From NCBI RefSeq assembly GCF_014041935.1, contig NZ_CP059491.1, forward strand, positions 1,426,001 to 1,490,000: DNA of 64,000 bases, in the 5' to 3' direction. Below are positions 1-64,000 of the stretch, one piece after another. Position 1 is the stretch's first letter; every line of letters starts with the position of its first letter. The notes beneath the pieces were generated by a model. It had not been told where the DNA came from and ran no database searches. It was given only the letters and a program-made list of their open reading frames with translations. This DNA is from Gordonia jinghuaiqii. GTDB lineage: Bacteria > Actinomycetota > Actinomycetes > Mycobacteriales > Mycobacteriaceae. A program made the translations under genes and the position numbers.

Positions 1-1
1 G

Positions 2-457
2 CTCGAGCACTACACGAAGGTCATCACGACCAATCTGATCGGATCGTTCAATGTGCTGCGCCTCGCCGCGGCTCGAATGGCTCGCAACGAGAGTGTCGAT
101 GGCGAACGAGGGGTCGTCATCATGACCGCATCAGTTGCGGCGTTCGAAGGGCAGATCGGCCAGATTCCGTACGCATCGTCGAAGGCCGGCGTCGTGGGTA
201 TGACCATCGTGGCGGCGCGGGATCTCGCCGGCAAGCAGATCCGTGTGGCGACAATCGCTCCCGGAATCTTCGAGACCCCGCTGCTGGGTCGCCTGTCGCA
301 GGAGGTTCGGGATTCGCTGGGTGCCTCGGTACCCCATCCGAAGCGACTCGGCTCGCCGAGCGAGTACGCGATGCTGGCAGCGCACATCATCGAGAATCCG
401 ATGATCAACGGTGAGACCATCCGCCTCGACGGAGCGATCCGTATGGCGCCGAGGTGA
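2..457 (+). CDS. SDR family oxidoreductase, 3-hydroxyacyl-CoA dehydrogenase type (5' end outside window)
   Basis: The frame is open from base 2, so the gene enters from the left edge and only its C-terminal 151 residues or so are visible. The visible part has the classical SDR core: an [12 protein letters not shown] helix segment, a catalytic serine strand ([10 protein letters not shown]) and the YASSKAG motif, giving Tyr-x3-Lys. The segment [17 protein letters not shown] resembles type II 3-hydroxyacyl-CoA dehydrogenases (HSD17B10 group), which oxidise 3-hydroxyacyl-CoA with NAD. A hydratase gene follows 10 bases downstream, which fits a beta-oxidation-like step. Substrate is unknown; steroid, aromatic or branched-chain CoA esters are all possible. 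Confidence 0.85.
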
Positions 458-467
458 TGTGCGGACC

Positions 468-1265
468 ATGACAATCGACGTGAGATCCGGAGCGAGTCGT
501 GTCGAGGTCACTGTCGACAACGGGCTTGCTCGGGTCACATTGAACCGTCCGGAGAAGAAGAATGCCATCGGCACGGAGATGTGGTCGGCATTGGAGGAGG
601 CGCTCGCGGAGATTCGGAACTGCTCGGAGGTCCGTGTCCTGATCCTCGCGGGTGCCGGTGACACGTTCTGCGCCGGTGCGGATCTCTCCAGCGACCAGGC
701 CCAGGGCAAGGCCTCGACGCATCGGAGCCAGCACGAGCGGATGCAATGGTTCAACACCGTTGTCGCCGAGCTGGCTTCGCTGACGGTTCCGACCATCGCG
801 GCCGTGGACGGTGCGGCCGTCGGAATCGGGATGAACTTGGCATTGTCGTGCGACTTCGTTATCGCATCCGAACGCGCTCGTTTCTGCGAGATCTTCATTC
901 GACGCGCGTTGAGTGTCGATGGTGGCGGGAGCTGGACACTCCCGAGATTGGTCGGGATGCGCAAGGCCAAGGAGCTCTGCATGCTCGGTGAGTCCATCAC
1001 CGCCAGCGAAGCACTCGAGTTGGGACTGGTCTACAGGGTTGTCGGGGTTGATGCGCTGGAGGCGTCGGTCGATGACCTGGCGAACCGTTTGCGCGGGTTC
1101 TCTCCCTCGGCGTTGGCCAGCACCAAGGCGCTGCTGAACGATTCGTTCAGCAGCTCGTACAGCCAGGCGCTCGAAGCCGAGGCCCGCTTGCAGGCGCTCA
1201 ACATCGCGGGCCCCGACTTCCAGGCAGCGGTTCGGGCCTTCGCGGCGAAGAGTCGCGTCGGCTGA
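468..1265 (+). CDS. Enoyl-CoA hydratase/isomerase family protein
   Basis: A crotonase-fold enzyme of 265 residues. Visible features are [11 protein letters not shown] near the N-terminus, the oxyanion-hole segment [13 protein letters not shown], the [20 protein letters not shown] helix and the [18 protein letters not shown] region, where acid residues line the active site. Such enzymes hydrate 2-enoyl-CoA. I chose ATG 468 because GAGGTGA lies 11 bases upstream; GTG 459 is in the same frame but too close to that site. The gene follows the SDR by 10 bases in the same direction, so the two probably act in consecutive beta-oxidation steps. The specific substrate cannot be read from the sequence. 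Confidence 0.85.
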
Positions 1266-1420
1266 TAGGAGGCCGGCGGCGCAACAGCGGCGCGGGACCA
1301 TCCAGACGGTCATACCGGCTCCTGCTGCTGGATGATCTGTCAGTGCGGCATCAGATCTACGACGAAGTGCAGAAATGACATGAACGATTCACATCCACAT
1401 CCTCGATTAGGAGGCGTCTG

Positions 1421-2365
1421 ATGCTGTCCGTGTACGCGGTCGGCGCGAGTCCGACCGATCCCATGTCTGCTTTGGAAATCGGCGAGCGTCCCGAACCTGC
1501 TCGGCGCGAAGGGTGGACCACCGTAGAGGTCAAGGCTGCCTCGTTGAACCACCACGACATCTGGGCACTGAAGGGAATCGGGCTGCCCGCGAGCCGGCTT
1601 CCCATGATCCTGGGCTCTGACGGCGCCGGATTGGACGAATCGGGGCGGCGTGTCATCATTCATCCAGTCATCGATGACGGATCGACGAGATCGGTACTCT
1701 CCGAGCGCTTCAACGGGACCTTCGCCTCGTTTGTTTCGGTGCCGACCGGCAACCTCATCGAACTCCCGAACACCATCAGTTTCGAGGAAGCGGCGTGTCT
1801 TCCGACCGCGTGGCTGACCGCCTACAGAATGCTCTTTGAACGAGCCAAGATCGGGAGTGATGATCTCGTTCTGGTGCAAGGAGCGAGTGGTGGTCTGTCG
1901 ACTGCGCTCATCATGCTGGCGAAAGCCTCCGGAGCGCGTGTGTGGGTGACTGGTACGAGTGCCGAGGCTCGTCGCTTCGCCGCGGATATCGGTGCCGAGG
2001 CGACCTTCGAGGTCAACGCGCGACTACCCCAGCACGTCGATGTGGTGATGGATTCAGTCGGAGCGGCTACGTGGAATCACTCTCTGAAGTGTTTACGGGC
2101 AGGCGGGACCATGGTGGTGCCCGGTGCCACAACCGGGTACGAGGCGACGATCAACATTGCACTGGTCTTCGCGAAGCAGTTGACGATTGTCGGGTCGTCG
2201 ATGGGTTCGCTCGAACAGCTCGCCGACCTGACTGAATTCTGCAGCGTGAACCAGATCCGTCCGCCGGTAGCCGCAACCTATTCACTAGGCAAGGCGGACA
2301 GAGGATTCCTGGATATGATTGATGGTCGGATACGTGGAAAGGTCGTCTTCACCGCGAGTTCCTGA
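1421..2365 (+). CDS. MDR family NAD(P)H-dependent oxidoreductase (quinone oxidoreductase-like)
   Basis: A 314-residue medium-chain dehydrogenase/reductase. The N-terminal GroES-like half contains VKAASLNHHDIWALKG and MILGSDGAGLDESG. The Rossmann half starts at VLVQGASGGLSTALIML, followed by VWVTGTSAEARRF and a VDVVMDSVGAATWNHSLKCLRAGG segment. No cluster of structural-zinc cysteines is visible, which argues for a zinc-independent quinone or enoyl reductase rather than an alcohol dehydrogenase. An AGGAGG ribosome-binding site lies about 6 bases before ATG 1421. It probably belongs to the same catabolic cluster as the SDR and hydratase, although 155 bases separate it from the hydratase. The redox substrate is unknown. 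Confidence 0.8.
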   Translation: MLSVYAVGASPTDPMSALEIGERPEPARREGWTTVEVKAASLNHHDIWALKGIGLPASRLPMILGSDGAGLDESGRRVIIHPVIDDGSTRSVLSERFNGTFASFVSVPTGNLIELPNTISFEEAACLPTAWLTAYRMLFERAKIGSDDLVLVQGASGGLSTALIMLAKASGARVWVTGTSAEARRFAADIGAEATFEVNARLPQHVDVVMDSVGAATWNHSLKCLRAGGTMVVPGATTGYEATINIALVFAKQLTIVGSSMGSLEQLADLTEFCSVNQIRPPVAATYSLGKADRGFLDMIDGRIRGKVVFTASS

Positions 2366-2395
2366 AGACGGGCGTGTGCCGCCGCCCGCTCCCCG

Positions 2396-2892
2396 TCCCG
2401 TCGGGCAATCCGGGACACCCCATGAGAGCCCGGTGGAGGGACGCCCAACTTCCGAGGACATCGCGAAGTTCGCGGCGTCGTCTGCCTCGGGCGAGGTCTA
2501 CGCCTGTGGGGCTGAAGGATTCCTGGACTCCTTCGTCGAGGGAGTTGCGCTCTGGTCGCCGTCTGCTGTGGTCCATCTCGAGCGGTTCACCACTGATCCG
2601 GCCAAGGAGGAGAACACCGCACCGGATGGAGGTGCCGACATCTTTGGTGACCCGCATAAGGTCGATTGCGGCCCTGACTCCACGTTGCTCTGCGCGCTCA
2701 GGTCGCACGGAGTCGAGTCTCCATACGCCTGCGAAGAGGGCACATGTGGCGCGTGTATCTGTCGCCTCGTCAAGGGGGAGGTACTGCTGCGCTACAACGA
2801 CGTACTGGACGCAGACGAGCTAGCAGAGGGGGTACATTCTCGCCTGCCAGGCGGTGCCGGGCGCCGATGAGGTCGGAGTGGTCTACGAGTAG
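2396..2892 (+). pseudogene. 5'-truncated, frameshifted ferredoxin reductase remnant (2Fe-2S C-terminal part)
   Basis: The translation shows the end of an NAD-binding domain (EVYACGAEGFLDSF) and then a plant-type 2Fe-2S domain (SPYACEEGTCGACIC, followed by NDVLDADELAEG). Complete oxygenase reductases of the KshB/PaaE kind are about 350 residues. Here the whole FAD domain and most of the NAD domain are missing, and homology begins about 50 bases after the MDR stop. After LAEG the frame runs to a premature stop at 2868-2870. Dropping one G from the five-G run at 2828-2832 restores YILACQAVPGADEVGVVYE and a natural stop at 2892, including the expected fourth cluster cysteine. A deletion plus a homopolymer frameshift therefore explains it; the frameshift alone could be a sequencing error. 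Confidence 0.75.
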
Positions 2893-3011
2893 CCGACGCC
2901 GCGCCGGAGGAGGGCGGCCGCGACGATGCGCGCGTGGGAGAGTGCCGACCTGCAGGAGGGGCGTGCGGCTCGGACCGAGAAGCGTGCGCCGCGGTTCACC
3001 GGCGCCTGAAG

Positions 3012-4115
3012 TCACCGGTGGTGTATCGGCCCGTCCCCCAGGTGAAGCGGTGTGGCCGAGGCGTTGTGGCGCTCGGCGATGAGTTGCGCCGCAATGGCGA
3101 CAGCCACCTCGGCGGGGGTGTGACCGCCCAGGTCGAGTCCGAGGGGTGAGCGCAGGCGGGCGAGTTGTGCGTCGTCGACTCCTGCTTCACGGAGGCGACG
3201 GTTCCGGTCGTCGACGGTCCGTCGTGATCCGAGTGCGCCGATGAACCCGAACGTCGGTGCGGCGAGTGCCGTTCGCAGTGTCGGGACGTCGAACTTGGGG
3301 TCGTGTGTCATCACGCAGACGGCGGTCGTGCCGCTGACCCGCCGATCCCGGATCTGTTCTGCCAGATAGCGATCGGGCCAGCCGACGATCACCTCGTCGG
3401 CGTCGGGGAACCGCTCGGCGGTCGCGAACACCGGGCGAGCGTCGACGACCGTGACACGCATTCCCAGGGTCGCTCCGAGCGAGCTCAGCGCTCGGACGAA
3501 ATCGTTGGCGCCGACCAGGATCAATCGCGCTGTCGGTGCGAAGGTCTGCACGAAGGTCCGGGGACGTCGGTCGGGCCGGGCGCGTTCGGCGTCGCAGTCG
3601 TCGACGCCGACGAGTCCGGTGCGGCCGGTGGCGAGCAGATCGGCGACGTCGCGGTCGAGGTGTCGCCACGGCGGCTGCGAGGTCTCGGTGGCCAGGTACC
3701 AGTCGGGTTGGGCGGTCAGTGTCGTAGCCCAGGCGATGGGTTGATCGGCGGCGAGCGCGGTGGCAAGGCGAGTCAGTTGCGCCCGACGTTCCGCGCTCGG
3801 TTCGACACGTTCGACGAACACTTCGATCTGCCCACCGCAGGTCAGGCCGGGTGCCGGATCGTCGGGGTCGTCGACGCCGAAGTGTTCGACAACCGCCGTG
3901 CCGGTGTCGAGGACGTCACGGGCGGTGTGGACGAGCGCGGATTCGACGCAGCCACCCGACACCGACCCGATCACCGCGTCGTCGGCGGTGACGATCATCG
4001 CCGCGCCCAGCTCGCGCGGTGCCGATCCCGTCGTCCCGACCACGCGACACAACGCGACCGGACGCGCGTCGTCGCGATCGATCAGATCGATCAGGGACCG
4101 CAGGACGTCGCGCAT
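3012..4115 (-). CDS. XdhC/CoxI family protein (molybdenum hydroxylase maturation-like)
   Basis: A 367-residue protein with both XdhC domains. The N-terminal domain has VVGTTGSAPRELGAAMIV and SVSGGCVESALV; the C-terminal Rossmann-like domain has LILVGANDFVRAL, VTVVDARPVFAT and FGFIGALGSRRT. XdhC proteins protect and insert sulfurated molybdenum cofactor into xanthine or CO dehydrogenase-type enzymes. No molybdenum hydroxylase genes lie nearby, so its partner is unknown. ATG 4115 is preceded by GGAGG, which favours it over an upstream GTG at 4145. It is transcribed away from the paralogue pair that begins at about 4178. Confidence 0.85.
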   Translation of the reverse strand: MRDVLRSLIDLIDRDDARPVALCRVVGTTGSAPRELGAAMIVTADDAVIGSVSGGCVESALVHTARDVLDTGTAVVEHFGVDDPDDPAPGLTCGGQIEVFVERVEPSAERRAQLTRLATALAADQPIAWATTLTAQPDWYLATETSQPPWRHLDRDVADLLATGRTGLVGVDDCDAERARPDRRPRTFVQTFAPTARLILVGANDFVRALSSLGATLGMRVTVVDARPVFATAERFPDADEVIVGWPDRYLAEQIRDRRVSGTTAVCVMTHDPKFDVPTLRTALAAPTFGFIGALGSRRTVDDRNRRLREAGVDDAQLARLRSPLGLDLGGHTPAEVAVAIAAQLIAERHNASATPLHLGDGPIHHR

Positions 4116-4164
4116 GACCTCCAGTGGACCAGATCGGGGCCCCACAGGCCAGGCGAGGGGGTGC

Positions 4165-4170
4165 TACGGT
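4165..4170 (+). promoter_or_regulatory. Predicted -10 hexamer TACGGT of a leaderless promoter
   Basis: TACGGT fits the actinobacterial TANNNT -10 pattern. It ends 7 bases before the ATG at 4178, the spacing expected when transcription starts at or next to the start codon. The implied transcript begins with the 8-codon ORF at 4178 and then the gene at 4201. Confidence 0.5.
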
Positions 4171-4177
4171 GCTCTGC

Positions 4178-4204
4178 ATGTCGAGTCCGCAGAAAGGCGC
4201 ATGA
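4178..4204 (+). CDS. Putative 8-residue leaderless leader peptide MSSPQKGA
   Basis: A start codon sits 7 bases after a TANNNT hexamer and opens an 8-codon ORF, MSSPQKGA. Its TGA stop overlaps the ATG of the next gene in the arrangement ATGA at 4201-4204. The likely role is to load ribosomes on a leaderless mRNA and deliver them to the downstream start by termination-reinitiation. Only an AAAGG sits upstream of the 4201 start. No cluster of a single amino acid is visible, so attenuation by amino-acid supply is not suggested. Translation of this peptide is inferred, not shown. Confidence 0.4.
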   Translation: MSSPQKGA

Positions 4205-5628
4205 GGCGCCCTCGTGGTTTGCTGGTCCGGGTCGCGGAGATGTCACTTGGTGACGGAGCGCTGGCGCCACCTCGAGTCGGAGCGATCACCGACTTTCCCC
4301 TGGCGTTCTCCGAGGCGGAATCGCCGCCGTTCTCCGGTGATTCGAGGCGGTCCGACGGGCTGATGACCGTGCGGGGTGTGCTGGAGCCTGACGACGCCGG
4401 ACCATTCGAATACCGCGACGACGGTACGGGTGCGTCGTGGTGGATCTGGCGAGGCCTGCTTCGCGGCGACGGTTGGACCGCCACTTGGCACGGCCGCCGG
4501 CCGTTGTGCGGGACGGTCGAACTGACCGGCTATTTCACCAGCACGCTGAAGATCGATGCGGGACGTGTTCGCGGTCGAATCACTCGCGTGTACCACACAG
4601 ACACGACCACCTTGATCGACCTCGATCTCGACGACGTACCTCCGCCCGCACCACGCCCATCCCTTGTGCCCGGTGACATCTCCGCGGCGGGCGACGCGCT
4701 CTGGGTGGCCGACACGGAACTGCCGCTGGTCGCACGGCTCGACACCACAACGAATCACGCGACCGAATACGTGCTCCCTGCGGGAACCACCGACATGCGA
4801 AGGGTCGCAGCAACCCCGACGGGATGCTGGGTGTTCGGGACCGACGGGCTGTACCGCGTCACCGCGGGCTCGCCCGCGTATCGGGTCTGCCACGGAGGCA
4901 TCGCCGATGCAGCGACCAGCGGTGAGGCGCTCATCGTCCACGACGTCGAACACGGCTGGACGCTGCACTCACCGAACAATGATCCGATCCCTCTCGCCAT
5001 GCCGGAAGGCGGGCCGAGGAGTATCGGCATCGACTGCCGCTCAGGCAATTTCGTTGTCGCGCTCTCCACGCGAGACGCATCCGGGCATCGCCTCCGACTC
5101 GTGCGGATCACAACGACCGGCACGATCGCCGTCGGCCGGCCGGTGCAGCCCCCGGCTCGGCGGGCCCAGCGTCCGTTCTTCGCCGGCAGCCCGCCGCGCC
5201 TGTTCTACGGTGGTGTGGTCAGCACGGTCAACGACGACCTCACTCTCGGGCCACACGAACGGTTACCCGCGAGGCCTGTCGACGGCGGAGCACTCGGTGA
5301 CGACGCGTGGGTATTGACGTACCGGTCGACTACGGACCCTGAGTGGTCGTGGTGGCCGATTCCCGAACCCGACGTTCCCGCGACGCCACTCCCTCGCGTA
5401 CCGATCCTCTCCGTTCTCGAATCATCGACGCTCGCAGTCAAATCCAGCTGGCGGATCGACCAGCATCGCTCGGTGACCGCGCAGCCGGCCGCGGTCTGGG
5501 TGACCGACCGAGATCAGCTGTACCGATTGCTCGCCGCGCCGGCGACGCGCAGGCCGGAGCTGGTAGAGGTCGCCGCGCGGATCACGGAGTCCATTCCGCC
5601 CGCCACCGAATGCGAGCGCAGACGATGA
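4201..5628 (+). CDS. Hypothetical protein, first of two tandem paralogues, beta-propeller-like C-terminal part
   Basis: A 475-residue protein of no recognised family. The N-terminal third contains FPLAFSEAE and the conserved block RGLLRGDGWTATWHGRRPL followed by GTVELTGYF. A linker TLIDLDLDDVPPPAPRP leads into a region of repeated short beta-rich segments such as DALWVADTELPLVARLD, GCWVFGTDGLYRV and SWWPIPEP. These look like propeller blades of a sensor or scaffold, but that is inference from texture. There is no signal peptide or membrane segment. The next gene is a diverged copy sharing all these blocks, and its ATG overlaps this stop. The start is set by the ATGA overlap with the leader ORF at 4178. 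Confidence 0.7.
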   Translation: MRRPRGLLVRVAEMSLGDGALAPPRVGAITDFPLAFSEAESPPFSGDSRRSDGLMTVRGVLEPDDAGPFEYRDDGTGASWWIWRGLLRGDGWTATWHGRRPLCGTVELTGYFTSTLKIDAGRVRGRITRVYHTDTTTLIDLDLDDVPPPAPRPSLVPGDISAAGDALWVADTELPLVARLDTTTNHATEYVLPAGTTDMRRVAATPTGCWVFGTDGLYRVTAGSPAYRVCHGGIADAATSGEALIVHDVEHGWTLHSPNNDPIPLAMPEGGPRSIGIDCRSGNFVVALSTRDASGHRLRLVRITTTGTIAVGRPVQPPARRAQRPFFAGSPPRLFYGGVVSTVNDDLTLGPHERLPARPVDGGALGDDAWVLTYRSTTDPEWSWWPIPEPDVPATPLPRVPILSVLESSTLAVKSSWRIDQHRSVTAQPAAVWVTDRDQLYRLLAAPATRRPELVEVAARITESIPPATECERRR

Positions 5629-7136
5629 GCGATGCACGACACGATGGCCCGCACCGGCGACGAACGTTGACCGTCCTGGTCGACGAGCTCGCGATCTCCG
5701 ACGGCCAGATCGATCCGCCTGAGGTCGGTGTGGTCACCTCATTCCCACTTCTGTTCACCGAAACGTCTGCGGGTGAGCCTGATTCGGTAACCGTCCGCGG
5801 CACGCTGGAACCGGCGGAACGCGGCCCGCGGAAGAGTGGCGACGGCTGGCGGTGGAGCGGGCTTCTACGCGGTGACGGATGGACGGCCACGCGGCGCGGC
5901 CGCCGCCCACTCACCGGACGAGTCGAGCTGACCGGACAGTTCATGGGCGTCATGGGGATCGACGCGGACGGGTGGGTACGCGGACGAGTGACCAGTGTTC
6001 AGGTCGCCACCATGTTCTGGGTGCGGGACGACACCCCGATGCGGTGGGCACCGGTGCCTCGACGTCGTGAATACCGCACCGTGGAGAAGTCACCCAGGTT
6101 CTTCTCGGATGAGCGCGCGTTCGACGGCGATCCACCTGCGTTGTCGCGCTGCGAGATCGGCGTCCTGATCACACTCGATCTCGACGACGTCCCCCCGTTG
6201 CCGCTTCGTCCACGGCTGGTCGCGGGCGATGTCGCGGCGTGTGGAGGACGTGTGTGGGCCATTGACAGCGAACTGCCCACAGCGGTGCGGATCGACGACG
6301 ACGGTTCGGCGACAACTCATCTGTTTCCCGGACCGGTCGCGCGGGGTCGGTCGGTGTGGGCCACTCCGTCCGGGTGCTGGATCAGCGGGCCCGACGGTAC
6401 CTATCGCGTCGACGCAGCCACCGAGATGGGCCGGCGGACGAGCGAGGTGCCGGCCACGGTCGGCGCCGTGCGCGGCGAGCACTTCCTCGCATGTTCCCCG
6501 ACCCAGCCGTGGCTCATCCACGCACCCGGCGCGGAACCCGTCGAGGTCGACACCCCCACCGGTTCGCCGATCGACTCCGTCGCCGACGGAGGCAGCTTCG
6601 TCGTCCTTCTCCGATGCGACGATGCAGCCGGCGCGCGGCGCTACCGGCCGGCCAGGATCGCGATGAGCGGCACCTGCCATCCGGGTCCGATGCTGCCCGA
6701 CACCGAAGGCCGCCATCCGCACGATCCTGTCCTCCTGGGCAATCCACTCCGAGTCGCGCAGGACGGCGCCTTCACCGACATCACACCCGACCTCACCCCC
6801 GGCACCACGCGGCACATCCCATCGAGGTTCTTCCGGGCCGGAGCCGTCGGCGACCACATCTGGATCATCGGCCACCCGCCCGATCGCTCCAGTCGATCAT
6901 GGTGGCCGCTCCGAGGCCCTGCCGCCGTCGACCGCACCCGTGGCCAGTCCTGGTTGCTGACCATAGTCGACGCGACAACGCTTGAGCCCCTACATGTTGC
7001 GCCCCTTGTCACGCCGCAGCCCAGCGTGGTCTGTGACGACAACGGACCCATCTGGCTCACGGCCCGGGGACAGCTCCAGAAGATCGTCGCGTTCGGCCAC
7101 ACCATGGCCTGGCCCGAGACCGTGGAACTCCAGTAG
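5625..7136 (+). CDS. Hypothetical protein, second tandem paralogue
   Basis: A 503-residue paralogue of the preceding gene. Shared blocks include SGLLRGDGWTATRRGRRPL, GRVELTGQF, LITLDLDDVPPLPLRP, RVWAIDSELPTAVRID, GCWISGPDGTYRV and SWWPLRGP, in the same order. It differs by an insertion of about 45 residues between the TGQF block and the LDLDDVPP linker (roughly residues 125-170: WVRDDTPMRWAPVPRRREYR and following). ATG 5625 overlaps the preceding stop as ATGA, so translation is probably coupled; ATG 5610 is an in-frame alternative. The stop lies 2 bases from the convergent lactone oxidase gene. Function is unknown; two differing copies made from one mRNA suggest a heterodimer or paired sensors, but nothing in the sequence proves this. 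Confidence 0.7.
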   Translation: MSDARHDGPHRRRTLTVLVDELAISDGQIDPPEVGVVTSFPLLFTETSAGEPDSVTVRGTLEPAERGPRKSGDGWRWSGLLRGDGWTATRRGRRPLTGRVELTGQFMGVMGIDADGWVRGRVTSVQVATMFWVRDDTPMRWAPVPRRREYRTVEKSPRFFSDERAFDGDPPALSRCEIGVLITLDLDDVPPLPLRPRLVAGDVAACGGRVWAIDSELPTAVRIDDDGSATTHLFPGPVARGRSVWATPSGCWISGPDGTYRVDAATEMGRRTSEVPATVGAVRGEHFLACSPTQPWLIHAPGAEPVEVDTPTGSPIDSVADGGSFVVLLRCDDAAGARRYRPARIAMSGTCHPGPMLPDTEGRHPHDPVLLGNPLRVAQDGAFTDITPDLTPGTTRHIPSRFFRAGAVGDHIWIIGHPPDRSSRSWWPLRGPAAVDRTRGQSWLLTIVDATTLEPLHVAPLVTPQPSVVCDDNGPIWLTARGQLQKIVAFGHTMAWPETVELQ

Positions 7137-7138
7137 AC

Positions 7139-8461
7139 CTACTCGCCCAGCACCCGTCGCAGATGGTCATTGGCGAAGACCCGCGACGGGTCGTAACGGT
7201 CACGCACGGCGAGGAACTCGTCGAAACGCGGGTAGACGCTGCGCAGGTACTCGGCGTCGCGAGTGTGCATCTTCCCCCAGTGGGGGCGGCCGCCGAGCCC
7301 GGTCAGGATCGCCTCGACGTCGGCGAAGTACGCGGCCGTGTCGGCCGGATCGTCCCGGTGGTAACGATGTACGGCGATGTAGCCGCTGGTGCGGCCGGCC
7401 GCGGTGGACAGCATCAGATCATCTGCGGCCGCGGCACGCACCTCGATCGGAAAGCTCACGAGATACTTGCGCCGATCGAGCAGCGCCCGGATCTCGCGAA
7501 GTGCGTCGGGCACGGCGTCGAGGTCGATGGCGTACTCCATCTCGCGGAACCGGACGTCGCGCTCGGACACGAACACCTTGGTCGAGGCATCGGTCAGCTC
7601 GCGAGGGGACAGAGCGCGCCCGACGACGCCGTTGATCGCCGGCACCAGACGGGGAGCACGGCTGCCGACCTCGCAGAGGAGCCGGAGCGTCTTGTTGCTC
7701 AACAGCTCGTCGTCGATGTAGCGCCTGATGCGCGACGGTCCGCTGACGGGAGTGTCGGCACCGACGCGCGTATTGGTCTTCACCAGGGCGCAATTCGTGT
7801 GCGGGAACAGGTAGAACTCGTGATGATCCGATGATGCGACGCGATCGAGGAACGACGCGATCGCGTCGTCGGCGGACGCCGGACCCTCCACGGCGTGCAG
7901 CCGGAACTCCTCCACGCACTCGATGGTGAGTTCCACGACGACGCCGAGTGCGCCGAGACCCAGTGCGACAGCAGCCAGATCGGCATCGTCGGGTCCCAGT
8001 GTCACCACATCGCCGGTGCCGGTCACGATCGTCGCGCCGACGATCTGCGTGCTGATGCCCCCGAATGCCAGACCGGTGCCGTGGGTGCCGGTGGAGGTGG
8101 CGCCGGCGATGGTTTGACGGTCCACGTCCCCGAGATTCGCCATGCCCAGTCCGAAAGGTGCCAGCAAGCCGGGGATCTCGTGCAGATGCGTCCCCGCACG
8201 CAGCGCCACCCGATGGCCGTCGACACCGACGAGGCCGCGCAGACCCGACAGCTCGAGCTGGACATCGTCGGCGACGGCGATGGGGGAGAAGCTGTGTCCG
8301 GCGCCGACGGTCTTGACCGTCCCCCCGCGTTCGGCGGTCTCGCGCACGATGCCCGTCACCTCGGCGACGCTCGAGGGGCGCAGCACCCGAGCCGGTGTGC
8401 ACTCCGCGGTGCCGCCCCAGTTGCGCCAGCGTTGCTCGTGCGCCACAGACGTGCCGGTCAC
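7139..8461 (-). CDS. FAD-linked D-arabinono-1,4-lactone/L-gulono-1,4-lactone oxidase family protein
   Basis: A 440-residue FAD-linked oxidase. The N-terminal FAD domain has VGAGHSFSPIAVADDVQLEL and NLGDVDRQTIAGATSTGTHGTG, typical of aldonolactone oxidoreductases. The C-terminal part ends with the HWGKMHT motif and DPSRVFANDHLRRVLG that mark the ALO family. It oxidises sugar 1,4-lactones or related polyols using FAD and a terminal acceptor. GTG 8461 is chosen because GGGGAGG lies 8 bases upstream and because it overlaps the TGA of the upstream aldolase gene as GTGA. That overlap places the two in one operon. Confidence 0.85.
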   Translation of the reverse strand: MTGTSVAHEQRWRNWGGTAECTPARVLRPSSVAEVTGIVRETAERGGTVKTVGAGHSFSPIAVADDVQLELSGLRGLVGVDGHRVALRAGTHLHEIPGLLAPFGLGMANLGDVDRQTIAGATSTGTHGTGLAFGGISTQIVGATIVTGTGDVVTLGPDDADLAAVALGLGALGVVVELTIECVEEFRLHAVEGPASADDAIASFLDRVASSDHHEFYLFPHTNCALVKTNTRVGADTPVSGPSRIRRYIDDELLSNKTLRLLCEVGSRAPRLVPAINGVVGRALSPRELTDASTKVFVSERDVRFREMEYAIDLDAVPDALREIRALLDRRKYLVSFPIEVRAAAADDLMLSTAAGRTSGYIAVHRYHRDDPADTAAYFADVEAILTGLGGRPHWGKMHTRDAEYLRSVYPRFDEFLAVRDRYDPSRVFANDHLRRVLGE

Positions 8462-9753
8462 AGGAAACACCTCCCCTCACCCCGGTAGGTGGGCACGACC
8501 TCACCCACGACGGCGTGCCCCGTATCGTCGCGGTCGATGATCGCGACCTCGCGCGCCCGTTCGCAGACCTCGCCGGACTTGGTGTGGCGGAACCACACCC
8601 GGTCGCCGATCATCAGTCCCGCGGCAGCCGGTCCCCGCAGCGGCGTCTGCACCTCGCCGGCGGCCTCGGTGCCGACGAAGTCGAGTCCGGCGGGCCACAC
8701 CGGTTTCGGTAGTCGGTCGGCCGCCGGTGGGCCCGACGCGATCCAGCCGCCGCCCGCGCACGTCACGATGTCGACCGCCGGGCGCCGGACCACGTCGAGC
8801 CCGAAGGCCAGCGCGGGAGCGGGCCGGAAACGGCGGTAGCCGTCGAACAGGTGTCCGCCGAAAAGACCGCTGCCCGCGGCGATGTCGGTGACCGCACCGT
8901 CGCGCGCGGTCTCCTCCAGGGAGCCGGTGCCGCCGGCATTGACGAAGTCAAGGTCGGCGATCTCCCGAAGCTCGGCGATGATCCGGCCGCGGCGGCGCCG
9001 GAGCTCGGCCATCGACAGGTGTTGCATGGCGCCGACGGCTCGGTTCACGACCGCCTTGCCGGGTACGTCGTCGGCGACACCGGCGACCTGCGCCTCATAC
9101 GACATGACGCCGACGAGGTCGAAACCCTTGCGGGCCACGATGTTCCGGGCGAGTTCGAGAACCGCGCGCCGGGAGTGCAGCGGGGAGCGGCGAACCCCGA
9201 TGTGTATGCGGCCGCCGAGTAGCCGATAGGACGCATCGACGTCGATGGCCACCCGGATCGACGGACGTCTCTCCGGCGACACCACCGCGTCGATGACGTC
9301 GAGCTGGTCGACCGAGTCGACCAGAACGCTCACCCGGCGCACCGCCACATCGTCGGCGGCGAATGCGGCGAGCGCGTTGCGCCGCACACTCGGGTAACCC
9401 ATCAGCACATCGTCGATGCCCGCGGTCGTGGCGAGCCAATGCGCTTCGGCGAGGTCGTAGGCGAGGACGCCGTGAAAACCCCTGCGGCTGGTGATGTCGG
9501 AGATCACCGAGCGCACCCGGACGGACTTGGTCGCCAGCCGGATGGGGACACCGGCGGAGCGGCGGATCAGGTCCGTGGCGTTGTGCTCCAACGCGGCACG
9601 ATCGAGCGCGAGGACGGGCGCGTCGAGACCGGCGTCAGCGACCGCCTGATCGATTGCCGCCCAATAACCCTCCGGATCGGTCAGCCACGTGCCGCCGGTG
9701 GCGGTGCCGCCGTGGACCCCCGACACCGCGCGACCGTCAGTCGAACCTGACAT
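8458..9753 (-). CDS. PLP-dependent amino acid aldolase/deaminase (alanine racemase-fold, D-threonine aldolase-like)
   Basis: A 431-residue protein with an alanine-racemase-type PLP barrel. The cofactor lysine is expected at K76 in PIRLATKSVRVRSV, and VRVAIDVDASYRLL and VNAGGTGSLEETARDGAVTDIAAGSGLF supply the phosphate-binding and metal-site-like segments of D-threonine aldolase or D-serine deaminase relatives. Reaction is probably retro-aldol cleavage or deamination of a 3-hydroxy D-amino acid. It lies in a three-gene operon: TetR regulator, this gene, lactone oxidase. Its ATG overlaps the TetR 3' end by 17 bases. The link between a PLP aldolase and a lactone oxidase is not explained by a known pathway here. 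Confidence 0.75.
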   Translation of the reverse strand: MSGSTDGRAVSGVHGGTATGGTWLTDPEGYWAAIDQAVADAGLDAPVLALDRAALEHNATDLIRRSAGVPIRLATKSVRVRSVISDITSRRGFHGVLAYDLAEAHWLATTAGIDDVLMGYPSVRRNALAAFAADDVAVRRVSVLVDSVDQLDVIDAVVSPERRPSIRVAIDVDASYRLLGGRIHIGVRRSPLHSRRAVLELARNIVARKGFDLVGVMSYEAQVAGVADDVPGKAVVNRAVGAMQHLSMAELRRRRGRIIAELREIADLDFVNAGGTGSLEETARDGAVTDIAAGSGLFGGHLFDGYRRFRPAPALAFGLDVVRRPAVDIVTCAGGGWIASGPPAADRLPKPVWPAGLDFVGTEAAGEVQTPLRGPAAAGLMIGDRVWFRHTKSGEVCERAREVAIIDRDDTGHAVVGEVVPTYRGEGRCFL

Positions 9754-10360
9754 AGGTGATGAGCTGATCGGCGACGGCGGTGATGATGCTGTCGACGACC
9801 TTGTCGTCGGCGGTGCTGAGGTAGATCAGGGTGATGGAGTTGGTGGCCGCGATGACGAACGGGCCCAGCTCCTCCACCGGCCGTGTCCAGCGGGCGTGGG
9901 TGAGCTCGGCGATGGCGTGCAGACCGGCCGACGCGACGCGGTAGAGCTGGTCGTACATCGCCTTGCCCACCGGCTGCAGCTCCGGGTGGTTGTGGGCGTA
10001 GATGCCGAGTGCGATCGCGGCCTGCATCCGGCCCGGATCGGCTTTGAGCAGATCGTAGAACGCGAAGAACTGGCGTTCCATGTTCTCTCGGATCGCCTCG
10101 AGGCTCGGGGGCTCGCTGTACTCCGCGGCCGGGAGCACGGTGTGGAGCATGCGTTCGATGTCGACGGGGACCGCCGTCTCCATGACCGCGCAGAGCAGCG
10201 CGGTGCGACTTTCGAACGCGTAGTGGAAGCTGGCGAGCGGCATTCCGGCGTGCGCGCAGATACGCCGGGTCGTGGCGCCTTCGACGCCGTGATCGGCGAT
10301 CACGCGATAGGCCGACTCGACGAGTGCTTTTCGACGTTGGTCGACGGACATCCGAGCCAC
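9737..10360 (-). CDS. TetR family transcriptional regulator
   Basis: A 207-residue TetR protein. The N-terminal helix-turn-helix is in ALVESAYRVIADHGVEGATTRRICAHAG followed by LASFHYAFESRTALL; the ligand-binding domain follows and ends with a helix containing STADDKVVDSIITAVADQL. GTG 10360 is preferred because GAGGAAG lies 8 bases upstream; ATG 10351 and ATG 10384 are alternatives. It heads the operon with the PLP aldolase and lactone oxidase. A 16-bp perfect palindrome starts 22 bases upstream of the chosen GTG and is a good candidate for its own operator. The regulator lies back to back with the MBL hydrolase gene. Confidence 0.85.
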   Translation of the reverse strand: MARMSVDQRRKALVESAYRVIADHGVEGATTRRICAHAGMPLASFHYAFESRTALLCAVMETAVPVDIERMLHTVLPAAEYSEPPSLEAIRENMERQFFAFYDLLKADPGRMQAAIALGIYAHNHPELQPVGKAMYDQLYRVASAGLHAIAELTHARWTRPVEELGPFVIAATNSITLIYLSTADDKVVDSIITAVADQLITYVRFD

Positions 10361-10381
10361 TGCGGTAACTTCCTCTGCCCA

Positions 10382-10397
10382 CATGCGCCGGCGCATG
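10382..10397. promoter_or_regulatory. Perfect 16-bp palindrome, candidate TetR operator
   Basis: CATGCGCC followed directly by GGCGCATG forms a perfect inverted repeat without a spacer. It lies 22 bases upstream of the TetR start at 10360, in the leader region where autoregulators of this family usually bind. It does not fall inside any other gene. Confidence 0.5.
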
Positions 10398-10551
10398 CGT
10401 GGTGGACGATGCTGCCGCAGCCTATCAGTGGATGTCCGGATGTCCCCATTCTTCACCACGGAAAACCCCAGATCATCGGCGTGGTCCGGGCGGCGGTCGC
10501 CGCCGTCGGTACGAGGTGTGCGCGTTGCCGTCGCCCGACCGCCGAACGCAT

Positions 10552-10557
10552 TACTGT
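10552..10557 (+). promoter_or_regulatory. Predicted -10 hexamer TACTGT of a leaderless promoter
   Basis: TACTGT fits TANNNT and ends 6 bases before GTG 10564. No ribosome-binding site is visible before that GTG, so a leaderless transcript is the simplest reading, and it supports GTG 10564 as the start. Confidence 0.5.
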
Positions 10558-10563
10558 GTGAAC

Positions 10564-11763
10564 GTGACCTCGACTGGAAATGGCGGGACGACGGGAAACA
10601 GCGGTACCGAGGACTCCGACGCTGTCCCCACGGTTCTCCGGCGGGTGGGCTCGGCGGGGGTGATGATGGCCGACGCGGTGGCCGAGCGGCTCGCGGCCGG
10701 CGGGCTCGAACCGGCCCGCGCGCTCGGCGCCACCCGTGAGGAGATCGCTCCCCACGTCAGCGGGTCCCCTCATCTGCGCGACGGTGTCTTCGACAATCCG
10801 GAACCGCCGACACAGGGCGACCCGGACCTCCAGGTGTTTACCGACATGGCACGACGCCCCGGGAAGCCGCGCCGCCCGGTGATGGTGACCGTACCCAGGT
10901 TCGGTGCACCGGCGGATCTCGCGGTCACCTGGCTCGGGCATGCCACCGCCGTCGTCGACATCGACGGCGCACGCGTCATCACCGATCCCGTCCTGAGCAG
11001 GCGTTGTTCACCGAGTCAGCTCATCGGACCCGGCCGGATGCATGAGGCGCCGCTGACCGCGCAGCAGCTGCCGCCCCTCGATGTCGTCATCATCAGCCAC
11101 GACCACTACGACCACCTCGACATGCACACGGTCACCACCATCGCCGCCACCCAGCCCGACGTCGTGTTCGTGACGACGATCGGTGTCGCCGCCCACCTGG
11201 TGTCGTGGGGTATCGGCGAAGACCGCATCCGGCAGGCCGACTGGTGGGATGAGGTGATCGTGGAGACCGCAGGCGGTGCGCTGACGTTCACCTGCGGTCC
11301 CGCCCGCCACTTCTCCGGTCGATGGCTGGCGCGCAACCTCACCCAGTGGGGCAGCTGGGCGATCGCCGGGCACACCCACCGCGTGTTCTTCTCCGGGGAC
11401 ACCGGGTACAGCGAGCGATTCGAGGACGTCGGCGCGAAGCTCGGCCCGTTCGACCTGACGCTCATCGCCGTCGGCGCCTACGACGTGATGTGGCCCGACA
11501 TCCACGTCAATCCGGAGGAGGCGCTCTCGATCCACCGGATGGTCTCACCCGGTTCCGGGTCGGATTCGGTACTGATCCCGATTCATTGGGGCACCTTCAA
11601 CCTGGCGCGGCACCCCTGGGGCGAGCCGATCGCCCGCCTGCAGGCCCACACCCACTCCGACGCCCCGACGGTGCTGGTGCCGCAACCGGGTGGTTCGATC
11701 GACCTCGAACACCGCACCGGGACCGGTGTGGCGCACCCGGGTTGGTGGGAGGCATCAGCGTGA
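10564..11763 (+). CDS. MBL-fold metallo-hydrolase (NAPE-PLD/UlaG-like)
   Basis: A 399-residue metallo-beta-lactamase-fold protein. The metal-binding motif is IISHDHYDHLD, preceded by TWLGHATAVVDIDGARVITDPV; further ligands are in GPARHFSGR, FFSGDTGYSE and PIHWGTFNL. The order matches the NAPE-phospholipase D/UlaG branch, which hydrolyses phosphodiester or lactone bonds. An N-terminal extension of about 50 residues precedes the core. There is no signal peptide. The start follows from the leaderless -10 element. Immediately after its stop a 23-bp unit is repeated three times, and the ctpE start lies at the end of that array. Confidence 0.8.
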   Translation: MTSTGNGGTTGNSGTEDSDAVPTVLRRVGSAGVMMADAVAERLAAGGLEPARALGATREEIAPHVSGSPHLRDGVFDNPEPPTQGDPDLQVFTDMARRPGKPRRPVMVTVPRFGAPADLAVTWLGHATAVVDIDGARVITDPVLSRRCSPSQLIGPGRMHEAPLTAQQLPPLDVVIISHDHYDHLDMHTVTTIAATQPDVVFVTTIGVAAHLVSWGIGEDRIRQADWWDEVIVETAGGALTFTCGPARHFSGRWLARNLTQWGSWAIAGHTHRVFFSGDTGYSERFEDVGAKLGPFDLTLIAVGAYDVMWPDIHVNPEEALSIHRMVSPGSGSDSVLIPIHWGTFNLARHPWGEPIARLQAHTHSDAPTVLVPQPGGSIDLEHRTGTGVAHPGWWEASA

Positions 11764-11829
11764 GCACGGCGGGGTCGGCAAGATGAGGGTGACGGGGTCT
11801 GCGACATGACGGCGACGGGGTCTGCGGCG
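11761..11829. repeat. 23-bp tandem repeat, three copies, beginning at a stop codon
   Basis: Units are 11761-11783, 11784-11806 and 11807-11829. Each starts with TGA and shares the core ACGGGGTCTGCG or ACGGCGGGGTCGGC. The first TGA is the stop of the MBL hydrolase gene; the last base of unit 3 is the first base of the ctpE GTG. The array apparently arose by duplication of the stop/start junction. Confidence 0.75.
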
Positions 11830-14321
11830 TGAGCATGACGACGGAGACGGTCAATCCCGGTCTCACCGCAGCGGAGGTCGCCGATCGCGTCGCCGCGGGT
11901 CAGGTCAACGCGATGCCGGACCGGTCCGGGCGCAGCGTGTCGGACATCGTGCGCGCCAACGTGTTCACACGTATCAACGCCATCCTCGGCGTGCTGTTCG
12001 CCATCGTGGCCTTCACCGGGTCGTTCATCAACGGCCTGTTCGGCCTGCTCATCATCGCCAATTCGACGATCGGCATCGTTCAGGAGATCCGCGCCAAGCG
12101 CACCCTGGACAAACTCGCCATCGTCGGTCAGACCCGCCCCCGCGTGCGGCGCGAGGGCGAGGTCGCCGAGTTGTCGCCCGACGAGGTCGTCCTCGACGAC
12201 ATCATCGAGATCGGCGCGGGCGACCAGATCGTCGTCGACGGCGAGATCATCGAGGCCACCGCACTCGACGTCGACGAGTCGCTGCTCACCGGCGAGGCCG
12301 ACCCCATCGACAAGGACGCCGGTGCCAAGGTGTTGTCGGGCAGCTTCGTCGTGGCCGGCGGCGGCGCCTACCGGGCCACCAAGGTCGGAGCCGATGCGTA
12401 CGCCGCTCAGCTGGCGGCCGAGGCGTCGAAGTTCACCCTGGTCTCCTCCGAGCTGCGGTCGGGGATCGACCAGATCCTGCGGGTGATCACCTGGCTGCTG
12501 ATCCCCGCAGGTCTGCTGACCATCGTCAATCAGCTGTTCATCAGCAACAACGACCTCAAACCCGCGCTGCTCGGGATGGTCGCGGCGCTGGTCCCGATGG
12601 TGCCCGAAGGTCTCGTCCTGATGACCTCGATCGCGTTTGCCGTCGGCGTCGTACGTCTGGGCCAGCGGCAGTGTCTCGTCAACGAACTCCCGGCGATCGA
12701 GGGCCTGGCCCGCGTCAACGTGGTGTGCGCCGACAAGACCGGCACCCTGACCGAGAACGGTATGCGGCTGGCCGAGGTGCGTCTCGTCGGCAACGAGTCC
12801 GCCGAGACGAGCGGGCAGGTGCTCGCCGCCCTCGCCGCGCACGATCCGCGGCCCAACACCAGCATGATCGCCGTTGCCGAGGCCTATCCGAGCCCACCGG
12901 CGTGGACGGTCTCGGCCATCAAGCCGTTCACCTCGGTGACCAAGTGGAGCGGTATGTCGCTCCGCCCGGAAGCCGGGGGCGCCGCCGACGCCGGGCACTG
13001 GCTGATCGGTGCCCCCGACGTCCTGCTCGACCCGGAGGGCGACACCGCCCGACTCGCCTCCGACATCGGCGCGGCCGGTTTACGCGTTCTTCTCCTCGCG
13101 CGAACCGACGTCCCCGTCGACATCGAACCCGAGGTGGGAGAGATCGCACCCGGAACGGTCACGCCGGTCGCGCTGGTGGTTCTCGAACAGCGGGTCCGGC
13201 CCGACGCGCGCGACACCATCGACTACTTCGAACAACAGCACGTCGCGGTCAAGGTGATCTCCGGTGACAACGCACGATCGGTCGGCGCGGTCGCCGCGTC
13301 ACTGGGACTCGGATCTGCCGACACCTCGGTCGACGCGCGCGAATTGCCCGCGGGGACAGATGAACTCGCCGAGGTTGTCGAACACGGGGTCACCTTCGGC
13401 CGGGTGCGCCCGGATCAGAAGCGCGCCATGGTCAAAGCGCTGCAGTCGCGGGACAACACCGTCGCGATGACAGGCGACGGCGTCAACGACGTGCTGGCAC
13501 TCAAAGACGCCGACATCGGTGTCGCGATGGGCTCGGGGAGCTCGGCCGCCCGGTCGGTCGCCCAGATAGTGTTGCTGGACAACAAGTTCGCGACCCTGCC
13601 GTACGTGGTGGGCGAGGGTCGACGCGTCATCGGCAACATCGAACGCGTCTCCAATCTGTTCCTCACCAAGACCGTCTACGCGGTGTTGCTCGCGTTGTTC
13701 GTCGGTATCGGTGGGCTGCTGGGCAAACTGCTCGGCGCGGACCCGCTGAGCTACCCGTTCCAGCCGATCCACGTGACCATCTCCGCGTGGTTCACCATCG
13801 GGATCCCCGCCTTCGTGCTGTCGCTGGCGCCCAACAACGAGCGGGCCCGCCGCGGATTCGTGCGCCGGGTGCTGCTCACCGCGGTGCCCAACGGCATCAT
13901 CGTCGGACTCTGCACCTTCGTGACCTATGTGATCGTCAACCCGGGCGGGACGGGCGTCGAGGTCGGCGGCGACGCGGTCAACCTGTCGCCGCCGCAGACC
14001 CAGGCGGCCACCGCGGCCCTGATGACGCTGATCGCGATCGCGGTGTACGTGCTGGCCGTCGTCGCCCGGCCGTACAACTGGTGGAAAGTGATCCTCATCG
14101 CGGTCTCCGCCGGCGCCTACGTGCTGATCTTCGCGTGGCCGTTCACCCAGGACCTCTTCCGGCTGGACTCGTCGAACTGGGAGATGAACTCGGTGGCGCT
14201 CATCGCCGCGGCGGTCGGAATCGCACTGGTGGAGGCGGTTTCGCGGGTGGTGCCCCGGTGGATCGCCGCGCACAGCACCGATGCCGGTCAGCCCATCGAA
14301 ACCGTCGCCGCCGAGGGCTAA
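11829..14321 (+). CDS. ctpE: CtpE-type P-type cation ATPase
   Basis: An 830-residue P-type ATPase closely matching the known mycobacterial CtpE sequence through long stretches such as [40 protein letters not shown] and FPFQPIHVT. Phosphorylation site is D302 in [11 protein letters not shown]; the actuator loop is [14 protein letters not shown]; the hinge is [22 protein letters not shown]. Several hydrophobic segments flank these domains. Mycobacterial CtpE has been linked to calcium import and cell-surface integrity. The next genes are a small antitoxin-like protein and, after an inserted DNA-glycosylase gene, its toxin partner, the same order as Rv0908-Rv0910. GTG 11829 is used; ATG 11835 is an alternative. 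Confidence 0.9.
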
Positions 14322-14373
14322 ACTCTGCGGCGTGTGGCCGGAAGAAGTCCGGTCCGTCGAACGAGGAGACGTC

Positions 14374-14646
14374 ATGGATCTCAAGGGACTCGTCAACAAG
14401 GCCAGGGCAGCGCTGCAGAAGAACCCGCACCTGATCGAAAAGGGTGGCGACGCCATCGACAAGGCCACCAAGAACAAGTACGCGGGTCAGGTGAACAAAG
14501 CCCAGGATGCGGTGCGGAAGGCTGTCGGCACGCAGAACCCGCACAACCCGCAGAACCCGCAGAACCCGAACCCGCAGAACCCGCAGAACCCGAACCCGCA
14601 GAACCCCAACCCCCAGAACCCGAACCCCCAGAACCCGCCGCAGTAG
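14374..14646 (+). CDS. Rv0909-type antitoxin with Asn-Pro repeat tail
   Basis: A 90-residue protein. The first 50 residues (MDLKGLVNKARAALQKNP, then EKGGDAIDKATKNKYAGQV) match the Rv0909 antitoxin family found directly after ctpE in mycobacteria. The C-terminal 36 residues or so consist almost only of NPQ, NPH and NP repeats. A GAGGAG ribosome-binding site lies about 6 bases before ATG 14374. Its presumed toxin partner starts at 15295, but a glycosylase gene on the other strand now lies between them. The NP-rich tail is longer and more regular than I would expect for this family and probably arises from DNA repeat expansion. Confidence 0.75.
   Translation: MDLKGLVNKARAALQKNPHLIEKGGDAIDKATKNKYAGQVNKAQDAVRKAVGTQNPHNPQNPQNPNPQNPQNPNPQNPNPQNPNPQNPPQ
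14533..14643 (+). repeat. Nonanucleotide/hexanucleotide Asn-Pro-Gln coding repeat
   Basis: Repeated units of AACCCGCAG and AACCCG, with AACCCCCAG variants near the end, encode the NPQ/NP tail of the antitoxin gene. Unit length is a multiple of three throughout, so copy-number change keeps the frame. Confidence 0.8.
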
Positions 14647-14693
14647 GACGCTCGGGGCCTGTTCCGTCGCGAGGCCGTTCAGGGACAAGTCGT

Positions 14694-15296
14694 TCAGGGA
14701 GCCGCGCGCGGATGACGCCGGTACGCCGACACGCTCGGCTCGCCGTCGATCCAGAAGCGCCACGCCACTTCTGCGGCGCGTCGAACCCCGACCCGCGGCC
14801 CGGCGACCACCCGTACGCCGTCCGCGCCGGGTTGCGCAGGTTCGAGGGTCACCGGGGTGGTCGGATCGGCGAGGTCGGTTCCGAGGTCGGCCATCGTGAT
14901 CCCGAGGGCGCGGGTCAGATTCCCCGGGCCGCGGGCCAGATGGTCGTCGGACACCGTCGCCGAACGCGCGGCGAGGCGTCGTTCGTGGGCCAGTTCGATG
15001 CCGTCGGTCACGGCACCGGCGCGCAGCAGGACCGCCGCCGCCGGACCGGGGCCGGCCACGACGATGTTGGCGCAGTGATGGCCGTGGATGCGGTAGACGT
15101 ACAGCCGCCCGGGCGGGCCGTACATGATCTCCGAACGCGCGGTACGCGTGTACGCGTGCGATGCGGGGTCGTCGGGTCCGGCGTAGGCCTCGACCTCGGT
15201 CAGCGCAATCGTCACCCCGTGACCGACCAGACGCGCGCCGAGCAGCGAACGTGCCTGTTCGGCCACCGGAGCGGGGGCACTAGGCTCTGGGACCAT
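14694..15296 (-). CDS. 3-methyladenine DNA glycosylase (AAG/Mpg family)
   Basis: A 200-residue glycosylase, the normal length of bacterial Mpg proteins. Diagnostic segments are LLGARLVGHGVTIALTEVEA, ASHAYTRTARSEIMYGPPG, LYVYRIHGHHCANIV, VLLRAGAV and HLARGPGNLTRALGI. It removes alkylated purines from DNA. The start is uncertain: ATG 15296 overlaps the toxin ATG on the other strand, and GTG 15266 (before VAEQARSLL) is a plausible alternative. In M. tuberculosis the equivalent interval between the antitoxin and toxin genes is not occupied by this gene, so it looks inserted here. Confidence 0.85.
   Translation of the reverse strand: MVPEPSAPAPVAEQARSLLGARLVGHGVTIALTEVEAYAGPDDPASHAYTRTARSEIMYGPPGRLYVYRIHGHHCANIVVAGPGPAAAVLLRAGAVTDGIELAHERRLAARSATVSDDHLARGPGNLTRALGITMADLGTDLADPTTPVTLEPAQPGADGVRVVAGPRVGVRRAAEVAWRFWIDGEPSVSAYRRHPRAAP
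15281..15286 (+). promoter_or_regulatory. Predicted -10 hexamer TAGGCT of a leaderless promoter
   Basis: TAGGCT fits TANNNT and ends 8 bases before ATG 15295 of the toxin gene. It gives the toxin its own promoter, now needed because the glycosylase gene separates it from the antitoxin. It lies within the predicted 5' end of the glycosylase gene. Confidence 0.45.
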
Positions 15297-15732
15297 GGCG
15301 AAGACGAGTGACTCCATCGAAGTAGACCTGTCACCGGAAGATACCTGGGCCGCTGCGTCGGACCTGTCCCGGTATCCCGAATGGCTGGTGATCCACGAGG
15401 CCTGGCGCAGTGCCGTTCCGGGGTCTGCCGACCTCGGCAAGGGCACCGAGATCTCATCGATCGTCAAGGTCAAGGGCACCCGCGTGCGCTTCGACTGGGT
15501 CATCGAGAAGTTCGAACCTCTGACGCACGTGCGGCTCAAGGGCAGCGGCAAGGGCGGGGTCAAGGCGAAGCTGGATCTGGGCATCACTCCCACTTCGGGC
15601 GGATCGGAAGTAACCTTCACTGTTGATCTGGGTGGGTTGCCGCTGATCGGGCCGGTCGGCAAGACCGCGGCGATGGCTGTATCGGGGGATCTGCGTAAGT
15701 CACTGCTGAAATTCCGGGAGGTTTTCAGCTGA
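15295..15732 (+). CDS. SRPBCC family protein, Rv0910-type toxin
   Basis: A 145-residue START/SRPBCC-fold protein. VDLSPEDTWAAASDLSRYPEWL, IHEAWRSAVP, KGTEISSIVKVKGTRVRFDW and GSGKGGVKAKLDLGI match the Rv0910 toxin of the ctpE-linked type II toxin-antitoxin pair. The fold forms a hydrophobic cavity; the molecular target of this toxin group is not settled. ATG 15295 shares bases with the predicted ATG of the divergent glycosylase gene (CCATGG). No ribosome-binding site is seen, in keeping with a leaderless message. The antitoxin-like gene is 650 bases upstream rather than adjacent. Confidence 0.75.
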   Translation: MAKTSDSIEVDLSPEDTWAAASDLSRYPEWLVIHEAWRSAVPGSADLGKGTEISSIVKVKGTRVRFDWVIEKFEPLTHVRLKGSGKGGVKAKLDLGITPTSGGSEVTFTVDLGGLPLIGPVGKTAAMAVSGDLRKSLLKFREVFS

Positions 15733-15877
15733 CCCGTGCCTGAACTCGCCCGGGTCGCACCTGCCGTCGCGTCGATGCGCCGAGCGGTGATGAAGTGTGC
15801 CGGGCGGGACGACGCCGGGTGGGGACGACGAGGCGTTGGGCGGTGTCAGACCGCCATACGAGGGGAAACGAGAGACT

Positions 15878-17635
15878 ATGGGGCGTCACAGCTCTGGTGC
15901 CGATCGCGCCGGTGGCGAGCCGAACGGCAACGACCGGACTGTTCGGAACAACCGCGCGGACTCTGCCGCCGGTGCCCGGGCGGCCGGACCGCCGCCGTCG
16001 CGGAGGCCGTCGGATCGCGATGACGACTTCGGGTTCGAGCATCGCGACACCGGTGGCGGCCGCCGCGGTGGCTGGCTGTGGGCCGTCGCCGCTCTGATCG
16101 CCGTGGTCGCCCTCGTCAGCGGCGTCATCATCTGGCAGACCGGCTCGAGCGGCTGCGGGGACCGGACCCGGGTGGCCGTGGCCTCCGATTCGGCGATGAC
16201 GGGCCCGCTGCGCGAGGTCGCGCGGCAGGCCGCCGCGGACTCCTGCTACGACTACGACGTCCAGACCGCGGCCGGCGCCGACGTGCCCGGACTGCTGACG
16301 CAGGGTGCGGCCGCGCCCGACCTGTGGGTGGCCGATTCGCAGGTGCAGGCGCGCCGCGTCACCACGCAGGTGCGCCGGGAACTCGACCTGGTGTCCCCGT
16401 CGATCGCCTCCACGCCGACCGTTGTCGCCGGTGAGAAGGTCCCCGAGCTGGGCACCTGGGTCGAGGTGATGACGTTGCCGGATCTGCGGACCGGCAGCCC
16501 GGTCGACACCAGCACCGGAGACGCACCGATCATCGGCGCGCTCGCAGCCGTGGACTCCGGTGAGCTTCCCGAGGAGAAGTTCACCGAGGCGATGACGATC
16601 CTGGCGATCCAGCAGAACAATGCGCGCCTGGCCAACGACAACGAGGGCACCCGGCTCAACCTCGCGAACACCGCGGGCGTGCCGGTGGTGACCACCGAGC
16701 AGCAGTTCGAGCTGTTCATGCGAACACACCAGGGGTCGAAGCTGACCTCGACGATCCCGGCGACGGGCACCGTCATGCTCGACTATCCGCTCGTCAACAC
16801 CGCCCCCGCCGCACGTCAGCAGACCTCGGCCGACGCCGGCGCCGCTCTGGTGGCGGCGCTGGGCACCGACGCCGGCCGCAAGGCGCTGACCGATGCGGGG
16901 TACCGCGACGCCGACGGCAACGGGATCGGCGAGCCGGTGAAGGAACTCGGACTCCGCGACCCGACGTCGGTCGACAAGGCGCTGCGCCAGTGGCAGGTCC
17001 TCGGGGTGCCGATCCGCACGCTCGTCGTACAGGACACCTCGGGTTCGATGGAGATCCCGGTCGGCGGCACCACCCGCGCCGGGCTGCTGATCGACGCGTC
17101 GCAGACGGGTCTGAAGCTGTTCCCGAACAACACGATGGTCGGCGGGTGGGCGTTCAGCGTGAACAAGGACGGCGCCGGTCAGGACTGGGAGGAGATGGCC
17201 CCGATCCGCCGCCTGGACGCACGCTCGGGCAGCGGCACGCATCGCGACGCCCTCGGGCGGGCCGTCGAGGAGGGACTGTCGGATCTGGGCGGCGGCACCG
17301 GCCTGTACGACACCACACTCGCGGCGTTCAAGAAGGTCCAGGAGACCTACGACCCCAACTACTCCAACAGCGTCATCATCATGACCGACGGACAGAACGA
17401 GGACCCCGACAGCATCACCCTGAACAGCCTGCTGGCCGAGCTCAAGCGCCTCGAGGACCCGGCCCGCCCGGTCCTGGTGTTGACGATCGGTATCTCCGAC
17501 GACGCGGACTCCGATGCGCTCAGACAGATCTCGGAGGCCACCGGAGGCACCACGTACGTCGCGAAGAACGCCGCCGACATCCGCACCGTGTTCGTCGACG
17601 CCATCCAGGCGCGGGTGGCCGCGGCGGGTCGCTGA
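15878..17635 (+). CDS. Membrane-anchored substrate-binding/VWA domain protein
   Basis: A 585-residue protein. A charged cytoplasmic tail (residues 1-65) precedes one membrane helix at 66-86. A periplasmic solute-binding-like region follows (TRVAVASDSAMTGPLREV, PDLWVADSQVQARR). The C-terminal von Willebrand A domain has an intact metal-ion-dependent adhesion site starting at D386 (DTSGSM), with SVIIMTDGQNEDP carrying another site residue and ISDDADSDAL near the end. VWA domains bind ligands or chelatase partners through a metal. It stands alone, 81 bases before the flavin-transfer operon, and may or may not belong to it. A GGCGGT-N5-ACCGCC inverted repeat lies just upstream (15839-15855). Role unknown. 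Confidence 0.75.
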   Translation: MGRHSSGADRAGGEPNGNDRTVRNNRADSAAGARAAGPPPSRRPSDRDDDFGFEHRDTGGGRRGGWLWAVAALIAVVALVSGVIIWQTGSSGCGDRTRVAVASDSAMTGPLREVARQAAADSCYDYDVQTAAGADVPGLLTQGAAAPDLWVADSQVQARRVTTQVRRELDLVSPSIASTPTVVAGEKVPELGTWVEVMTLPDLRTGSPVDTSTGDAPIIGALAAVDSGELPEEKFTEAMTILAIQQNNARLANDNEGTRLNLANTAGVPVVTTEQQFELFMRTHQGSKLTSTIPATGTVMLDYPLVNTAPAARQQTSADAGAALVAALGTDAGRKALTDAGYRDADGNGIGEPVKELGLRDPTSVDKALRQWQVLGVPIRTLVVQDTSGSMEIPVGGTTRAGLLIDASQTGLKLFPNNTMVGGWAFSVNKDGAGQDWEEMAPIRRLDARSGSGTHRDALGRAVEEGLSDLGGGTGLYDTTLAAFKKVQETYDPNYSNSVIIMTDGQNEDPDSITLNSLLAELKRLEDPARPVLVLTIGISDDADSDALRQISEATGGTTYVAKNAADIRTVFVDAIQARVAAAGR

Positions 17636-17716
17636 GACAGGCTCGCCCGGGACGTCCGGCGACCTTTGGGGTCGGCGTCAGGGCGGTCGGTCGCGGCATC
17701 GTAGATAATCGACGCC

Positions 17717-18256
17717 ATGACCCCCACCTCAGCACGTTCTCAGGCCCTCGACCCCGCCGACACCGTCACCGATTCCCCGTCGCGCGCAGCACGTGCGTCC
17801 TCGTCTCGTCGTTCGGCCACACTGACCCGCACCGGCGGCGTGGTGGCCGCGATGGCGGTCGTCGGACTCGCCGCCGGGGCGTGCTCGTCGGAGGATTCCG
17901 GTTCCGGGAACTCGACGGCGGGGACGGCAGCGGGAACGTCGGCGGCCGCGGGTTCGGGCGACTACGAGAACGGCGAATACACCGCTGTGGGCGAGTACAA
18001 CTCCCCGGGCGGACCGCAGACGGTCGGCGTGACGGTGACCCTGTCGAACTCGGTCATCACCGCGGTCTCCATCGACACCAGCCAGACCAAGGGGCCGTCC
18101 CTGGAGTATCAGGGCAAGTTCGCGGGCGGCATCTCCGACGTCATCGTGGGCAAGAACATCGACGAGATCGAGGTCGACAAGGTCTCGGGCTCGTCGCTCA
18201 CCTCGGGTGGCTTCAACGAGGCGATCACGCAGATCAAGGAAGAGGCCCAGGCCTGA
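17717..18256 (+). CDS. FMN-binding domain lipoprotein
   Basis: A 179-residue lipoprotein. A long n-region is followed by a hydrophobic segment and the lipobox LAAGAC with C56. The rest is one FMN-binding domain: DYENGEYTAVGEYNSPGG, VTLSNSVITAVSIDT and the flavinylation motif SGSSLTSGG, where T162 is the likely acceptor of phosphoester-linked FMN. The next two genes encode the FMN transferase ApbE and a membrane reductase and overlap in sequence. The protein therefore probably carries electrons outside the membrane. It is small, with one flavin site only. Confidence 0.85.
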   Translation: MTPTSARSQALDPADTVTDSPSRAARASSSRRSATLTRTGGVVAAMAVVGLAAGACSSEDSGSGNSTAGTAAGTSAAAGSGDYENGEYTAVGEYNSPGGPQTVGVTVTLSNSVITAVSIDTSQTKGPSLEYQGKFAGGISDVIVGKNIDEIEVDKVSGSSLTSGGFNEAITQIKEEAQA

Positions 18257-19143
18257 CCTCCTCCCTGGCCGCCGCCCACAACTGGGAGTTCGCCGCGCTG
18301 GGCACGGCGTGGACCATCACCACGCCGACGCCGCTGCCCGCGGACACCGTCGACGCCGTGCACGCGGAGATCGACCGGATCGACGTGGCGTGGTCGAGGT
18401 TCCGGGATGATTCGACGGTCGCCGCCATGGCGCGCCGGGCCGGGAGATACCCGATCGCGGCATCGGATCAGCCGCTCGTCGACTGGTACCGGCGACTCTA
18501 TGACCTCACCGGAGGTGCCGTGTCGCCGTTGGTGGGACAGACACTCGCCGATGCCGGCTACGACGCCGACTACTCGCTGCGCCCCTCGGCGCAGGTGCCG
18601 GTGGCGCCCGAATGGGATGCGGTGATCGCCGACCACACGGGTGCACTCGAGTTGCACCGGCCGGCACTGCTCGACGTCGGTGCTGCCGGAAAGGGTTTCG
18701 CGGTCGATCGGGTGGCCGAGATCGTCGCCGCGGTCACCGACGACTTCGTCGTCGACGCGAGTGGCGACATGCGGATCTCGCCGCGCGCCGACGGGCTCCG
18801 GGTGGCGCTGGAACATCCGCTCGATGCGACCAAGGCCATCGGGGTGGTCACGGTGGCGCAGGGCGCGGTCTGCGCGTCGGCGAGCAATCGCCGGGCGTGG
18901 GCGGACTGGCATCACATCGTCGACCCGCGCACCGCCTCACCGGCGCGGGAGGTGCTGGCGACGTGGGTGATCGCGCCGACGGCGATGGAGGCCGACGGTC
19001 TCGCGACCGCGCTGTTCTTCACGCCCGCAGCATTTCTCCGTGGCGATTTCGACCATCACGCGCAGGGTTTCCACCACGTCACCATCCGACGAAACGGGAG
19101 TGTCGAGCACACCGCGATCCCCGGATTGGAGCTGTTCCTGTGA
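18253..19143 (+). CDS. apbE: FAD:protein FMN transferase (ApbE family), apparent CTG start
   Basis: A 296-residue ApbE protein. Seen are the N-terminal FAALGTAWTITTPTPL strand, VDVGAAGKGFAVDRVAEIV, DASGDMRISPRADG, the WADWHHIVDPRTASPA segment and WVIAPTAMEADGLATAL with metal and FAD-binding residues. It transfers FMN from FAD to Thr or Ser of partner domains. No ATG, GTG or TTG lies upstream of the GTAW strand in this frame. CTG 18253 overlaps the preceding TGA as CTGA, and GGAAGAGG sits about 6 bases upstream, so CTG initiation with coupling is the best reading. There is no signal peptide visible, which is unusual if the target lipoprotein is modified outside the membrane. Confidence 0.8.
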   Translation: MTSSLAAAHNWEFAALGTAWTITTPTPLPADTVDAVHAEIDRIDVAWSRFRDDSTVAAMARRAGRYPIAASDQPLVDWYRRLYDLTGGAVSPLVGQTLADAGYDADYSLRPSAQVPVAPEWDAVIADHTGALELHRPALLDVGAAGKGFAVDRVAEIVAAVTDDFVVDASGDMRISPRADGLRVALEHPLDATKAIGVVTVAQGAVCASASNRRAWADWHHIVDPRTASPAREVLATWVIAPTAMEADGLATALFFTPAAFLRGDFDHHAQGFHHVTIRRNGSVEHTAIPGLELFL

Positions 19144-20720
19144 CATCGATTCTCCCGCGGTTCCTTTCGCCGATCGACGCCGCACGCCGGCAGCTGACGC
19201 CCTACCGCGCGGTCTTGTGCGGACTCCTGCTCCTCGTGATCAGCGCATTCGTGGTGTCCGCGGCCGACGCCGACTTCGGTTACGGCCCCGAGGACCTCGC
19301 ACTGTGGTTGCTGGTGGCGGTCGGTGTGAGCGGGGCGGCCGGCTATCTGTTCGCCGCGGTGCTGCGCGTGCCGCCGAACTCCGACTCATGGCTCATCACC
19401 GGTCTCATCCTGTTCTTCGTCCTGCCGGGCGGTTCGGAGGACACGGCGGTGGCGACCGTCGCGGTCGGGACGGCGATCGCCGCGGCGTCGAAATACGTTC
19501 TCGCATGGCGTCGTCGGCTGATCGTCAACCCCGCGGTCGCGGGGGCCGTGGGATGCTATGCACTGGCCTATGCAGGAGTCGAGGGGATCAGCTTCCCGTT
19601 CTGGTGGGTGGCGGCCGATTCGCTGTTCATCCCGATGATCGTCATCGGTGCGGTCGTGTTCACGCTGATCCGGGAGTGGCGCCTGGCGGTGGTGTTCATC
19701 GCGGCATCGCTGGTGACCATCGGCATCGTCGAGCTGACCCGCGGCGGTCAGGACCTGTCGACCTGGTTCGTGTCGAGCCCGATGCTGTTCGTCGCGGCGA
19801 TCATGCTGCCCGAGCCGCTGACCTCGCCCGCCACCGCGGTCCACCGCCTCGTCTACGCGGCGCTGGTGGGCGCGCTCATGCACTGCCAGTACACGATCGC
19901 GATCACCGACGCCTACACCCTGGCCTTCGTGCCGGAGGTGGCGCTGCTCGTCGGATGCGTCTACGCCTTCGTCGTGCGCCTGGCCTCGGGAACCGCGCGC
20001 CGGGTACCGCTCGACGTCACCGCGGTGCCGGTGGCCGAGCGGACCTACGCCCTGCGCGGTGAACCGGTCGGCGGCGCACCGTCTTTCCGGGCGGGTCAGT
20101 GGTCGAGCGTCAGCGTGCCGCGGTGGGCGGCGCCGGTGTGGGCCGGCTCGCGCCGGGTGTTCTCCTTCGTGTCCGCGCCCGGCCGTGCACCGGTCGAGTT
20201 CGGGTTCACGGTGGCGGGCAAGCCCTCGACGTACAAGGCGGCACTCATCGACGGCCACGTCTCACGCGCCTACGTCGACGACATCGGCGGGGACTTCGTC
20301 CTGCCGCGCGGGTTCCCGACGACAGGGAAGGCGGTGCTGATCGCCTCCGGCATCGGGATCACGCCGTTCGTGTCGATGGTGCGGGCAGTGACCGATTCCG
20401 GCGCCGACACCGACCTGTCGGGGCTGACCGTCGTGCACGTCCTGCGCGACCGGACGCGCGCGGTCTACGGCGCCGACCTCGAGAACGCAACTTCGAGGAA
20501 TGCGCGCGTGGTCACCGTCGTCGACCCCGATCTCGCCGACGGCGTCGACGATCCGGCCCGGCTCGCCGAACTCGTCGGTCCGGACGCCGCCGGTGCGCAC
20601 TACTACATCTCCGGCACCCCGGGGTTCGTCGAACGCACCTCGGCGACGATCCGTCGCCATGACACCTCGACCCGGTTGCGTCCGTGGCGAATCCACACCG
20701 ACTCGTTCTCCGGGTACTGA
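19140..20720 (+). CDS. RnfD/NqrB-like membrane domain fused to FAD/NAD(P)-binding reductase
   Basis: A 526-residue fusion. Residues 1-290 or so form about nine membrane helices with RnfD/NqrB character (SWLITGLILFFVLPGG, VNPAVAGAVG, SSPMLFVAAIMLPEPLTSPAT). Residues 290-526 form a ferredoxin-NADP reductase-like module: FRAGQWSSVSVPR, RRVFSFVSAPG for FAD, then GKAVLIASGIGITPFVSMV and HYYISGTPGFVERTSATI for the nucleotide. It would take electrons from cytoplasmic NAD(P)H and pass them through the membrane to the flavinylated lipoprotein encoded just upstream. GTG 19140 overlaps the apbE stop as GTGA. Final acceptor unknown. Confidence 0.8.
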   Translation: MTSILPRFLSPIDAARRQLTPYRAVLCGLLLLVISAFVVSAADADFGYGPEDLALWLLVAVGVSGAAGYLFAAVLRVPPNSDSWLITGLILFFVLPGGSEDTAVATVAVGTAIAAASKYVLAWRRRLIVNPAVAGAVGCYALAYAGVEGISFPFWWVAADSLFIPMIVIGAVVFTLIREWRLAVVFIAASLVTIGIVELTRGGQDLSTWFVSSPMLFVAAIMLPEPLTSPATAVHRLVYAALVGALMHCQYTIAITDAYTLAFVPEVALLVGCVYAFVVRLASGTARRVPLDVTAVPVAERTYALRGEPVGGAPSFRAGQWSSVSVPRWAAPVWAGSRRVFSFVSAPGRAPVEFGFTVAGKPSTYKAALIDGHVSRAYVDDIGGDFVLPRGFPTTGKAVLIASGIGITPFVSMVRAVTDSGADTDLSGLTVVHVLRDRTRAVYGADLENATSRNARVVTVVDPDLADGVDDPARLAELVGPDAAGAHYYISGTPGFVERTSATIRRHDTSTRLRPWRIHTDSFSGY

Positions 20721-20747
20721 CCGAAGGCTCGCCGAGAACGGCGGCCG

Positions 20748-21713
20748 TCAGCTCGCCAGCGCGCGCAGGAAGAACCGCACGTTCGCGGGTTTCTCGGCGA
20801 GGCGCCGCACGAAGTAGCCGTACCACTCGGTGCCGTAGGGGATGTACACCCGCACGCGGGCTCCGGCGGCGGCCAGCCGGCGCTGCTCGTCGCCGCGGAT
20901 ACCGTAGAGCATCTGGTACTCCCAGGTGTCCGGCGCACGTCCGAACTCGGCGGCCATGATCGCGGCCGCCTCGATCATCGTCGGGTCGTGACTGGCGACC
21001 ATCGGATAACCGTTGCCCTTCATCAGGATTCGCAGGCACTTCAGATAGGCCTCGTCGACCTGACGCCGCTCCTGGTAGGCGACCGCGGGCGGTTCGGCGT
21101 AGGCGCCCTTGCACAGGCGGATTCGGGCGCCGGTCGCGGCGAACTCGGCGCAGTCGTCTTCGGTGCGCCGAAGATGGGCCTGCAGCACGGTTCCCGTCTC
21201 CGGGAAGTCGCGGCGCAGCGACCGGATGACGTCTAGTCGCTCGTCGACGGTGGTGTGGTCTTCGGCGTCCACCGTGACCAGGGCGCCGGCTCGGCGAGCC
21301 GCCTCGATGATGGTGCGGGCGTTCTCCTCGGCGATCTTCGCCCCGTGCCGGGGCAGCAGCTGACCGAGCGCGGTGAGCTTCAACGACACCTCGAACGCAC
21401 CCGCGGGCACCGGTTCCGGTCTGGACGCCGACAGAACTGACATCGCCTGTAGCGCGGACACATACGCCTCGACGGTGGCGTCGGCCCGGGACTCGTCGAC
21501 GGTGTCCTCGCCGAGGAAGTCGACGGTCACGCGGAGTCCGTCGTCGAGTTCGCGGCGGATCGCGGTCACCGCGTCGGCGAGGGAGTCACCGGGCACGAAG
21601 CGGCGCACCACCTTTTCGGTGGCCGCCCATCTCTGCGAGGTCTGCCTGACGCGTGCGCTGCGCGCGGCGGCGTTGATGGTCGGTCGCAGCAGGCCGTCGA
21701 AGATGGCCCCCAC
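20748..21713 (-). CDS. putB: Proline dehydrogenase
   Basis: A 321-residue monofunctional proline dehydrogenase. The FAD-barrel motifs are FEVSLKLTALGQLL, VTVDAEDHTTVDERL, VLQAHLRRTEDDC, IRLCKGAYAEPPAVAY and the C-terminal RVYIPYGTEWYGYFVRRLAEKP, where the two arginines bind the substrate carboxylate. It oxidises proline to 1-pyrroline-5-carboxylate and passes electrons to the respiratory chain. The start is GTG 21713, one base after the stop of pruA, so the two genes are cotranscribed and likely coupled. An upstream in-frame extension inside pruA is ignored. Confidence 0.92.
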   Translation of the reverse strand: MGAIFDGLLRPTINAAARSARVRQTSQRWAATEKVVRRFVPGDSLADAVTAIRRELDDGLRVTVDFLGEDTVDESRADATVEAYVSALQAMSVLSASRPEPVPAGAFEVSLKLTALGQLLPRHGAKIAEENARTIIEAARRAGALVTVDAEDHTTVDERLDVIRSLRRDFPETGTVLQAHLRRTEDDCAEFAATGARIRLCKGAYAEPPAVAYQERRQVDEAYLKCLRILMKGNGYPMVASHDPTMIEAAAIMAAEFGRAPDTWEYQMLYGIRGDEQRRLAAAGARVRVYIPYGTEWYGYFVRRLAEKPANVRFFLRALAS

Positions 21714-21714
21714 C

Positions 21715-23361
21715 TCAGACCCCCGTCCAGTCGGTGGCCATGTGTGGATACCGCGACGTCGTCGGTGGGGTGAAGGTCTCCTTGATCGTGCGGGTCGAGG
21801 TCCAGCGCGACAGGTTCTGCCTCGACCCCGCCTTGTCGTTGGTTCCCGACGCGCGTCCGCCGCCGAAGGGTTGCTGACCGACGACGGCACCGGTCGGCTT
21901 GTCGTTGATGTAGAAGTTGCCCGCGGCGTTGCGCAGGCGGTCCGATGCCAGGGCCACCGCGGCGACGTCGGTGGCCATGATCGATCCGGTCAGCGCATAG
22001 CGGGCCGTCGAATCCACCACTCCCAGCATGTCTTCGAAGTCGTCATCGTCGTAGACGTAGACCGACAGGATGGGCCCGAAGTACTCGGTGGAGAACGCCT
22101 CGTCGGCCGGGTCGTCGGACAACAACACGGTGGGACGTACGAAGAATCCGGTCGTGTCATCGCAGTGTCCGCCGACGGCGACGGTGAGGGCCGCGGAGGA
22201 CTTGGCCCGGTCGATGGCGGCGACCTGCTTGTCGAAGGCTCGACGATCGATCACCGCGCCCCCGAAATTGGACAGGTCGCGCACGTCACCGTAGGTGAGT
22301 TCGGCTGCCTCGCCGAGGAAGTCGTCACCCATCGCATCCCACACGGAGCGCGCGATGTAGGCGCGCGAGGCGGCCGAGCACTTCTGCCCCTGATACTCGA
22401 AGGCGCCGCGGATCAGCGCGGTCCGCAACACATGTGGGTCCGCCGAGGCGTGCGCGACCATGAAATCCTTGCCGCCGGTCTCGCCGACGAGGCGCGGGTA
22501 GTTGCGGTAGCAACCGAGGTTCGATCCCACCTCCCGCCACAGGTGCTGGAAGGTCCCGGTGGAGCCGGTGAAGTGGATGCCGGCCAGGTTCTCGTCTGCC
22601 AGTGCCACATCGGACACCGCGGCCCCGTCGCCGTGGACCAGGTTGATCACCCCGGGCGGCAGTCCGGCGGCCACGAGCAGCGCCATCGTGTACTGGGCCG
22701 CGTAGGCCTGAGTGGGGGAGGGCTTCCACACCACCGTGTTGCCCATCAGCATCGGTGCGGTGGGCAGGTTCGCGGCGATCGCGGTGAAGTTGAACGGGGT
22801 GATCGCGTAGACGAAGCCGTCGAGCGGCCGGTGATCGAGTCTGTTCCACACGCCCGGTGAGGACTGGGGCTGTTCGGCCAGGATCTCGCGCGCGAAGGCG
22901 ACGTTGAATCGCCAGAAGTCGGCGAGCTCGCAGGGGGCGTCGATCTCGGCCTGCTGCACGGATTTCGACTGTCCGAGCATGGTTGCGGCCGCCACTCGCT
23001 CCCGCCACGGTCCCGACAGGAGTTCGGCGGCGCGCAGGAGAACCGCGGCCCGGTCGTCGAAGCTCGTGTGTGCCCAGTCGTTCGCGGCATCGCGGGCGGC
23101 GTCGATCGCGGCGCGGGCGTCGTCGTGCGTGGCGTTGGTGATCACGCCGAGCACCTCGTGGTGGGCATGCGGTTGGACGACGTCGATCGGCGTACCGTCC
23201 CCGAGATGTAGGTGTCCGCCGATGATGTGCGGGAGTTCGCGGCGGCCGGCGTGGGACTGGCGGGACAGCTCGTCGACGATGCGCGTCCGTTCGGGTGTAC
23301 CGGGGGCATAGGTGTGCACCGGCTCGTTGGCCGGCCGAGGTGGGGCGGTGATGGCGTCCAT
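21715..23361 (-). CDS. pruA: L-glutamate gamma-semialdehyde (1-pyrroline-5-carboxylate) dehydrogenase
   Basis: A 548-residue aldehyde dehydrogenase-fold enzyme. Signature segments are FVYAITPFNFTAIAANL, GNTVVWKPSPTQ, IHFTGSTGTFQHLW, LVGETGGKDFMVAHASAD and the catalytic cysteine in GAFEYQGQKCSAASRAY. It oxidises glutamate semialdehyde to glutamate with NAD, the second step of proline breakdown. The ATG at 23361 is followed by the expected N-terminus, and the gene diverges from its putative PucR-type regulator with 74 bases between the starts. That gap must hold both promoters. Confidence 0.93.
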   Translation of the reverse strand: MDAITAPPRPANEPVHTYAPGTPERTRIVDELSRQSHAGRRELPHIIGGHLHLGDGTPIDVVQPHAHHEVLGVITNATHDDARAAIDAARDAANDWAHTSFDDRAAVLLRAAELLSGPWRERVAAATMLGQSKSVQQAEIDAPCELADFWRFNVAFAREILAEQPQSSPGVWNRLDHRPLDGFVYAITPFNFTAIAANLPTAPMLMGNTVVWKPSPTQAYAAQYTMALLVAAGLPPGVINLVHGDGAAVSDVALADENLAGIHFTGSTGTFQHLWREVGSNLGCYRNYPRLVGETGGKDFMVAHASADPHVLRTALIRGAFEYQGQKCSAASRAYIARSVWDAMGDDFLGEAAELTYGDVRDLSNFGGAVIDRRAFDKQVAAIDRAKSSAALTVAVGGHCDDTTGFFVRPTVLLSDDPADEAFSTEYFGPILSVYVYDDDDFEDMLGVVDSTARYALTGSIMATDVAAVALASDRLRNAAGNFYINDKPTGAVVGQQPFGGGRASGTNDKAGSRQNLSRWTSTRTIKETFTPPTTSRYPHMATDWTGV

Positions 23362-23422
23362 TCCGCCAGTCCACCCGGGTGTCGCACACAGCGATATGGC
23401 CGATGGGCAAACGAAGTGGACG

Positions 23423-23428
23423 TAGCCT
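23423..23428 (+). promoter_or_regulatory. Predicted -10 hexamer TAGCCT of a leaderless promoter
   Basis: TAGCCT fits TANNNT and ends 7 bases before ATG 23436 of the PucR-type regulator. The regulator would thus be made from a leaderless transcript, while the opposite strand of the same 74-base gap serves pruA. Confidence 0.45.
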
Positions 23429-23435
23429 TGGCGAT

Positions 23436-25022
23436 ATGGACAAAGCGCCTGGCGTGGCTCTGGGGAGGCTGCTCCTCGCCCTGGATCGCACGGTGGCACG
23501 CCTGGTCACCTCGCCGCACGGGCTGGACGCACCCGTCACGAGCCTGGCGATGGTCGACGTCGACGACCTCCACTACGGTCTCGGCCGCGCGGCCCGCTCG
23601 GCCGACCTGTTCCTGCTGGTCGGTCTGAGCGACGAGGCAGGTGTCGAGCTGCTGGGCGATCTGGGCGCCCACCGCCCGGTCGCGGTGATGAGCAAGGCCC
23701 CCGCACCGGCGCTGACCGATCTCGCCGACCGTCTCGGCATCGCGGTCATCGCCGTAGACCGGCACGCCCGCTGGGAGCGGATCTACAACCTGGTGATCCG
23801 GGTCCTCGACACGGCCCGTGGGCCTTCGGTGCGCGGCGGCGAGTCGATGCGGTCCGGCAGCACGGGGGACCTGTTCGAACTCGCCGGCGAGGTCGCTCGA
23901 CGCACCGGCGGGCTGGTCAGCATCGAGGACGAGCGCTCCCATGTCCTGGCCTACAGCACCGCGGGCGACGAGGCCGACGAGCTCCGCCGGCTGTCGATCC
24001 TGGGCCGCGAGGGCCCGCCGGACATGCTGGCCTGGCTTCGGCGCTGGGGTGTGATGGATGAGCTGCGGACCTCTTCGAAGGTGGTCACCGTCGAGGAGCG
24101 GGCGGATCTGGGACTTCGGCCGCGTCGTGCGGTGGCCATCCGCGCACCCGGTTCCGGCGAGTTCCTCGGCATCGTCTGGCTGCAGCAGGGTGCCGGCCGC
24201 CTCGCCGGCGACACCGACGAGATCCTGACCGGTGCCGCGGCGGTGGCGGCACGGGTGATCGGCCGGCGTCGCGCCGCCGGAACCGAACACGACGAAGCAG
24301 TCCGCAGGCTCCTGGGTGCACGCGGCGACCTCGCCATCGCCGCCGATCATCTCGGCGCGCAGCTCGGCGTCGACCCGACGACGCCGGTCTCCGTGGTGGG
24401 CTTCTCGGCACCGCCGACCGACCACACCGCGCGGGTGTCGGCACTCACGTTGCACGCCAGCGCATTCAGCCCACTGTCGGTGACCGCGACCATCGGTGAT
24501 CGTGCCTATGTCGTCCTGCCCGGTGTGGCGACCGATGCCGCGGTCGCGTGGGCGCGAGTGTCCGTCGACGCCGGCGTCAGACAGTTCGGGGTCCGCGTCC
24601 GCGCGGTGGTCGCCGGACCGGAAGTCCTTGTCGCGGTGCCTGAACTGCGCACGCAGATCGACCGCGTCCTCGATGCCGCTTCGCGTGAGGCCGAGCTGAT
24701 CGACGACGTCACCACCGTGGCGCGATCACGTACCGGGGTGCTGCTCGGCGAGATCGTCGGGTTGCTCTCGGAGAACCCGGATCTCGTCGATCCGCGGGTC
24801 TCCGAACTCGCCGATCTCGACGCCCGCAACGGTAGCGGGTTCACCATCTCACTACGGGCGTACCTCGACCACTTCGGGGACGTCCGGGCGGCCGCCGGCA
24901 GCCTGCACATCCATCCGAACACGTTGCGCTACCGCATCCGACGGGTGCAGGCGCTCACCGGGATGGACCTCGACGATCCCGCCACGCGGCTCGTCGTCGC
25001 GCTCTCGTTGCGGGTGCGGTAG
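23436..25022 (+). CDS. pruC: PucR/CdaR-type regulator of proline utilisation
   Basis: A 528-residue regulator. The N-terminal PucR-like domain spans about 150 residues, a GGDEF-like middle domain follows, and the C-terminus carries the PucR helix-turn-helix: LRAYLDHFGDVRAAAGSLHIHPNTLRYRIRRVQALTG in four abutting parts (HPNTLRYRIRR is the recognition helix). The same arrangement, a PucR-type regulator diverging from pruA-putB, exists in M. tuberculosis (PruC, Rv1186c), where it activates proline catabolism in response to proline. I infer the same job here from domain content and position. The start follows from the leaderless promoter; no ribosome-binding site is present. Confidence 0.8.
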   Translation: MDKAPGVALGRLLLALDRTVARLVTSPHGLDAPVTSLAMVDVDDLHYGLGRAARSADLFLLVGLSDEAGVELLGDLGAHRPVAVMSKAPAPALTDLADRLGIAVIAVDRHARWERIYNLVIRVLDTARGPSVRGGESMRSGSTGDLFELAGEVARRTGGLVSIEDERSHVLAYSTAGDEADELRRLSILGREGPPDMLAWLRRWGVMDELRTSSKVVTVEERADLGLRPRRAVAIRAPGSGEFLGIVWLQQGAGRLAGDTDEILTGAAAVAARVIGRRRAAGTEHDEAVRRLLGARGDLAIAADHLGAQLGVDPTTPVSVVGFSAPPTDHTARVSALTLHASAFSPLSVTATIGDRAYVVLPGVATDAAVAWARVSVDAGVRQFGVRVRAVVAGPEVLVAVPELRTQIDRVLDAASREAELIDDVTTVARSRTGVLLGEIVGLLSENPDLVDPRVSELADLDARNGSGFTISLRAYLDHFGDVRAAAGSLHIHPNTLRYRIRRVQALTGMDLDDPATRLVVALSLRVR

Positions 25023-25032
25023 CGCGACCGAG

Positions 25033-25075
25033 CAGTATGACCTCGTGCCCGGGATCCGAGCACAAGATCATACTG
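25033..25075. terminator. Long imperfect hairpin between convergent genes
   Basis: CAGTATGA (25033-25040) pairs with TCATACTG (25068-25075), and the interior CTCGTGC pairs with GCACAAG with mismatches. The hairpin fills the 71-base gap between the regulator gene and the glutamine synthetase gene, which converge. It lacks a T-tract, but its position suits a bidirectional terminator. Confidence 0.5.
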
Positions 25076-25093
25076 ATCCGGCCACGCGGCGAC

Positions 25094-27265
25094 CTACAGG
25101 ATCGTGAGCATCTCGTTGTAGGTGGGCAGCGGCCACAGGTCGTCGGCGACGATGGACTCGAGGATGTCGGCGACCTCGCGCACTCCGGCCATCGCCGGGA
25201 TCAGGTTCTCCAGCGCGTACTTCGACTCCTCGAAGGTGGTCTCGCCGTGCATGCCGGCGATACCCGCGTCGAGGCTGACGAGTGCTTCCTGGAGTTTGCT
25301 GATCAGTTCGGTCAGTTCCAGCAGAAGTGGTGTGGGAGCGTCGATCCCGGCCATCTTCAGCGAGGCGGCGGTACCGGCGAGCTCGCCCTGGTAGCGGATC
25401 GCGGCCGGCAAGATCATGGTCTTCGCGATCTCGGCGGTCTCCTTGGCCTCCACGAGGAGGGTGAGGCCGTAGTACTCGAAGATGACGTCCTCGCGGGCCT
25501 CGAGTTCACGTGCCGAGAGCACGCCGTACTTCTCGAAGATCTCGATGACCTCCGGCGAGGTGTACTCGGTGACCGCGTCGACGGTGGTGCGCAGGTTCTT
25601 CAGACCGCGTGCGGCGGCCTCTTCCTGCCACTCGTCGGAGTATCCGTTGCCGTTGAAGACCACCGCGCCGTGGGAGTTGATGATCTCCTGCAACACCTTC
25701 TGCACGGCGTCGTTGAGTTCGAGACCTTCGCCCATCAGCTTCTCCAACTCGCTGGAGATGTACTCGATGGAGTCGGCGAGAATCGTGTTGATCGCGACCA
25801 TCGGATCGGAGATCGACTGGTTGGAACCCGGTGCGCGGTACTCGAATCGGTTGCCGGTGAACGCGAACGGGCTCGTTCGGTTGCGGTCACCCGGATCGGC
25901 CTTCAGCGGCGGCAGGGTGTCGACGCCGAGCTCGATGACACCGGCGGCCTTGGAGCCCGTCGCACCGCCCTTGGCGATCTGCTCGAACACGTCCATCAGC
26001 TGCTCGCCGAGGAAGATCGAGATGATCGCCGGGGGAGCCTCGTTGGCGCCGAGCCGGTGGTCGTTGGACGCCGAGGCGACCGCGGCGCGCAGCAGCCCGC
26101 CGTAGAGGTGGACCGAACGGATGATGGCACCGCAGAAGGTGAGGAACTGCATGTTCTCGTGCGGGGTGTCACCCGGGTTGAGCAGGTTGCCCTGGTTGGA
26201 ATTGCCCAGCGAGAAGTTGACGTGCTTACCCGATCCGTTGACACCGGAGAACGGCTTCTCGTGCAGCAGACACTTCATGCCGTACTTCTCCGCGACGGCC
26301 TTCATCGTGGTCATCATCAACTGCTGATGGTCGTGGGCGAGGACGGAACGCTCGAAGACCGGCGCGATCTCGAACTGGCCCGGTGCGACCTCGTTGTGGC
26401 GGGTCTTGGCCGGGATGCCCTGTTTGAAGAGCTCGCGGTCGAGTTCGATCATGAACGACAGCACCCGCTCCGGGATGGCGCCGAAGTAGTGGTCGTCGAA
26501 CTCCTGTCCCTTCGACGGCGGGGCGCCGAACAGGGTCCGGTTGGCGGTCATCAGGTCGGGTCGGGCGTAGAAGAAGTGCTCGTCGATCAGGAAGTACTCC
26601 TGCTCGGCGCCGGCATAGGAGACGACGGTGTCGACGTCGTCGTGACCGAAGAGCGTGAGCAACCGCATCGCCTGCTTGCTCATCGCCTGCTGGCTGCGCA
26701 GCAGCGGGATCTTCTTGTCCAGGGCCTCGCCGGTCCACGAGATGAAGATCGTCGGGATGCACAGCGTGTTGCCGTTGGGGTTCTCCAGGAGATACGCGGG
26801 GCTGGTCACGTCCCACCCGGTGTATCCGCGGGCCTCGAAGGTGCCGCGCAGTCCGCCGTTGGGGAAGCTCGACGCGTCGGGCTCGCCCTGCATGAGGGTT
26901 TTGCCGGCGAACTCGGCCAGCGACGCCCCGGTGGAGTCGGGCTCCAGGAAGGAGTCGTGCTTCTCGGCGGTGAAGCCGGTCAGCGGGTAGAATACGTGGG
27001 CGTAGTGGGTGGCGCCCCGTTCGATCGCCCAGTCCTTCATCGCCACCGCGACGTAGTCGGCGAGGGTCGGGTCGAGAGCGCAGCCGGTGTCGATCGTCGC
27101 GGCAACGGCCTTGAACACGTGCTTCGGGAGCCGCTTCTTCATGACCGACAAGCTGAACACGTTGCGTCCGAAGGTGTCTGCCAGCGGCTCGGCGAAGCCG
27201 GGCGCGGACACGTCGTAGGTCGTCACGGCCTCGATGGCCTGACGGCGGGACATGCTGCCACTCAT
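25094..27265 (-). CDS. glnN: Type III glutamine synthetase
   Basis: A 723-residue type III glutamine synthetase, the usual size of GSIII and far longer than GSI or GSII. N-terminal [21 protein letters not shown], then [26 protein letters not shown] for metal binding, [18 protein letters not shown], and [20 protein letters not shown] for ATP/glutamate are diagnostic. The enzyme makes glutamine from glutamate and ammonia in the cytoplasm. ATG 27265 has AGGAG five bases upstream; ATG 27253 is in frame. The neighbours supply glutamate: proline catabolism on one side and gamma-glutamyltransferase on the other. A 213-base gap upstream holds its promoter; no clear operator was recognised. Confidence 0.93.
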
Positions 27266-27478
27266 GGTTACTCCTGGATGTTCTCGTCGACCAGGTGCAG
27301 GTCGGCACGACGACGTCGCTGTGGGGTGTCGCAGGTGCGAGCGGTTCGACGCTATGAGCTGGGTGTATGCGCCCCGTTGCACGCGTGTGACGCTGAGGAA
27401 AACTAGTCGTCTGACGTTGCTCGCGACGCATTTCGTCCGTTCGGACCACACGGCCGGCCCGGGCAGGCCATGACGCAC

Positions 27479-29413
27479 CTACCGCAGTGTCGCGTCGTCG
27501 CCCATCACCGCGCCCTCCCGGCGTGGATCCGCGCCGCCGATCCAGCCGTGGTCGTGCCGCAGGAGGGCGCTCAGGCCACTCGACTGCTCCTCGACCGACA
27601 CCTCGGCGCCGCGGTCGTGCAGACCGCGGACGAGCGGGTCGTCGGCGCCGTCGTCGGCGGTGTCGACCAGCGGGTGCTCGCCCCCGACGTTGGAGGTCGG
27701 GGTGTTCGCCGCTCCGAAGTCGATCATGGACACCGCCTGCTGCGGGTCGAGGCCCCAGTCCAGCATCCCGATGACGGTCTTGAGAACGAACTGGATGATG
27801 ACCGAGCCACCCGGTGAGCCGAGCGCGGCCATCACCTGTGCGGGCGCATCGTCGACGCCGGGCGCCATGATCAGGGTCGGCGCCATCGACGATCGCGGCC
27901 GTTTGCCCGGCGACACCCGGTTGGCGAGCAGCGTGCCGTCGTCGTCGCGGGGTTCGGCGGAGAAATCGGTGAGCTGATTGTTGAGCAGGAAACCGTCGAC
28001 CATGTGGTAGCTGCCGAAAGCGGATTCGATGGTCGTGGTCATCGATGCGACGTTGCCGTACCGGTCGGCAACGGTGATGTGGCTGGTCCCGTGTTCGGTG
28101 CCGGGGTGCGAACCGAGCGGTACCGGCCCGAGATCGCCCGCGGGCGCCTCACCGAGCGAGGCGTCGGGACGGATCAGCGCGGCCCGCGACTCGAGATAGG
28201 CCGGGTCCAGGATCGTCTCGACGCCGCGGCCGGGCAGCGGCACGAAGTCCGGGTCGGCGACGTACTTGTCGCGGTCGGCGTAGGCGAGTCGCTGCGCCTC
28301 GGTGATCAGGTGCACCGCAGCCGGATCCGGCCGCCCGCCGTCGGCGTCGACCTCGGTCGGGCCCATCGACGGCAGGTCGAAGTTCTCCAGGATTCCCAGC
28401 GCCGACGCCACCGCGATGCCGCCCGACGACGGACCCGGCATCGCGACGATCTGATGGCCGCGGTAGGTGGTGGTGACGGGGTCGCGCGCGAGCGCGCGGT
28501 AGCCGCGAAGGTCCTCGACGGTCATCAGGCTCGGTGTCATCCCGCCCGCGGTGCTGCCCGCCTCGTCGACGATGGCTTGCGCCAGTGGGCCGTCGTACAT
28601 GGCGCCTGCGCCGTCGGTTGCCAGTGCGCCAAGGGTTTTGGCGTATGCCGGGTTGGCGAGAGTGGTGCCCGACGGCTTGGGTGATCCGTCCTCGGCAAGG
28701 AAGTATGCGCGTGCGTCCTCGTCGGCGCCGAGTTCCCTCGCCGATGCCGCGATCGCTCCCGCGAGACGCGGACTGATCTCGAACCCGTTGTCGGCCAGCG
28801 TGACCGCCGGGGAGAAGAGCTCGCGCCACACCTGTTTGCCGTACTGGCCGTGCACCATCTCGAGCATCCGCATGACCCCGGGGACGCCGATCGAACGTCC
28901 GGAGGCGCGGGCGCTCGGGACCGGCGGTGCAGGATCGGTCGGGCTGATCCGGCTCAGATAGGTCTCGGTCGCGGCGGCGGGCGCGGTCTCGCGACCGTCG
29001 AAGGCGCGCACGGTGTTCGACGCCGCGTCGTAATACAGCGCGAACGCGCCGCCGCCGATGCCGGAGGACTGCGGCTCGACGAGGCCGAGCACCACCTGCG
29101 CCGTGACCAGCGCATCGGCGGCGGTGCCCCCGTCGCGCAACACCTCACACGCCGCCCGCGTGGCGAGCGGATTGGCGGTCGCCGCCGCGTAGGACTCGGT
29201 GACGACCGGTCTCATCCCGGTCCGGTAGCCCGACGCGACCTCGGGTCGCGTGGCGATGTCGGTGGGGGCCTCGGACACCGCCTGCGCGTCGATCAGCTCG
29301 CCGTTGGGAATCTCCGCGCAGGTCACCGGCGCGGCGGTCGGCTCATCGGCTTCGCCGCCACAGGAGGTGAGCACCAGCGCGGCGGCGGTCAGGACCACAA
29401 CGAGTCGCAACAT
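27479..29413 (-). CDS. ggt: Gamma-glutamyltransferase, lipoprotein
   Basis: A 644-residue secreted enzyme. The signal peptide ends in lipobox LTSC (C18), so the protein is lipid-anchored. The N-terminal nucleophile hydrolase core has SGIGGGAFALYYD and FDGRETAP; the autoprocessing and catalytic threonine is T443 in HGTSHITVADRYGN, followed by TTTIESAFGS. It cleaves gamma-glutamyl bonds of glutathione-like or poly-gamma-glutamyl substrates outside the membrane and releases glutamate. Its ATG overlaps the stop of the TetR gene (TGATG), so the two form an operon. It precedes glnN in the same direction with a 213-base gap. Confidence 0.9.
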   Translation of the reverse strand: MLRLVVVLTAAALVLTSCGGEADEPTAAPVTCAEIPNGELIDAQAVSEAPTDIATRPEVASGYRTGMRPVVTESYAAATANPLATRAACEVLRDGGTAADALVTAQVVLGLVEPQSSGIGGGAFALYYDAASNTVRAFDGRETAPAAATETYLSRISPTDPAPPVPSARASGRSIGVPGVMRMLEMVHGQYGKQVWRELFSPAVTLADNGFEISPRLAGAIAASARELGADEDARAYFLAEDGSPKPSGTTLANPAYAKTLGALATDGAGAMYDGPLAQAIVDEAGSTAGGMTPSLMTVEDLRGYRALARDPVTTTYRGHQIVAMPGPSSGGIAVASALGILENFDLPSMGPTEVDADGGRPDPAAVHLITEAQRLAYADRDKYVADPDFVPLPGRGVETILDPAYLESRAALIRPDASLGEAPAGDLGPVPLGSHPGTEHGTSHITVADRYGNVASMTTTIESAFGSYHMVDGFLLNNQLTDFSAEPRDDDGTLLANRVSPGKRPRSSMAPTLIMAPGVDDAPAQVMAALGSPGGSVIIQFVLKTVIGMLDWGLDPQQAVSMIDFGAANTPTSNVGGEHPLVDTADDGADDPLVRGLHDRGAEVSVEEQSSGLSALLRHDHGWIGGADPRREGAVMGDDATLR

Positions 29414-30132
29414 CACCTCAGGTTACGGAGTCGGTCCTGGGCATGTTCGAGATCCCACCACGCGACCGCTGTGGCCGCGGATCGTTCGGCCCGGGACCGT
29501 TCGTCGCCCATGCCGACGAGGTGGTTGATCGCCATCGGGGTCAGGACATCGGCGACCGGACCCGCGAACTGTGCGAAGTGCCCGGCCACCTCGAGCGTGA
29601 CGAAACCGTGTACGGTGCTCCAGAGTTCGGCCGCCACCTGCTGCCCTTCGGTGACCGCGATGCGTCCGGAGCGGACCAGTCGGTGACAGGCGTCGGCGAA
29701 CACCGCGTAGGCCTCGAGGAATCGCGCGGCCGGTCCGCCTTCCGGGGCGTCGGCCACATGGCGATAGGTTCCGCGGGTGGACAGTCCGAACATCATGTCG
29801 TAGAGGTGCGGGTTGCCTTGTGCCTGTTCGCGGCAGGCCAACGCCATCGCGAACAACTGGGCGCCCGGGTCGGGATCGGCGTGGGCCGCATTCTCCAGAG
29901 CGGCCTGCAGTGCGCGGTAGCCGCTGGCGACAACAACTTCGAGCAACTCGCGCACGCCACCGAAGTGGTGATACACCGCGACGGTGGACACCCCCGCCTC
30001 GTCGGCGATGCGACGGACCTTGATCTCGGAAGGTCCACCGTCGGCCAACAGCCCGATGGTGGCGGTGACCAGCCGGTCGCGAACGGACTCCGGCGGCGTC
30101 CCCGCGGTACCCGTGTCGTGCCCTTCGCTCAT
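29413..30132 (-). CDS. TetR family transcriptional regulator (TetR_C_33-type C-terminal domain)
   Basis: A 239-residue regulator. The DNA-binding domain contains LVTATIGLLADGGPSEIKVRRIADEAGVS followed by TVAVYHHFGGVRELLEVV. The C-terminal WSTVHGFVTLEVAGHF motif marks the WHG-type ligand domain. It overlaps ggt downstream and diverges from an MFS exporter gene with an 86-base gap. The gap contains ATAAC-TTC-GTTAT over the exporter start, a plausible operator. The regulator probably represses the exporter; whether it also controls ggt through cotranscription is open. Confidence 0.85.
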   Translation of the reverse strand: MSEGHDTGTAGTPPESVRDRLVTATIGLLADGGPSEIKVRRIADEAGVSTVAVYHHFGGVRELLEVVVASGYRALQAALENAAHADPDPGAQLFAMALACREQAQGNPHLYDMMFGLSTRGTYRHVADAPEGGPAARFLEAYAVFADACHRLVRSGRIAVTEGQQVAAELWSTVHGFVTLEVAGHFAQFAGPVADVLTPMAINHLVGMGDERSRAERSAATAVAWWDLEHAQDRLRNLR

Positions 30133-30207
30133 GGGGTCATGTTCTCACGGCGGCCGACCGGTCTCCGGTGGACATCGGTGATCGGCGAAATCCTTTGCAG
30201 CCGTGCT

Positions 30208-30220
30208 ATAACTTCGTTAT
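30208..30220. promoter_or_regulatory. Inverted repeat ATAAC-TTC-GTTAT overlapping a -10 region and start codon
   Basis: Five-base arms flank a three-base spacer. The left arm overlaps TATAAC (30207-30212), which resembles a -10 element, and the right arm overlaps the MFS start codon ATG 30219. Binding of the divergent TetR regulator here would block transcription of a leaderless exporter mRNA. Confidence 0.45.
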
Positions 30221-31805
30221 GTCACATCGGGGGACGCTACCGGGGCGTGGGACGAACAAGGCTGCGGTGCTGCTGGTGCTGTGCAGCGCGGTCTTCGTGG
30301 TCAACGTGTCGACGACGATCGTCAACATCGCTCTGCCATCGCTGGTCACCGATCTCGGCGCCTCCACCCGTGAACTGTTGTGGATCGTGGACGCGTTCAA
30401 TCTGGCGTTCGCGACGCTGGTTCTCGCCGCCGGATCGTTGAGTGACAGATTCGGCCGTCGAGGGTTTCTCCTCGGCGGTCTGACACTGTTCCTGGCCACG
30501 TCGCTGGCGGGCGCCTGGAGTCAGAACCCGGAGACACTGATCGCCTGGCGCGCACTGGCGGGCATCGCGGCGGCCATCGTCTATCCGGTGACGCTGTCCA
30601 TCCTGACCAACGTGTTCACCGAACGCTCCGAGCGTGTCAAGGCCATCGGACTCTGGGGCGCGGCGACGGGCATGTCGGTCGCAGTGGGGCCCGTCGTGGG
30701 CGGCGCGTTGCTCGAAACCTTCTGGTGGGGTTCGATTCTGCTGTTCGTGGGCGCAGCCGCGCTGGCGACACTGATCATGGCGTTCTGGCTTGTCCCGGGT
30801 TCCCGCGACCCGTCGACGCCGCCGCTGGATGTCGCCGGACTGCTGCTGTCGATGGTTGCTCTCGGTGTCCTCGTGTACACGATCATCGAAGCGCCCGACC
30901 GCGGTTGGGCCTCGGCGCCGACGATCGTCGGATTCGCTTCCGCCGCGGCGTTCCTGGCGGTTTTCGCCGTAAAGGAGTCGCGCACCCGTTTTCCGATGCT
31001 CGATGTCCGTCTCTTTGCGAACCTGCGATTCACCGCGGCGAGCGGTGCGATCACGGCCGCCTTCTTCGCGTTGTTCGGGTTCATCTTCCTGGTCACCCAG
31101 TATTTCCAGTTCGTCCGGGATCACGGAGCGTTGGAGACCGGGTTGAGGATGCTCCCGGTGGCGGGCGCGATCGCGGTGTCGTCGCTGGTCGGCCCGCGCC
31201 TGGCCCTTCACATGGGGTCGAAGGTCGTGGTGGCTGCGGGATTGTTGTCGCTGAGCGCCGGATTCGTCTGGGCGGCAACGATGGATGCGGGTACCGGCTA
31301 CGCCCAGATCGTCGGATCGATGATCTTCCTCGGTGTGGGCATGGGCCTCACCAGCGCACCCGCCACCGAGGCGATCATGGGTGTGGTGTCACCGGAGAAG
31401 GCCGGGATGGGATCGGCGGTCAACGACGCGACACGAGAACTGGGCGGCACCCTCGGTGTCGCCGTGATCGGATCGGTTGCGTTGTCGGTGTATCGAGACC
31501 ACCTCGACGCCGCCGAGGTCCCCGAACCATTCGCCGAGCCCGCACGGGAATCCATCGGTGCCGCACTCGAGGCATCGCGGGTGGCCGCGACGACTCTCGG
31601 CGACGCGGGCGCGCGAGCGGCGACACACGTTGCCGACGTCGCCCGCACCGGGTTCATGGACGGGTTCGCCACCGGATGCCTCGTCGCGGCGGCGGTCACC
31701 GCGCTCGCCGCACTTCTGACCCTGATCTACCTGCCCGCACACCCCGGCGATCCGGAGCCTGACGCCGACGAGGCACGGGTTCTCGCGGACGACGGAAGAG
31801 GCTGA
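30219..31805 (+). CDS. MFS transporter, DHA2 (EmrB/QacA) family
   Basis: A 528-residue membrane protein with about 14 helices. Motif A is in LSDRFGRRGFLLGG after helix 2, motif C in AVGPVVGGALLE of helix 5, and the start VVNVSTTIVNIALPSLV is typical of DHA2 drug/proton antiporters. It probably exports hydrophobic compounds using the proton gradient. The C-terminal 30 residues are acidic and cytoplasmic. ATG 30219 lies 6 bases after TATAAC. A TetR gene diverges from it. Substrate unknown. Confidence 0.85.
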   Translation: MSHRGTLPGRGTNKAAVLLVLCSAVFVVNVSTTIVNIALPSLVTDLGASTRELLWIVDAFNLAFATLVLAAGSLSDRFGRRGFLLGGLTLFLATSLAGAWSQNPETLIAWRALAGIAAAIVYPVTLSILTNVFTERSERVKAIGLWGAATGMSVAVGPVVGGALLETFWWGSILLFVGAAALATLIMAFWLVPGSRDPSTPPLDVAGLLLSMVALGVLVYTIIEAPDRGWASAPTIVGFASAAAFLAVFAVKESRTRFPMLDVRLFANLRFTAASGAITAAFFALFGFIFLVTQYFQFVRDHGALETGLRMLPVAGAIAVSSLVGPRLALHMGSKVVVAAGLLSLSAGFVWAATMDAGTGYAQIVGSMIFLGVGMGLTSAPATEAIMGVVSPEKAGMGSAVNDATRELGGTLGVAVIGSVALSVYRDHLDAAEVPEPFAEPARESIGAALEASRVAATTLGDAGARAATHVADVARTGFMDGFATGCLVAAAVTALAALLTLIYLPAHPGDPEPDADEARVLADDGRG

Positions 31806-31830
31806 CCGGCAGGGGAATCGGCCACTGTCG

Positions 31831-33207
31831 TCAGGTCCTGGCCGGGCGCACCGAGATCGCCGCGAAGATCACACCCACCAGCGCGAGGCCGGCGAAACCG
31901 AAGGCCAGGAACCGGGCCGAGCCGACATCGTCGGACCCGAGACTCACGAGCAGCCCGGCCGCTGCCGAACCCACGGTGTTGGCGACCATCTGCACCGAGT
32001 TGATGCCGGCCGAGGCGCGCGCGGCCTCCGACGGGTCGGTGGTGATGCTCATCGCGGCGGTGGCGATGTGCGGGAACGCCATCCCGATGCCCATCCCGGC
32101 GACCACGAGTGAGGCGTACCAGCCGGCAATCGCCGCCGGCGAGGTGGAGGACTGCAGGATGCCGTAACCGGCCATCCCGGCCGCGAGGAAGGCCGGCCCG
32201 GCGACGCGGGCCGCCGTCGCCCACTTCCCGTGCGCCCATGTGCTGCTGCTGATCTGGGCGACGGTCCAGCCCGACGACAACGCCGCGGGCAACAGTCCCG
32301 CGGCCAGCGGGGACATCCCGCCGACCAGCTGACCGAACAACGGCAGGAAGGCCTCGGCGGTCGACCCGATCGCCAGGATCGCGATCGAGACGTACATCCA
32401 CTTCAACGGGTTGCCCGCGAGGTAGGTGAGTCTCGGCAGCAGACCGATCGCTCCGCGCCGATCGACGGCGGCGAAGCCGACCAGCGCGAGAACGGCGACC
32501 ACACACAGCACGACGATCATCGGCGTCGAACCCACGACGCCGGCCACCGAGACCGCAGCCGCCGCGGCGGTCACCGCGGCCAGCGACGCCCACGGCAGCG
32601 GGTCACGGTCGCCGGAACCGCGTTGGCGGGGTAGGGCCCGGGCGGCGAGGACCCCGATCGCGACGGTGACCGCGCACAGGAACCAGAACGAACCGCGCCA
32701 CAGGCCGACCTCGGCGAACATGCCGCCGAGTGCGGGACCGACCAGGTTGCCGACGCCCCACATCGCCGAGATCAGTGCGATGGCGCGTCCCCAGATCCGC
32801 CGGGGGAGTGCGATCTGCACGACCGCGAACGCGAGACCGGTGAGCAGTCCACCGCCGAGTCCCTGGATCAGTCGTCCTCCCAACATGATCGGCATCGTCG
32901 GGGTGACCGCGCAGACCAGTGAGCCCAGTGCGAACGTACTGAAGCCGATCAGATAGGCGCCACGCGCGCCGAATTGCGCCAGCGCACGTGTCACCAGCAT
33001 CGAGGCGACCACCGAGGCGATCAGGAAGACGGTGACGACCCAGGCGTAGAACTCCTCGCCGCCGATGTCGGCGATGGTGCTCGGCAACGACGCAGCGGTG
33101 AGGAAGGTGTTGATCGCGAACACGAGGATGCCGCCGGCGAACACGCAGACCGCGGCGCGGTGTTCACGGGCCAGCAACTCCGACCACCCGCCTGTTGAGG
33201 TGGACAT
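31831..33207 (-). CDS. MFS transporter
   Basis: A 458-residue MFS protein. The first helix region reads VFAINTFLTAASLPSTIADIGG, followed by LVTRALAQFGARGAYLIGF (motif A region) and RLIQGLGGGLLTGLAFAVVQ and WGVGNLVGPALGGMFAEVGLW (motif C region). About 12-14 helices. It is convergent with the DHA2 exporter at 30219, with 25 bases between stops, and is a separate lineage from it. Substrate unknown; multidrug export is the usual assignment for this group. A CAGGG precedes ATG 33207. Confidence 0.8.
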   Translation of the reverse strand: MSTSTGGWSELLAREHRAAVCVFAGGILVFAINTFLTAASLPSTIADIGGEEFYAWVVTVFLIASVVASMLVTRALAQFGARGAYLIGFSTFALGSLVCAVTPTMPIMLGGRLIQGLGGGLLTGLAFAVVQIALPRRIWGRAIALISAMWGVGNLVGPALGGMFAEVGLWRGSFWFLCAVTVAIGVLAARALPRQRGSGDRDPLPWASLAAVTAAAAAVSVAGVVGSTPMIVVLCVVAVLALVGFAAVDRRGAIGLLPRLTYLAGNPLKWMYVSIAILAIGSTAEAFLPLFGQLVGGMSPLAAGLLPAALSSGWTVAQISSSTWAHGKWATAARVAGPAFLAAGMAGYGILQSSTSPAAIAGWYASLVVAGMGIGMAFPHIATAAMSITTDPSEAARASAGINSVQMVANTVGSAAAGLLVSLGSDDVGSARFLAFGFAGLALVGVIFAAISVRPART

Positions 33208-33359
33208 GCCCTGAGGAATATCCGAACTCCTCGGCGAGGGTCAAATCAGAAGGGGTGCCATCTCGACGTGTTGTGCCGCGGAGGGTGGTGTGGACCACAT
33301 AGGGTCGGACGGGAAGGCCCGTCGAACCCGATGGGCCGAGCACGAGGACGGGGATCAGC

Positions 33360-33806
33360 GTGGGAGTTGTCCGGCATCAGGCAATCATCGACGGGCCGCG
33401 AGAGCAGGTCTTCGATTATGTCGAGGGGTATCAGAACGTCCCGGAGTACATGTTCGGGGTGACCCGTTTCGAGCCGACGACCGACCAGACGAGCGGCATC
33501 GGCGCGGTGTTCGCCATGGCGATCGACGTCGGGCCCAAGACACTGAAGTCCGTCGTGAAATGCACCGAATACGTCGAGAACGAACTCATCTCGCTACAGG
33601 CCATCGAGGGCTTCGGCGCCAACACCACCTGGCGGTTCGCCGACGCCGACGGCGGGTCGGGCACCGATCTGCAGGTGGAGGTCAACTACGTCCTGCCCGG
33701 TGGAGTCGCAGGCAAGCTGCTCGGCAAGATCGTCGGGCCGTTCGCCTCGCAGGCCGTCCGGCACACCGAGGTCACCATCGGTAAGAAAGTCGGTGCCTCG
33801 GGCTAG
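33360..33806 (+). CDS. SRPBCC family protein
   Basis: A 148-residue START-fold protein: HQAIIDGPREQVFDYVEGYQNVPEYMFGVTRFEP at the N-terminus (in abutting parts), a middle beta-sheet, and GGVAGKLLGKIVGPFASQAV in the long C-terminal helix. The fold binds lipids or small hydrophobic molecules. GTG 33360 has GGGGA about 7 bases upstream. Its TAG stop shares bases with the TAG stop of the convergent MFS gene (CTAG). No enzymatic residues can be assigned. It is unrelated in sequence detail to the Rv0910-type toxin at 15295. Confidence 0.7.
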   Translation: MGVVRHQAIIDGPREQVFDYVEGYQNVPEYMFGVTRFEPTTDQTSGIGAVFAMAIDVGPKTLKSVVKCTEYVENELISLQAIEGFGANTTWRFADADGGSGTDLQVEVNYVLPGGVAGKLLGKIVGPFASQAVRHTEVTIGKKVGASG

Positions 33807-35434
33807 TCGCCCGCCCGCGGCTCGTCGGCCCTCGCCTTCTCCGGTTCGGGGATTCGGCTGGGGAGGTGACGCGAGAACAGCAGCGCGAGGACCAACAGGA
33901 CGAACACGATGAACAACGCCTGTTGCAGTGCGGCGATCTGGGCGTCGGTGTACGCCTCCGACACCGCCTGAGCGGCACTGTCCGAGCCGCCCGCGTCGAC
34001 GACGAGCGTGCGCGCCTCGTCCGCGGAGACGATGGGCACGCCCGCATCGCCCACGGCGGTGACGATCTGCTGTTGCTCTGCGGGGGAGAGGGATTCGGTG
34101 TCGTCGACCGCCGTGAGGAATCCCGAGGACAGCAGCAGGATGAACACCGACCCCGCCACCGCGGTCCCGAAGGACGACCCGAGGTTCTGGAAGGTGCCCT
34201 GGAGGCCGCCCACCTCGGAGGTGTCCTTCTCCTGCACTGCGGACATGTTCACGTTGCCGAGCTGGGAGGCCAGCAACCCGAAACCCGCTCCGATGACGAA
34301 CATCCCGATCGCGAACGCCACGCTGCGCAGGTCGGCGCCCACGGAGGCGATGACGAACAGGGTGCCGACCGCCATCGTGATCTGTCCGCCCCGCGCGATG
34401 AAACGCGCGGATCGTCGGGCGGTGAGCCATGATCCGAGCACGGAGAACAACACCAGGCCCACCGACAGGGGCAGGATCTTGATCCCGGTCTGCAGGGCGT
34501 CACGCCCCAGCATCGTCTGCAGGTAGACCGGGACCACGAAGAACAGCGCGGCGATCGCGAAGTACTGCGCGAGGAAGCCGCCGAGACCGCTGCGCAGCGC
34601 GCGAATCCGGAACAACTCGATCCGCAGGAGCGGCTGGCGACCGGAATCGACGAGCGCGCGTTGCCGCAGCACGAACAGCCACAGCACGACGACGCCGATC
34701 AGCAGCAGGTAGGCGACGGGTGAGACGCCCAGCGGCGCGATCTCGTTGCCGCCGATCTCCGGTGGATGCTGCGGGCGGAGCCACCCCCAGGTCTTCGACT
34801 GCAGGACACCGTAGACGATCAGCGACAGGCCGCCGGCCGATGCGATCACACTCAGCGGGTCGATGCGGACGTCCTTGTCGGCGGGTACGTCTCTGATCAG
34901 CCTGGCGGCGAACAGGACGACCACCATCACCACCGTCTCCGCCACGAAGACATAGCGCCAGGAGAGGTAGGTGGTCATCAGTCCGCCCAGAAGCGGGCCG
35001 ACGGCGGCGGCCAGCCCGGTCACCGCCCCCAGGATCGAGAACGCCGTCACCCGGGCCTTGCCGGTGTAGTTGATCGCCGCGAGCGAGGCGATGGCCGGGA
35101 TGACCAGCACGGCGCCGAGACCCTCGACCAGCGACCAGCCGAGCAGCAGGACCGTCAGATTGGGACTCAGTGCGGTGGTCAGCGAGCCGATGCCGTAGAT
35201 GACGGCGCCGATCTTGAAAGCGCGCGCACGCCCCATGAGGTCGCCGAGTTTGCCGCCGGTCAGCATGAAGGCGGCCATGGTGAGGGCGTAGAACGTGATG
35301 GCGGCCTGCATGCCGGTGATCGTGGTGTCGAGGTCGGCGGCGACCACCGAGATCGACACGTTCATGACGGTGCTGTCGAGCACCATGACGAACTGGGACA
35401 CCGCGAGAATGATGATGACCGACCACGATCGCAT
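33803..35434 (-). CDS. MFS transporter, DHA2 family
   Basis: A 543-residue exporter with about 14 helices. VLDSTVMNVSISVVAADL in helix 1 carries the DHA2 motif D1, GGKLGDLMGRARAFKIG motif A, and TGLAAAVGPLLGGLM motif C. The last loop before helix 14 is long and polar (DDTESLSPAEQQQIVTAV and following), probably periplasmic. AGGAG lies 8 bases before ATG 35434. The TetR gene 52 bases upstream points the same way, so the pair may be one regulator-exporter operon. Substrate unknown; export of compounds met during rubber degradation is a possibility only because of proximity to lcp. Confidence 0.85.
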   Translation of the reverse strand: MRSWSVIIILAVSQFVMVLDSTVMNVSISVVAADLDTTITGMQAAITFYALTMAAFMLTGGKLGDLMGRARAFKIGAVIYGIGSLTTALSPNLTVLLLGWSLVEGLGAVLVIPAIASLAAINYTGKARVTAFSILGAVTGLAAAVGPLLGGLMTTYLSWRYVFVAETVVMVVVLFAARLIRDVPADKDVRIDPLSVIASAGGLSLIVYGVLQSKTWGWLRPQHPPEIGGNEIAPLGVSPVAYLLLIGVVVLWLFVLRQRALVDSGRQPLLRIELFRIRALRSGLGGFLAQYFAIAALFFVVPVYLQTMLGRDALQTGIKILPLSVGLVLFSVLGSWLTARRSARFIARGGQITMAVGTLFVIASVGADLRSVAFAIGMFVIGAGFGLLASQLGNVNMSAVQEKDTSEVGGLQGTFQNLGSSFGTAVAGSVFILLLSSGFLTAVDDTESLSPAEQQQIVTAVGDAGVPIVSADEARTLVVDAGGSDSAAQAVSEAYTDAQIAALQQALFIVFVLLVLALLFSRHLPSRIPEPEKARADEPRAGD

Positions 35435-35486
35435 CGCAGGACTCCTCAGCCGGGATGAGCTCCTAGATCTTCCCAGCTCAACGCGG

Positions 35487-36158
35487 TCATCGAGGCGTAT
35501 TCAGCATCGGGACGAGGAATTGGCGGGCGACCTCGGCGAGCTGTGCGTCGTCGGTGATGTCGACGACGCGGCTCGGGACGGTGAGGAACGACGCCGAGAT
35601 ACGTACCATCATCTCGGCGACGAGCTCGACGTCGAGTTCGTCGGAGATGTTGCCCGCCAGCTGTTCTCGACGCAGCTGAACGGACACGAACTGCTGCACC
35701 ACGGCGAGGAGGAGGCCGTCGCCACCGATCATCGACTCGATCAGCATGCTCGGCTCCTCGCCGTTGATGCCACCGATCAGTGGGTTGCCCGAGATGGCCC
35801 GCAGGGAACCGACGAATCCGACGACCACTCGCTCGGCCACGCTGTCCGCATTCGGTATCTCGGAGCGGAAGCGGTCGAAGTAGCGTCGGAACTCGCGGAG
35901 TACCACCTCGTCCACGAGGGCGTCCTTGGTGGCGAATTTGCGGTACAGGGTCACGCGCGTGACGCCGGCCCGTTTGGCGACCTTCTCCATCGGTGTGCGC
36001 TGGACCCCCAGGCGCGAGAAGAGGTCGAAGGCGGCGTCGAGAAGCTTCTCGGCGGTCGGGTCCGGAGCGGCGTCGGAGGGGGTGGTCGACGCGAGGAAGG
36101 CACGCTCGATCAGCGAGCTCGACAACTGGGCAGTCGATGATGCTTGAAAAGTCGGCAC
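35487..36158 (-). CDS. TetR family regulator, candidate regulator of lcp (LcpR-like)
   Basis: A 223-residue TetR protein: AEKLLDAAFDLFSRLGVQRT, KVAKRAGVTRVTLYRKFATKDALVDEVV in abutting parts form the DNA-binding domain. GTG 36158 has GAGGGGG 6 bases upstream, which fixes the start; an upstream extension is not needed. It diverges from lcp with a 153-base gap and precedes an MFS exporter by 52 bases. In Gordonia polyisoprenivorans a TetR regulator next to lcp controls rubber oxygenase expression, so the same role is inferred here. Control of the exporter is equally possible. Confidence 0.8.
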   Translation of the reverse strand: MPTFQASSTAQLSSSLIERAFLASTTPSDAAPDPTAEKLLDAAFDLFSRLGVQRTPMEKVAKRAGVTRVTLYRKFATKDALVDEVVLREFRRYFDRFRSEIPNADSVAERVVVGFVGSLRAISGNPLIGGINGEEPSMLIESMIGGDGLLLAVVQQFVSVQLRREQLAGNISDELDVELVAEMMVRISASFLTVPSRVVDITDDAQLAEVARQFLVPMLNTPR

Positions 36159-36258
36159 GTGTACCCCCTCACACGTCACATGATCGCGTCCAGCGCTTCC
36201 GTGATCGCAAAAAATCGAGAAATCGGCGTGTCCTGGATCACTGAGTGGTACTGATGAT

Positions 36259-36273
36259 ACAAGGTTACGTTGT
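36259..36273. promoter_or_regulatory. Inverted repeat ACAA-N7-TTGT in the lcp/TetR gap
   Basis: ACAA GGTTACG TTGT lies 39 bases before the lcp ATG and about 100 bases before the TetR GTG. TGATAC is repeated on both sides of it (about 36254-36259 and 36283-36288). It is a candidate operator for the divergent TetR regulator; the arms are short, so confidence is modest. Confidence 0.35.
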
Positions 36274-36311
36274 TTGTCACATTGATACATGGAAAGCGAT
36301 GGGACGGGGTC

Positions 36312-37535
36312 ATGGAAGATCTGAGCAGACGGAATCTCTTACGTGCGGGCGGCGTCGTCGGCGCCGCGGGTGCGGTGGCGGCAGTCGCGCCGACGACCCC
36401 GTGGACGTGGTCGCCGGCGAACTCGGTGCCGGGACGCGGTGCGGGGCAGGACCCGCGCCAGATGTTCGACGACGAGGCCGATCCCGTGATCGCCAAGGTC
36501 ATCGAGAGCGGCCAGGCGCCCAGGGTCAACAAGTTGCTGAACACCTGGCACAAGAACTCGCAGCCGCTACCCGCCGGGCTGCCCGCCGAACTCCGCGACT
36601 TCATGGAGTACGCGCGTCGGCTCCCGTCGTGGACCGACCAGGCCAAGCTGGCCGACGCGGTCAGGTTCAACCAGAAGCGCGGCACCTATCTGGGCGTCCT
36701 GTACGGGTTCGCCAGCGGCATGATGAGCACGGTCATCCCCAAGGAAGCGCGCGCGGTCTACTACTCCAAGGGCGGTTGGGATCTCAAGGACAGGATCTCC
36801 AAGACCGCCAAGCTCGGGTACGACATCGGGTCACTCAACGCCTACCAACCCTCGGGCGAGATGGTCGTGACCTGTGTGAAGACCAGGATGGCGCATGCCG
36901 GCGTACGACACCTGCTGCCGCAGTCACCGCACTGGGTGCATTCGGCCACCGAGAAGAAGCCCATCAGTCAGGCCGACGTCATGGTCACCTGGCACAGCCT
37001 GCCCACCACCGTCATGCGCAACCTGGAGAAGTGGAAGGTGCCGATCGCGCGCGACGAGTCCGCGGGCTTCCTGCACTCGTGGCAGGTCACCGCTCACATG
37101 CTGGGCGTGAAGGACGAGTACATCCCGGCGTCCTGGGATGCGGCCGACTCGCAGGCCCGGCAGGTCCTCGACCCGATTCTCGAGCCGACCCCGGAGGGCC
37201 GCAAGCTCGCCGACATGCTGCTCGATCTCGGCATGAACCTCGATCTCTCGCTGCTGTCACGCGGAGTGCTCGGAGCGCTGACGAGGTTCGTACTCGGCGA
37301 TCGCATGGCCGACTGGTATCAGATCCCGCGTGAGCCGGTCTGGAGCCCGCTCCTGGAGACCGCGTGGGGGCCGTACGTGCAGGTCCGGGAGGGCTTGCTG
37401 GACATCGGTATGCCTCGTGAGGCGTACTGGCTCTTCGACGAGTTCCTGCGTCAGTTCGTGCTGTTCTACATGTCCGAGCTGCGGATGCCGATCAACATCC
37501 AGATCCCGGTGTTCAACAACCCGCGCTACAACTGA
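36312..37535 (+). CDS. lcp: Latex-clearing protein (rubber oxygenase), heme b, Tat-exported
   Basis: A 407-residue Lcp of the DUF2236 family. It cleaves cis-1,4-polyisoprene double bonds with O2, giving oligo-isoprenoids with aldehyde and ketone ends, outside the cell. The N-terminus has a twin-arginine motif (SRRNLLRAGG) and hydrophobic stretch. Compared with Streptomyces LcpK30 as I remember it, the functional residues align with an offset of three: E145, R161, K164, T165, R192, H195 (proximal heme ligand H198 in LcpK30) and R199. TWSPANSVPGRGAGQDPR and ARAVYYSKGGWDLKDRI are near-identical blocks. The 3' end overlaps the convergent acyltransferase gene by 10 bases. A TetR regulator diverges upstream. 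Confidence 0.93.
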   Translation: MEDLSRRNLLRAGGVVGAAGAVAAVAPTTPWTWSPANSVPGRGAGQDPRQMFDDEADPVIAKVIESGQAPRVNKLLNTWHKNSQPLPAGLPAELRDFMEYARRLPSWTDQAKLADAVRFNQKRGTYLGVLYGFASGMMSTVIPKEARAVYYSKGGWDLKDRISKTAKLGYDIGSLNAYQPSGEMVVTCVKTRMAHAGVRHLLPQSPHWVHSATEKKPISQADVMVTWHSLPTTVMRNLEKWKVPIARDESAGFLHSWQVTAHMLGVKDEYIPASWDAADSQARQVLDPILEPTPEGRKLADMLLDLGMNLDLSLLSRGVLGALTRFVLGDRMADWYQIPREPVWSPLLETAWGPYVQVREGLLDIGMPREAYWLFDEFLRQFVLFYMSELRMPINIQIPVFNNPRYN

Positions 37536-38848
37536 CCCGCCCGGGTGCGAGAAGAGCTCTCCATCTCGGCCGCACCCGAGGGCTCGGCCCCGACCACCTC
37601 GCCGCGCACCTTCTTGTCCCGTCGGGGGAGGGGGATGCGGGGCCGGGCGGTCAGCCATTTGCTGAACGGCAGTCGCAGCAGGATGTCCACCAGCAGCAGC
37701 GACGCCGCGAGCACCACGGTGATGAGGATGAGCGAGCGCAGCACCGCCGAGTGCGGGAACCACTCGAACAGTCCGCTGAGGAAGCCGACGCGGCCGAGGA
37801 CGTCGAGGATCAGCGGGTGGACCGCGAACACGCCGAACGCGCGCAGCGTCGCCTGCGAGACGAGCTTCGCGGCGGCTGGGCGTCCGGCGGCGCGCCGGTC
37901 GTCCCAGACCAGCCCGATGAGCCACAACAGGACGAACCCGCCGATGTACCACGGCAACGACACCGGATTCCACGCCGTGTTGGCCTTCCACGGCACGTTG
38001 CCGGGTGAGGTGGCCAGCAGATACCCGGCGACGGTGAACGCCGCGCAGCCCGCGGCGACGAGGACGACGGTGGCCATGTGGTCGCGCAACCAGCGGTCGA
38101 CGGTCTCGCGGTGTTGTGCCGCGAGAACGCCGAGCGTGATGAAGAGCGCATACATCGGCAGCGTCTTCCACAGGTGCTGATAAGCGACGTCCCAGGACTG
38201 GCCGGCCGGACGCGGCAGGTACTGGTAGATGACGAACACCGCGATCTGGATCGCGGCGCCGCCGGACAGCATCAGCCACGGACGACTGCGACCGCGTTCG
38301 AAGATCCACGAGACGAGTGGGAAGAACAGATAGATCTGCATCGAGATGAGCAGGAAGTACAGCTGGTACTTGCCCTCGCCGACCAGCAGGTCGTGCGCCA
38401 GTCGCGGTGCCATCTCCGACAGGGGCGGGAAGGGATTGTCGGCGATGACGATGTGGTCGGTGATCGTGTAGATCAACGTCCACGCCAGATACGGACCGAC
38501 GACCAGCCCGAACCGGCGACGCCAGAACTGCCAGGGCGACATCTCGCGCCCCTGCATGCTCAGGACGAGCACGTACAACGTCACCGCGACGAATCCGTAG
38601 CGGGTCAGGTGGCAGAGGGTGCCGACGAGGTTGGCCCCACGGATCTCGTCCGCACCGCCGTTGATGGCGTTGACGCTGTGCGCGACCACCACGAAGGTGA
38701 ACAGCACCACCCGGACGAAATCGGCGGTGTGGGCGCGGGACGGGGGCTTGCGAGGTGCTGTGGTCGCGGCCTCAGAGGGGGTTGTGTCCGCTGCCGGCGT
38801 GGTCTCGTCGTCGGCGGTGCGCGCCGATCCCGATGCCGCGTGCACCAA
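37526..38848 (-). CDS. Acyltransferase 3 family membrane protein
   Basis: About 440 residues with 10-11 membrane helices. ADFVRVVLFTFVVVAHSVNAI carries the histidine typical of the acyltransferase 3 fold, and later segments such as YQLYFLLISMQIYLFFPLVSW and AFGVFAVHPLILDVLGRVGF fit the family, which transfers acetyl or other acyl groups to extracellular sugars or lipids. The N-terminal 45 residues and the C-terminal 45 are polar. TTG 38848 is chosen because GGGGAGG ends 8 bases upstream; GTG 38845 and ATG 38884 are alternatives. Substrate unknown. It converges on lcp and need not be functionally linked. Confidence 0.75.
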   Translation of the reverse strand: MVHAASGSARTADDETTPAADTTPSEAATTAPRKPPSRAHTADFVRVVLFTFVVVAHSVNAINGGADEIRGANLVGTLCHLTRYGFVAVTLYVLVLSMQGREMSPWQFWRRRFGLVVGPYLAWTLIYTITDHIVIADNPFPPLSEMAPRLAHDLLVGEGKYQLYFLLISMQIYLFFPLVSWIFERGRSRPWLMLSGGAAIQIAVFVIYQYLPRPAGQSWDVAYQHLWKTLPMYALFITLGVLAAQHRETVDRWLRDHMATVVLVAAGCAAFTVAGYLLATSPGNVPWKANTAWNPVSLPWYIGGFVLLWLIGLVWDDRRAAGRPAAAKLVSQATLRAFGVFAVHPLILDVLGRVGFLSGLFEWFPHSAVLRSLILITVVLAASLLLVDILLRLPFSKWLTARPRIPLPRRDKKVRGEVVGAEPSGAAEMESSSRTRAGQL

Positions 38849-38893
38849 CGAAAGAACCTCCCCGAATGAAACCGCCGAACACATGCCGTACGA

Positions 38894-38909
38894 ATTGTAC
38901 GGACACAAT
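38894..38909 (-). promoter_or_regulatory. TACAAT -10 candidate within an ATTGT-N6-ACAAT inverted repeat
   Basis: On the minus strand TACAAT is a strong -10 hexamer about 45 bases before the acyltransferase start. It forms part of an inverted repeat with five-base arms, so a regulator could cover the promoter. No convincing -35 was seen. Confidence 0.4.
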
Positions 38910-39050
38910 CTGGCAGGAACCTCAACGCCGGGGTGTCCTCAGTGTCCACACTCACAGCCCGAATTGCCCGGTTCGTAGCCGACTCGACTGTAACCGCGGC
39001 GGCGCGGTGATGCCGGACGGAGGGTGTGTCGGGGTCGTCCCGCCCTCACG

Positions 39051-39056
39051 TAGACT
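39051..39056 (+). promoter_or_regulatory. Predicted -10 hexamer TAGACT for the tRNA-Arg transcript
   Basis: TAGACT fits TANNNT and lies about 50 bases before the mature tRNA 5' end. Transcription from here would start at the foot of the hairpin at 39060. Confidence 0.45.
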
Positions 39057-39059
39057 CCC

Positions 39060-39106
39060 GTGTGTCCGCGCTCGGCCCTGTCAGGGGCGAGAACGGACGG
39101 ACACAC
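39060..39106 (+). other. Long hairpin in the tRNA-Arg precursor leader
   Basis: GTGTGTCCG (39060-39068) pairs perfectly with CGGACACAC (39098-39106), directly against the first tRNA base. Inside it CTCG-G-CCCT (71-79) pairs with AGGG-G-CGAG (83-91) around a GTC loop. The complete leader therefore folds into one stacked structure ending at the RNase P site. Confidence 0.6.
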
Positions 39107-39182
39107 GCCTTCGTAGCTCAGGGGATAGAGCGACCCTCTCCTAAAGGGTAGGTCGTAGGTTCGAATCCTACCGAGGGCACCA
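39107..39182 (+). tRNA. tRNA-Arg (anticodon CCU), CCA encoded
   Basis: All four arms are readable: acceptor stem GCCTTCG/CGAGGGC, D-arm GCTC...GAGC, anticodon arm ACCCT-CTCCTAA-AGGGT giving anticodon CCU, and T-arm GTAGG-TTCGAAT-CCTAC. The discriminator is A at 39179 and CCA follows in the DNA. It decodes AGG, a rare codon in this GC-rich genome. tRNA 3' ends are common integration sites, but no integrase or repeated 3' end is seen nearby. Confidence 0.95.
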
Positions 39183-39229
39183 ACGCACCGATGTGCATGT
39201 CTCGACGCCGCGTCCGGCTCTCCGTCGGG

Positions 39230-40192
39230 CTATCGGGCCGCCGCGGACTTGGCGAACCGGCGTCGGTAGACGAGTGGGGAGACGCCCACCGACGCCGCGA
39301 AATGGTGCCGCAGCAGGGTCGCCGAGGTGAATCCCACCAACCGGGCGACCTCGTCGACGCCCCGGTCGGTCGACTCGAGCAGATTCTTCGCCGCCAGGAC
39401 GCGCTGTTCGGTCAGCCAGCGCCGCGGCGAGACCCCGACCTCGTCGACGAACCTGCGGGCGAAGGTTCGCCCCGACATGTGCATGCGGGCGGCCATGTCG
39501 TCGATGCTGATCTCGCGGTCGAGGTTCTCCACCAGCCACGCGAGCAGTGCGCCGAAGCCCTCGTCGGTGCACGAGGGCATCGGGGCGTCGACGAACTGGC
39601 GCTGGCCGCCGTCGCGGTGCGGCGGCACGACCATCCGGCGGGCGATCCGGTTGGCGACGGCCGGGCCCCACGCCTCGCGCACCAGGTGGAGCGATGCGTC
39701 TATCCCGGCTGCCGTGCCCGCACTGGTGGTGATCGGGCCGTCGTCGACGAAGAGGACGTCGGTGTCGACGTGCGCCTTCGGGTATGCGCGGGCCAGGGCG
39801 GCGCCGTGCATCCAGTGGGTGGTGCATCGTCGGCCGTCGAGCAGGCCCGCGGCGCCGGCGATGAAGGAGCCGGAGCACACGGTGAGTACACGGCCGCCGT
39901 TGTCGACGACGGCGCGCACGGTGTCGAGGATCTCCTCGGGGTAATCGCCGTCGGTCCGGCCGCCCGGGATCACGACGAGGTCGACGTCGCGGCACTCGTC
40001 GAGGGTGTGCGAGACCTGGATCGACACACCGTTGCCGACTCGCAGTGGCCGTCCGGGTTCGGGAGAGGCGACGCGGAAATCGAAGGCGGGTACGCCGTCG
40101 TCGGTGCGATCGAGGCCGAACACCTCGTGCACCACCCCGAACTCGAACAGCGCGACGTTGCCGTGGAGAAGGACTCCGATGGATTTCAGCAC
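39230..40192 (-). CDS. GlxA family transcriptional regulator (DJ-1/PfpI domain plus AraC HTH)
   Basis: A 320-residue regulator. The N-terminal DJ-1/PfpI-like domain runs from KSIGVLLHGNVALFEFGV to the nucleophile-elbow-like VLTVCSGSFIAGAAGLLDGR and HWMHGAALARAYP. The C-terminal AraC domain contains EISIDDMAARMHMSGRTFARRF and ARLVGFTSATLLRHHFAASVGVSPLVYRRRF in abutting parts. Such proteins sense nitrogenous or carnitine-like metabolites, though the DJ-1 domain is not necessarily catalytic. The start is GTG 40192 by alignment with the domain; no good ribosome-binding site exists. Target genes are unknown; the small membrane protein gene diverges from it. Confidence 0.8.
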   Translation of the reverse strand: MLKSIGVLLHGNVALFEFGVVHEVFGLDRTDDGVPAFDFRVASPEPGRPLRVGNGVSIQVSHTLDECRDVDLVVIPGGRTDGDYPEEILDTVRAVVDNGGRVLTVCSGSFIAGAAGLLDGRRCTTHWMHGAALARAYPKAHVDTDVLFVDDGPITTSAGTAAGIDASLHLVREAWGPAVANRIARRMVVPPHRDGGQRQFVDAPMPSCTDEGFGALLAWLVENLDREISIDDMAARMHMSGRTFARRFVDEVGVSPRRWLTEQRVLAAKNLLESTDRGVDEVARLVGFTSATLLRHHFAASVGVSPLVYRRRFAKSAAAR

Positions 40193-40274
40193 CCTCCGAG
40201 TATGGCAGATAATGAGCGAACGTTGTCGTTTCTGCCACTGTTGGCGTGAATTCGTCGAGCGGAGGATTACTGCC

Positions 40275-40490
40275 ATGACAATCGCACTGATCCTCCTCGC
40301 TCTGGTTCTTCTCGCCGGCGTCGTGGCGCTGGTGTACCGGACCCGCCGTACCCCACCCGGAACGCGCACCCCGCTGCAGCGGCTCTCCGACTGGCTGACC
40401 CGCGCCCCGGAACGGCCCTACGGGCCGGACACGGACCGCGTCACGGCCGAGCTCAGCATTCTCACCCGCCGCTACGACAAGCTCATCTGA
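40275..40490 (+). CDS. Small single-pass membrane protein
   Basis: A 71-residue protein: one membrane helix (TIALILLALVLLAGVVALVY) at the N-terminus followed by a basic segment and a polar cytoplasmic tail ending RYDKLI. GGAGG lies 9 bases before ATG 40275, which supports expression. It lies between the divergent GlxA-type regulator and an SDR gene with its own promoter. No family recognised. Confidence 0.6.
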   Translation: MTIALILLALVLLAGVVALVYRTRRTPPGTRTPLQRLSDWLTRAPERPYGPDTDRVTAELSILTRRYDKLI

Positions 40491-40508
40491 CTGCTGGGCG
40501 CCCTGCGC

Positions 40509-40514
40509 TACCGT
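40509..40514 (+). promoter_or_regulatory. Predicted -10 hexamer TACCGT of a leaderless promoter
   Basis: TACCGT fits TANNNT and ends 7 bases before GTG 40522 of the SDR gene; no ribosome-binding site is seen before that GTG. Confidence 0.45.
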
Positions 40515-40521
40515 TGCGGAC

Positions 40522-41331
40522 GTGAGTTCACAGACTGTCCTCGTCACCGGCGCGACCAGCGGCATCGGCGCGCAGGTCGCACGTCAGTTCGTCGCCAGGG
40601 GTCACCGGGTCTACGGCACCACCCGCAACCCCGACGCGGTGCGGACCCCGATCCCGGGTGTCACCTACGTCCGCCTCGACAACGCCGACTACGACTCGGC
40701 CGCCGACTGTGCCGCACTCGTGGGCGATGTCGACATCCTCGTCAACAATGCCGGCGAATCCCAGGCGGGTGCGCTCGAGGACACCCCGATGCAGGCCATC
40801 GAGGATCTGTTCCGCGTCAACGTCTTCGGGCCGATCGCGCTCACCAAGGCGGTACTGCCCGGGATGCGGCAGCGGCGTCGGGGAACCGTGGTGATGGTCG
40901 GATCGATGTTGTCGAGTTTCCCGGTCGCCTTCCGATCCAACTATGCCGCGACCAAGTCGGCGCTGAAGGCCTTCGCCCTCGCGTCACGACGAGAGCTGGC
41001 GCCGTACGGAATCCGCATGATCAGCATCGAGCCGGGGACGATCGCGACGGGTATCGGTGACCGGCGCAGCATCTTCGTCGGCGACAACTCGCCCTTCCGC
41101 GCCGAGTACGAGATCCTCGCCGCCGCCACGCGGCGCAACGAGGACGCCGGCATCAGTGCCGAGGACATGGCCACCCAGATCGTCGACGCCGCTCTGGCCG
41201 AGCATCCGAAGCCCTTCTACGCCAAGGGAAACCAGGCGGGCATCGTCTTCCTGCTCCGACGCCTGGCGCCCCGTCAGATGGTCCTCGACATGACCGCGCG
41301 CAAGCACGGGCTGCCGAAGGTGAAGATCTGA
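40522..41331 (+). CDS. SDR family oxidoreductase
   Basis: A 269-residue classical SDR. VLVTGATSGIGAQVARQF is the nucleotide-binding TGx3GxG motif, DILVNNAGESQAG the NNAG motif, VVMVGSMLSSFP the serine strand, and NYAATKSALKAFAL the Tyr-x3-Lys pair. The C-terminal tail (RLAPRQMVLDMTARKHGLPK) is extended compared with minimal SDRs. It is immediately followed by cobF, 2 bases after its stop, so the genes are cotranscribed, though no corrin step needs this enzyme. Substrate unknown. Confidence 0.85.
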   Translation: MSSQTVLVTGATSGIGAQVARQFVARGHRVYGTTRNPDAVRTPIPGVTYVRLDNADYDSAADCAALVGDVDILVNNAGESQAGALEDTPMQAIEDLFRVNVFGPIALTKAVLPGMRQRRRGTVVMVGSMLSSFPVAFRSNYAATKSALKAFALASRRELAPYGIRMISIEPGTIATGIGDRRSIFVGDNSPFRAEYEILAAATRRNEDAGISAEDMATQIVDAALAEHPKPFYAKGNQAGIVFLLRRLAPRQMVLDMTARKHGLPKVKI

Positions 41332-41333
41332 GC

Positions 41334-42092
41334 GTGCGAATCACCCTGCGTGTCATCGGTATCGGCCCGGGTGGCCCGCGACAGATCACCCTGGAGGCGA
41401 TCGACGCCATGGCCGACGTCGACGCCTTCCTCGTGCTGGGCAAGGGCACGGCCAAGAGCGGCCTGCTCGACACCCGCCGGGCGCTGCTCGACAACCATGC
41501 GCGACAAGGATATTCGCTGGTCGAGATTCCCGACCCGCCGCGCGACCGGTCACCCGCCGACTACGACACCGAGGTCCGGCGCTGGCATTCGGCACGGGCG
41601 GAGCTGATCGCCGCGGCGTTACGCGACGAGGTCGGCGACGGCGGGGTCGCCGCGTTCCTGGTCTGGGGCGACCCGGCCCTCTACGACAGCACCCTGCGCA
41701 TCGTCGACGACCTCGCTGCCCGCGACGATCTCGACCTCGACGTCGAGGTCATAGCCGGCGTGACCAGCGCGAGTGCGCTCACCGCGGCGCACGGCATCGT
41801 CGCCAACCGCGTCGGCGAACCGATCCACATCACCACCGGCCGCCGGCTCGCCGAGACACCGGCCGGAGCCGACACCAACCAGATCGTCATGCTCGACGCC
41901 GACCTCGCCTTCCGGCACACCGCCGACCCCGACGACCACATCTGGTGGGGTGCCTACGTCGGCACCGACGACGAGATCCTCATCAGCGGGCGCGTCGGTG
42001 AGGTGACCGACCGGATCGTCGAGGCGCGTGCGCGGGCACGGGAACGCATCGGCTGGATCATGGACATCTACCTGTTGCGAAAGACCGGCTGA
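41334..42092 (+). CDS. cobF: Precorrin-6A synthase (deacetylating)
   Basis: A 252-residue SAM-dependent methyltransferase of the tetrapyrrole methylase fold: LRVIGIGPGGPRQITLEAIDAM at the N-terminus (in abutting parts), DAFLVLGKGTAKSGLL, the VEIPDPPRDRSPADYDTEV segment special to CobF, and AFLVWGDPALYDSTLRIV. It methylates precorrin-5 at C1 and releases acetate in aerobic cobalamin synthesis. No other cob gene is in the window; cobF is known to sit apart from the main cobalamin clusters in some actinobacteria. GTG start at 41334 follows the SDR stop by 2 bases. Confidence 0.9.
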   Translation: MRITLRVIGIGPGGPRQITLEAIDAMADVDAFLVLGKGTAKSGLLDTRRALLDNHARQGYSLVEIPDPPRDRSPADYDTEVRRWHSARAELIAAALRDEVGDGGVAAFLVWGDPALYDSTLRIVDDLAARDDLDLDVEVIAGVTSASALTAAHGIVANRVGEPIHITTGRRLAETPAGADTNQIVMLDADLAFRHTADPDDHIWWGAYVGTDDEILISGRVGEVTDRIVEARARARERIGWIMDIYLLRKTG

Positions 42093-42154
42093 CCGGCACC
42101 GACGGCACCGTCGGGACGGAGCTGTGCGCCCCCCCCCCGCGAGTTCCGGCGTCG

Positions 42155-42440
42155 TCACAGTCGCTCACGCGCAACGAGTTCCACGGTCACGAGCATGGCG
42201 ATGGAACTGACGGTCAACAGTGCGATCAGCACGAACAGCTGCATGGTGGCCGCCGCCCAGACCGAGGCACCGCCGAGGACATGCCGACGAAGGCGCCCGG
42301 GATGGTGACCAGTCCCACCGACCGCGTCTGATCGAGCCGGGGATGAGCGCACTGGCCGAGGCGGGCGCGCAGATCTCCATTCGCGCTTCCCGCGGGAGCA
42401 GGCCCTGGCGATCACCAGAGCCGGGCCGGAACGAACGACC
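42155..42440 (-). pseudogene. C-terminal remnant of a FetB/UPF0014-type ABC permease, frameshifted
   Basis: On the minus strand two frames together give pieces of the FetB-like permease C-terminus: EARMEICAPASASALIPG in one frame, then GRLRRHVLGGASVWAAATMQLFVLIALLTVSSIAMLVTVELVARERL in another (the parts SVWAAATMQLFVLIALLT and VTVELVARERL are the clearest). At least one frameshift and loss of the N-terminal two thirds are needed to explain it. No intact copy or its ATPase partner is nearby. A run of ten C bases lies just beyond its end at 42129-42138. Confidence 0.65.
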
Positions 42441-42538
42441 GCGTCGCCGAATCCGTTCATCGCCCCAGTTCACCGGGGGAACGGCCGAACGAGAAGGATC
42501 ACGCGGTGCGTGTGCCCCGGTCAGTGCCCCGGGTCAGC

Positions 42539-43279
42539 TCACCAGATCTGCTGCAGAGCGGCGAGCATGTCGTCGCGGATCTCGCTGCGGCAGATCACGA
42601 AGTCGGGCATATAGGGGTGCCGGTTGTTGTAGACGATCTCCGAACCGTCGAGTCGGCTGCAGTGCAGACCCGCCGCGAGCGCGACCCCGACAGGAGCCGC
42701 GTTGTCCCATTCGTACTGTCCGCCCGCATGCACGTAGGCGTCGGCGTCGCCGCGCACGACCGCCATCGCCTTCGCCCCGGCCGACCCGACCGGCACCATC
42801 TGCAGGCCCAACCGGTTGGACACATAGCTCGTCTCATACGAGCCGCCCCACCGCGAGGTGACGAGCCGCCTGGTCAGCTCGCCGGCCGGCTTCTCGACGG
42901 TGTCCGCGCGGAACAATTCACCCGTGGCGGGCAATGACACCGCGGCCTCGGTGACGCTGCCGTTCTCGGTCAGCGCCACGTGCACCGCCCAGTCGGCGGT
43001 GCCGGACGCGAATTCCCTTGTGCCGTCCAGGGGATCGATGATCCACACGCGCTGGGCGGTGGATCTGTCGCCGACGTCGGCGGCCTCCTCGGACAGCACG
43101 GCGTCCCGCGGACGATGTTTACGCAGCACGGTCGAGATCCAGGCCTGGGCGAGGGCATCGCCGACGTCGCCGAGCATGGCGCCGCCGAGCAGGTCGCCAT
43201 GACGTATCCCGAGGAGGACCTCCCCGGCTCCCTGCGCGATCCGGGCAGCCAGTTCGGCGTCGGAAAGTCGGGAAGTCAT
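42539..43279 (-). CDS. cysQ: 3'(2'),5'-bisphosphate nucleotidase, CysQ/inositol monophosphatase family
   Basis: A 246-residue metal-dependent phosphatase. The first metal site is AVLSEEAADVG, the second VWIIDPLDGTREFASG, and the third YEWDNAAPVGVALAAG. This is the lithium-sensitive phosphatase fold; the TREF motif after DPLDG is typical of CysQ rather than inositol monophosphatase. It removes the 3'-phosphate from PAP made during sulfate assimilation. ATG 43279 gives a protein of normal length. It diverges from the Fpg/Nei gene with 25 bases between starts. Confidence 0.85.
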   Translation of the reverse strand: MTSRLSDAELAARIAQGAGEVLLGIRHGDLLGGAMLGDVGDALAQAWISTVLRKHRPRDAVLSEEAADVGDRSTAQRVWIIDPLDGTREFASGTADWAVHVALTENGSVTEAAVSLPATGELFRADTVEKPAGELTRRLVTSRWGGSYETSYVSNRLGLQMVPVGSAGAKAMAVVRGDADAYVHAGGQYEWDNAAPVGVALAAGLHCSRLDGSEIVYNNRHPYMPDFVICRSEIRDDMLAALQQIW

Positions 43280-43304
43280 CTCATTACTAGAGCACACTGG
43301 TGGC

Positions 43305-44195
43305 ATGCCTGAGCTTCCAGAGGTGGCCGCCATCGCCGACTACGTCGACGGCCGGGCGGCCGGACTCCCGATCCGCAGGGTCGACGTCGCGTCGTTGTCG
43401 GTGCTCAAGACCGCCGACCCGCCCTACAGTGCGCTGACCGACCGGATCGTGGAATCCGTTGGGCGCGTCGGCAAATATCTGGTCATCCGCACCATTCCGG
43501 GGTCGGCGGCAACCGCGTCGGAGCCGATGTTGCACCTCGTCATCCACCTGTCGCGGGCCGGCTGGGTCCGATGGAGCGAAGAGCTCTCACCCAAGCCGCT
43601 GCGCCCCGGCGGCAAGAGCCCGATCGCCCTGCGGGTGCACTGCGGACTTCCCGGCGAGGGATTCGACGTCACCGAGGCAGGTACCCAGAAACGTCTCGCG
43701 GTGTGGCTGGTGCGTGACCTCGCCGACGTCGAGCGCATCGCCGGGCTCGGACCCGACGCCCTCGACCTGACGCCGGAGCAGTTCGCGCAGATCCTCGCCG
43801 GCACGACCGGCCGGATCAAGAATGTGCTGACCGACCAGCACACCATCGCCGGGATCGGCAACGCCTACTCCGACGAGATCCTGCACACCGCCCGGCTCTC
43901 GCCGTTCGCGTCGTCGAAAACCCTGAAGGCCGACCAGGTCGAGACGCTCTACGACGCCGTGCGCGCGGTACTCACCGATGCGACCGGGCGCCTCGAAGGT
44001 CAGGCGGTCGCCCGACTCAAATCGGAGAAACGCACCGGACTCCGCGTCCACGCCCGCACCGGCCTGCCGTGCCCGGTGTGCGGGGACACCGTCCGCGAGG
44101 TGTCCTTCGCCGATCGGTCGTTCCAGTACTGCGCCACCTGCCAGACCGGCGGCAAGGTGCTCGCCGATCGTCGCATGTCGCGCCTGCTGAAATGA
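43305..44195 (+). CDS. Fpg/Nei family DNA glycosylase
   Basis: A 296-residue DNA-formamidopyrimidine glycosylase family protein starting MPELPEV, so proline 2 is available as the nucleophile. Further marks are VGRVGKYLVIR, the helix-two-turn-helix DQHTIAGIGNAYSDEILHTARLSPF (in abutting parts) and a zinc finger with C256, C259, C276 and C279. It excises oxidised bases and nicks the abasic site. Length and sequence suggest the actinobacterial Nei2/Fpg2 branch rather than canonical MutM. The response-regulator gene follows 6 bases later. Confidence 0.85.
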   Translation: MPELPEVAAIADYVDGRAAGLPIRRVDVASLSVLKTADPPYSALTDRIVESVGRVGKYLVIRTIPGSAATASEPMLHLVIHLSRAGWVRWSEELSPKPLRPGGKSPIALRVHCGLPGEGFDVTEAGTQKRLAVWLVRDLADVERIAGLGPDALDLTPEQFAQILAGTTGRIKNVLTDQHTIAGIGNAYSDEILHTARLSPFASSKTLKADQVETLYDAVRAVLTDATGRLEGQAVARLKSEKRTGLRVHARTGLPCPVCGDTVREVSFADRSFQYCATCQTGGKVLADRRMSRLLK

Positions 44196-44201
44196 GCGAC
44201 C

Positions 44202-44867
44202 GTGCATGCCCTCGTCATCGACGATGACCTCCGCGCGGCGGAGGCGGTCCGCCGCCTGCTCGTCGACGACGGCTGGGCGGTGACAGCGGCGCACGACGGC
44301 CCGGACGGGTTGTGGCGCGCCACCGAGGGTCACTACGACGTCATCCTGCTGGACATGGTGGCGCCGGAGACGACCGGGAACCGGGTGTTGCAGAGCCTGC
44401 GCGAACGCGCTGTCTGGACGCCGGTACTGATGTTGAGCGCCACGGGCGGAGACGACGACGAGGTATACGCACTCGACAGCGGCGCCGACGACTACCTGGT
44501 GAAACCGATCTCCGGGGCCGTGCTGAGGGCGCGACTGCGGGCGTTGCTGCGACGCGGGGCACCGGAACGGCCCGCGACCCTGCGGGTCGGCGATCTCTCC
44601 CTCGATCCCGCCGAGCACCTCGTGCGGCGGGGCGAGACACCCATCAGCCTCACCCCGCGCGAGTACGCGGTGCTCGAATGTCTCATCCGCCACGCGGGCA
44701 CCGTCGTCTCCAAGTCCACGATCCTGCACTCGGTGTGGGACGAGAACTACGAGGGTGATCCCAACATCATCGAGGTGTACGTCGGCTGTCTGCGCAAGCG
44801 CATCGACCAGCCGTTCGGGGTCCGCAGCATCGAGACCGTTCGGGGTGCGGGCTACCGCATCCGCTGA
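44202..44867 (+). CDS. OmpR-family response regulator without adjacent kinase
   Basis: A 221-residue response regulator. The receiver domain has the acidic triad DDD at residues 7-9, phospho-acceptor D51 in ILLDMVAPETTG, the switch region LMLSATGGDDD and the lysine in DDYLVKPIS. The C-terminal winged helix ends GVRSIETVRGAGYRIR, as in OmpR/PhoB. No histidine kinase lies on either side: the upstream gene is a DNA glycosylase, the downstream one a TPP enzyme 61 bases away on the same strand. It may control that operon. GTG 44202 is the only reasonable start. Confidence 0.88.
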   Translation: MHALVIDDDLRAAEAVRRLLVDDGWAVTAAHDGPDGLWRATEGHYDVILLDMVAPETTGNRVLQSLRERAVWTPVLMLSATGGDDDEVYALDSGADDYLVKPISGAVLRARLRALLRRGAPERPATLRVGDLSLDPAEHLVRRGETPISLTPREYAVLECLIRHAGTVVSKSTILHSVWDENYEGDPNIIEVYVGCLRKRIDQPFGVRSIETVRGAGYRIR

Positions 44868-44928
44868 CCGACCGACGCCCGCGGACGCCTTCAGCGCTCC
44901 TTCAGGTTCACCGTCGCAGAGTTGGTGT

Positions 44929-46710
44929 ATGGCTGTGACGGCGGGTTCGGTCCGGACGCCCACTTTGTCCGAAAAGAGTGGCGCCGCTGTGCCGACGGTC
45001 GCGGATCACATTGTCGGCGAACTCATCGCGGCCTCGATGACCACCGCGTTCGGCGTGCACGGCGCCAACATCGAGGACCTCTACGACGCCGCGATCCGCG
45101 CGTCGGGGATGACGGCCGTCGTCGCCAAGCACGAGTTCGCCGCCGGGGCGATGGCCGACGGCGCCGCGCGCATCACCGGCATCCCGGGGGTGGTGCTGAC
45201 GACCTCGGGCGGCGGCGCGATGAACGTCGTGCCCGCGCTGGCCGAGGCATACGACAGTCGCGTGCCCGTGCTCGCACTGATCGGCACCGCCCCGTCCGCG
45301 CTGGTCGGTCGGGGAGCGTTCCAGGACATGCTCTGCCCGCCGGACACCGTCGACGTCGCCGGGTTGATGTCGGCCGTCACCGGATCGTGTTCGGTGGTCG
45401 GGCACGCCGGCGAGGTGCCCGTGGCGCTCGCGACGGCGTTCGCGACCTTGCGCCGTGGTCTGCCGGCCGCGGTGTTGCTTCCCAAGGACGTACAGTCCGC
45501 GGCCTTTCCCGGCCGGCCGCGGCCTCCTCCGCCCGGGTGGGCGTCGGGGGGTGGCGCGCCCGTCCCCGGGACGGCCCTCGACACCGTCGCCGACGAGCTG
45601 TGTGACATCGTCGAATCCGGTGGCGCAACCGTCATCTGGGTGGGCGCCGAGGCGTCGGTGGCCGGTGTCGGGCCGCAGGTCGATGACCTCGCCTGCGCGC
45701 TCGGGGCAGTCGTCGTCGCAGCACCGGGAGGTCGTGACATCCTCACCGACGCGGACGGTTTCGCGGGTGTCACCGGGGTCATGGGTCATCCGTCGGCACA
45801 TCGCGCCATCGCGGAGTCGACCGCATGTCTGGTGCTCGGGTGCCGCCTGACGATGACCGACCGGGGCGGCCTCGACGACACGCTTCCACGACTTCGGCTG
45901 ACCCACCTCGGTTCCGAGCCGCCGCGCATGCCGGGCCAGGTAGACCACGTGCCGTGCACCGACCTGCGGGCGGGTGTGGCACGACTGACCGACGGCATCC
46001 GGCGACGCCTCGGCGCCGGCGCCCGGCAGCGCGAGCCGGTCGACGTGACCCATCTGGCCGTGCCGCCACGCCCGTCCGGACCGGACATACGCACGCCGGA
46101 CATACGCACGCCGGACATACGCACGCCGGACATGCGCACCGTCGTCGAGTCGATCGGGGCCGCGCTGCCCCCGGACACCACGGTTTTCGCCGACGCCGGA
46201 AATGCCGGTGCCGCAGCCATTCACCACCTTCCCTTCGGGCACGGCCGATTCGTCGTGGCGCTGGGCATGGGCGGTATGGGATACGCCCTGGCGGCCGGCG
46301 TCGGCAACGCCATCCGCTCGCTGGCCGACCCGGAACGCTCGCGCACCGTCGTCATCGCCGGCGACGGGGCGTTCTTCATGCACGGGATGGAGATCCACAC
46401 CGCGGTCGAGCACTCGGCACCGGTCACGGTCGTCCTCCTGAACAACAACGCACACGCGATGTGCATCACCCGGGAACACGCCTTCTTCCCGAAGACGCCC
46501 AGCATCAACAGATTCCGGCCCACCGATCTCGCCGGCGGATTGGCGGCCATGTTCGACGGACTGGCCGTGGCCCGCGCATCCGACCCCGCCTCGGTGCGGG
46601 CCGCCGCCGCCGACCTGCTCTCCCGGTCCGGTCCCAACTGCCTTGTCGTGGACGTCGATCCCGACGAGATCCCACCGTTCGCCCCACTCATCCCGAAAGG
46701 ATCGCCATGA
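44929..46710 (+). CDS. Thiamine-diphosphate-dependent enzyme (acetolactate synthase-like), first gene of a four-gene operon
   Basis: A 593-residue three-domain ThDP enzyme. E69 in VAKHEFAAGAMADGAARITG is the cofactor-activating glutamate, and the Mg-ThDP motif starts GDG at 478-480 and ends NNN at 505-507 (GDGAFFMHGMEIHTAVEHSA, then VVLLNNN). Middle-domain ridge residues around VVVAAPGGRDIL lack clear FAD-binding features. It probably decarboxylates a 2-oxo acid and joins or transfers the two-carbon or larger unit. Odd features are a proline-rich loop after residue 200 and a 15-bp repeat coding PDIRT four times near residue 390. The next three genes overlap in a chain of ATGA junctions. Confidence 0.8.
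   Translation: MAVTAGSVRTPTLSEKSGAAVPTVADHIVGELIAASMTTAFGVHGANIEDLYDAAIRASGMTAVVAKHEFAAGAMADGAARITGIPGVVLTTSGGGAMNVVPALAEAYDSRVPVLALIGTAPSALVGRGAFQDMLCPPDTVDVAGLMSAVTGSCSVVGHAGEVPVALATAFATLRRGLPAAVLLPKDVQSAAFPGRPRPPPPGWASGGGAPVPGTALDTVADELCDIVESGGATVIWVGAEASVAGVGPQVDDLACALGAVVVAAPGGRDILTDADGFAGVTGVMGHPSAHRAIAESTACLVLGCRLTMTDRGGLDDTLPRLRLTHLGSEPPRMPGQVDHVPCTDLRAGVARLTDGIRRRLGAGARQREPVDVTHLAVPPRPSGPDIRTPDIRTPDIRTPDMRTVVESIGAALPPDTTVFADAGNAGAAAIHHLPFGHGRFVVALGMGGMGYALAAGVGNAIRSLADPERSRTVVIAGDGAFFMHGMEIHTAVEHSAPVTVVLLNNNAHAMCITREHAFFPKTPSINRFRPTDLAGGLAAMFDGLAVARASDPASVRAAAADLLSRSGPNCLVVDVDPDEIPPFAPLIPKGSP
46081..46139 (+). repeat. 15-bp in-frame tandem repeat, four copies
   Basis: CCGGACATACGCACG is repeated three times and a fourth copy carries ATG for ATA. 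It codes PDIRT x3 then PDMRT at the linker before the C-terminal ThDP domain. The near identity of the copies suggests recent expansion. Confidence 0.85.
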
Positions 46711-47372
46711 CAGCAGTACAGCCCGTCCTCGCCGACCTCGGCGAGGAGGCCATGACCCTGGCCGGTCTGGTCCGCATCGAGTCTCACCCGCGCCCGATCG
46801 CGACACCCCTCATACTGGACAGGCTGCGGTCGGTCTATCCCCACGACCAGCTCTACGGCGAGTTCTGCCCGGTACAGGGATACGTCGACGCTCCACCCCG
46901 GGAGCTGTTCGACTGGCTGTCGGACACGCGATCGCTCGCTGAATGGACATACAGTCTCCGGGATCTGACCGAGACCGGGGAACCGGGCCTGTGGGTCGGG
47001 GAGGATCGGCTCGGGGCCGACACCAAGATTTACGCTCGCACGGTCGCCAATCCCGATGCGATGACCGTGGATTACCACTGCGCATGGGATCAGGGTCGCC
47101 ACCTGTGGATGATCTATCTGATGCGGGTCGTCGACGCGCAGGTGGTGTTCGACCGACCCGGTTCGGTTGTCCTCTGGGTGAACTGCCATCACCCGTTCTA
47201 CGACGAGAACCCTTTCCCGGAGAGCGCCCCGCCCGACCGTCCGGTATGGGTGGGGGATTTCTGGGAGACGTTCGCGCCCGGACATCAGATCGAACTCGAC
47301 AACCTCACCGCCATCGCCGAATACCGGCATCACAACGGTCTTCCCCTCACCCCCGATTGGATGCGGTCATGA
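46707..47372 (+). CDS. SRPBCC family protein, cyclase/aromatase-like, second gene of the operon
   Basis: A 221-residue protein. After about 45 residues of lead sequence (MTAVQPVLADLGEEAMTLAG and following) a START-fold region begins at YGEFCPVQGYVDAPPRELFDWL, with LAEWTYSLRDLTE and later HLWMIYLMRVVDAQVVFDRPG. Polyketide cyclase/dehydrase relatives use this fold to hold reactive intermediates. ATG 46707 overlaps the ThDP-enzyme stop as ATGA, and AAAGGA lies 6 bases upstream. It is the only non-enzyme-like member of the operon and may be a cyclase or carrier. Exact role unknown. Confidence 0.7.
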   Translation: MTAVQPVLADLGEEAMTLAGLVRIESHPRPIATPLILDRLRSVYPHDQLYGEFCPVQGYVDAPPRELFDWLSDTRSLAEWTYSLRDLTETGEPGLWVGEDRLGADTKIYARTVANPDAMTVDYHCAWDQGRHLWMIYLMRVVDAQVVFDRPGSVVLWVNCHHPFYDENPFPESAPPDRPVWVGDFWETFAPGHQIELDNLTAIAEYRHHNGLPLTPDWMRS

Positions 47373-48394
47373 CACCCACGCGGATCAACCTGATCGACGT
47401 CGCCACGTACCTACCCGAGAATCGCGTGACCGCAGCGTATTACGCGCAGTTCGCCGAGGACGACACACTCGCGGACAATGTGATGTTCCGTGCCCCGGCG
47501 TTCCGTCGACATGCGGCCGACGGGGAGACGTCGGCAGACATGATGATCTCTGCCGCGCGTGGGCTGTTCGAGCGGCACGGCGACGACTACCTCGACGACG
47601 TCGATGTGGTCCTCACCCACAGTCAGCTGCCCGAGGTACCCGTGCGCGGTTGCGGCGGGGAGTTGGCCTATCGTCTCGGCATCCGGCCCACGACGGTCCT
47701 CGACGTGCACAACGGCGGATGCGCCGCGTTCATCCACATGATCGATATCGCTGCGGCGCTGCTGCGGGCCAGGGGAGGACGCAAGGCGGTGCTCGGGCTG
47801 GCGCAGAACAGTGCGGGTCAGGCGTTCACCCAGGAGCAGGTCCGCGGCAAGGCACAGGCCGCCATCCCGGGCGATGGCGCGGCAATGGCCGTGGTCACCG
47901 TCGACGACGAGAACGGAAGCCCGATCGTGGGATTGCGATGCCATTCCTTCGGGCAGTACTCCGGCGATATGACCGGGGTTTCCGACCCGCCGCGCAAGTA
48001 CTGGGAGGCGGGACCCGGCCAGCTGCACATCGGGTTCACCGAGTCCAAGATCGCGAAGGTGCTGGCGCGGGGCAACCGGATGGTGCCCGAGGTCGCGATC
48101 GAGGTGGCCGACGAGATCGGCGTCGCGCCGTCGGACCTCGACTGGCTGGTGACCAACCAGCCGAGCCGTATCTTCCTGCGCAACTGGCGTGAGGCGCTGG
48201 AACTCCCGGAAAGTCATCACCCCGACACCTTCGACGAGTACGGCAACCTGTTCGCCGTCGGGATCCCGGTCACCCTCGACGACGCCGTCAACGATGGGCG
48301 CATCGGCGAGGGCGACATCGTGATGACCGCCGCCTTCGCGCATGCCGGCGACTTCGCCGCCGCCGCAGCGCTGAGATGGGGCGGACGGCCATGA
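47369..48394 (+). CDS. KAS III-like (3-oxoacyl-ACP synthase III family) protein, third gene of the operon
   Basis: A 341-residue thiolase-fold enzyme. The nucleophile is C118 in VLDVHNGGCAAFIHMIDIAAAL (two abutting parts), and the C-terminal asparagine is N293 in EYGNLFAVGIP. The middle catalytic position, usually His in PHQAN of FabH, reads TNQPSR here, so N263 replaces the histidine. Loss of that His usually impairs decarboxylating condensation but can leave acyl transfer. This points to an acyltransferase-type KAS III rather than a fatty-acid initiator. ATG 47369 overlaps the preceding stop as ATGA. Substrates would be an acyl-thioester and the product of the ThDP enzyme; this is inference. 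Confidence 0.78.
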   Translation: MTPTRINLIDVATYLPENRVTAAYYAQFAEDDTLADNVMFRAPAFRRHAADGETSADMMISAARGLFERHGDDYLDDVDVVLTHSQLPEVPVRGCGGELAYRLGIRPTTVLDVHNGGCAAFIHMIDIAAALLRARGGRKAVLGLAQNSAGQAFTQEQVRGKAQAAIPGDGAAMAVVTVDDENGSPIVGLRCHSFGQYSGDMTGVSDPPRKYWEAGPGQLHIGFTESKIAKVLARGNRMVPEVAIEVADEIGVAPSDLDWLVTNQPSRIFLRNWREALELPESHHPDTFDEYGNLFAVGIPVTLDDAVNDGRIGEGDIVMTAAFAHAGDFAAAAALRWGGRP

Positions 48395-49428
48395 GTCCGC
48401 CGGGCGGCCCTGGGGAGCGGGGGTGGACCGACGTCCGGCTCGACCTCAACGAGTCGGCCTACGCGCCGCTGCCGTCGGTGGCGGCGGCGATGCGGGCCGC
48501 CGTCCTCGAGTCCCACCGGTATCCCGAGTTCCGGCCGGAACACACCCGTGCGCACATCGCCGCCCACGTGGACGTCCCGGCCGGGGCGGTCACGGTCGGG
48601 CCGGGCGCCACCGGGGTGGCGCTGGCGGTGCTGCAGTGTGCGTTCCGTCGTGCCCTCGCGGCAGGAACCACCACACCGGCTCTGGTCACCTCGACACCCA
48701 CCTTCGACGGTTACCCGATCCTCGCGAGGATGCTCGGGATGCGGATGGACACGGTCGATCTCGCCGACGACGGCACCGTCGACCTCGATCGTGTGCGTGC
48801 CGCGATCACCTCCGACACCGCGGTGGTGGTGATCTGCTCGCCACACAACCCGACCGGCTCGGTGGTGGACGAAGCCGACCTCGACCGGTTCCTCGCCGAG
48901 GTCCCGTCGCACGTGCTGACCGTTGTCGACGAGGCGTACGTCGAATTCGCCGAGGAACCTCCGGACCTGCGGCGGCTGATCCGGCACCGTGGCGTCGTGG
49001 TCCTGCGGACGTTCTCCAAGGCCTACGGACTGGCCTCCCTCCGCGTCGGGTACGGGATCGGGCCCGCGGAGGTGATCGCCGCCCTGCGCGGCCACGAGGT
49101 GCCGTTCGCGGTCGGGGGGATCGCGATGGCGGCCGTACCCGTCGCGCTCGACGCCGAAGACGAACTCGCCCAGCGGGTCCGGTCGATGAGGATCGAGCGG
49201 GACCGGATGGCCGGCATCCTCGGCACGATCGGATGCCCGGTCCTGCCGAGCCACGCCAACTTCCTGTTCCTCCCCGGGCCCGACGGTGTGGCCGTCGGCC
49301 GGATGCTGCGCGGTTGCGGTGTGGCCGTCAAGCAGTGCGGTGCGGCCGGCACGCGGATCACCGTGGGTGACCGTGCGGGTACCGACCGCCTCGTCGGTGC
49401 GCTACGCCTCGTGTCGCAGTCCGCGTAG
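48391..49428 (+). CDS. HisC-like class I/II aminotransferase, fourth gene of the operon
   Basis: A 345-residue PLP enzyme of the histidinol-phosphate/aromatic aminotransferase group. LDLNESAYAPLPSVAAAM is the N-terminal signature, VVVICSPHNPTGSVV and VVDEAYVEF the cofactor-binding strands, and K210 in RTFSKAYGLASLRVGYG the Schiff-base lysine. It transfers an amino group to a keto product, perhaps that made by the two preceding enzymes. ATG 48391 overlaps the KAS III-like stop as ATGA. Its own stop TAG lies inside the first unit of a 24-bp tandem repeat. The true hisC is normally in the his operon, so a separate role is likely. Confidence 0.82.
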   Translation: MSPPGGPGERGWTDVRLDLNESAYAPLPSVAAAMRAAVLESHRYPEFRPEHTRAHIAAHVDVPAGAVTVGPGATGVALAVLQCAFRRALAAGTTTPALVTSTPTFDGYPILARMLGMRMDTVDLADDGTVDLDRVRAAITSDTAVVVICSPHNPTGSVVDEADLDRFLAEVPSHVLTVVDEAYVEFAEEPPDLRRLIRHRGVVVLRTFSKAYGLASLRVGYGIGPAEVIAALRGHEVPFAVGGIAMAAVPVALDAEDELAQRVRSMRIERDRMAGILGTIGCPVLPSHANFLFLPGPDGVAVGRMLRGCGVAVKQCGAAGTRITVGDRAGTDRLVGALRLVSQSA

Positions 49429-49500
49429 CGGCAGATGTCGCAGTCCGCGTAGCGGCTTGTGTGGCAGTCCGCGTAGCGGCTGATGTGGCAGTCCGCGTGG
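49415..49500. repeat. 24-bp tandem repeat, about 3.6 copies, spanning a stop codon
   Basis: Units at 49415-49438, 49439-49462, 49463-49486 and a partial one at 49487-49500 share GCAGTCCGCGTAGCGGC. The TAG in unit 1 is the stop of the aminotransferase gene, and each full unit repeats that TAG. The array fills most of the gap before the next promoter. Confidence 0.85.
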
Positions 49501-49509
49501 TCGAGTCGG

Positions 49510-49515
49510 TAGGTT
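49510..49515 (+). promoter_or_regulatory. Predicted -10 hexamer TAGGTT of a leaderless promoter
   Basis: TAGGTT fits TANNNT and ends 6 bases before GTG 49522. The SDR gene thus has its own promoter and is not simply the fifth gene of the upstream operon. Confidence 0.45.
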
Positions 49516-49521
49516 CGACCC

Positions 49522-50271
49522 GTGACGGCGACGACTCGGCAGAAGATCCTCATCACCGGTGCCAGCTCGGGGCTCGGGGCGGGCATGGCCCGACGATTCG
49601 CCGCGCAGGGGCGTTCGGTGGCTCTCGCCGCCCGGCGGCTGGAGAACCTCCGGACACTGGCCGACGAGATCCGGCCGTCGGCCGCGCAGGTCGCGCTCGC
49701 GCAGCTCGATGTCACCGACGTCGGCGCCGTGCCGGTGGTGTTCGGGCAGCTCGCAGATGAACTCGGCGGTCTCGACCGCGTGATCGTCAACGCAGGTCTC
49801 GGGAAGGGCGCGCCGATCGGAACGGGCAAGGCGGCGGCCAACATCGAGACCGTACAGACCAATCTCGTCGGTGCGCTGGCCCAGGCCGAAGCTGCGCTCG
49901 AGATCTTCCGCGCCCAGAATGCCGGGCATCTCGTGCTGGTCAGTTCCATCTCGGGGGTGCGTGGAATGCCCAGGGCGCAGGCCGCGTACTCGGCGTCGAA
50001 AGCGGGTCTCACCGCGCTCGGGCAGGGACTTCAGGCCGAGTTCGCGAACTCGCCGATCACGGTGTCGATCGTGGCGCCGGGGTACATCGAGACCGACATC
50101 AACCGCGGGGTCAAGACCTCGCTCATGGTCGACACCGACAAGGGCGTCGACGCGATGGTGAAGGCCATCGAGGCGGAGAAGTCCTGGGCGCCGGTGCCGG
50201 CGTGGCCGTGGACTCCGATCGCGGCTGCGCTCAAGTACCTGCCGGCGTCGGTCAGCCGCCGCTTTGTCTGA
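49522..50271 (+). CDS. SDR family oxidoreductase
   Basis: A 249-residue classical SDR: ILITGASSGLGAGMARRF for the nucleotide, DRVIVNAGLGKGAPI in place of NNAG, LVLVSSISGVRGMP for the serine and AAYSASKAGLTALGQGL for Tyr-x3-Lys. It is close to SDRs annotated as acyl or keto reductases, but substrate is unknown. Its stop TGA is contained in the first unit of a 14-bp tandem repeat. It has its own leaderless promoter, although it lies only 93 bases after the four-gene biosynthetic operon and could still serve that pathway. Confidence 0.85.
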   Translation: MTATTRQKILITGASSGLGAGMARRFAAQGRSVALAARRLENLRTLADEIRPSAAQVALAQLDVTDVGAVPVVFGQLADELGGLDRVIVNAGLGKGAPIGTGKAAANIETVQTNLVGALAQAEAALEIFRAQNAGHLVLVSSISGVRGMPRAQAAYSASKAGLTALGQGLQAEFANSPITVSIVAPGYIETDINRGVKTSLMVDTDKGVDAMVKAIEAEKSWAPVPAWPWTPIAAALKYLPASVSRRFV

Positions 50272-50316
50272 ACCGCTTTGTCTGAACCGCTTTGTCTGAA
50301 CCGACTAGTCTGAACT
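50261..50316. repeat. 14-bp tandem repeat, about four copies, spanning a stop codon
   Basis: GCTTTGTCTGAACC occurs at 50261-50274, 50275-50288 and 50289-50302, with a degenerate copy GACTAGTCTGAACT at 50303-50316. The TGA in unit 1 is the SDR stop. The TTG that could start the next gene lies in unit 3. Confidence 0.85.
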
Positions 50317-50885
50317 CATTCAGGACGACTGATCTGCGTAAGGTGGCCGTCGTGGCGAACAAGCAGGGACAGGTCGTGGCGTCCGGGGCATTCCAGGTCT
50401 TCGGAGGCACCCGACGCGACCGGGTCAGCGAATTGCTGGGCGAGATCTTCGACCGCACCGACATCGAGGCGCTGGGCGCCGACTGGCGCGGCATCGTCTA
50501 CTTCACGCTCGCCGACGACGAGTCGACCGACCCGCAGACCGTTCTCGGGTTCGATGCCTCGAGTGGGACCTCCGGTGAACTGGCGACCGTCGACGAGGTC
50601 CTCGAAGCGGTCCGCACCGGCGAGATCGCCGAGGCGGTCGACGTGGCGAGCTTCGACGCGTGGCGCACCGCAACGGGGACCCGCACCCTCGACATGGGCG
50701 CCTGCGTCCCGCCGGCGCTGTACGAGTTCCTCGGTGGTGACCCCGCCGAAAGAGACGTCGAGTCAAGCGATCTCGTGACCTACGTGGCCACCGCCGCCGC
50801 GATCATGGGCCGGATCCAAGCGCTCGGGGTGGAGCCCGGCGGCGAGATCCCCGACGAGGTCTTCGACGAGGAGTACTGGCAGTGA
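50292..50885 (+). CDS. Hypothetical protein
   Basis: Up to 197 residues, acidic, with no signal peptide, membrane segment or recognised domain. The body (VVANKQGQVVASGAFQVFGG, DWRGIVYFTLADDE, ESSDLVTYVATAAAIMGRIQ) looks like a compact soluble alpha/beta protein ending EVFDEEYWQ. The start is unclear: TTG 50292 lies within the 14-bp repeat, while GTG 50352 has AAGG 8 bases upstream and would give 177 residues. Codon usage is like the neighbours. It converges on pgi across a 20-bp repeat array. Function unknown. Confidence 0.6.
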   Translation: MSEPTSLNSFRTTDLRKVAVVANKQGQVVASGAFQVFGGTRRDRVSELLGEIFDRTDIEALGADWRGIVYFTLADDESTDPQTVLGFDASSGTSGELATVDEVLEAVRTGEIAEAVDVASFDAWRTATGTRTLDMGACVPPALYEFLGGDPAERDVESSDLVTYVATAAAIMGRIQALGVEPGGEIPDEVFDEEYWQ

Positions 50886-50890
50886 CTTCG

Positions 50891-50992
50891 CCGGTTGAGT
50901 CGCTCCTCTGCCGGTTGAGTCGCTCCTCTGCCGGTTGAGTCGCTCCTCCTGCCGGTTGAGTCGCTCCTCTGCCGGTTGAGCTTGTCGAAACC
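50891..50992. repeat. 20-bp tandem repeat, five copies, between convergent genes
   Basis: CCGGTTGAGTCGCTCCTCTG occurs at 50891-50910, 50911-50930, 50931-50951 (one extra C) and 50952-50971; a diverged copy CCGGTTGAGCTTGTCGAAACC ends the array. The last unit resembles the dispersed GGTTGAG...TCGAAACC intergenic element seen in many actinobacterial genomes. Confidence 0.85.
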
Positions 50993-50994
50993 CC

Positions 50995-52692
50995 TCAGAC
51001 CGCGCGGCCCCGGCGCTCCCGGTACCACGTCACCAGTGCGTCGGTCGACGAATCATCGTGACCGGCAGGAGCTTGCGGTGAGGTGATGGTGCCGAGGAGT
51101 TCCTTGGCCTGGGTCTTGCCGAGTTCGACGCCCCACTGGTCGAACGGATTGATGCCCCAGATGGCGCCTTCGACGAAGACCTGGTGTTCGTACAGTGCGA
51201 CCAGCTGGCCGATCACCGACGGGGTCAGTTTCGGTGCCAGGATCGAGGTGGTGGGCCGGTTTCCCGGCATCACCTTGTGCGCCACCACATGTGGGGACAC
51301 ACCCTCGTCGGCGATCTCGTCCGCGGTCTTGCCGAAGGCGAGCACCTTGGTCTGTGCGAAGAAGTTGCTCATCAGCAGGTCGTGCATCGAGCCCGACCCG
51401 TCGGGACCGGTGGGCAGGTCGTCGGTCGGCTCGGCGAAACCGATGAAGTCCGCGGGCACCATGCGGGTTCCCTGATGCAGCAGCTGGTAGAACGCGTGCT
51501 GTCCGTTTGTGCCGGGCTCGCCCCAGAAGATCTCGCCGGTGTCGGTGGTGACGTGGTGTCCGCCTGCGGTGACCGACTTGCCGTTGGACTCCATGGTCAG
51601 CTGCTGGAGATAGGCGGCGAACCGTGCCATGTCGTTGCTGTAGGGGAGCACGGCGCGCGTACCCGTATCCCAGAAGTTGTTGTACCAGAGCCCGATCAGA
51701 CCCAGGATCACCGGTGCGTTCTGTTCGAGCGGCTGGGTCCGGAAGTGTTCGTCGACGACGTGGAAGCCCTGGAGGAACTCGGCGAACCTCTCTTTGCCGA
51801 TCGCTGCCATCACCGACAGCCCGATCGCGGAGTCCACCGAGTACCGGCCGCCGACCCAGTCCCAGAAGCCGAACATGTTGGCGGTGTCGATGCCGAACTC
51901 GCCGACCGCGTCGGCGTTGGTGCTGACGGCCACGAAATGCTTTGCCACCGCGTCGGACTCGGCGCCGAGCGCGTCGAGCAGCCAGCTGCGTGCCGCGGCC
52001 GCGTTGGTGAGCGTCTCGAGGGTCGTGAACGTCTTGGAGGCGATGATGAACAGCGTGGTCTCGGCGTCGAGGTCGGCGAGGGTGCTGACCAGGTCGGCCG
52101 GGTCGACGTTGGACACGAAGTGGCAGCGGATGCCGGCGTCGACGTAGTGGCGCAGCGCCTGATACACCATGACGGGGCCGAGGTCGGACCCGCCGATCCC
52201 GATGTTGACGACGTCGGTGATCTGTTTTCCGGTGTGGCCCTTCCACTCTCCGCTCCGCAGACGGTCGGTGAACTCACCCATCCGGGTGAGTACCTCGTGC
52301 ACATCGGCGACGACGTCCTGGCCGTCGACGGTCAGGGTCGCGTCGGCCGGGAGGCGGAGTGCGGTGTGCAGGACGGCGCGGTCTTCAGAGGTGTTGATGT
52401 GGGCGCCGGCGAACATGTCGTCGCGGGACTCCTCGAGGCCCACCTCCCGCGCCAGACTCATCAGCAGTTCCAGGGTTTCGCGCAGTACCCGGTGCTTGGA
52501 GTAGTCGATGTGCAGGTCGCCGACGTCGACGGTGAGTTCGGTACCACGGGCGGGGTCGATGGCGAACACCTCACGCAGATGCATTGCGTACACATGTGGT
52601 TGATGGGCCGCGAGTGCCTGCCAGGACTGCGTGGCGGTGATGTCGCCGTGGTCGGTGCCGGTGAAGTCGCTGCCAGAGGCCTGGGTGGTCAT
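50995..52692 (-). CDS. pgi: Glucose-6-phosphate isomerase
   Basis: A 565-residue phosphoglucose isomerase. Diagnostic segments are [55 protein letters not shown], the [19 protein letters not shown] loop, [19 protein letters not shown] with the catalytic His region and [15 protein letters not shown] with the catalytic lysine. It interconverts glucose-6-phosphate and fructose-6-phosphate. ATG 52692 (MTTQASG) is preferred to the GTG-like extension four codons earlier. The next gene upstream is chorismate mutase, as in M. tuberculosis. Confidence 0.95.
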
Positions 52693-52779
52693 GACTGTCA
52701 ACAATATGCGGTCTCCGCCGCCCCCGCGACGGCCGTCACATCACTCCGGCACCGGTTGCCTGCGTCGCAGGGTGTTCTC

Positions 52780-53139
52780 TCAGCGCCCGAGCGGTCCGCG
52801 GCCGAGGCGGAGCAGGAGCATCGCGAGGGTGTGACCCTCCTGGCCGAGGTCCTGGAAGCGTTCGAGGACCTTCACCTCGCGGCTGTGCACGAGGCGGGGT
52901 CCGCCCGAGGCCATGCGAGCGGCACCGATCTTCTTCGACACGGCCGAGCGGCGTTTGATGGCGGCGAGGATCACGGCGTCGAGGCGGTCGATCTCGAGCC
53001 GTAGCTGGTCGATGTCGTCGGGGAGGTCGGCGACCTCGGAACTCAGCTGGTACTTCTCGAGGTCGATCGAGTTCTCGAAGGACGTCCCGGGCGTCTGCTG
53101 GGGTTCTTGCGCTCCGGAGCTCGGGCTGTGATCGGTCAC
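52780..53139 (-). CDS. Chorismate mutase, AroQ type (Rv0948c-like)
   Basis: A 119-residue intracellular chorismate mutase. The three-helix AroQ fold is visible in IDQLRLEIDRLDAVILAAIKRRSAVSKKIGAARMASGG (in abutting parts), with the catalytic arginine and lysine positions present, then LVHSREVKVLERFQDLG and the LLLRLGRGPLGR tail shared with Rv0948c. The M. tuberculosis enzyme gains activity by binding DAHP synthase through this C-terminal tail; the same is expected here. It converts chorismate to prephenate. A short acidic N-terminal extension of about 35 residues precedes the core. Confidence 0.9.
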   Translation of the reverse strand: MTDHSPSSGAQEPQQTPGTSFENSIDLEKYQLSSEVADLPDDIDQLRLEIDRLDAVILAAIKRRSAVSKKIGAARMASGGPRLVHSREVKVLERFQDLGQEGHTLAMLLLRLGRGPLGR

Positions 53140-53237
53140 GGCCTGATTTTGCCACGCCGCCGCGTCTTGCCGTCATGCGCCCGAGGCCGGTGTGCCCGGC
53201 GCGCGGCCGTGGCGGCGCCACATGGACACTGGAGCGC

Positions 53238-55043
53238 ATGCCCAACGCGCGGATGGTGTCCTTGATCGCGGTATCGCTCATCGTGGGGCAGTTGATCATC
53301 CGGGGCGTGCTCGCGGTGACCGGCAATTTCTACTGGGACGACCTGGTCCTGATCGCACAGGCGTCGTCGAATCCGATCATCTCCTGGGACTACCTCGGGC
53401 ACAGTCACGACGGCCACTTCATGCCGGCCGCGTTCCTGGTGGCCGGGGTGACCACCTGGCTGGCGCCGCTGAACTGGACGCTCGCGGCGGTCACGCTGAT
53501 CGTGCTGCAGGCGCTCGCATCGGTCGCGGTGTGGCGGATGATCCGCGTCCTGGCGCCGCAGGCCCGCGGCGGTGCGCTGGTGGCGCTGGGGCTGTACCTG
53601 TTCAGCCCGATGACCGTGCCGGCGTTCGCCTGGTGGTCGGCCGGCCTCAACACCCTGCCGATGCAGGCGGCGATGGCATGGATCGTGGCCGACGCGGTTC
53701 GGCTCGGCCGCGGAGACGTCGACCCGTCCCGACGCCGCGCGGTGTGGCTCCGTTCGACCGTCGTCTTCGTGATCGCGCTGGCGTTCTTCGAGAAGTCGCT
53801 GTTCATCTTCCCGGTGGCGCTGGTCGCTGCGGTTCTGGCGAACGGCGGCATCCGGAGACTGACACCCACGTTGCGCGCGGGCCGCGAGCTGTGGATCTCA
53901 CTCGGGGTGGTCTCGGCGCTCTGGACGGTCGTCTACTTCGTCGTCTCCGACCCGACGGCCGGTCAGCACTCCGTGGCGCAGACCGCACGTCTGGTCTGGC
54001 GGTCGGTGAACCACGCCATCGTGCCCTCACTGGTGGGCGGACCGTGGGAGTGGGACCGCTGGACACCGAGCCCGCCCACGGGCCTCCCGGCGGTCTGGAT
54101 GATCGTCGGCGGCTGGCTGGTGGTGGCCGCGGTGGCGTGGTGGGGAGTGACCCGCAAGCGCGGAGCGGCGGCGATCCTTCTCGCCGCGGCGCTGTACGCC
54201 GTGGCGGCGCAGATCCCGGTGATGTGGAACAGGTCGAGCCCCGAGACGGCCCTCGCACTCGCCCAGCACATGCGTTACCTGCCCGACACCGCGCTGGTGC
54301 TGGCGATCGCCGTCGCGTTGCTGTGCGCGGCACCGTCGCGTGCGGCACACGAGCAGCGGCGTGCCGCCGAACGGTCGCCGGGCGTCCTGCTGCTGCCGGT
54401 CGCCGCTGCGTTCGCCGTCGTGTCGGCGCTGGTGTCACTGGTGTCGTTCTCGGCGTCCTGGCGCGACAACCCGACCGGCGACTACCTCGAGACCGCCGTC
54501 GCGTCGTTGCACGACAGCGCGGACCAGATGGCGCCGGATCAGGCCCTGCTCGATCAGTCGGTACCGCTGGAGATCCTGCAGCCGGTGGTCTACCCGGACA
54601 ACCAGATCAGCCGGATCTTCGGGCGCGTCGACCCGCGACCCGCCTTCGGTGTGAGCACCGATCGGCTGCTCGTCCTCGACACCGCGGGAAACCTGGTGCC
54701 CGGCGGGGTGACTCAGCGTCGGCTCATCTCCGCGGGCGACGGGACCTGCGGTGCGCCGGAGGTCACCGGCCCCACCGAACTCGGACTCGACGGCCCGCTG
54801 TTCCCGTGGGTGTGGACCATCGCCCTGAGCTACTGCGCCACCCGCGACGGCGAGATCGAGGTCTCACTCGACGACGGGGACGCGGTGCGTGTGCCGGTCC
54901 GGGCGGGGCTGGGCGCCATGTATGTCCGACTCGACGGCGGGGGCGATGCGATCGACGTGCGTCCGGTCACCGCAGGCCTGCGCCTGCACACCGGCGCGGG
55001 GCGGGTCGGCGAGGCCGTCGAGGCGAGGTTCGCCGGCGGCTGA
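53238..55043 (+). CDS. GT-C-like integral membrane protein with extracytoplasmic C-terminal domain
   Basis: A 601-residue protein with about ten membrane helices in the first 400 residues. The first extracytoplasmic loop holds GNFYWDDLVLIAQA, where the paired acids resemble the catalytic DD/DE of GT-C glycosyltransferases using polyprenyl-phosphate sugars, and SHDGHFMPAAF follows. The last 150 residues form a soluble domain (DQSVPLEILQPVVYPDNQ, DGEIEVSLDDGDAVRVPV). ATG 53238 follows GGAG closely. The gene is not present at this position in M. tuberculosis, where uvrD1 follows chorismate mutase. Glycosylation of a cell-wall polymer or protein is a reasonable guess only. Confidence 0.6.
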   Translation: MPNARMVSLIAVSLIVGQLIIRGVLAVTGNFYWDDLVLIAQASSNPIISWDYLGHSHDGHFMPAAFLVAGVTTWLAPLNWTLAAVTLIVLQALASVAVWRMIRVLAPQARGGALVALGLYLFSPMTVPAFAWWSAGLNTLPMQAAMAWIVADAVRLGRGDVDPSRRRAVWLRSTVVFVIALAFFEKSLFIFPVALVAAVLANGGIRRLTPTLRAGRELWISLGVVSALWTVVYFVVSDPTAGQHSVAQTARLVWRSVNHAIVPSLVGGPWEWDRWTPSPPTGLPAVWMIVGGWLVVAAVAWWGVTRKRGAAAILLAAALYAVAAQIPVMWNRSSPETALALAQHMRYLPDTALVLAIAVALLCAAPSRAAHEQRRAAERSPGVLLLPVAAAFAVVSALVSLVSFSASWRDNPTGDYLETAVASLHDSADQMAPDQALLDQSVPLEILQPVVYPDNQISRIFGRVDPRPAFGVSTDRLLVLDTAGNLVPGGVTQRRLISAGDGTCGAPEVTGPTELGLDGPLFPWVWTIALSYCATRDGEIEVSLDDGDAVRVPVRAGLGAMYVRLDGGGDAIDVRPVTAGLRLHTGAGRVGEAVEARFAGG

Positions 55044-55083
55044 TCCGCCCGAACCGGTGGGCGACTTCCGGGACCGGACCGGT

Positions 55084-56643
55084 TCAGTCGATGTGGTAGG
55101 CGGAGATGTTGTCGCTCTGGTTCTCCGAGGCGATCAGCAGGCGCAACGCCGTGGCGGTTTCCGGCTCGGCGGTGAAGTAGACGACCTTGGCGTCGCCGGC
55201 CGCGCCGACCTGCTCGGACATCTGCTTCTTGAGTACCTCGGTGCCCTCCCAGGCGGGATCGAAACCGACGCCGACGATGTGCTGCTTGTAGCCGTCGCCG
55301 AACGTGACGTGCATGTTGCCGTCGGTGCCGATGCCGTCGAACAGGTAGTCGCCGCGCTTGATGGCGTAGTAGCTCGGCAGGCCGGTCACGCTCGCCCCGA
55401 AGCGTGCCTGCTGCGGCTCCTTGTTGCCGGTGCGCACGTAGACGACCTCGGTGTTGGTCTGCTTCTCGTTGTTGTCGATCAGGTCGTTGAGGGCGGCCTC
55501 GGTCGAATCGAGGAACGCGAGGTAGCTGTAGGTGTAGCGCGATCCGATGTTGGTGGCCGGCGGCAGGTTGGTCGCGGTACAGCGCGTGGTGCCGTTGCGG
55601 CCGAAGTCGACGCGCAGCACCACCTTGCACTCACCGCCGACCGCGCCGGGCGGACGGTTGCCCACCGCGAAGTTCAGCGTGAAGCCGTAGTTGAAGTGCC
55701 CGGTCACATCCTCGGCGTAGGGGCTGCCCTGCACGATGTAGTCGAAGGCGCACGCGGCCGGGGTGCACGCGCCGACCTGGCGGGAGGTGACCACCGGCTG
55801 CTTCATCCACAGTCCCGGAGCGGGCACCGACACGAGGTCCGACACCAGCGCACGCTGATTGGCGAACACCTTCTGGGCCTGATCGGCCGGCTGCAGGCTC
55901 ACCGATGCGTCGATGTCGTAGGTGACCGCCTCCACCTCGCTCTGGCCCTTGACGTGGGTCACGTTCTTGGTGGCCGGGTCGAAGGTGACCTCCCACGTAC
56001 CGAGCTTCACCTTGTTGTCGCCGATGAACTCGATCGGCGGGTCGGAGGTGGGCCAGTGCCGGGCGTCGGGCGTGCCCTTGTTCGGTGCGGGGAGCTCGGC
56101 GCCGAGCTGCGGTTCGGAATCGAGTTCGGTGTTGCCGATGTCGCCCGCGAGGTTGTCGGGGCCGAGGACCGTGCCCAGGCGGGGGAGGCCGGTGAACCGG
56201 GTCGAGGCCCACTTGTTGTCCAGCGGTGCGGCGTCGAGGTTGGTCTTCTCGTCCTGGACCAGCAGCGTCTCCCACAGGGCGCTCGGTGCGCTGATGAAGG
56301 GGCTGTTGCCGATCTGGCGGTACTCGCCCTGCTCGGAACCCAGTGAGATCGTGCCCTCGGCAGTGTTCGACGTCGTGACGATGAGGTCGGTGAACTCCAC
56401 CGTGCCCTGGCCGCGCACGGCGTTGGCGTACTTGTAGTCGACCTTGCCCGTGTACTTGGCCGCCGGACTCGTCGCCATCTTGAACAGCACCTCGTCGAGG
56501 CTCTTCTGGGCGCGGAAGGCAGGCGTCGGTTCGACCGTGCCCGCGCTGCTGAACGGCACGAACGACAGGACGAGCGCGATGATGAGGGCCAGTGCCCCGA
56601 CACCGAAGGTGATGGCGGCGGGCGCGATGGACGGTCTCTTCAT
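55084..56643 (-). CDS. Exported/anchored conserved protein of unknown function
   Basis: A 519-residue protein with one N-terminal membrane helix (FGVGALALIIALVLSFVPF) and the rest predicted outside the membrane. The body is rich in beta-strand patterns, with one likely disulfide pair in QVGACTPAACAFDYIV and two more cysteines in GGECKVVLRVDFGRNGTTRC. It resembles the DUF3068/PorA-type conserved membrane proteins in plan, but the sequence does not let me assign it firmly. ATG 56643 has a purine-rich AAAGAG upstream. It converges on the GT-C-like gene with 40 bases between stops. Function unknown. Confidence 0.65.
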   Translation of the reverse strand: MKRPSIAPAAITFGVGALALIIALVLSFVPFSSAGTVEPTPAFRAQKSLDEVLFKMATSPAAKYTGKVDYKYANAVRGQGTVEFTDLIVTTSNTAEGTISLGSEQGEYRQIGNSPFISAPSALWETLLVQDEKTNLDAAPLDNKWASTRFTGLPRLGTVLGPDNLAGDIGNTELDSEPQLGAELPAPNKGTPDARHWPTSDPPIEFIGDNKVKLGTWEVTFDPATKNVTHVKGQSEVEAVTYDIDASVSLQPADQAQKVFANQRALVSDLVSVPAPGLWMKQPVVTSRQVGACTPAACAFDYIVQGSPYAEDVTGHFNYGFTLNFAVGNRPPGAVGGECKVVLRVDFGRNGTTRCTATNLPPATNIGSRYTYSYLAFLDSTEAALNDLIDNNEKQTNTEVVYVRTGNKEPQQARFGASVTGLPSYYAIKRGDYLFDGIGTDGNMHVTFGDGYKQHIVGVGFDPAWEGTEVLKKQMSEQVGAAGDAKVVYFTAEPETATALRLLIASENQSDNISAYHID

Positions 56644-56924
56644 GGCGACTCTTTCTTTCGCCGAGGCGTCGTAAGCGCATGCGGATGGTCCGCACACGGG
56701 CCACCCCGAGCCTGCGATACCGGGTCATCGTAGCCGCGGGACACCTGGTCCGGGGGCGCAACGCAGCGGGTATGTCGACCGATCAGACGACCGTGGTGTC
56801 GGGCATCCGGCGGGGCGAGGGACGCCCGTCAGGTGTTCGGGTCGTCGCCGTCGCGCATCGCGTCGCCGGTGGGTCGCGTGTGCCGTCGCGCAGTGGCCGG
56901 GAGGGACGTGTCGGTCGGTGCGGG

Positions 56925-56930
56925 TAGCCT
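56925..56930 (+). promoter_or_regulatory. Predicted -10 hexamer TAGCCT of a leaderless promoter
   Basis: TAGCCT fits TANNNT and ends 9 bases before ATG 56940 of the helicase gene. No ribosome-binding site is visible. The rest of the 296-base gap to 56643 shows nothing further that I can support. Confidence 0.45.
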
Positions 56931-56939
56931 GGACAACCG

Positions 56940-59450
56940 ATGAACAGCTCTTCTTCTGCCCCCCTTCTCTCCGGTCGCGCGGGCGCCGCCTCCACGGGTA
57001 CAGCCTCTGGGGGCGCAGGCGCCGACGACCGGGTCACGCGCCTGCTCGACGGCCTGAACCCGCAGCAGCGGGCGGCGGTGCTGCACGCCGGCGCGCCGCT
57101 GCTGATCGTCGCCGGGGCCGGGTCCGGCAAGACCGCGGTCCTCACCCGACGGATCGCCTACCTCCTGGCGGCGCGCGATGTGACGCCCGGGCAGATCCTG
57201 GCCATCACCTTCACCAACAAGGCCGCCGCGGAGATGCGCGAACGCGTCATCGACCTCGTCGGCCCCCGGGCCGCCTACATGTGGGTCTCCACTTTCCACT
57301 CCACCTGTGTCCGTATCCTGCGGGCGCAGTCGGGGCTGTTGGAGTCGATGAACTCCAACTTCTCCATCTACGACGCCGACGATTCGAAACGCCTGCTGGG
57401 CATGATCATCCGCGACCTCGAGCTCGACCCGAAGAAGTTCAGTCCGCGTGGTGTGTCGGTGGCGATCTCGAACTTCAAGAACGAGCTGATCTCGCCCGAC
57501 GAGGCCCAGGCGTCGGCCGCCGAGGACGACCCGACCGCGGTCACCATCGCGCGGATCTTCGCCGAGTATCAGCGTCGCCTGCGCGCGGCCAACGCCTTCG
57601 ACTTCGACGACCTCATCGGCGAGACCGTCGCGCTGCTGCGTCGGCACCCGCAGGTCGCCGAGTACTACCGGCGCCGCTTCCGGCACGTGCTCGTCGACGA
57701 GTACCAGGACACCAACCACGCCCAGTACGTGCTGATCCGTGAGCTCGTGGGCGAGCAGACCACCGCCGGCGGCCTCGAGCCGTCGGAGCTGTGCGTGGTG
57801 GGCGACGCCGACCAGTCGATCTATGCCTTCCGCGGTGCGACGATCCGCAACATCGAAGAGTTCGAACGCGACTTCCCCTCGGCCGAAACGGTTCTCCTCG
57901 AACAGAATTACCGGTCGACCCAGACGATCCTGTCCGCGGCCAACGCAGTCATCTCGCGAAACACCAACCGTCGTGAGAAGCGGCTGTGGACCGACTCCGG
58001 CGACGGTGAACTCATCGTCGGGTACGTCGCCGACTCCGACCGCGACGAGTCGACATTCATCGCCAAGGAGATCGAGGAGCTCACCGACTACTCGATCGGC
58101 GGCTCGTCGAGCTTCAAGTACTCCGATGTCGCGGTGTTCTACCGCACCAACACCGGCTCGCGTGCCATCGAGGAGGTGTTCGTCCGCCACGGAATCCCGT
58201 ACAAGGTGGTGGGTGGTACCAAATTCTATGAGCGCAAAGAGGTTCGGGACGTGGTGGCGTATCTGCGGGTCGTCGCCAACCCCGACGACCAGGTGAGCCT
58301 CCGTCGCATCCTCAACACCCCACGACGCGGCATCGGTGACCGCGCCGAGGCCTGTGTCGCGGTGCACTCGGAGAACACCGGCCGCAGCTTCTACGAGTCG
58401 CTGATCGATGCCGCCGAGGGCAAGGTGGCGTTGCTGAACACGCGGGCGGTCAAACAGATCGGTGGTTTCGTCGAACTGATCGAGGGGTTGCGAACCGACT
58501 TCCTCACGCACTTCGGCGACTCCGACACCGAAGACGCCGACACCGCTTTCCTCGACGCCACCGAGGAGTCCGCGGACATCGGTGAGCTCGTCGACGCGAT
58601 CGTCGAACGCAGCGGATACCGTGCCGAGCTCGAGGCGTCCAACGACCCGCAGGACGGCGCACGACTGGACAACATCAACGAACTCGTCGCCGTCGCAAGG
58701 GAATTCAGTGCCGACGCCGCGCAGATCGACGAGGCACAGGACGATCCGGAGGCCGAGGTGGATCGCGAAGGCGAGCCCGAACCCGGTTCTCTCGCAGCCT
58801 TTCTGGAGCGCGTCTCACTGGTCGCCGATGCCGATCAGGTGCCCGATGAGGGCGATGGTGTGGTCACGATGATGACGCTGCACACCGCGAAGGGCCTGGA
58901 GTTCCCGGTGGTGTTCGTGACCGGTTGGGAGGACGGGCATTTCCCGCACATGCGCGCACTGGGCGATCCGAACGAGCTGAGCGAGGAACGACGCCTCGCC
59001 TACGTCGGCATCACCCGGGCCAAGCAGCGACTCTATCTCACCCGTTCGCTCACCCGCGCATCGTGGGGACAACCGGTGTCGAACCCGGAATCCCGTTTCC
59101 TGCAAGAGATTCCGCAGCACCTGATCGACTGGCGCCGAACCGAACCCCGACGCTCGGCGCGGGGCGGGTTCGGCGGATCGTCGGGCGGGGTGTTCGGCCG
59201 CGACGGCTCGTTCTCGGGCGGGTCGCTGGGCCGTGGCCGGTCGTCGTACTCGACGGACCCGGCGCGCGGACGCAACAAGCAGGTGCAGCTCGACGTCGGT
59301 GACCGGCACAACCACCCCAAGTACGGGATGGGCAAGGTCGTGGCCAAGGAGGGGACCGGCGCCACCGAGCGCGTCACCATCGACTACGGCGGCAGTGCCG
59401 GACGAGTCACCCTGCTCACCGCGGGCGGCATTCCGGGGGACAAGCTCTAG
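56940..59450 (+). CDS. pcrA: ATP-dependent DNA helicase UvrD1/PcrA
   Basis: An 836-residue superfamily 1A helicase. Walker A is GAGSGKT with K64, motif Ia AITFTNKAAAEMRERV, motif II VDEYQDTNHAQ, motif III VGDADQSIYAFRGA, motif IV region LEQNYRSTQTIL, motif V MTLHTAKGLEFPVVFVTG and motif VI YVGITRAKQRLYLT. It unwinds DNA 3' to 5' in nucleotide-excision repair and replication-fork rescue. The C-terminal LDVGDRHNHPKYGMGKVV module is the Tudor-like domain that binds RNA polymerase (and Ku in mycobacteria). Gene order with chorismate mutase, M23 peptidase and sucC matches M. tuberculosis uvrD1. Confidence 0.95.
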   Translation: MNSSSSAPLLSGRAGAASTGTASGGAGADDRVTRLLDGLNPQQRAAVLHAGAPLLIVAGAGSGKTAVLTRRIAYLLAARDVTPGQILAITFTNKAAAEMRERVIDLVGPRAAYMWVSTFHSTCVRILRAQSGLLESMNSNFSIYDADDSKRLLGMIIRDLELDPKKFSPRGVSVAISNFKNELISPDEAQASAAEDDPTAVTIARIFAEYQRRLRAANAFDFDDLIGETVALLRRHPQVAEYYRRRFRHVLVDEYQDTNHAQYVLIRELVGEQTTAGGLEPSELCVVGDADQSIYAFRGATIRNIEEFERDFPSAETVLLEQNYRSTQTILSAANAVISRNTNRREKRLWTDSGDGELIVGYVADSDRDESTFIAKEIEELTDYSIGGSSSFKYSDVAVFYRTNTGSRAIEEVFVRHGIPYKVVGGTKFYERKEVRDVVAYLRVVANPDDQVSLRRILNTPRRGIGDRAEACVAVHSENTGRSFYESLIDAAEGKVALLNTRAVKQIGGFVELIEGLRTDFLTHFGDSDTEDADTAFLDATEESADIGELVDAIVERSGYRAELEASNDPQDGARLDNINELVAVAREFSADAAQIDEAQDDPEAEVDREGEPEPGSLAAFLERVSLVADADQVPDEGDGVVTMMTLHTAKGLEFPVVFVTGWEDGHFPHMRALGDPNELSEERRLAYVGITRAKQRLYLTRSLTRASWGQPVSNPESRFLQEIPQHLIDWRRTEPRRSARGGFGGSSGGVFGRDGSFSGGSLGRGRSSYSTDPARGRNKQVQLDVGDRHNHPKYGMGKVVAKEGTGATERVTIDYGGSAGRVTLLTAGGIPGDKL

Positions 59451-59460
59451 CAATGGTGAA

Positions 59461-59486
59461 GCGGCGGGCCCGTCGAGGCCCGCCGC
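59461..59486. terminator. GC-rich hairpin after pcrA
   Basis: GCGGCGGGCC pairs perfectly with GGCCCGCCGC around a CGTCGA loop, 11 bases after the pcrA stop. There is no T-tract, as is common for actinobacterial terminators. Confidence 0.6.
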
Positions 59487-59545
59487 GTTCGCACCTGAAG
59501 GGTGCGGGGGATGTGGTGCCCGGCGCCGTCAGACGACGCGCAGGA

Positions 59546-59601
59546 TCAGTCGGAGTGGTTCAGCCGGTGCGGATCAGCCGGTGCGGATCAGCCGGTGTAG
59601 C
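59546..59601. repeat. 14-bp tandem repeat, four copies, spanning a stop codon
   Basis: TCAGCCGGTGCGGA occurs at 59560-59573 and 59574-59587, a related copy TCAGTCGGAGTGGT lies at 59546-59559, and TCAGCCGGTGTAGC at 59588-59601 contains the stop of the M23 peptidase gene (TCA on the plus strand). Each unit repeats that TCA. Confidence 0.8.
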
Positions 59602-60637
59602 CGGCGAGCTTGACGCCCTTGGCGGCCAGCCACGGCACGGGATCGATCTTGGTGTTGCCACCCTTCCACACCTCGAAGTGCAGGTGCGGGCCGAAGGAGA
59701 AGCCCTCGTTGCCGACCAGGGCGATCACGTCGCCGGCGGTGACGCGCTGGCCTGCGCTCACCAGGACGCCCGAGGACGACATGTGGCCGTACATGGTCAC
59801 GGTGCCGTCGGCGGCCTGGATCTGGACCCAGTGGCCGTAGCCGGAGGCGGGTTCGGCCTTGATGACGACGCCGTCGGTGGCGGCATGGATGGGCGTGCCG
59901 AGCGGCGCGGCCATGTCGATCCCGCCGTGCATGGTGCCCCAGCGCATGGCGAAGGCGGACGTGAAGTCGTACTTGCCGAGCGGGATCGGCGAGGTGAACA
60001 GCGGGCGCCGGGCGAGTGCATCGCGGCGGGCCTCGTCGGCGGCCATCTTGGCGCCGACACCCAGCTGGTTGGAGAAGACGTTCATCTGGTCGGTCGGTGC
60101 CGCTGCGGCGGCAACTCCGGGACCGAGCTCCACCGGGGCGGCTGCATCGTTCACGGCAGCGGCGTTGACCGGTGCGGCGGCGGGAGCGTCCTCGGCGGTG
60201 CCCACCTGGGACACGGCGGCGACGGCCGCGCCGGCGGCCATGGCGATCAGTGCTGCGCGGCCACCCTTGAGGGCGTTCGGCGGAGCGGCGATGCGGTGCT
60301 TGCCGCCGCGGCGGACGCGACTGCCCGCCGGGTTCGTGCGGAACTGCGGATGATCGGCCTCGTCCTCGGAATCGTCGTCGACGAGGATGTCGAGCTCGGC
60401 GCCTTCGACGTCGAAGGGCTCGTCATGCCGGTACTGATCGAACTCGTGCTCGGGGATCAGGATGTCCTGGGTGATCTCCGAGCGGGTCGGGCGGTAGTAG
60501 CCCTTCCAGGACGACGGGGTCCAGGCGGCGTCGTCGGACGTCTCGCGAGAATCGGTGGCCGCGAAGTCGAAGTCGTAATCGCTGAGATCGTGACCGGAGG
60601 CGTCGTCGTAGTCGACAACGGGGATGATCGTCGTCAT
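59588..60637 (-). CDS. M23 family metallopeptidase, LysM-less, Rv0950c-like
   Basis: About 349 residues. An acidic N-terminal region of 150 residues precedes one hydrophobic helix (AALIAMAAGAAVAAVSQVG) and an Ala-rich linker. The C-terminal LytM/M23 domain has MRWGTMHGGIDMAAPLG (first His and Asp), GVVIKAEPASGYGHWVQIQ and GPHLHFEVWKGG (HxH), so all zinc ligands are present. It probably cleaves peptidoglycan cross-bridges outside the membrane. The start is uncertain: ATG 60637 has GGAGGAG directly before it, TTG 60664 is an alternative. It diverges from sucC and shares a 506-base gap with it, which contains a CRP-type site. Confidence 0.82.
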   Translation of the reverse strand: MTTIIPVVDYDDASGHDLSDYDFDFAATDSRETSDDAAWTPSSWKGYYRPTRSEITQDILIPEHEFDQYRHDEPFDVEGAELDILVDDDSEDEADHPQFRTNPAGSRVRRGGKHRIAAPPNALKGGRAALIAMAAGAAVAAVSQVGTAEDAPAAAPVNAAAVNDAAAPVELGPGVAAAAAPTDQMNVFSNQLGVGAKMAADEARRDALARRPLFTSPIPLGKYDFTSAFAMRWGTMHGGIDMAAPLGTPIHAATDGVVIKAEPASGYGHWVQIQAADGTVTMYGHMSSSGVLVSAGQRVTAGDVIALVGNEGFSFGPHLHFEVWKGGNTKIDPVPWLAAKGVKLAGYTG

Positions 60638-61143
60638 CTCCTCCGCTGTGTAGTCATCGATCAACCCGCCCGATCGGACGCGGCTCGATCCGCGTGAGAC
60701 ACCAGGTCCCGCCAAATCGTCCACCTCATCTCTTCGTTCTCGCGGATTCGAAGGTACCGTCCGTAATCCTTCTGTGACCAACCGCTGAAGCCGACGGTAA
60801 CGAAATGATTGCGGCAAGTCCAACCGTGCGGCGCGGCTTCTCGCGTTTTTGTGAGCTGAGTCACACGATTTCGACGGGTTCGTCGTGATTGTGAATCCGT
60901 GGTTCAGCTCCGTGAAAATCTCTGTGTCCGGTATGTGTCAATGCCGTCCCGTATTGAACACGGTGCCCCTCGCGCTCGTGACGCCGCCCCCCGTGTGCGG
61001 CACCCGTCGCGAGACCCGACCGAGCGAGTGATCTGTCGCACAAGCACAGGGTGCGCCCGTAGTGGCGATTCAGGACAGGTTTAAAGTCCGATATGGCCCG
61101 CATTACACCCTTGCGCGGGCAAATCTACGAGATGGTGAGCTGA
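60638..61143. other. Intergenic region between M23 peptidase and sucC
   Basis: This 506-base gap has no gene I can support on either strand. It must hold the divergent promoters for the peptidase and sucCD. It contains a perfect TGTGA-N6-TCACA site and a TAAAGT hexamer (61083-61088), which could be the -10 of a sucC promoter with a leader of about 50 bases. I looked for a cyclic di-AMP-type leader before the peptidase and did not recognise one. Confidence 0.6.
60850..60865. promoter_or_regulatory. Perfect CRP/GlxR-type site TGTGA-N6-TCACA
   Basis: TGTGAGCTGAGTCACA matches the consensus of cAMP receptor protein family regulators in mycobacteria and corynebacteria in all ten conserved positions. 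It lies 213 bases before the peptidase ATG and about 280 before the sucC ATG, so it could serve either gene. Confidence 0.65.
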
Positions 61144-62307
61144 ATGGATCTCTTCGAATACCAGGCGAAGGAACTGTTCGCCAAGCACGGGGTTCCCACC
61201 ACACCCGGTCGGGTGACCGATGATGCCGCCGACGCGCGGGCGATCGCCGAGGAAATCGGCAAGCCTGTGATGATCAAGGCCCAGGTCAAGACCGGTGGAC
61301 GTGGCAAGGCAGGCGGCGTGAAGTACGCCGCCACCCCGGACGACGCGCAGTCCCACGCTTCCAACATCCTTGGCCTCGACATCAAGGGCCACGTCGTGAA
61401 GAAGCTGTTGGTCGCCGAGGCCAGCGACATCGCGGAGGAGTACTACATCTCCTTCCTGCTCGATCGCTCGAACCGCACCTACCTGGCCATGTGCTCGGTC
61501 GAGGGCGGCATGGAGATCGAAGAGGTCGCGGCAACCAAGCCCGAGCGCCTCGCGAAGGTCGCCGTCGACGCCGTCAAGGGTGTCGACCTGGAAACCGCGC
61601 GCTCGATCGCCGAGCAGGGTCATCTGCCTGCCGAGGTGCTCGACGCAGCAGCGGTCACCATCGCAAAGCTGTGGGAGGTCTTCGTCAAGGAGGACGCTCT
61701 CCTCGTCGAGGTGAACCCCCTCGTCCGTACGCCTGACGACAAGATCCTGGCCCTCGACGGCAAGGTCACCCTCGACGCCAATGCGGACTTCCGTCAGCCC
61801 GGCCACGAGGAGTTCGAGGATCGCGACGCCACCGATCCTCTGGAGCTCAAGGCCAAGGAGAACGACCTCAACTACGTCAAGCTCGACGGCGAGGTCGGCA
61901 TCATCGGCAACGGCGCGGGTCTGGTCATGTCGACCCTCGACGTCGTCGCCTACGCCGGTGAGAAGCACAACGGCGTCAAGCCCGCCAACTTCCTCGACAT
62001 CGGTGGCGGCGCCTCGGCCGAGGTCATGGCCGCCGGCCTCGACGTCATCCTGAACGACGAGCAGGTCAAGAGCGTCTTCGTGAACGTCTTCGGCGGCATC
62101 ACCGCGTGTGACGCGGTTGCCAACGGCATCGTCGGCGCGTTGGAGAAGCTGGGGTCGGAGGCCAACAAGCCGCTCGTCGTCCGCCTCGACGGCAACAAGG
62201 TCGACGAAGGCCGCAAGATCCTGGCCGATGCGAACCACCCGTTGGTCACGCTCGCCGAAACCATGGACTCGGGCGCCGACAAGGCCGCCGAGCTGGCGAG
62301 CAAGTAA
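61144..62307 (+). CDS. sucC: Succinyl-CoA synthetase (ADP-forming), beta subunit
   Basis: A 387-residue ATP-grasp protein. [62 protein letters not shown] and [20 protein letters not shown] are all canonical. With SucD it makes ATP (or GTP) from succinyl-CoA in the TCA cycle. GGTGAG lies 5 bases before ATG 61144. sucD follows after 14 bases. The pair lies in the conserved order after pcrA and the M23 peptidase. Confidence 0.96.
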
Positions 62308-62321
62308 GGGAGCCACGGAAA

Positions 62322-63224
62322 ATGTCGATCTTTCTGAACAAAGACAACAAGGTGATCGTCCAGGGCATCACCGGCGGTGAGGGCACCAAGCACACCGCCC
62401 TGATGCTGAAGGCCGGCACCAACGTCGTCGGCGGTGTCAACGCGCGCAAGGCCGGCACCACCGTCAGCCACGTCGACGCCGACGGCAACAACGTCGAACT
62501 GCCGGTGTTCGCCTCGGTCGCCGAGGCGATGAAGGAGACCGGGGCCGACACCTCGATCGCTTTCGTCCCGCCGAAGTTCTCCAAGGACGCCATCATCGAG
62601 GCGATCGACGCGGAGATCCCGCTGCTGGTCGTCATCACCGAGGGCATCCCCGTGCAGGACTCCGCGTTCGCGTGGGCCTACAACGTGGAGAAGGGCGCCA
62701 AGACCCGCATCATCGGGCCGAACTGCCCCGGCATCATCACCCCCGGTGAGGCGCTGGTCGGCATCACGCCGAACAACATCACCGGCAAGGGCCCCATCGG
62801 TCTGGTCTCCAAGTCGGGCACCCTGACCTACCAGATGATGTACGAGCTGCGCGATCTCGGCTTCTCGACCGCCATCGGCATCGGCGGCGACCCGGTCATC
62901 GGGACCACCCACATCGACGCCATCGAGGCGTTCGAGAAGGACCCGGAGACCAAGCTGATCGTGATGATCGGTGAGATCGGTGGCGACGCCGAGGAGCGTG
63001 CCGCCGACTACATCAAGGCCAACGTCTCCAAGCCGGTCGTCGGCTACGTCGCGGGCTTCACCGCGCCGGAGGGCAAGACGATGGGTCACGCCGGTGCGAT
63101 CGTGTCCGGTAGCTCCGGCACCGCGCAGGCCAAGAAGGAGGCCCTCGAGGCCGCAGGCGTGAAGGTCGGCAAGACGCCGTCCGAGACCGCCACGCTGGCC
63201 CGGGAGCTCTACGACGCCCTGTAA
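62322..63224 (+). CDS. sucD: Succinyl-CoA synthetase (ADP-forming), alpha subunit
   Basis: A 300-residue subunit that binds CoA and carries the phosphohistidine. The CoA-binding part has [20 protein letters not shown] and [32 protein letters not shown] and [29 protein letters not shown] (in abutting parts) follow; the active histidine is H256 in [24 protein letters not shown] lies before ATG 62322. A strong intrinsic terminator follows 32 bases after the stop. Confidence 0.96.
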
Positions 63225-63256
63225 GCCTGTCAGTACCGGAAGCCAGGTACCGAAAA

Positions 63257-63286
63257 GCCCGAGCGGGTTTGCCGCTCGGGCTTTTT
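63257..63286. terminator. Intrinsic terminator, bidirectional
   Basis: GCCCGAGCGG pairs perfectly with CCGCTCGGGC around GTTTG and is followed by TTTTT; AAAA precedes the stem, so it also works for the convergent HNH gene on the minus strand. Confidence 0.9.
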
Positions 63287-63325
63287 CGTGTCCGGTTCGT
63301 CTCGTTGACCGCCTCGGAGGTCCGG

Positions 63326-64000
63326 CTATTCGCAGGCGACCCCGTCGCCGTCCCGATCGAGCTTGGCGCGATAGCCGGGCTGGCCGGCGTACAGCGGTGC
63401 GGCGCCGGCCGCACGGGCCGCCGAGCAGTTGGCGAAGTACGCCGACGACGGACCCTCGGCCGGCGGGGCGTAGGCAGGAGGCGGTGTGTAGGTGGGTGTC
63501 GGGGTGGGTGCGGGCGCCGGGGTGCGGGTTCGCGGCGGTGACGGAGTGGCGGTCGAGGTGCGTGTCTGCCCGGATGGGGACCCGGTCGACGGGCCGGAAG
63601 CGCCGCACCCGGTCAGAACGCTTGTGATGGAGGCCTTCTCGGCCTGGGTCACCCACAGCTTGTAGGCGGCTTTCACCTCGACCTGACGACTCACGTAGGT
63701 GCATCGGTAGCTCTTGTTCGGTGGCAGCCAGGTGGCGGCGTCGCCGGCGCCCTTCTGTTGGTTGGTGGGACCGTCCACCGCCTGCAGATTTCGCGGATCG
63801 TTGGCGAAGTCGGCACGCTGCGCAGCCGAGAGTTGTTGCGCGCCTTTCTGCCACGCGTCCGACAAGGCCACGACGTGATCGATCTGCACCGCCGACGAGG
63901 TGCTCTGGCCGCGGACGAATCGGATCGTGGTGCCGGTGTAGGGGTCGGCGAGTGACCCGGACAGGACTGCGCACCCGTGGGAACCCGCTTTGACGGCGAT
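63326..64000 (-). CDS. HNH endonuclease family protein with excalibur domain (5' end outside window)
   Basis: The frame stays open to the right edge, so the N-terminus is missing; 224 residues are visible. The nuclease part has DPYTGTTIRFVRGQ, QIDHVVALSDAWQKGAQQL and RNLQAVDGPTNQQKGAGDA, with WLPPNKSYRCTYVSRQVEVK, the pattern of the DUF1524/GmrSD C-terminal HNH group. A proline/threonine-rich linker (TPAPAPTPTPTYTPPPAYAP) joins it to a C-terminal excalibur calcium-binding motif: YFANCSAARAAGAAPLYAGQ then LDRDGDGVACE. This plan is typical of secreted nucleases. Target is unknown. Confidence 0.82.
   Translation of the reverse strand: MAVKAGSHGCAVLSGSLADPYTGTTIRFVRGQSTSSAVQIDHVVALSDAWQKGAQQLSAAQRADFANDPRNLQAVDGPTNQQKGAGDAATWLPPNKSYRCTYVSRQVEVKAAYKLWVTQAEKASITSVLTGCGASGPSTGSPSGQTRTSTATPSPPRTRTPAPAPTPTPTYTPPPAYAPPAEGPSSAYFANCSAARAAGAAPLYAGQPGYRAKLDRDGDGVACE

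Follow-up and report, generated by a model that had tools for sequence, protein, structure and literature searches.

The window, a 64,000-nucleotide stretch of the Gordonia jinghuaiqii genome, carries a run of five genes on its + strand: an OmpR/PhoB-type response regulator (44202-44867, GTG start, with Response_reg and Trans_reg_C Pfam domains), a ThDP-dependent enzyme resembling CqsB3/NzsH (T, 44929-46710, with three TPP-enzyme Pfam domains), an SRPBCC protein resembling the carbazole synthases CqsB2/NzsI (S, 46707-47372), a KAS III-like condensing enzyme resembling CqsB1/NzsJ (K, 47369-48394), and a HisC-like class I/II aminotransferase (A, 48391-49428, Pfam Aminotran_1_2), proposed here to be a tryptophan aminotransferase. 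The T/S, S/K, and K/A junctions are each an ATGA in which start and stop overlap by four bases, and 61 bases separate the stop of the regulator from the start of T. This layout agrees with the original prediction of three overlaps and a co-directional upstream regulator. Coordinates were taken from the sequence and the ORF list, since the gene caller fused the overlapping genes.

Pfam matches above the curated cut-offs were obtained for the regulator, T, A, and the C-terminal KAS III domain of K, with the N-terminal KAS III domain of K reaching 23.1 bits against a cut-off of 24; S matched neither Pfam nor NCBIfam. The NCBIfam matches listed for the operon proteins all fall below the curated cut-offs and thus name superfamilies rather than functions. 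Between the window and the Gordonia locus L016, dN/dS ranged from 0.12 to 0.27 across all five genes (one pair per gene), and purifying selection acts on each of them.

As had been predicted, the operon, which is closed by its three overlaps, contains no carrier protein or modular synthase. Neither a second KAS III nor an ACP (genes of the CqsB5/B6 type, which supply the 3-hydroxybutyryl unit) lies within it, and it has no prenyltransferase; a phmmer scan listed a single K match in the window, and a search of the genome for a carquinostatin-type prenyltransferase, run without a positive control genome, gave no match. High-GC DNA made the clustering of flanking ORFs too noisy to be of use. The SDR gene that follows the operon (49522-50271) was weighed, and rejected, both as an additional fifth gene and as the reductase that is otherwise missing. 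It is found downstream in 13 of the 19 regulator-bearing Gordonia loci (the window, L016-L028, L034, L182-L184, and L187), always together with the MutM-side neighbour, a co-occurrence that assigns it to the chromosomal site; no SDR match above 90 bits was found in L025, L026, L028, L034, L184, L187, or eight loci without the regulator.

Among solved proteins, S is closest to CqsB2 (PDB 6ipv), the carbazole synthase of carquinostatin, which was its sole significant PDB match (phmmer E 4.6e-43) and also the best fold match of the predicted S model (E 7.6e-20). Four of the five named catalytic residues of CqsB2 (Y144, Y172, H206, and E209) are kept in S, and the fifth, E105, is Asp. At this position the window and 111 of the 123 S rows have Asp, whereas 10 rows have Glu and 2 a gap. 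The Nostoc loci L075 and L076, members of the CqsB2 clade, are not among the Glu105 rows, so E105 is variable among members of that clade and is no defining feature of it. S is a carbazole synthase homologue of the CqsB2/NzsI type, in concordance with the cyclase role originally predicted. The carquinostatin-type cluster L066, to which the other enzymes were compared, encodes an S protein that shows 100% identity with CqsB2 across 184 residues.

T shares 35% identity over 596 residues with the T protein of L066, and its catalytic Glu69, GDG, and Asn506 are kept in all 113 aligned rows. Judged by its sequence, T is a homologue of CqsB3/NzsH with intact ThDP motifs. Its best PDB matches were the ThDP enzymes BbmA/CsmA, for which the literature search returned only an unrelated match. 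A shows 39% identity to the L066 aminotransferase, the same value as to the best of its paralogues in this genome. The A tree does not join A with the L066 aminotransferase, and orthology between the two was rejected on this ground.

The usual catalytic residues of FabH are Cys, His, and Asn. In K they correspond to Cys118, Asn263, and Asn293, the assignment of Asn263 coming from sequence alignment; the structure comparison, which gave a KAS III fold for the K model, did not place the active site residue by residue. The replacement of His by Asn recurs in 108 of 123 K sequences. Against L066, K scored 142 bits to the protein at the CqsB1 position and 63.5 bits to that at the CqsB5 position. 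With homology and fold in agreement and the His replaced, K is therefore assigned to a clade sister to CqsB1, and expected to act as CqsB1 does, and not to CqsB1 itself. K thereby offers a condensing enzyme with the His to Asn change throughout a clade spanning several phyla.

The T-S-K-A order on one strand is shared by 48 of 80 named loci, most of them from Mycobacterium and Nocardia, and by 19 of 20 Gordonia loci, including L018, where T is in two pieces. These counts use set distances instead of strict adjacency, and L092 is counted with T about 3.7 kb before S. By a rough estimator, four-base overlaps occur among these 19 Gordonia loci at T>S in 16, at S>K in 16, and at K>A in 18. The arrangement is not due to chance, and its preservation across Gordonia, Nocardia, and mycobacterial loci, the check put forward with the original prediction, bears out the view of a coherent biosynthetic operon. 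Trees of S, T, and K each join Gordonia with Tsukamurella pseudospumae (SH-aLRT 96, 100, and 98, respectively), in clades separate from the CqsB enzymes. Sequences shorter than 85% of the query and those containing internal stops were excluded from the K, T, and A alignments, and the A, T, and K trees were built from chosen subsets of 37, 48, and 51 rows; the S tree left out second copies and any row of no more than 150 residues.

In all 17 fetched Gordonia relatives that have both the regulator and T, a HAMP-HisKA-HATPase kinase gene lies between them on the opposite strand. Aligned against these relatives, the window has no sensor kinase at that place. The kinase has been lost in this genome, which leaves the regulator an orphan, as it was originally described. 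A cognate kinase elsewhere in the genome was rejected, the best match being 32% identical (123.8 bits). Of the positions that are otherwise invariant, 12 of 60 differ in the receiver domain of the regulator and 1 of 48 in its DNA-binding domain (L020, from which only a stray fragment was extracted, was left out of this comparison). The receiver has thus drifted with the DNA-binding domain preserved, and the orphan regulator offers a natural case of a lost kinase and a drifting receiver with the DNA target kept.

That target is probably a direct repeat, TTCAGC-N5-TTCAG (44890-44905, + strand), through which the regulator would switch the operon from a site just before T. The repeat is the sole exact match in the 5.18 Mb genome and is found at the same place before T in all 18 Gordonia loci with regulator and T (the window included), with no match in any of the eight Gordonia loci lacking the regulator. 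The exact repeat is also absent from L034, which has regulator and kinase and, of the operon, S only, and from L121, which carries the regulator, the kinase, and T-S-K-A and comes from a bin with the label Acidobacteriaceae. Across the genus, 45 of 59 genomes contain the same pattern, among them the S-less G001 and G002, and a match to it with at most one mismatch in the window arises in 31 of 100 shuffles, so that the repeat carries no more weight than its position and conservation lend it. Alignments read by eye suggest a possible -10 element, CAGAGT (44917-44922, + strand), ending 6 bases 5' of the T start; this close to T, the transcript would be nearly leaderless.

We consider it likely that these genes form a four-enzyme carbazole operon, with a long-chain, lipocarbazole-type product as the most likely outcome; reactions, substrates, and step order are modelled on characterised homologues. 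The reactions of CqsB7, CqsB3, CqsB1, and CqsB2 are described in the available text of a 2020 review, where the CqsB7-type aminotransferase acts first by deaminating tryptophan (PMC7466098). As S is nearest to CqsB2, and T, K, and A resemble CqsB3, CqsB1, and CqsB7, A most likely acts first and the product is most likely a carbazole. A would open the route by converting tryptophan to indole-3-pyruvate. T, by analogy with the CqsB/Nzs core, would use indole-3-pyruvate as donor and pyruvate as acceptor. K would draw an acyl-CoA or acyl-ACP from ordinary fatty-acid metabolism and condense its acyl group with the acid from the preceding step, with loss of CO2, and S would then cyclise and aromatise the unstable K product, giving a 1-alkyl-2-methylcarbazole that bears oxygen at C3. 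The ligase genes that adjoin the operon in six of eight regulator-less Gordonia loci would fit the activation of an acid.

Since three trees join Gordonia with T. pseudospumae, a 1-alkyl-2-methyl-3-hydroxycarbazole is predicted, and it is from kinship alone that a long acyl chain and a single oxygen at C3 appear most likely. The product would be a membrane-anchored, long-chain, mono-oxygenated carbazole, and the compounds made by such operons are probably fat-tailed antioxidants. Several observations speak against this reading. Identity to the characterised enzymes is just 30-39%; the FabH-type His of K is Asn, E105 of S is Asp, and A stands apart from the L066 aminotransferase; the genome gave no match to the carquinostatin-type prenyltransferase in a search that had no positive control genome, and the operon lacks a second KAS III and an ACP; no gene was identified for the reduction that a mono-oxygenated carbazole would be expected to require; and the lipocarbazole strain is Acta 1857, whereas the genome examined is that of JCM 13375 (L132), whose locus has T-S-K without an A gene beside it.

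The difficulty of the reduction would disappear if the same machinery yielded a carbazole of the kind seen in carquinostatin and neocarazostatin, a 3,4-catechol or ortho-quinone, whose side chain might be short or derived from a 3-hydroxyacyl unit, as such a product would make that step unnecessary. A redox-neutral outcome is shown for CqsB2/NzsI in the review as available (PMC7466098), and the water-handling Y144, Y172, and H206 are kept in S. Nevertheless, we regard this alternative as rather unlikely: S, T, and K lie in clades apart from the CqsB enzymes, with residues changed in S and K, and the closest species for which a carbazole is known produces a mono-oxygenated compound.

It is improbable that another aromatic 2-oxo acid (phenylpyruvate or 4-hydroxyphenylpyruvate) takes the place of indole-3-pyruvate and leads to a non-carbazole aromatic such as a naphthol. 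The best NCBIfam model of A is the HisC/phenylalanine-aminotransferase-like PRK03321 (below cut-off), its best PDB match is named a putative phenylalanine aminotransferase, and 35% identity is too low for the substrate specificity of T to be read. However, the sole significant PDB match of S is a carbazole synthase with four of five named residues kept, carbazoles are made by the nearest species with a known product, and on chemical reasoning indole C2 is a far better nucleophile for ring closure.

The original prediction, an undescribed, carrier-free route in which the aminotransferase would act at the end to give an aminated acyloin or ketone, agrees with the gene families in outline and with the fact that a characterised operon of this clade was not found in the literature searched, but it is very improbable and was rejected, because each of the four genes has a counterpart in a single characterised type of pathway. 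There the aminotransferase takes the first step, and by analogy A would strip the amino group from tryptophan rather than aminate a keto group, with a carbazole expected as the product.

The proposed carbazole operon is a distinct variant of the known pathway, in a form common to many mycobacteria-like bacteria. More tentatively, we propose that it represents a separate second carbazole branch, widespread in Gordonia, Nocardia, Mycobacterium, Segniliparus, and Tsukamurella, with a Cys-Asn-Asn condensing enzyme, a modified cyclase, and acyl chains drawn from fatty-acid metabolism. Such a branch might be the genetic basis of mono-oxygenated lipid carbazoles serving as membrane-anchored antioxidants, under two-component control in Gordonia. 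The operon itself leads one to expect indole-derived, probably lipid-like antioxidants from many environmental mycobacteria.

The carquinostatin (cqsB) and neocarazostatin (nzs) clusters of Streptomyces have counterparts of T, S, K, and A, namely CqsB3, CqsB2, CqsB1, and CqsB7 in the former, and four named cyclase residues are shared. A match to a characterised system is therefore largely found as to pathway type, which leaves the claim of an undescribed pathway unsupported, although the operon belongs to its own clade and differs at active-site positions: relative to the carquinostatin-type enzymes, K has Asn for His, S has Asp for E105, and identity is 30-39%. The gene order also differs (T-S-K-A here, K-S-T-prenyltransferase-KAS III-A in L066), and unlike those clusters the operon has no second KAS III, ACP, or prenyltransferase. 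The chlocarbazomycin (chlCz) cluster of Streptomyces tubbatahanensis, compared by description only, likewise combines a HisC-like transaminase, a ThDP enzyme, a KAS III, and an SRPBCC carbazole synthase, and according to the accessible part of the report an ACP as well as oxidoreductases of the FAD and SDR types are encoded there too, with a mono-hydroxyl carbazole intermediate proposed (PMC10100901). Like T, ScyA of scytonemin biosynthesis and the sattazolin acyloin synthases are ThDP enzymes that couple aromatic 2-oxo acids, as described in the available portion of the source (PMC9822442); T scores 121 bits against a ScyA-related NCBIfam model whose cut-off is 1000, and the sattazolin comparison comes from the paper only.

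The lipocarbazoles, 3-oxygenated and isolated from T. pseudospumae Acta 1857, have no gene cluster in the literature searched. The T-S-K genes of L132 group with those of Gordonia and tie candidate genes to these compounds, a likeness at the level of the species, the genome being that of JCM 13375. In its available text, the 2020 review describes the Streptomyces carbazole core, adds S. cattleya, Sorangium, and Scytonema to its carriers, makes no mention of Gordonia, Nocardia, or Mycobacterium, and describes the machinery for mono-oxygenated carbazoles as still to be identified (PMC7466098); the operon described here, compact and limited to four genes, is a candidate for it.

The five gene positions given by the original prediction hold in the sequence and the ORF list: a response regulator (R, 44202-44867) is followed on the forward strand, after a spacing of 61 bases, by genes for a ThDP enzyme (T, 44929-46710), an SRPBCC protein (S, 46707-47372), a KAS III-like enzyme (K, 47369-48394) and an aminotransferase (A, 48391-49428), the last four joined by three ATGA overlaps. 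The source genome is a single contig of 5,184,113 bases, with the window at 1426001-1490000. The operon is real and conserved, with purifying selection on all five genes in comparison with the Gordonia locus L016 (dN/dS 0.17 for R, 0.22 for T, 0.12 for S, 0.20 for K and 0.27 for A). A tandem repeat inside T (46081-46139, 15 bases x 3.9 copies) encodes PDIRT repeats in a linker, and another (49412-49498, 24 bases x 3.6 copies) includes the A stop codon and extends into the spacer before the next gene.

In Pfam, T has three TPP-enzyme domains (its ThDP motifs are intact in the alignment), K has a KAS III C-terminal domain above the cut-off and A has a class I/II aminotransferase domain; the NCBIfam matches listed for T, K, A and R all fell under their cut-offs. 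No Pfam or NCBIfam model matched S. Its sole significant match in the PDB was CqsB2 (6ipv, E 4.6e-43), described in the review PMC7466098 as the carquinostatin carbazole synthase, which works without a cofactor. CqsB2 was also the best fold match (E 7.6e-20) of the predicted S model (mean pLDDT 85.8), followed by a plant abscisic-acid receptor (4.6e-7). Among the five cyclase residues named in that review, Y144, Y172, H206 and E209 are kept in S and E105 is replaced by Asp. The nearest named S protein is from Gordonia westfalica (86%).

Homologues of S were found in 34/59 genomes of the genus and 41/397 of the order; out of 1,794 candidates, 1,073 proteins reached E <= 0.001. Species genomes were scanned as well, giving 500 confirmed stretches, of which the 80 nearest to CqsB2 were surveyed for gene order. 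The order T-S-K-A on one strand recurs, as the original prediction had asked to be checked, in 48 of these 80 loci (one with an extra K): 23 from Mycobacterium, 17 from Nocardia, 5 from Mycolicibacterium, and one each from Segniliparus, Antrihabitans and a bin labelled Acidobacteriaceae. The others read T-S-K (13), T-K-S (6), S-K-T (6), K-S-T-A (4), K-S-T, S-K and S-K-A (1 each). Within Gordonia, 19 of 20 loci have T-S-K-A, although T is split into two pieces in L018; the remaining one, L034, has S only. Eight loci (L083, L085, L088, L089, L090, L093, L127 and L137) from bins labelled Legionella, Gammaproteobacteria, Polyangium, delta proteobacterium, Planctomycetes or Bdellovibrionota contain S and K with T, mostly in S-K-T order; the module extends beyond the actinobacteria. 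An Acidobacteriaceae-labelled bin (L121) with R, a kinase and T-S-K-A falls within the Gordonia/Tsukamurella clade and is perhaps a misbinned actinobacterial contig.

In the 17 compared Gordonia relatives with R and T (L016-L028, L182-L184, L187), a HAMP-HisKA-HATPase kinase lies between the two on the opposite strand (domains shown in L016 and L024, the others by homology; in L183 spread over two frames). The gap from the R stop to T is 1,554-1,714 bases in L016-L028 versus 62 in the window, measured to the aligned T start. No close kinase copy was found elsewhere in the window's genome, where the best match was 32%. Compared with 12 other regulators (L020 left out), the window R departs at 12/60 receiver-domain positions invariant in the others, versus 0-3 of 48-51 for each of them; in the DNA-binding domain it departs at 1/48, the others at 0-2 of 47-49.

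Immediately 5' of T lies TTCAGC-N5-TTCAG, a direct repeat of the 11-base type bound by PhoB/OmpR proteins; a possible -10 element comes after it and stops six bases short of the T ATG. The repeat occurs once in the window's genome, stands at the same place in 18/18 Gordonia loci with R and T, and had no match in the 8/8 Gordonia loci without R; coordinates also place it ~1.7 kb before S in G013, G026, G027, G033 and G049. Its reading as a regulator site is countered by its absence from L034, by the lack of an exact match in L121, where R, kinase and T are all present, and by the background rate of the pattern across the genus. Extra copies near the operon lie at 12122-12137 and 15857-15872 in L025 and at 12193-12208 in L026. 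Since the first L025 copy and that of L026 precede the gene of a hydrophobic 157-residue protein of unknown function, R may have a second target in this lineage.

The eight Gordonia loci without R (L029-L033, L035, L185, L186) represent a second operon form in the genus. All have a GMC-type oxidoreductase gene nearby, and six (L029-L033, L185) an AMP-dependent ligase gene beside the operon. In Mycolicibacterium litorale (L094, 11816-14901), the genes directly after K encode a ligase of the AMP-binding type and a transporter of the MMPL family. Such neighbours would be consistent with an acyl product that is activated and exported, but prove nothing. Broken S genes were seen in the Gordonia relatives L032, L035, L182 and L183: a single in-frame stop interrupts S in G048 and in the second G018 copy, S is in three pieces in G005, and G003 retains residues 170-221 only. 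The operon seems to be decaying in some Gordonia species.

The lipocarbazoles of Tsukamurella pseudospumae Acta 1857 are counted among the 3-oxygenated carbazoles in PMC7466098. T. pseudospumae JCM 13375 (L132) has T-S-K and joins Gordonia in quick trees of all three proteins (SH-aLRT support, without bootstraps: S 96 with 23 rows, T 100 with 13, K 98 with 14). From this grouping we predict a product of the lipocarbazole type; the class is likely, the exact product uncertain. The chemistry leaves a gap: according to PMC7466098, the known enzymes, which use water, end at a catechol, and the hydride-based step towards mono-oxygenated carbazoles is still to be identified. Among the matches listed in open-access full texts (a scope without preprints and most of the subscription literature) for carbazole biosynthesis genes, lipocarbazole, and carbazoles in connection with Gordonia, Nocardia or Mycobacterium, none described this operon clade or a gene cluster for lipocarbazoles.

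As outlined in PMC7466098, the carbazole route begins with the aminotransferase CqsB7 (tryptophan to indole-3-pyruvate), after which the ThDP enzyme CqsB3/NzsH couples indole-3-pyruvate with pyruvate, the KAS III-like CqsB1/NzsJ performs a decarboxylative condensation with acyl-ACP, and CqsB2/NzsI closes the ring. Counterparts of the four enzymes occur in L066, a contig of Streptomyces achromogenes; across 184 residues, its S-type protein and CqsB2 are 100% identical. The window operon, originally proposed as a candidate new pathway, is instead a variant of this known bacterial carbazole core. Its K scores 142 bits against the CqsB1 position of L066 and 63.5 bits against the CqsB5 position, and is thus closer to the former; identities with the counterparts are 35% for T, 38% for S, 30% for K and 39% for A. 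The arrangement differs: in L066, K-S-T is followed by a protein of the squalene/phytoene-synthase family, then another KAS III and an aminotransferase, whereas the window operon reads T-S-K-A.
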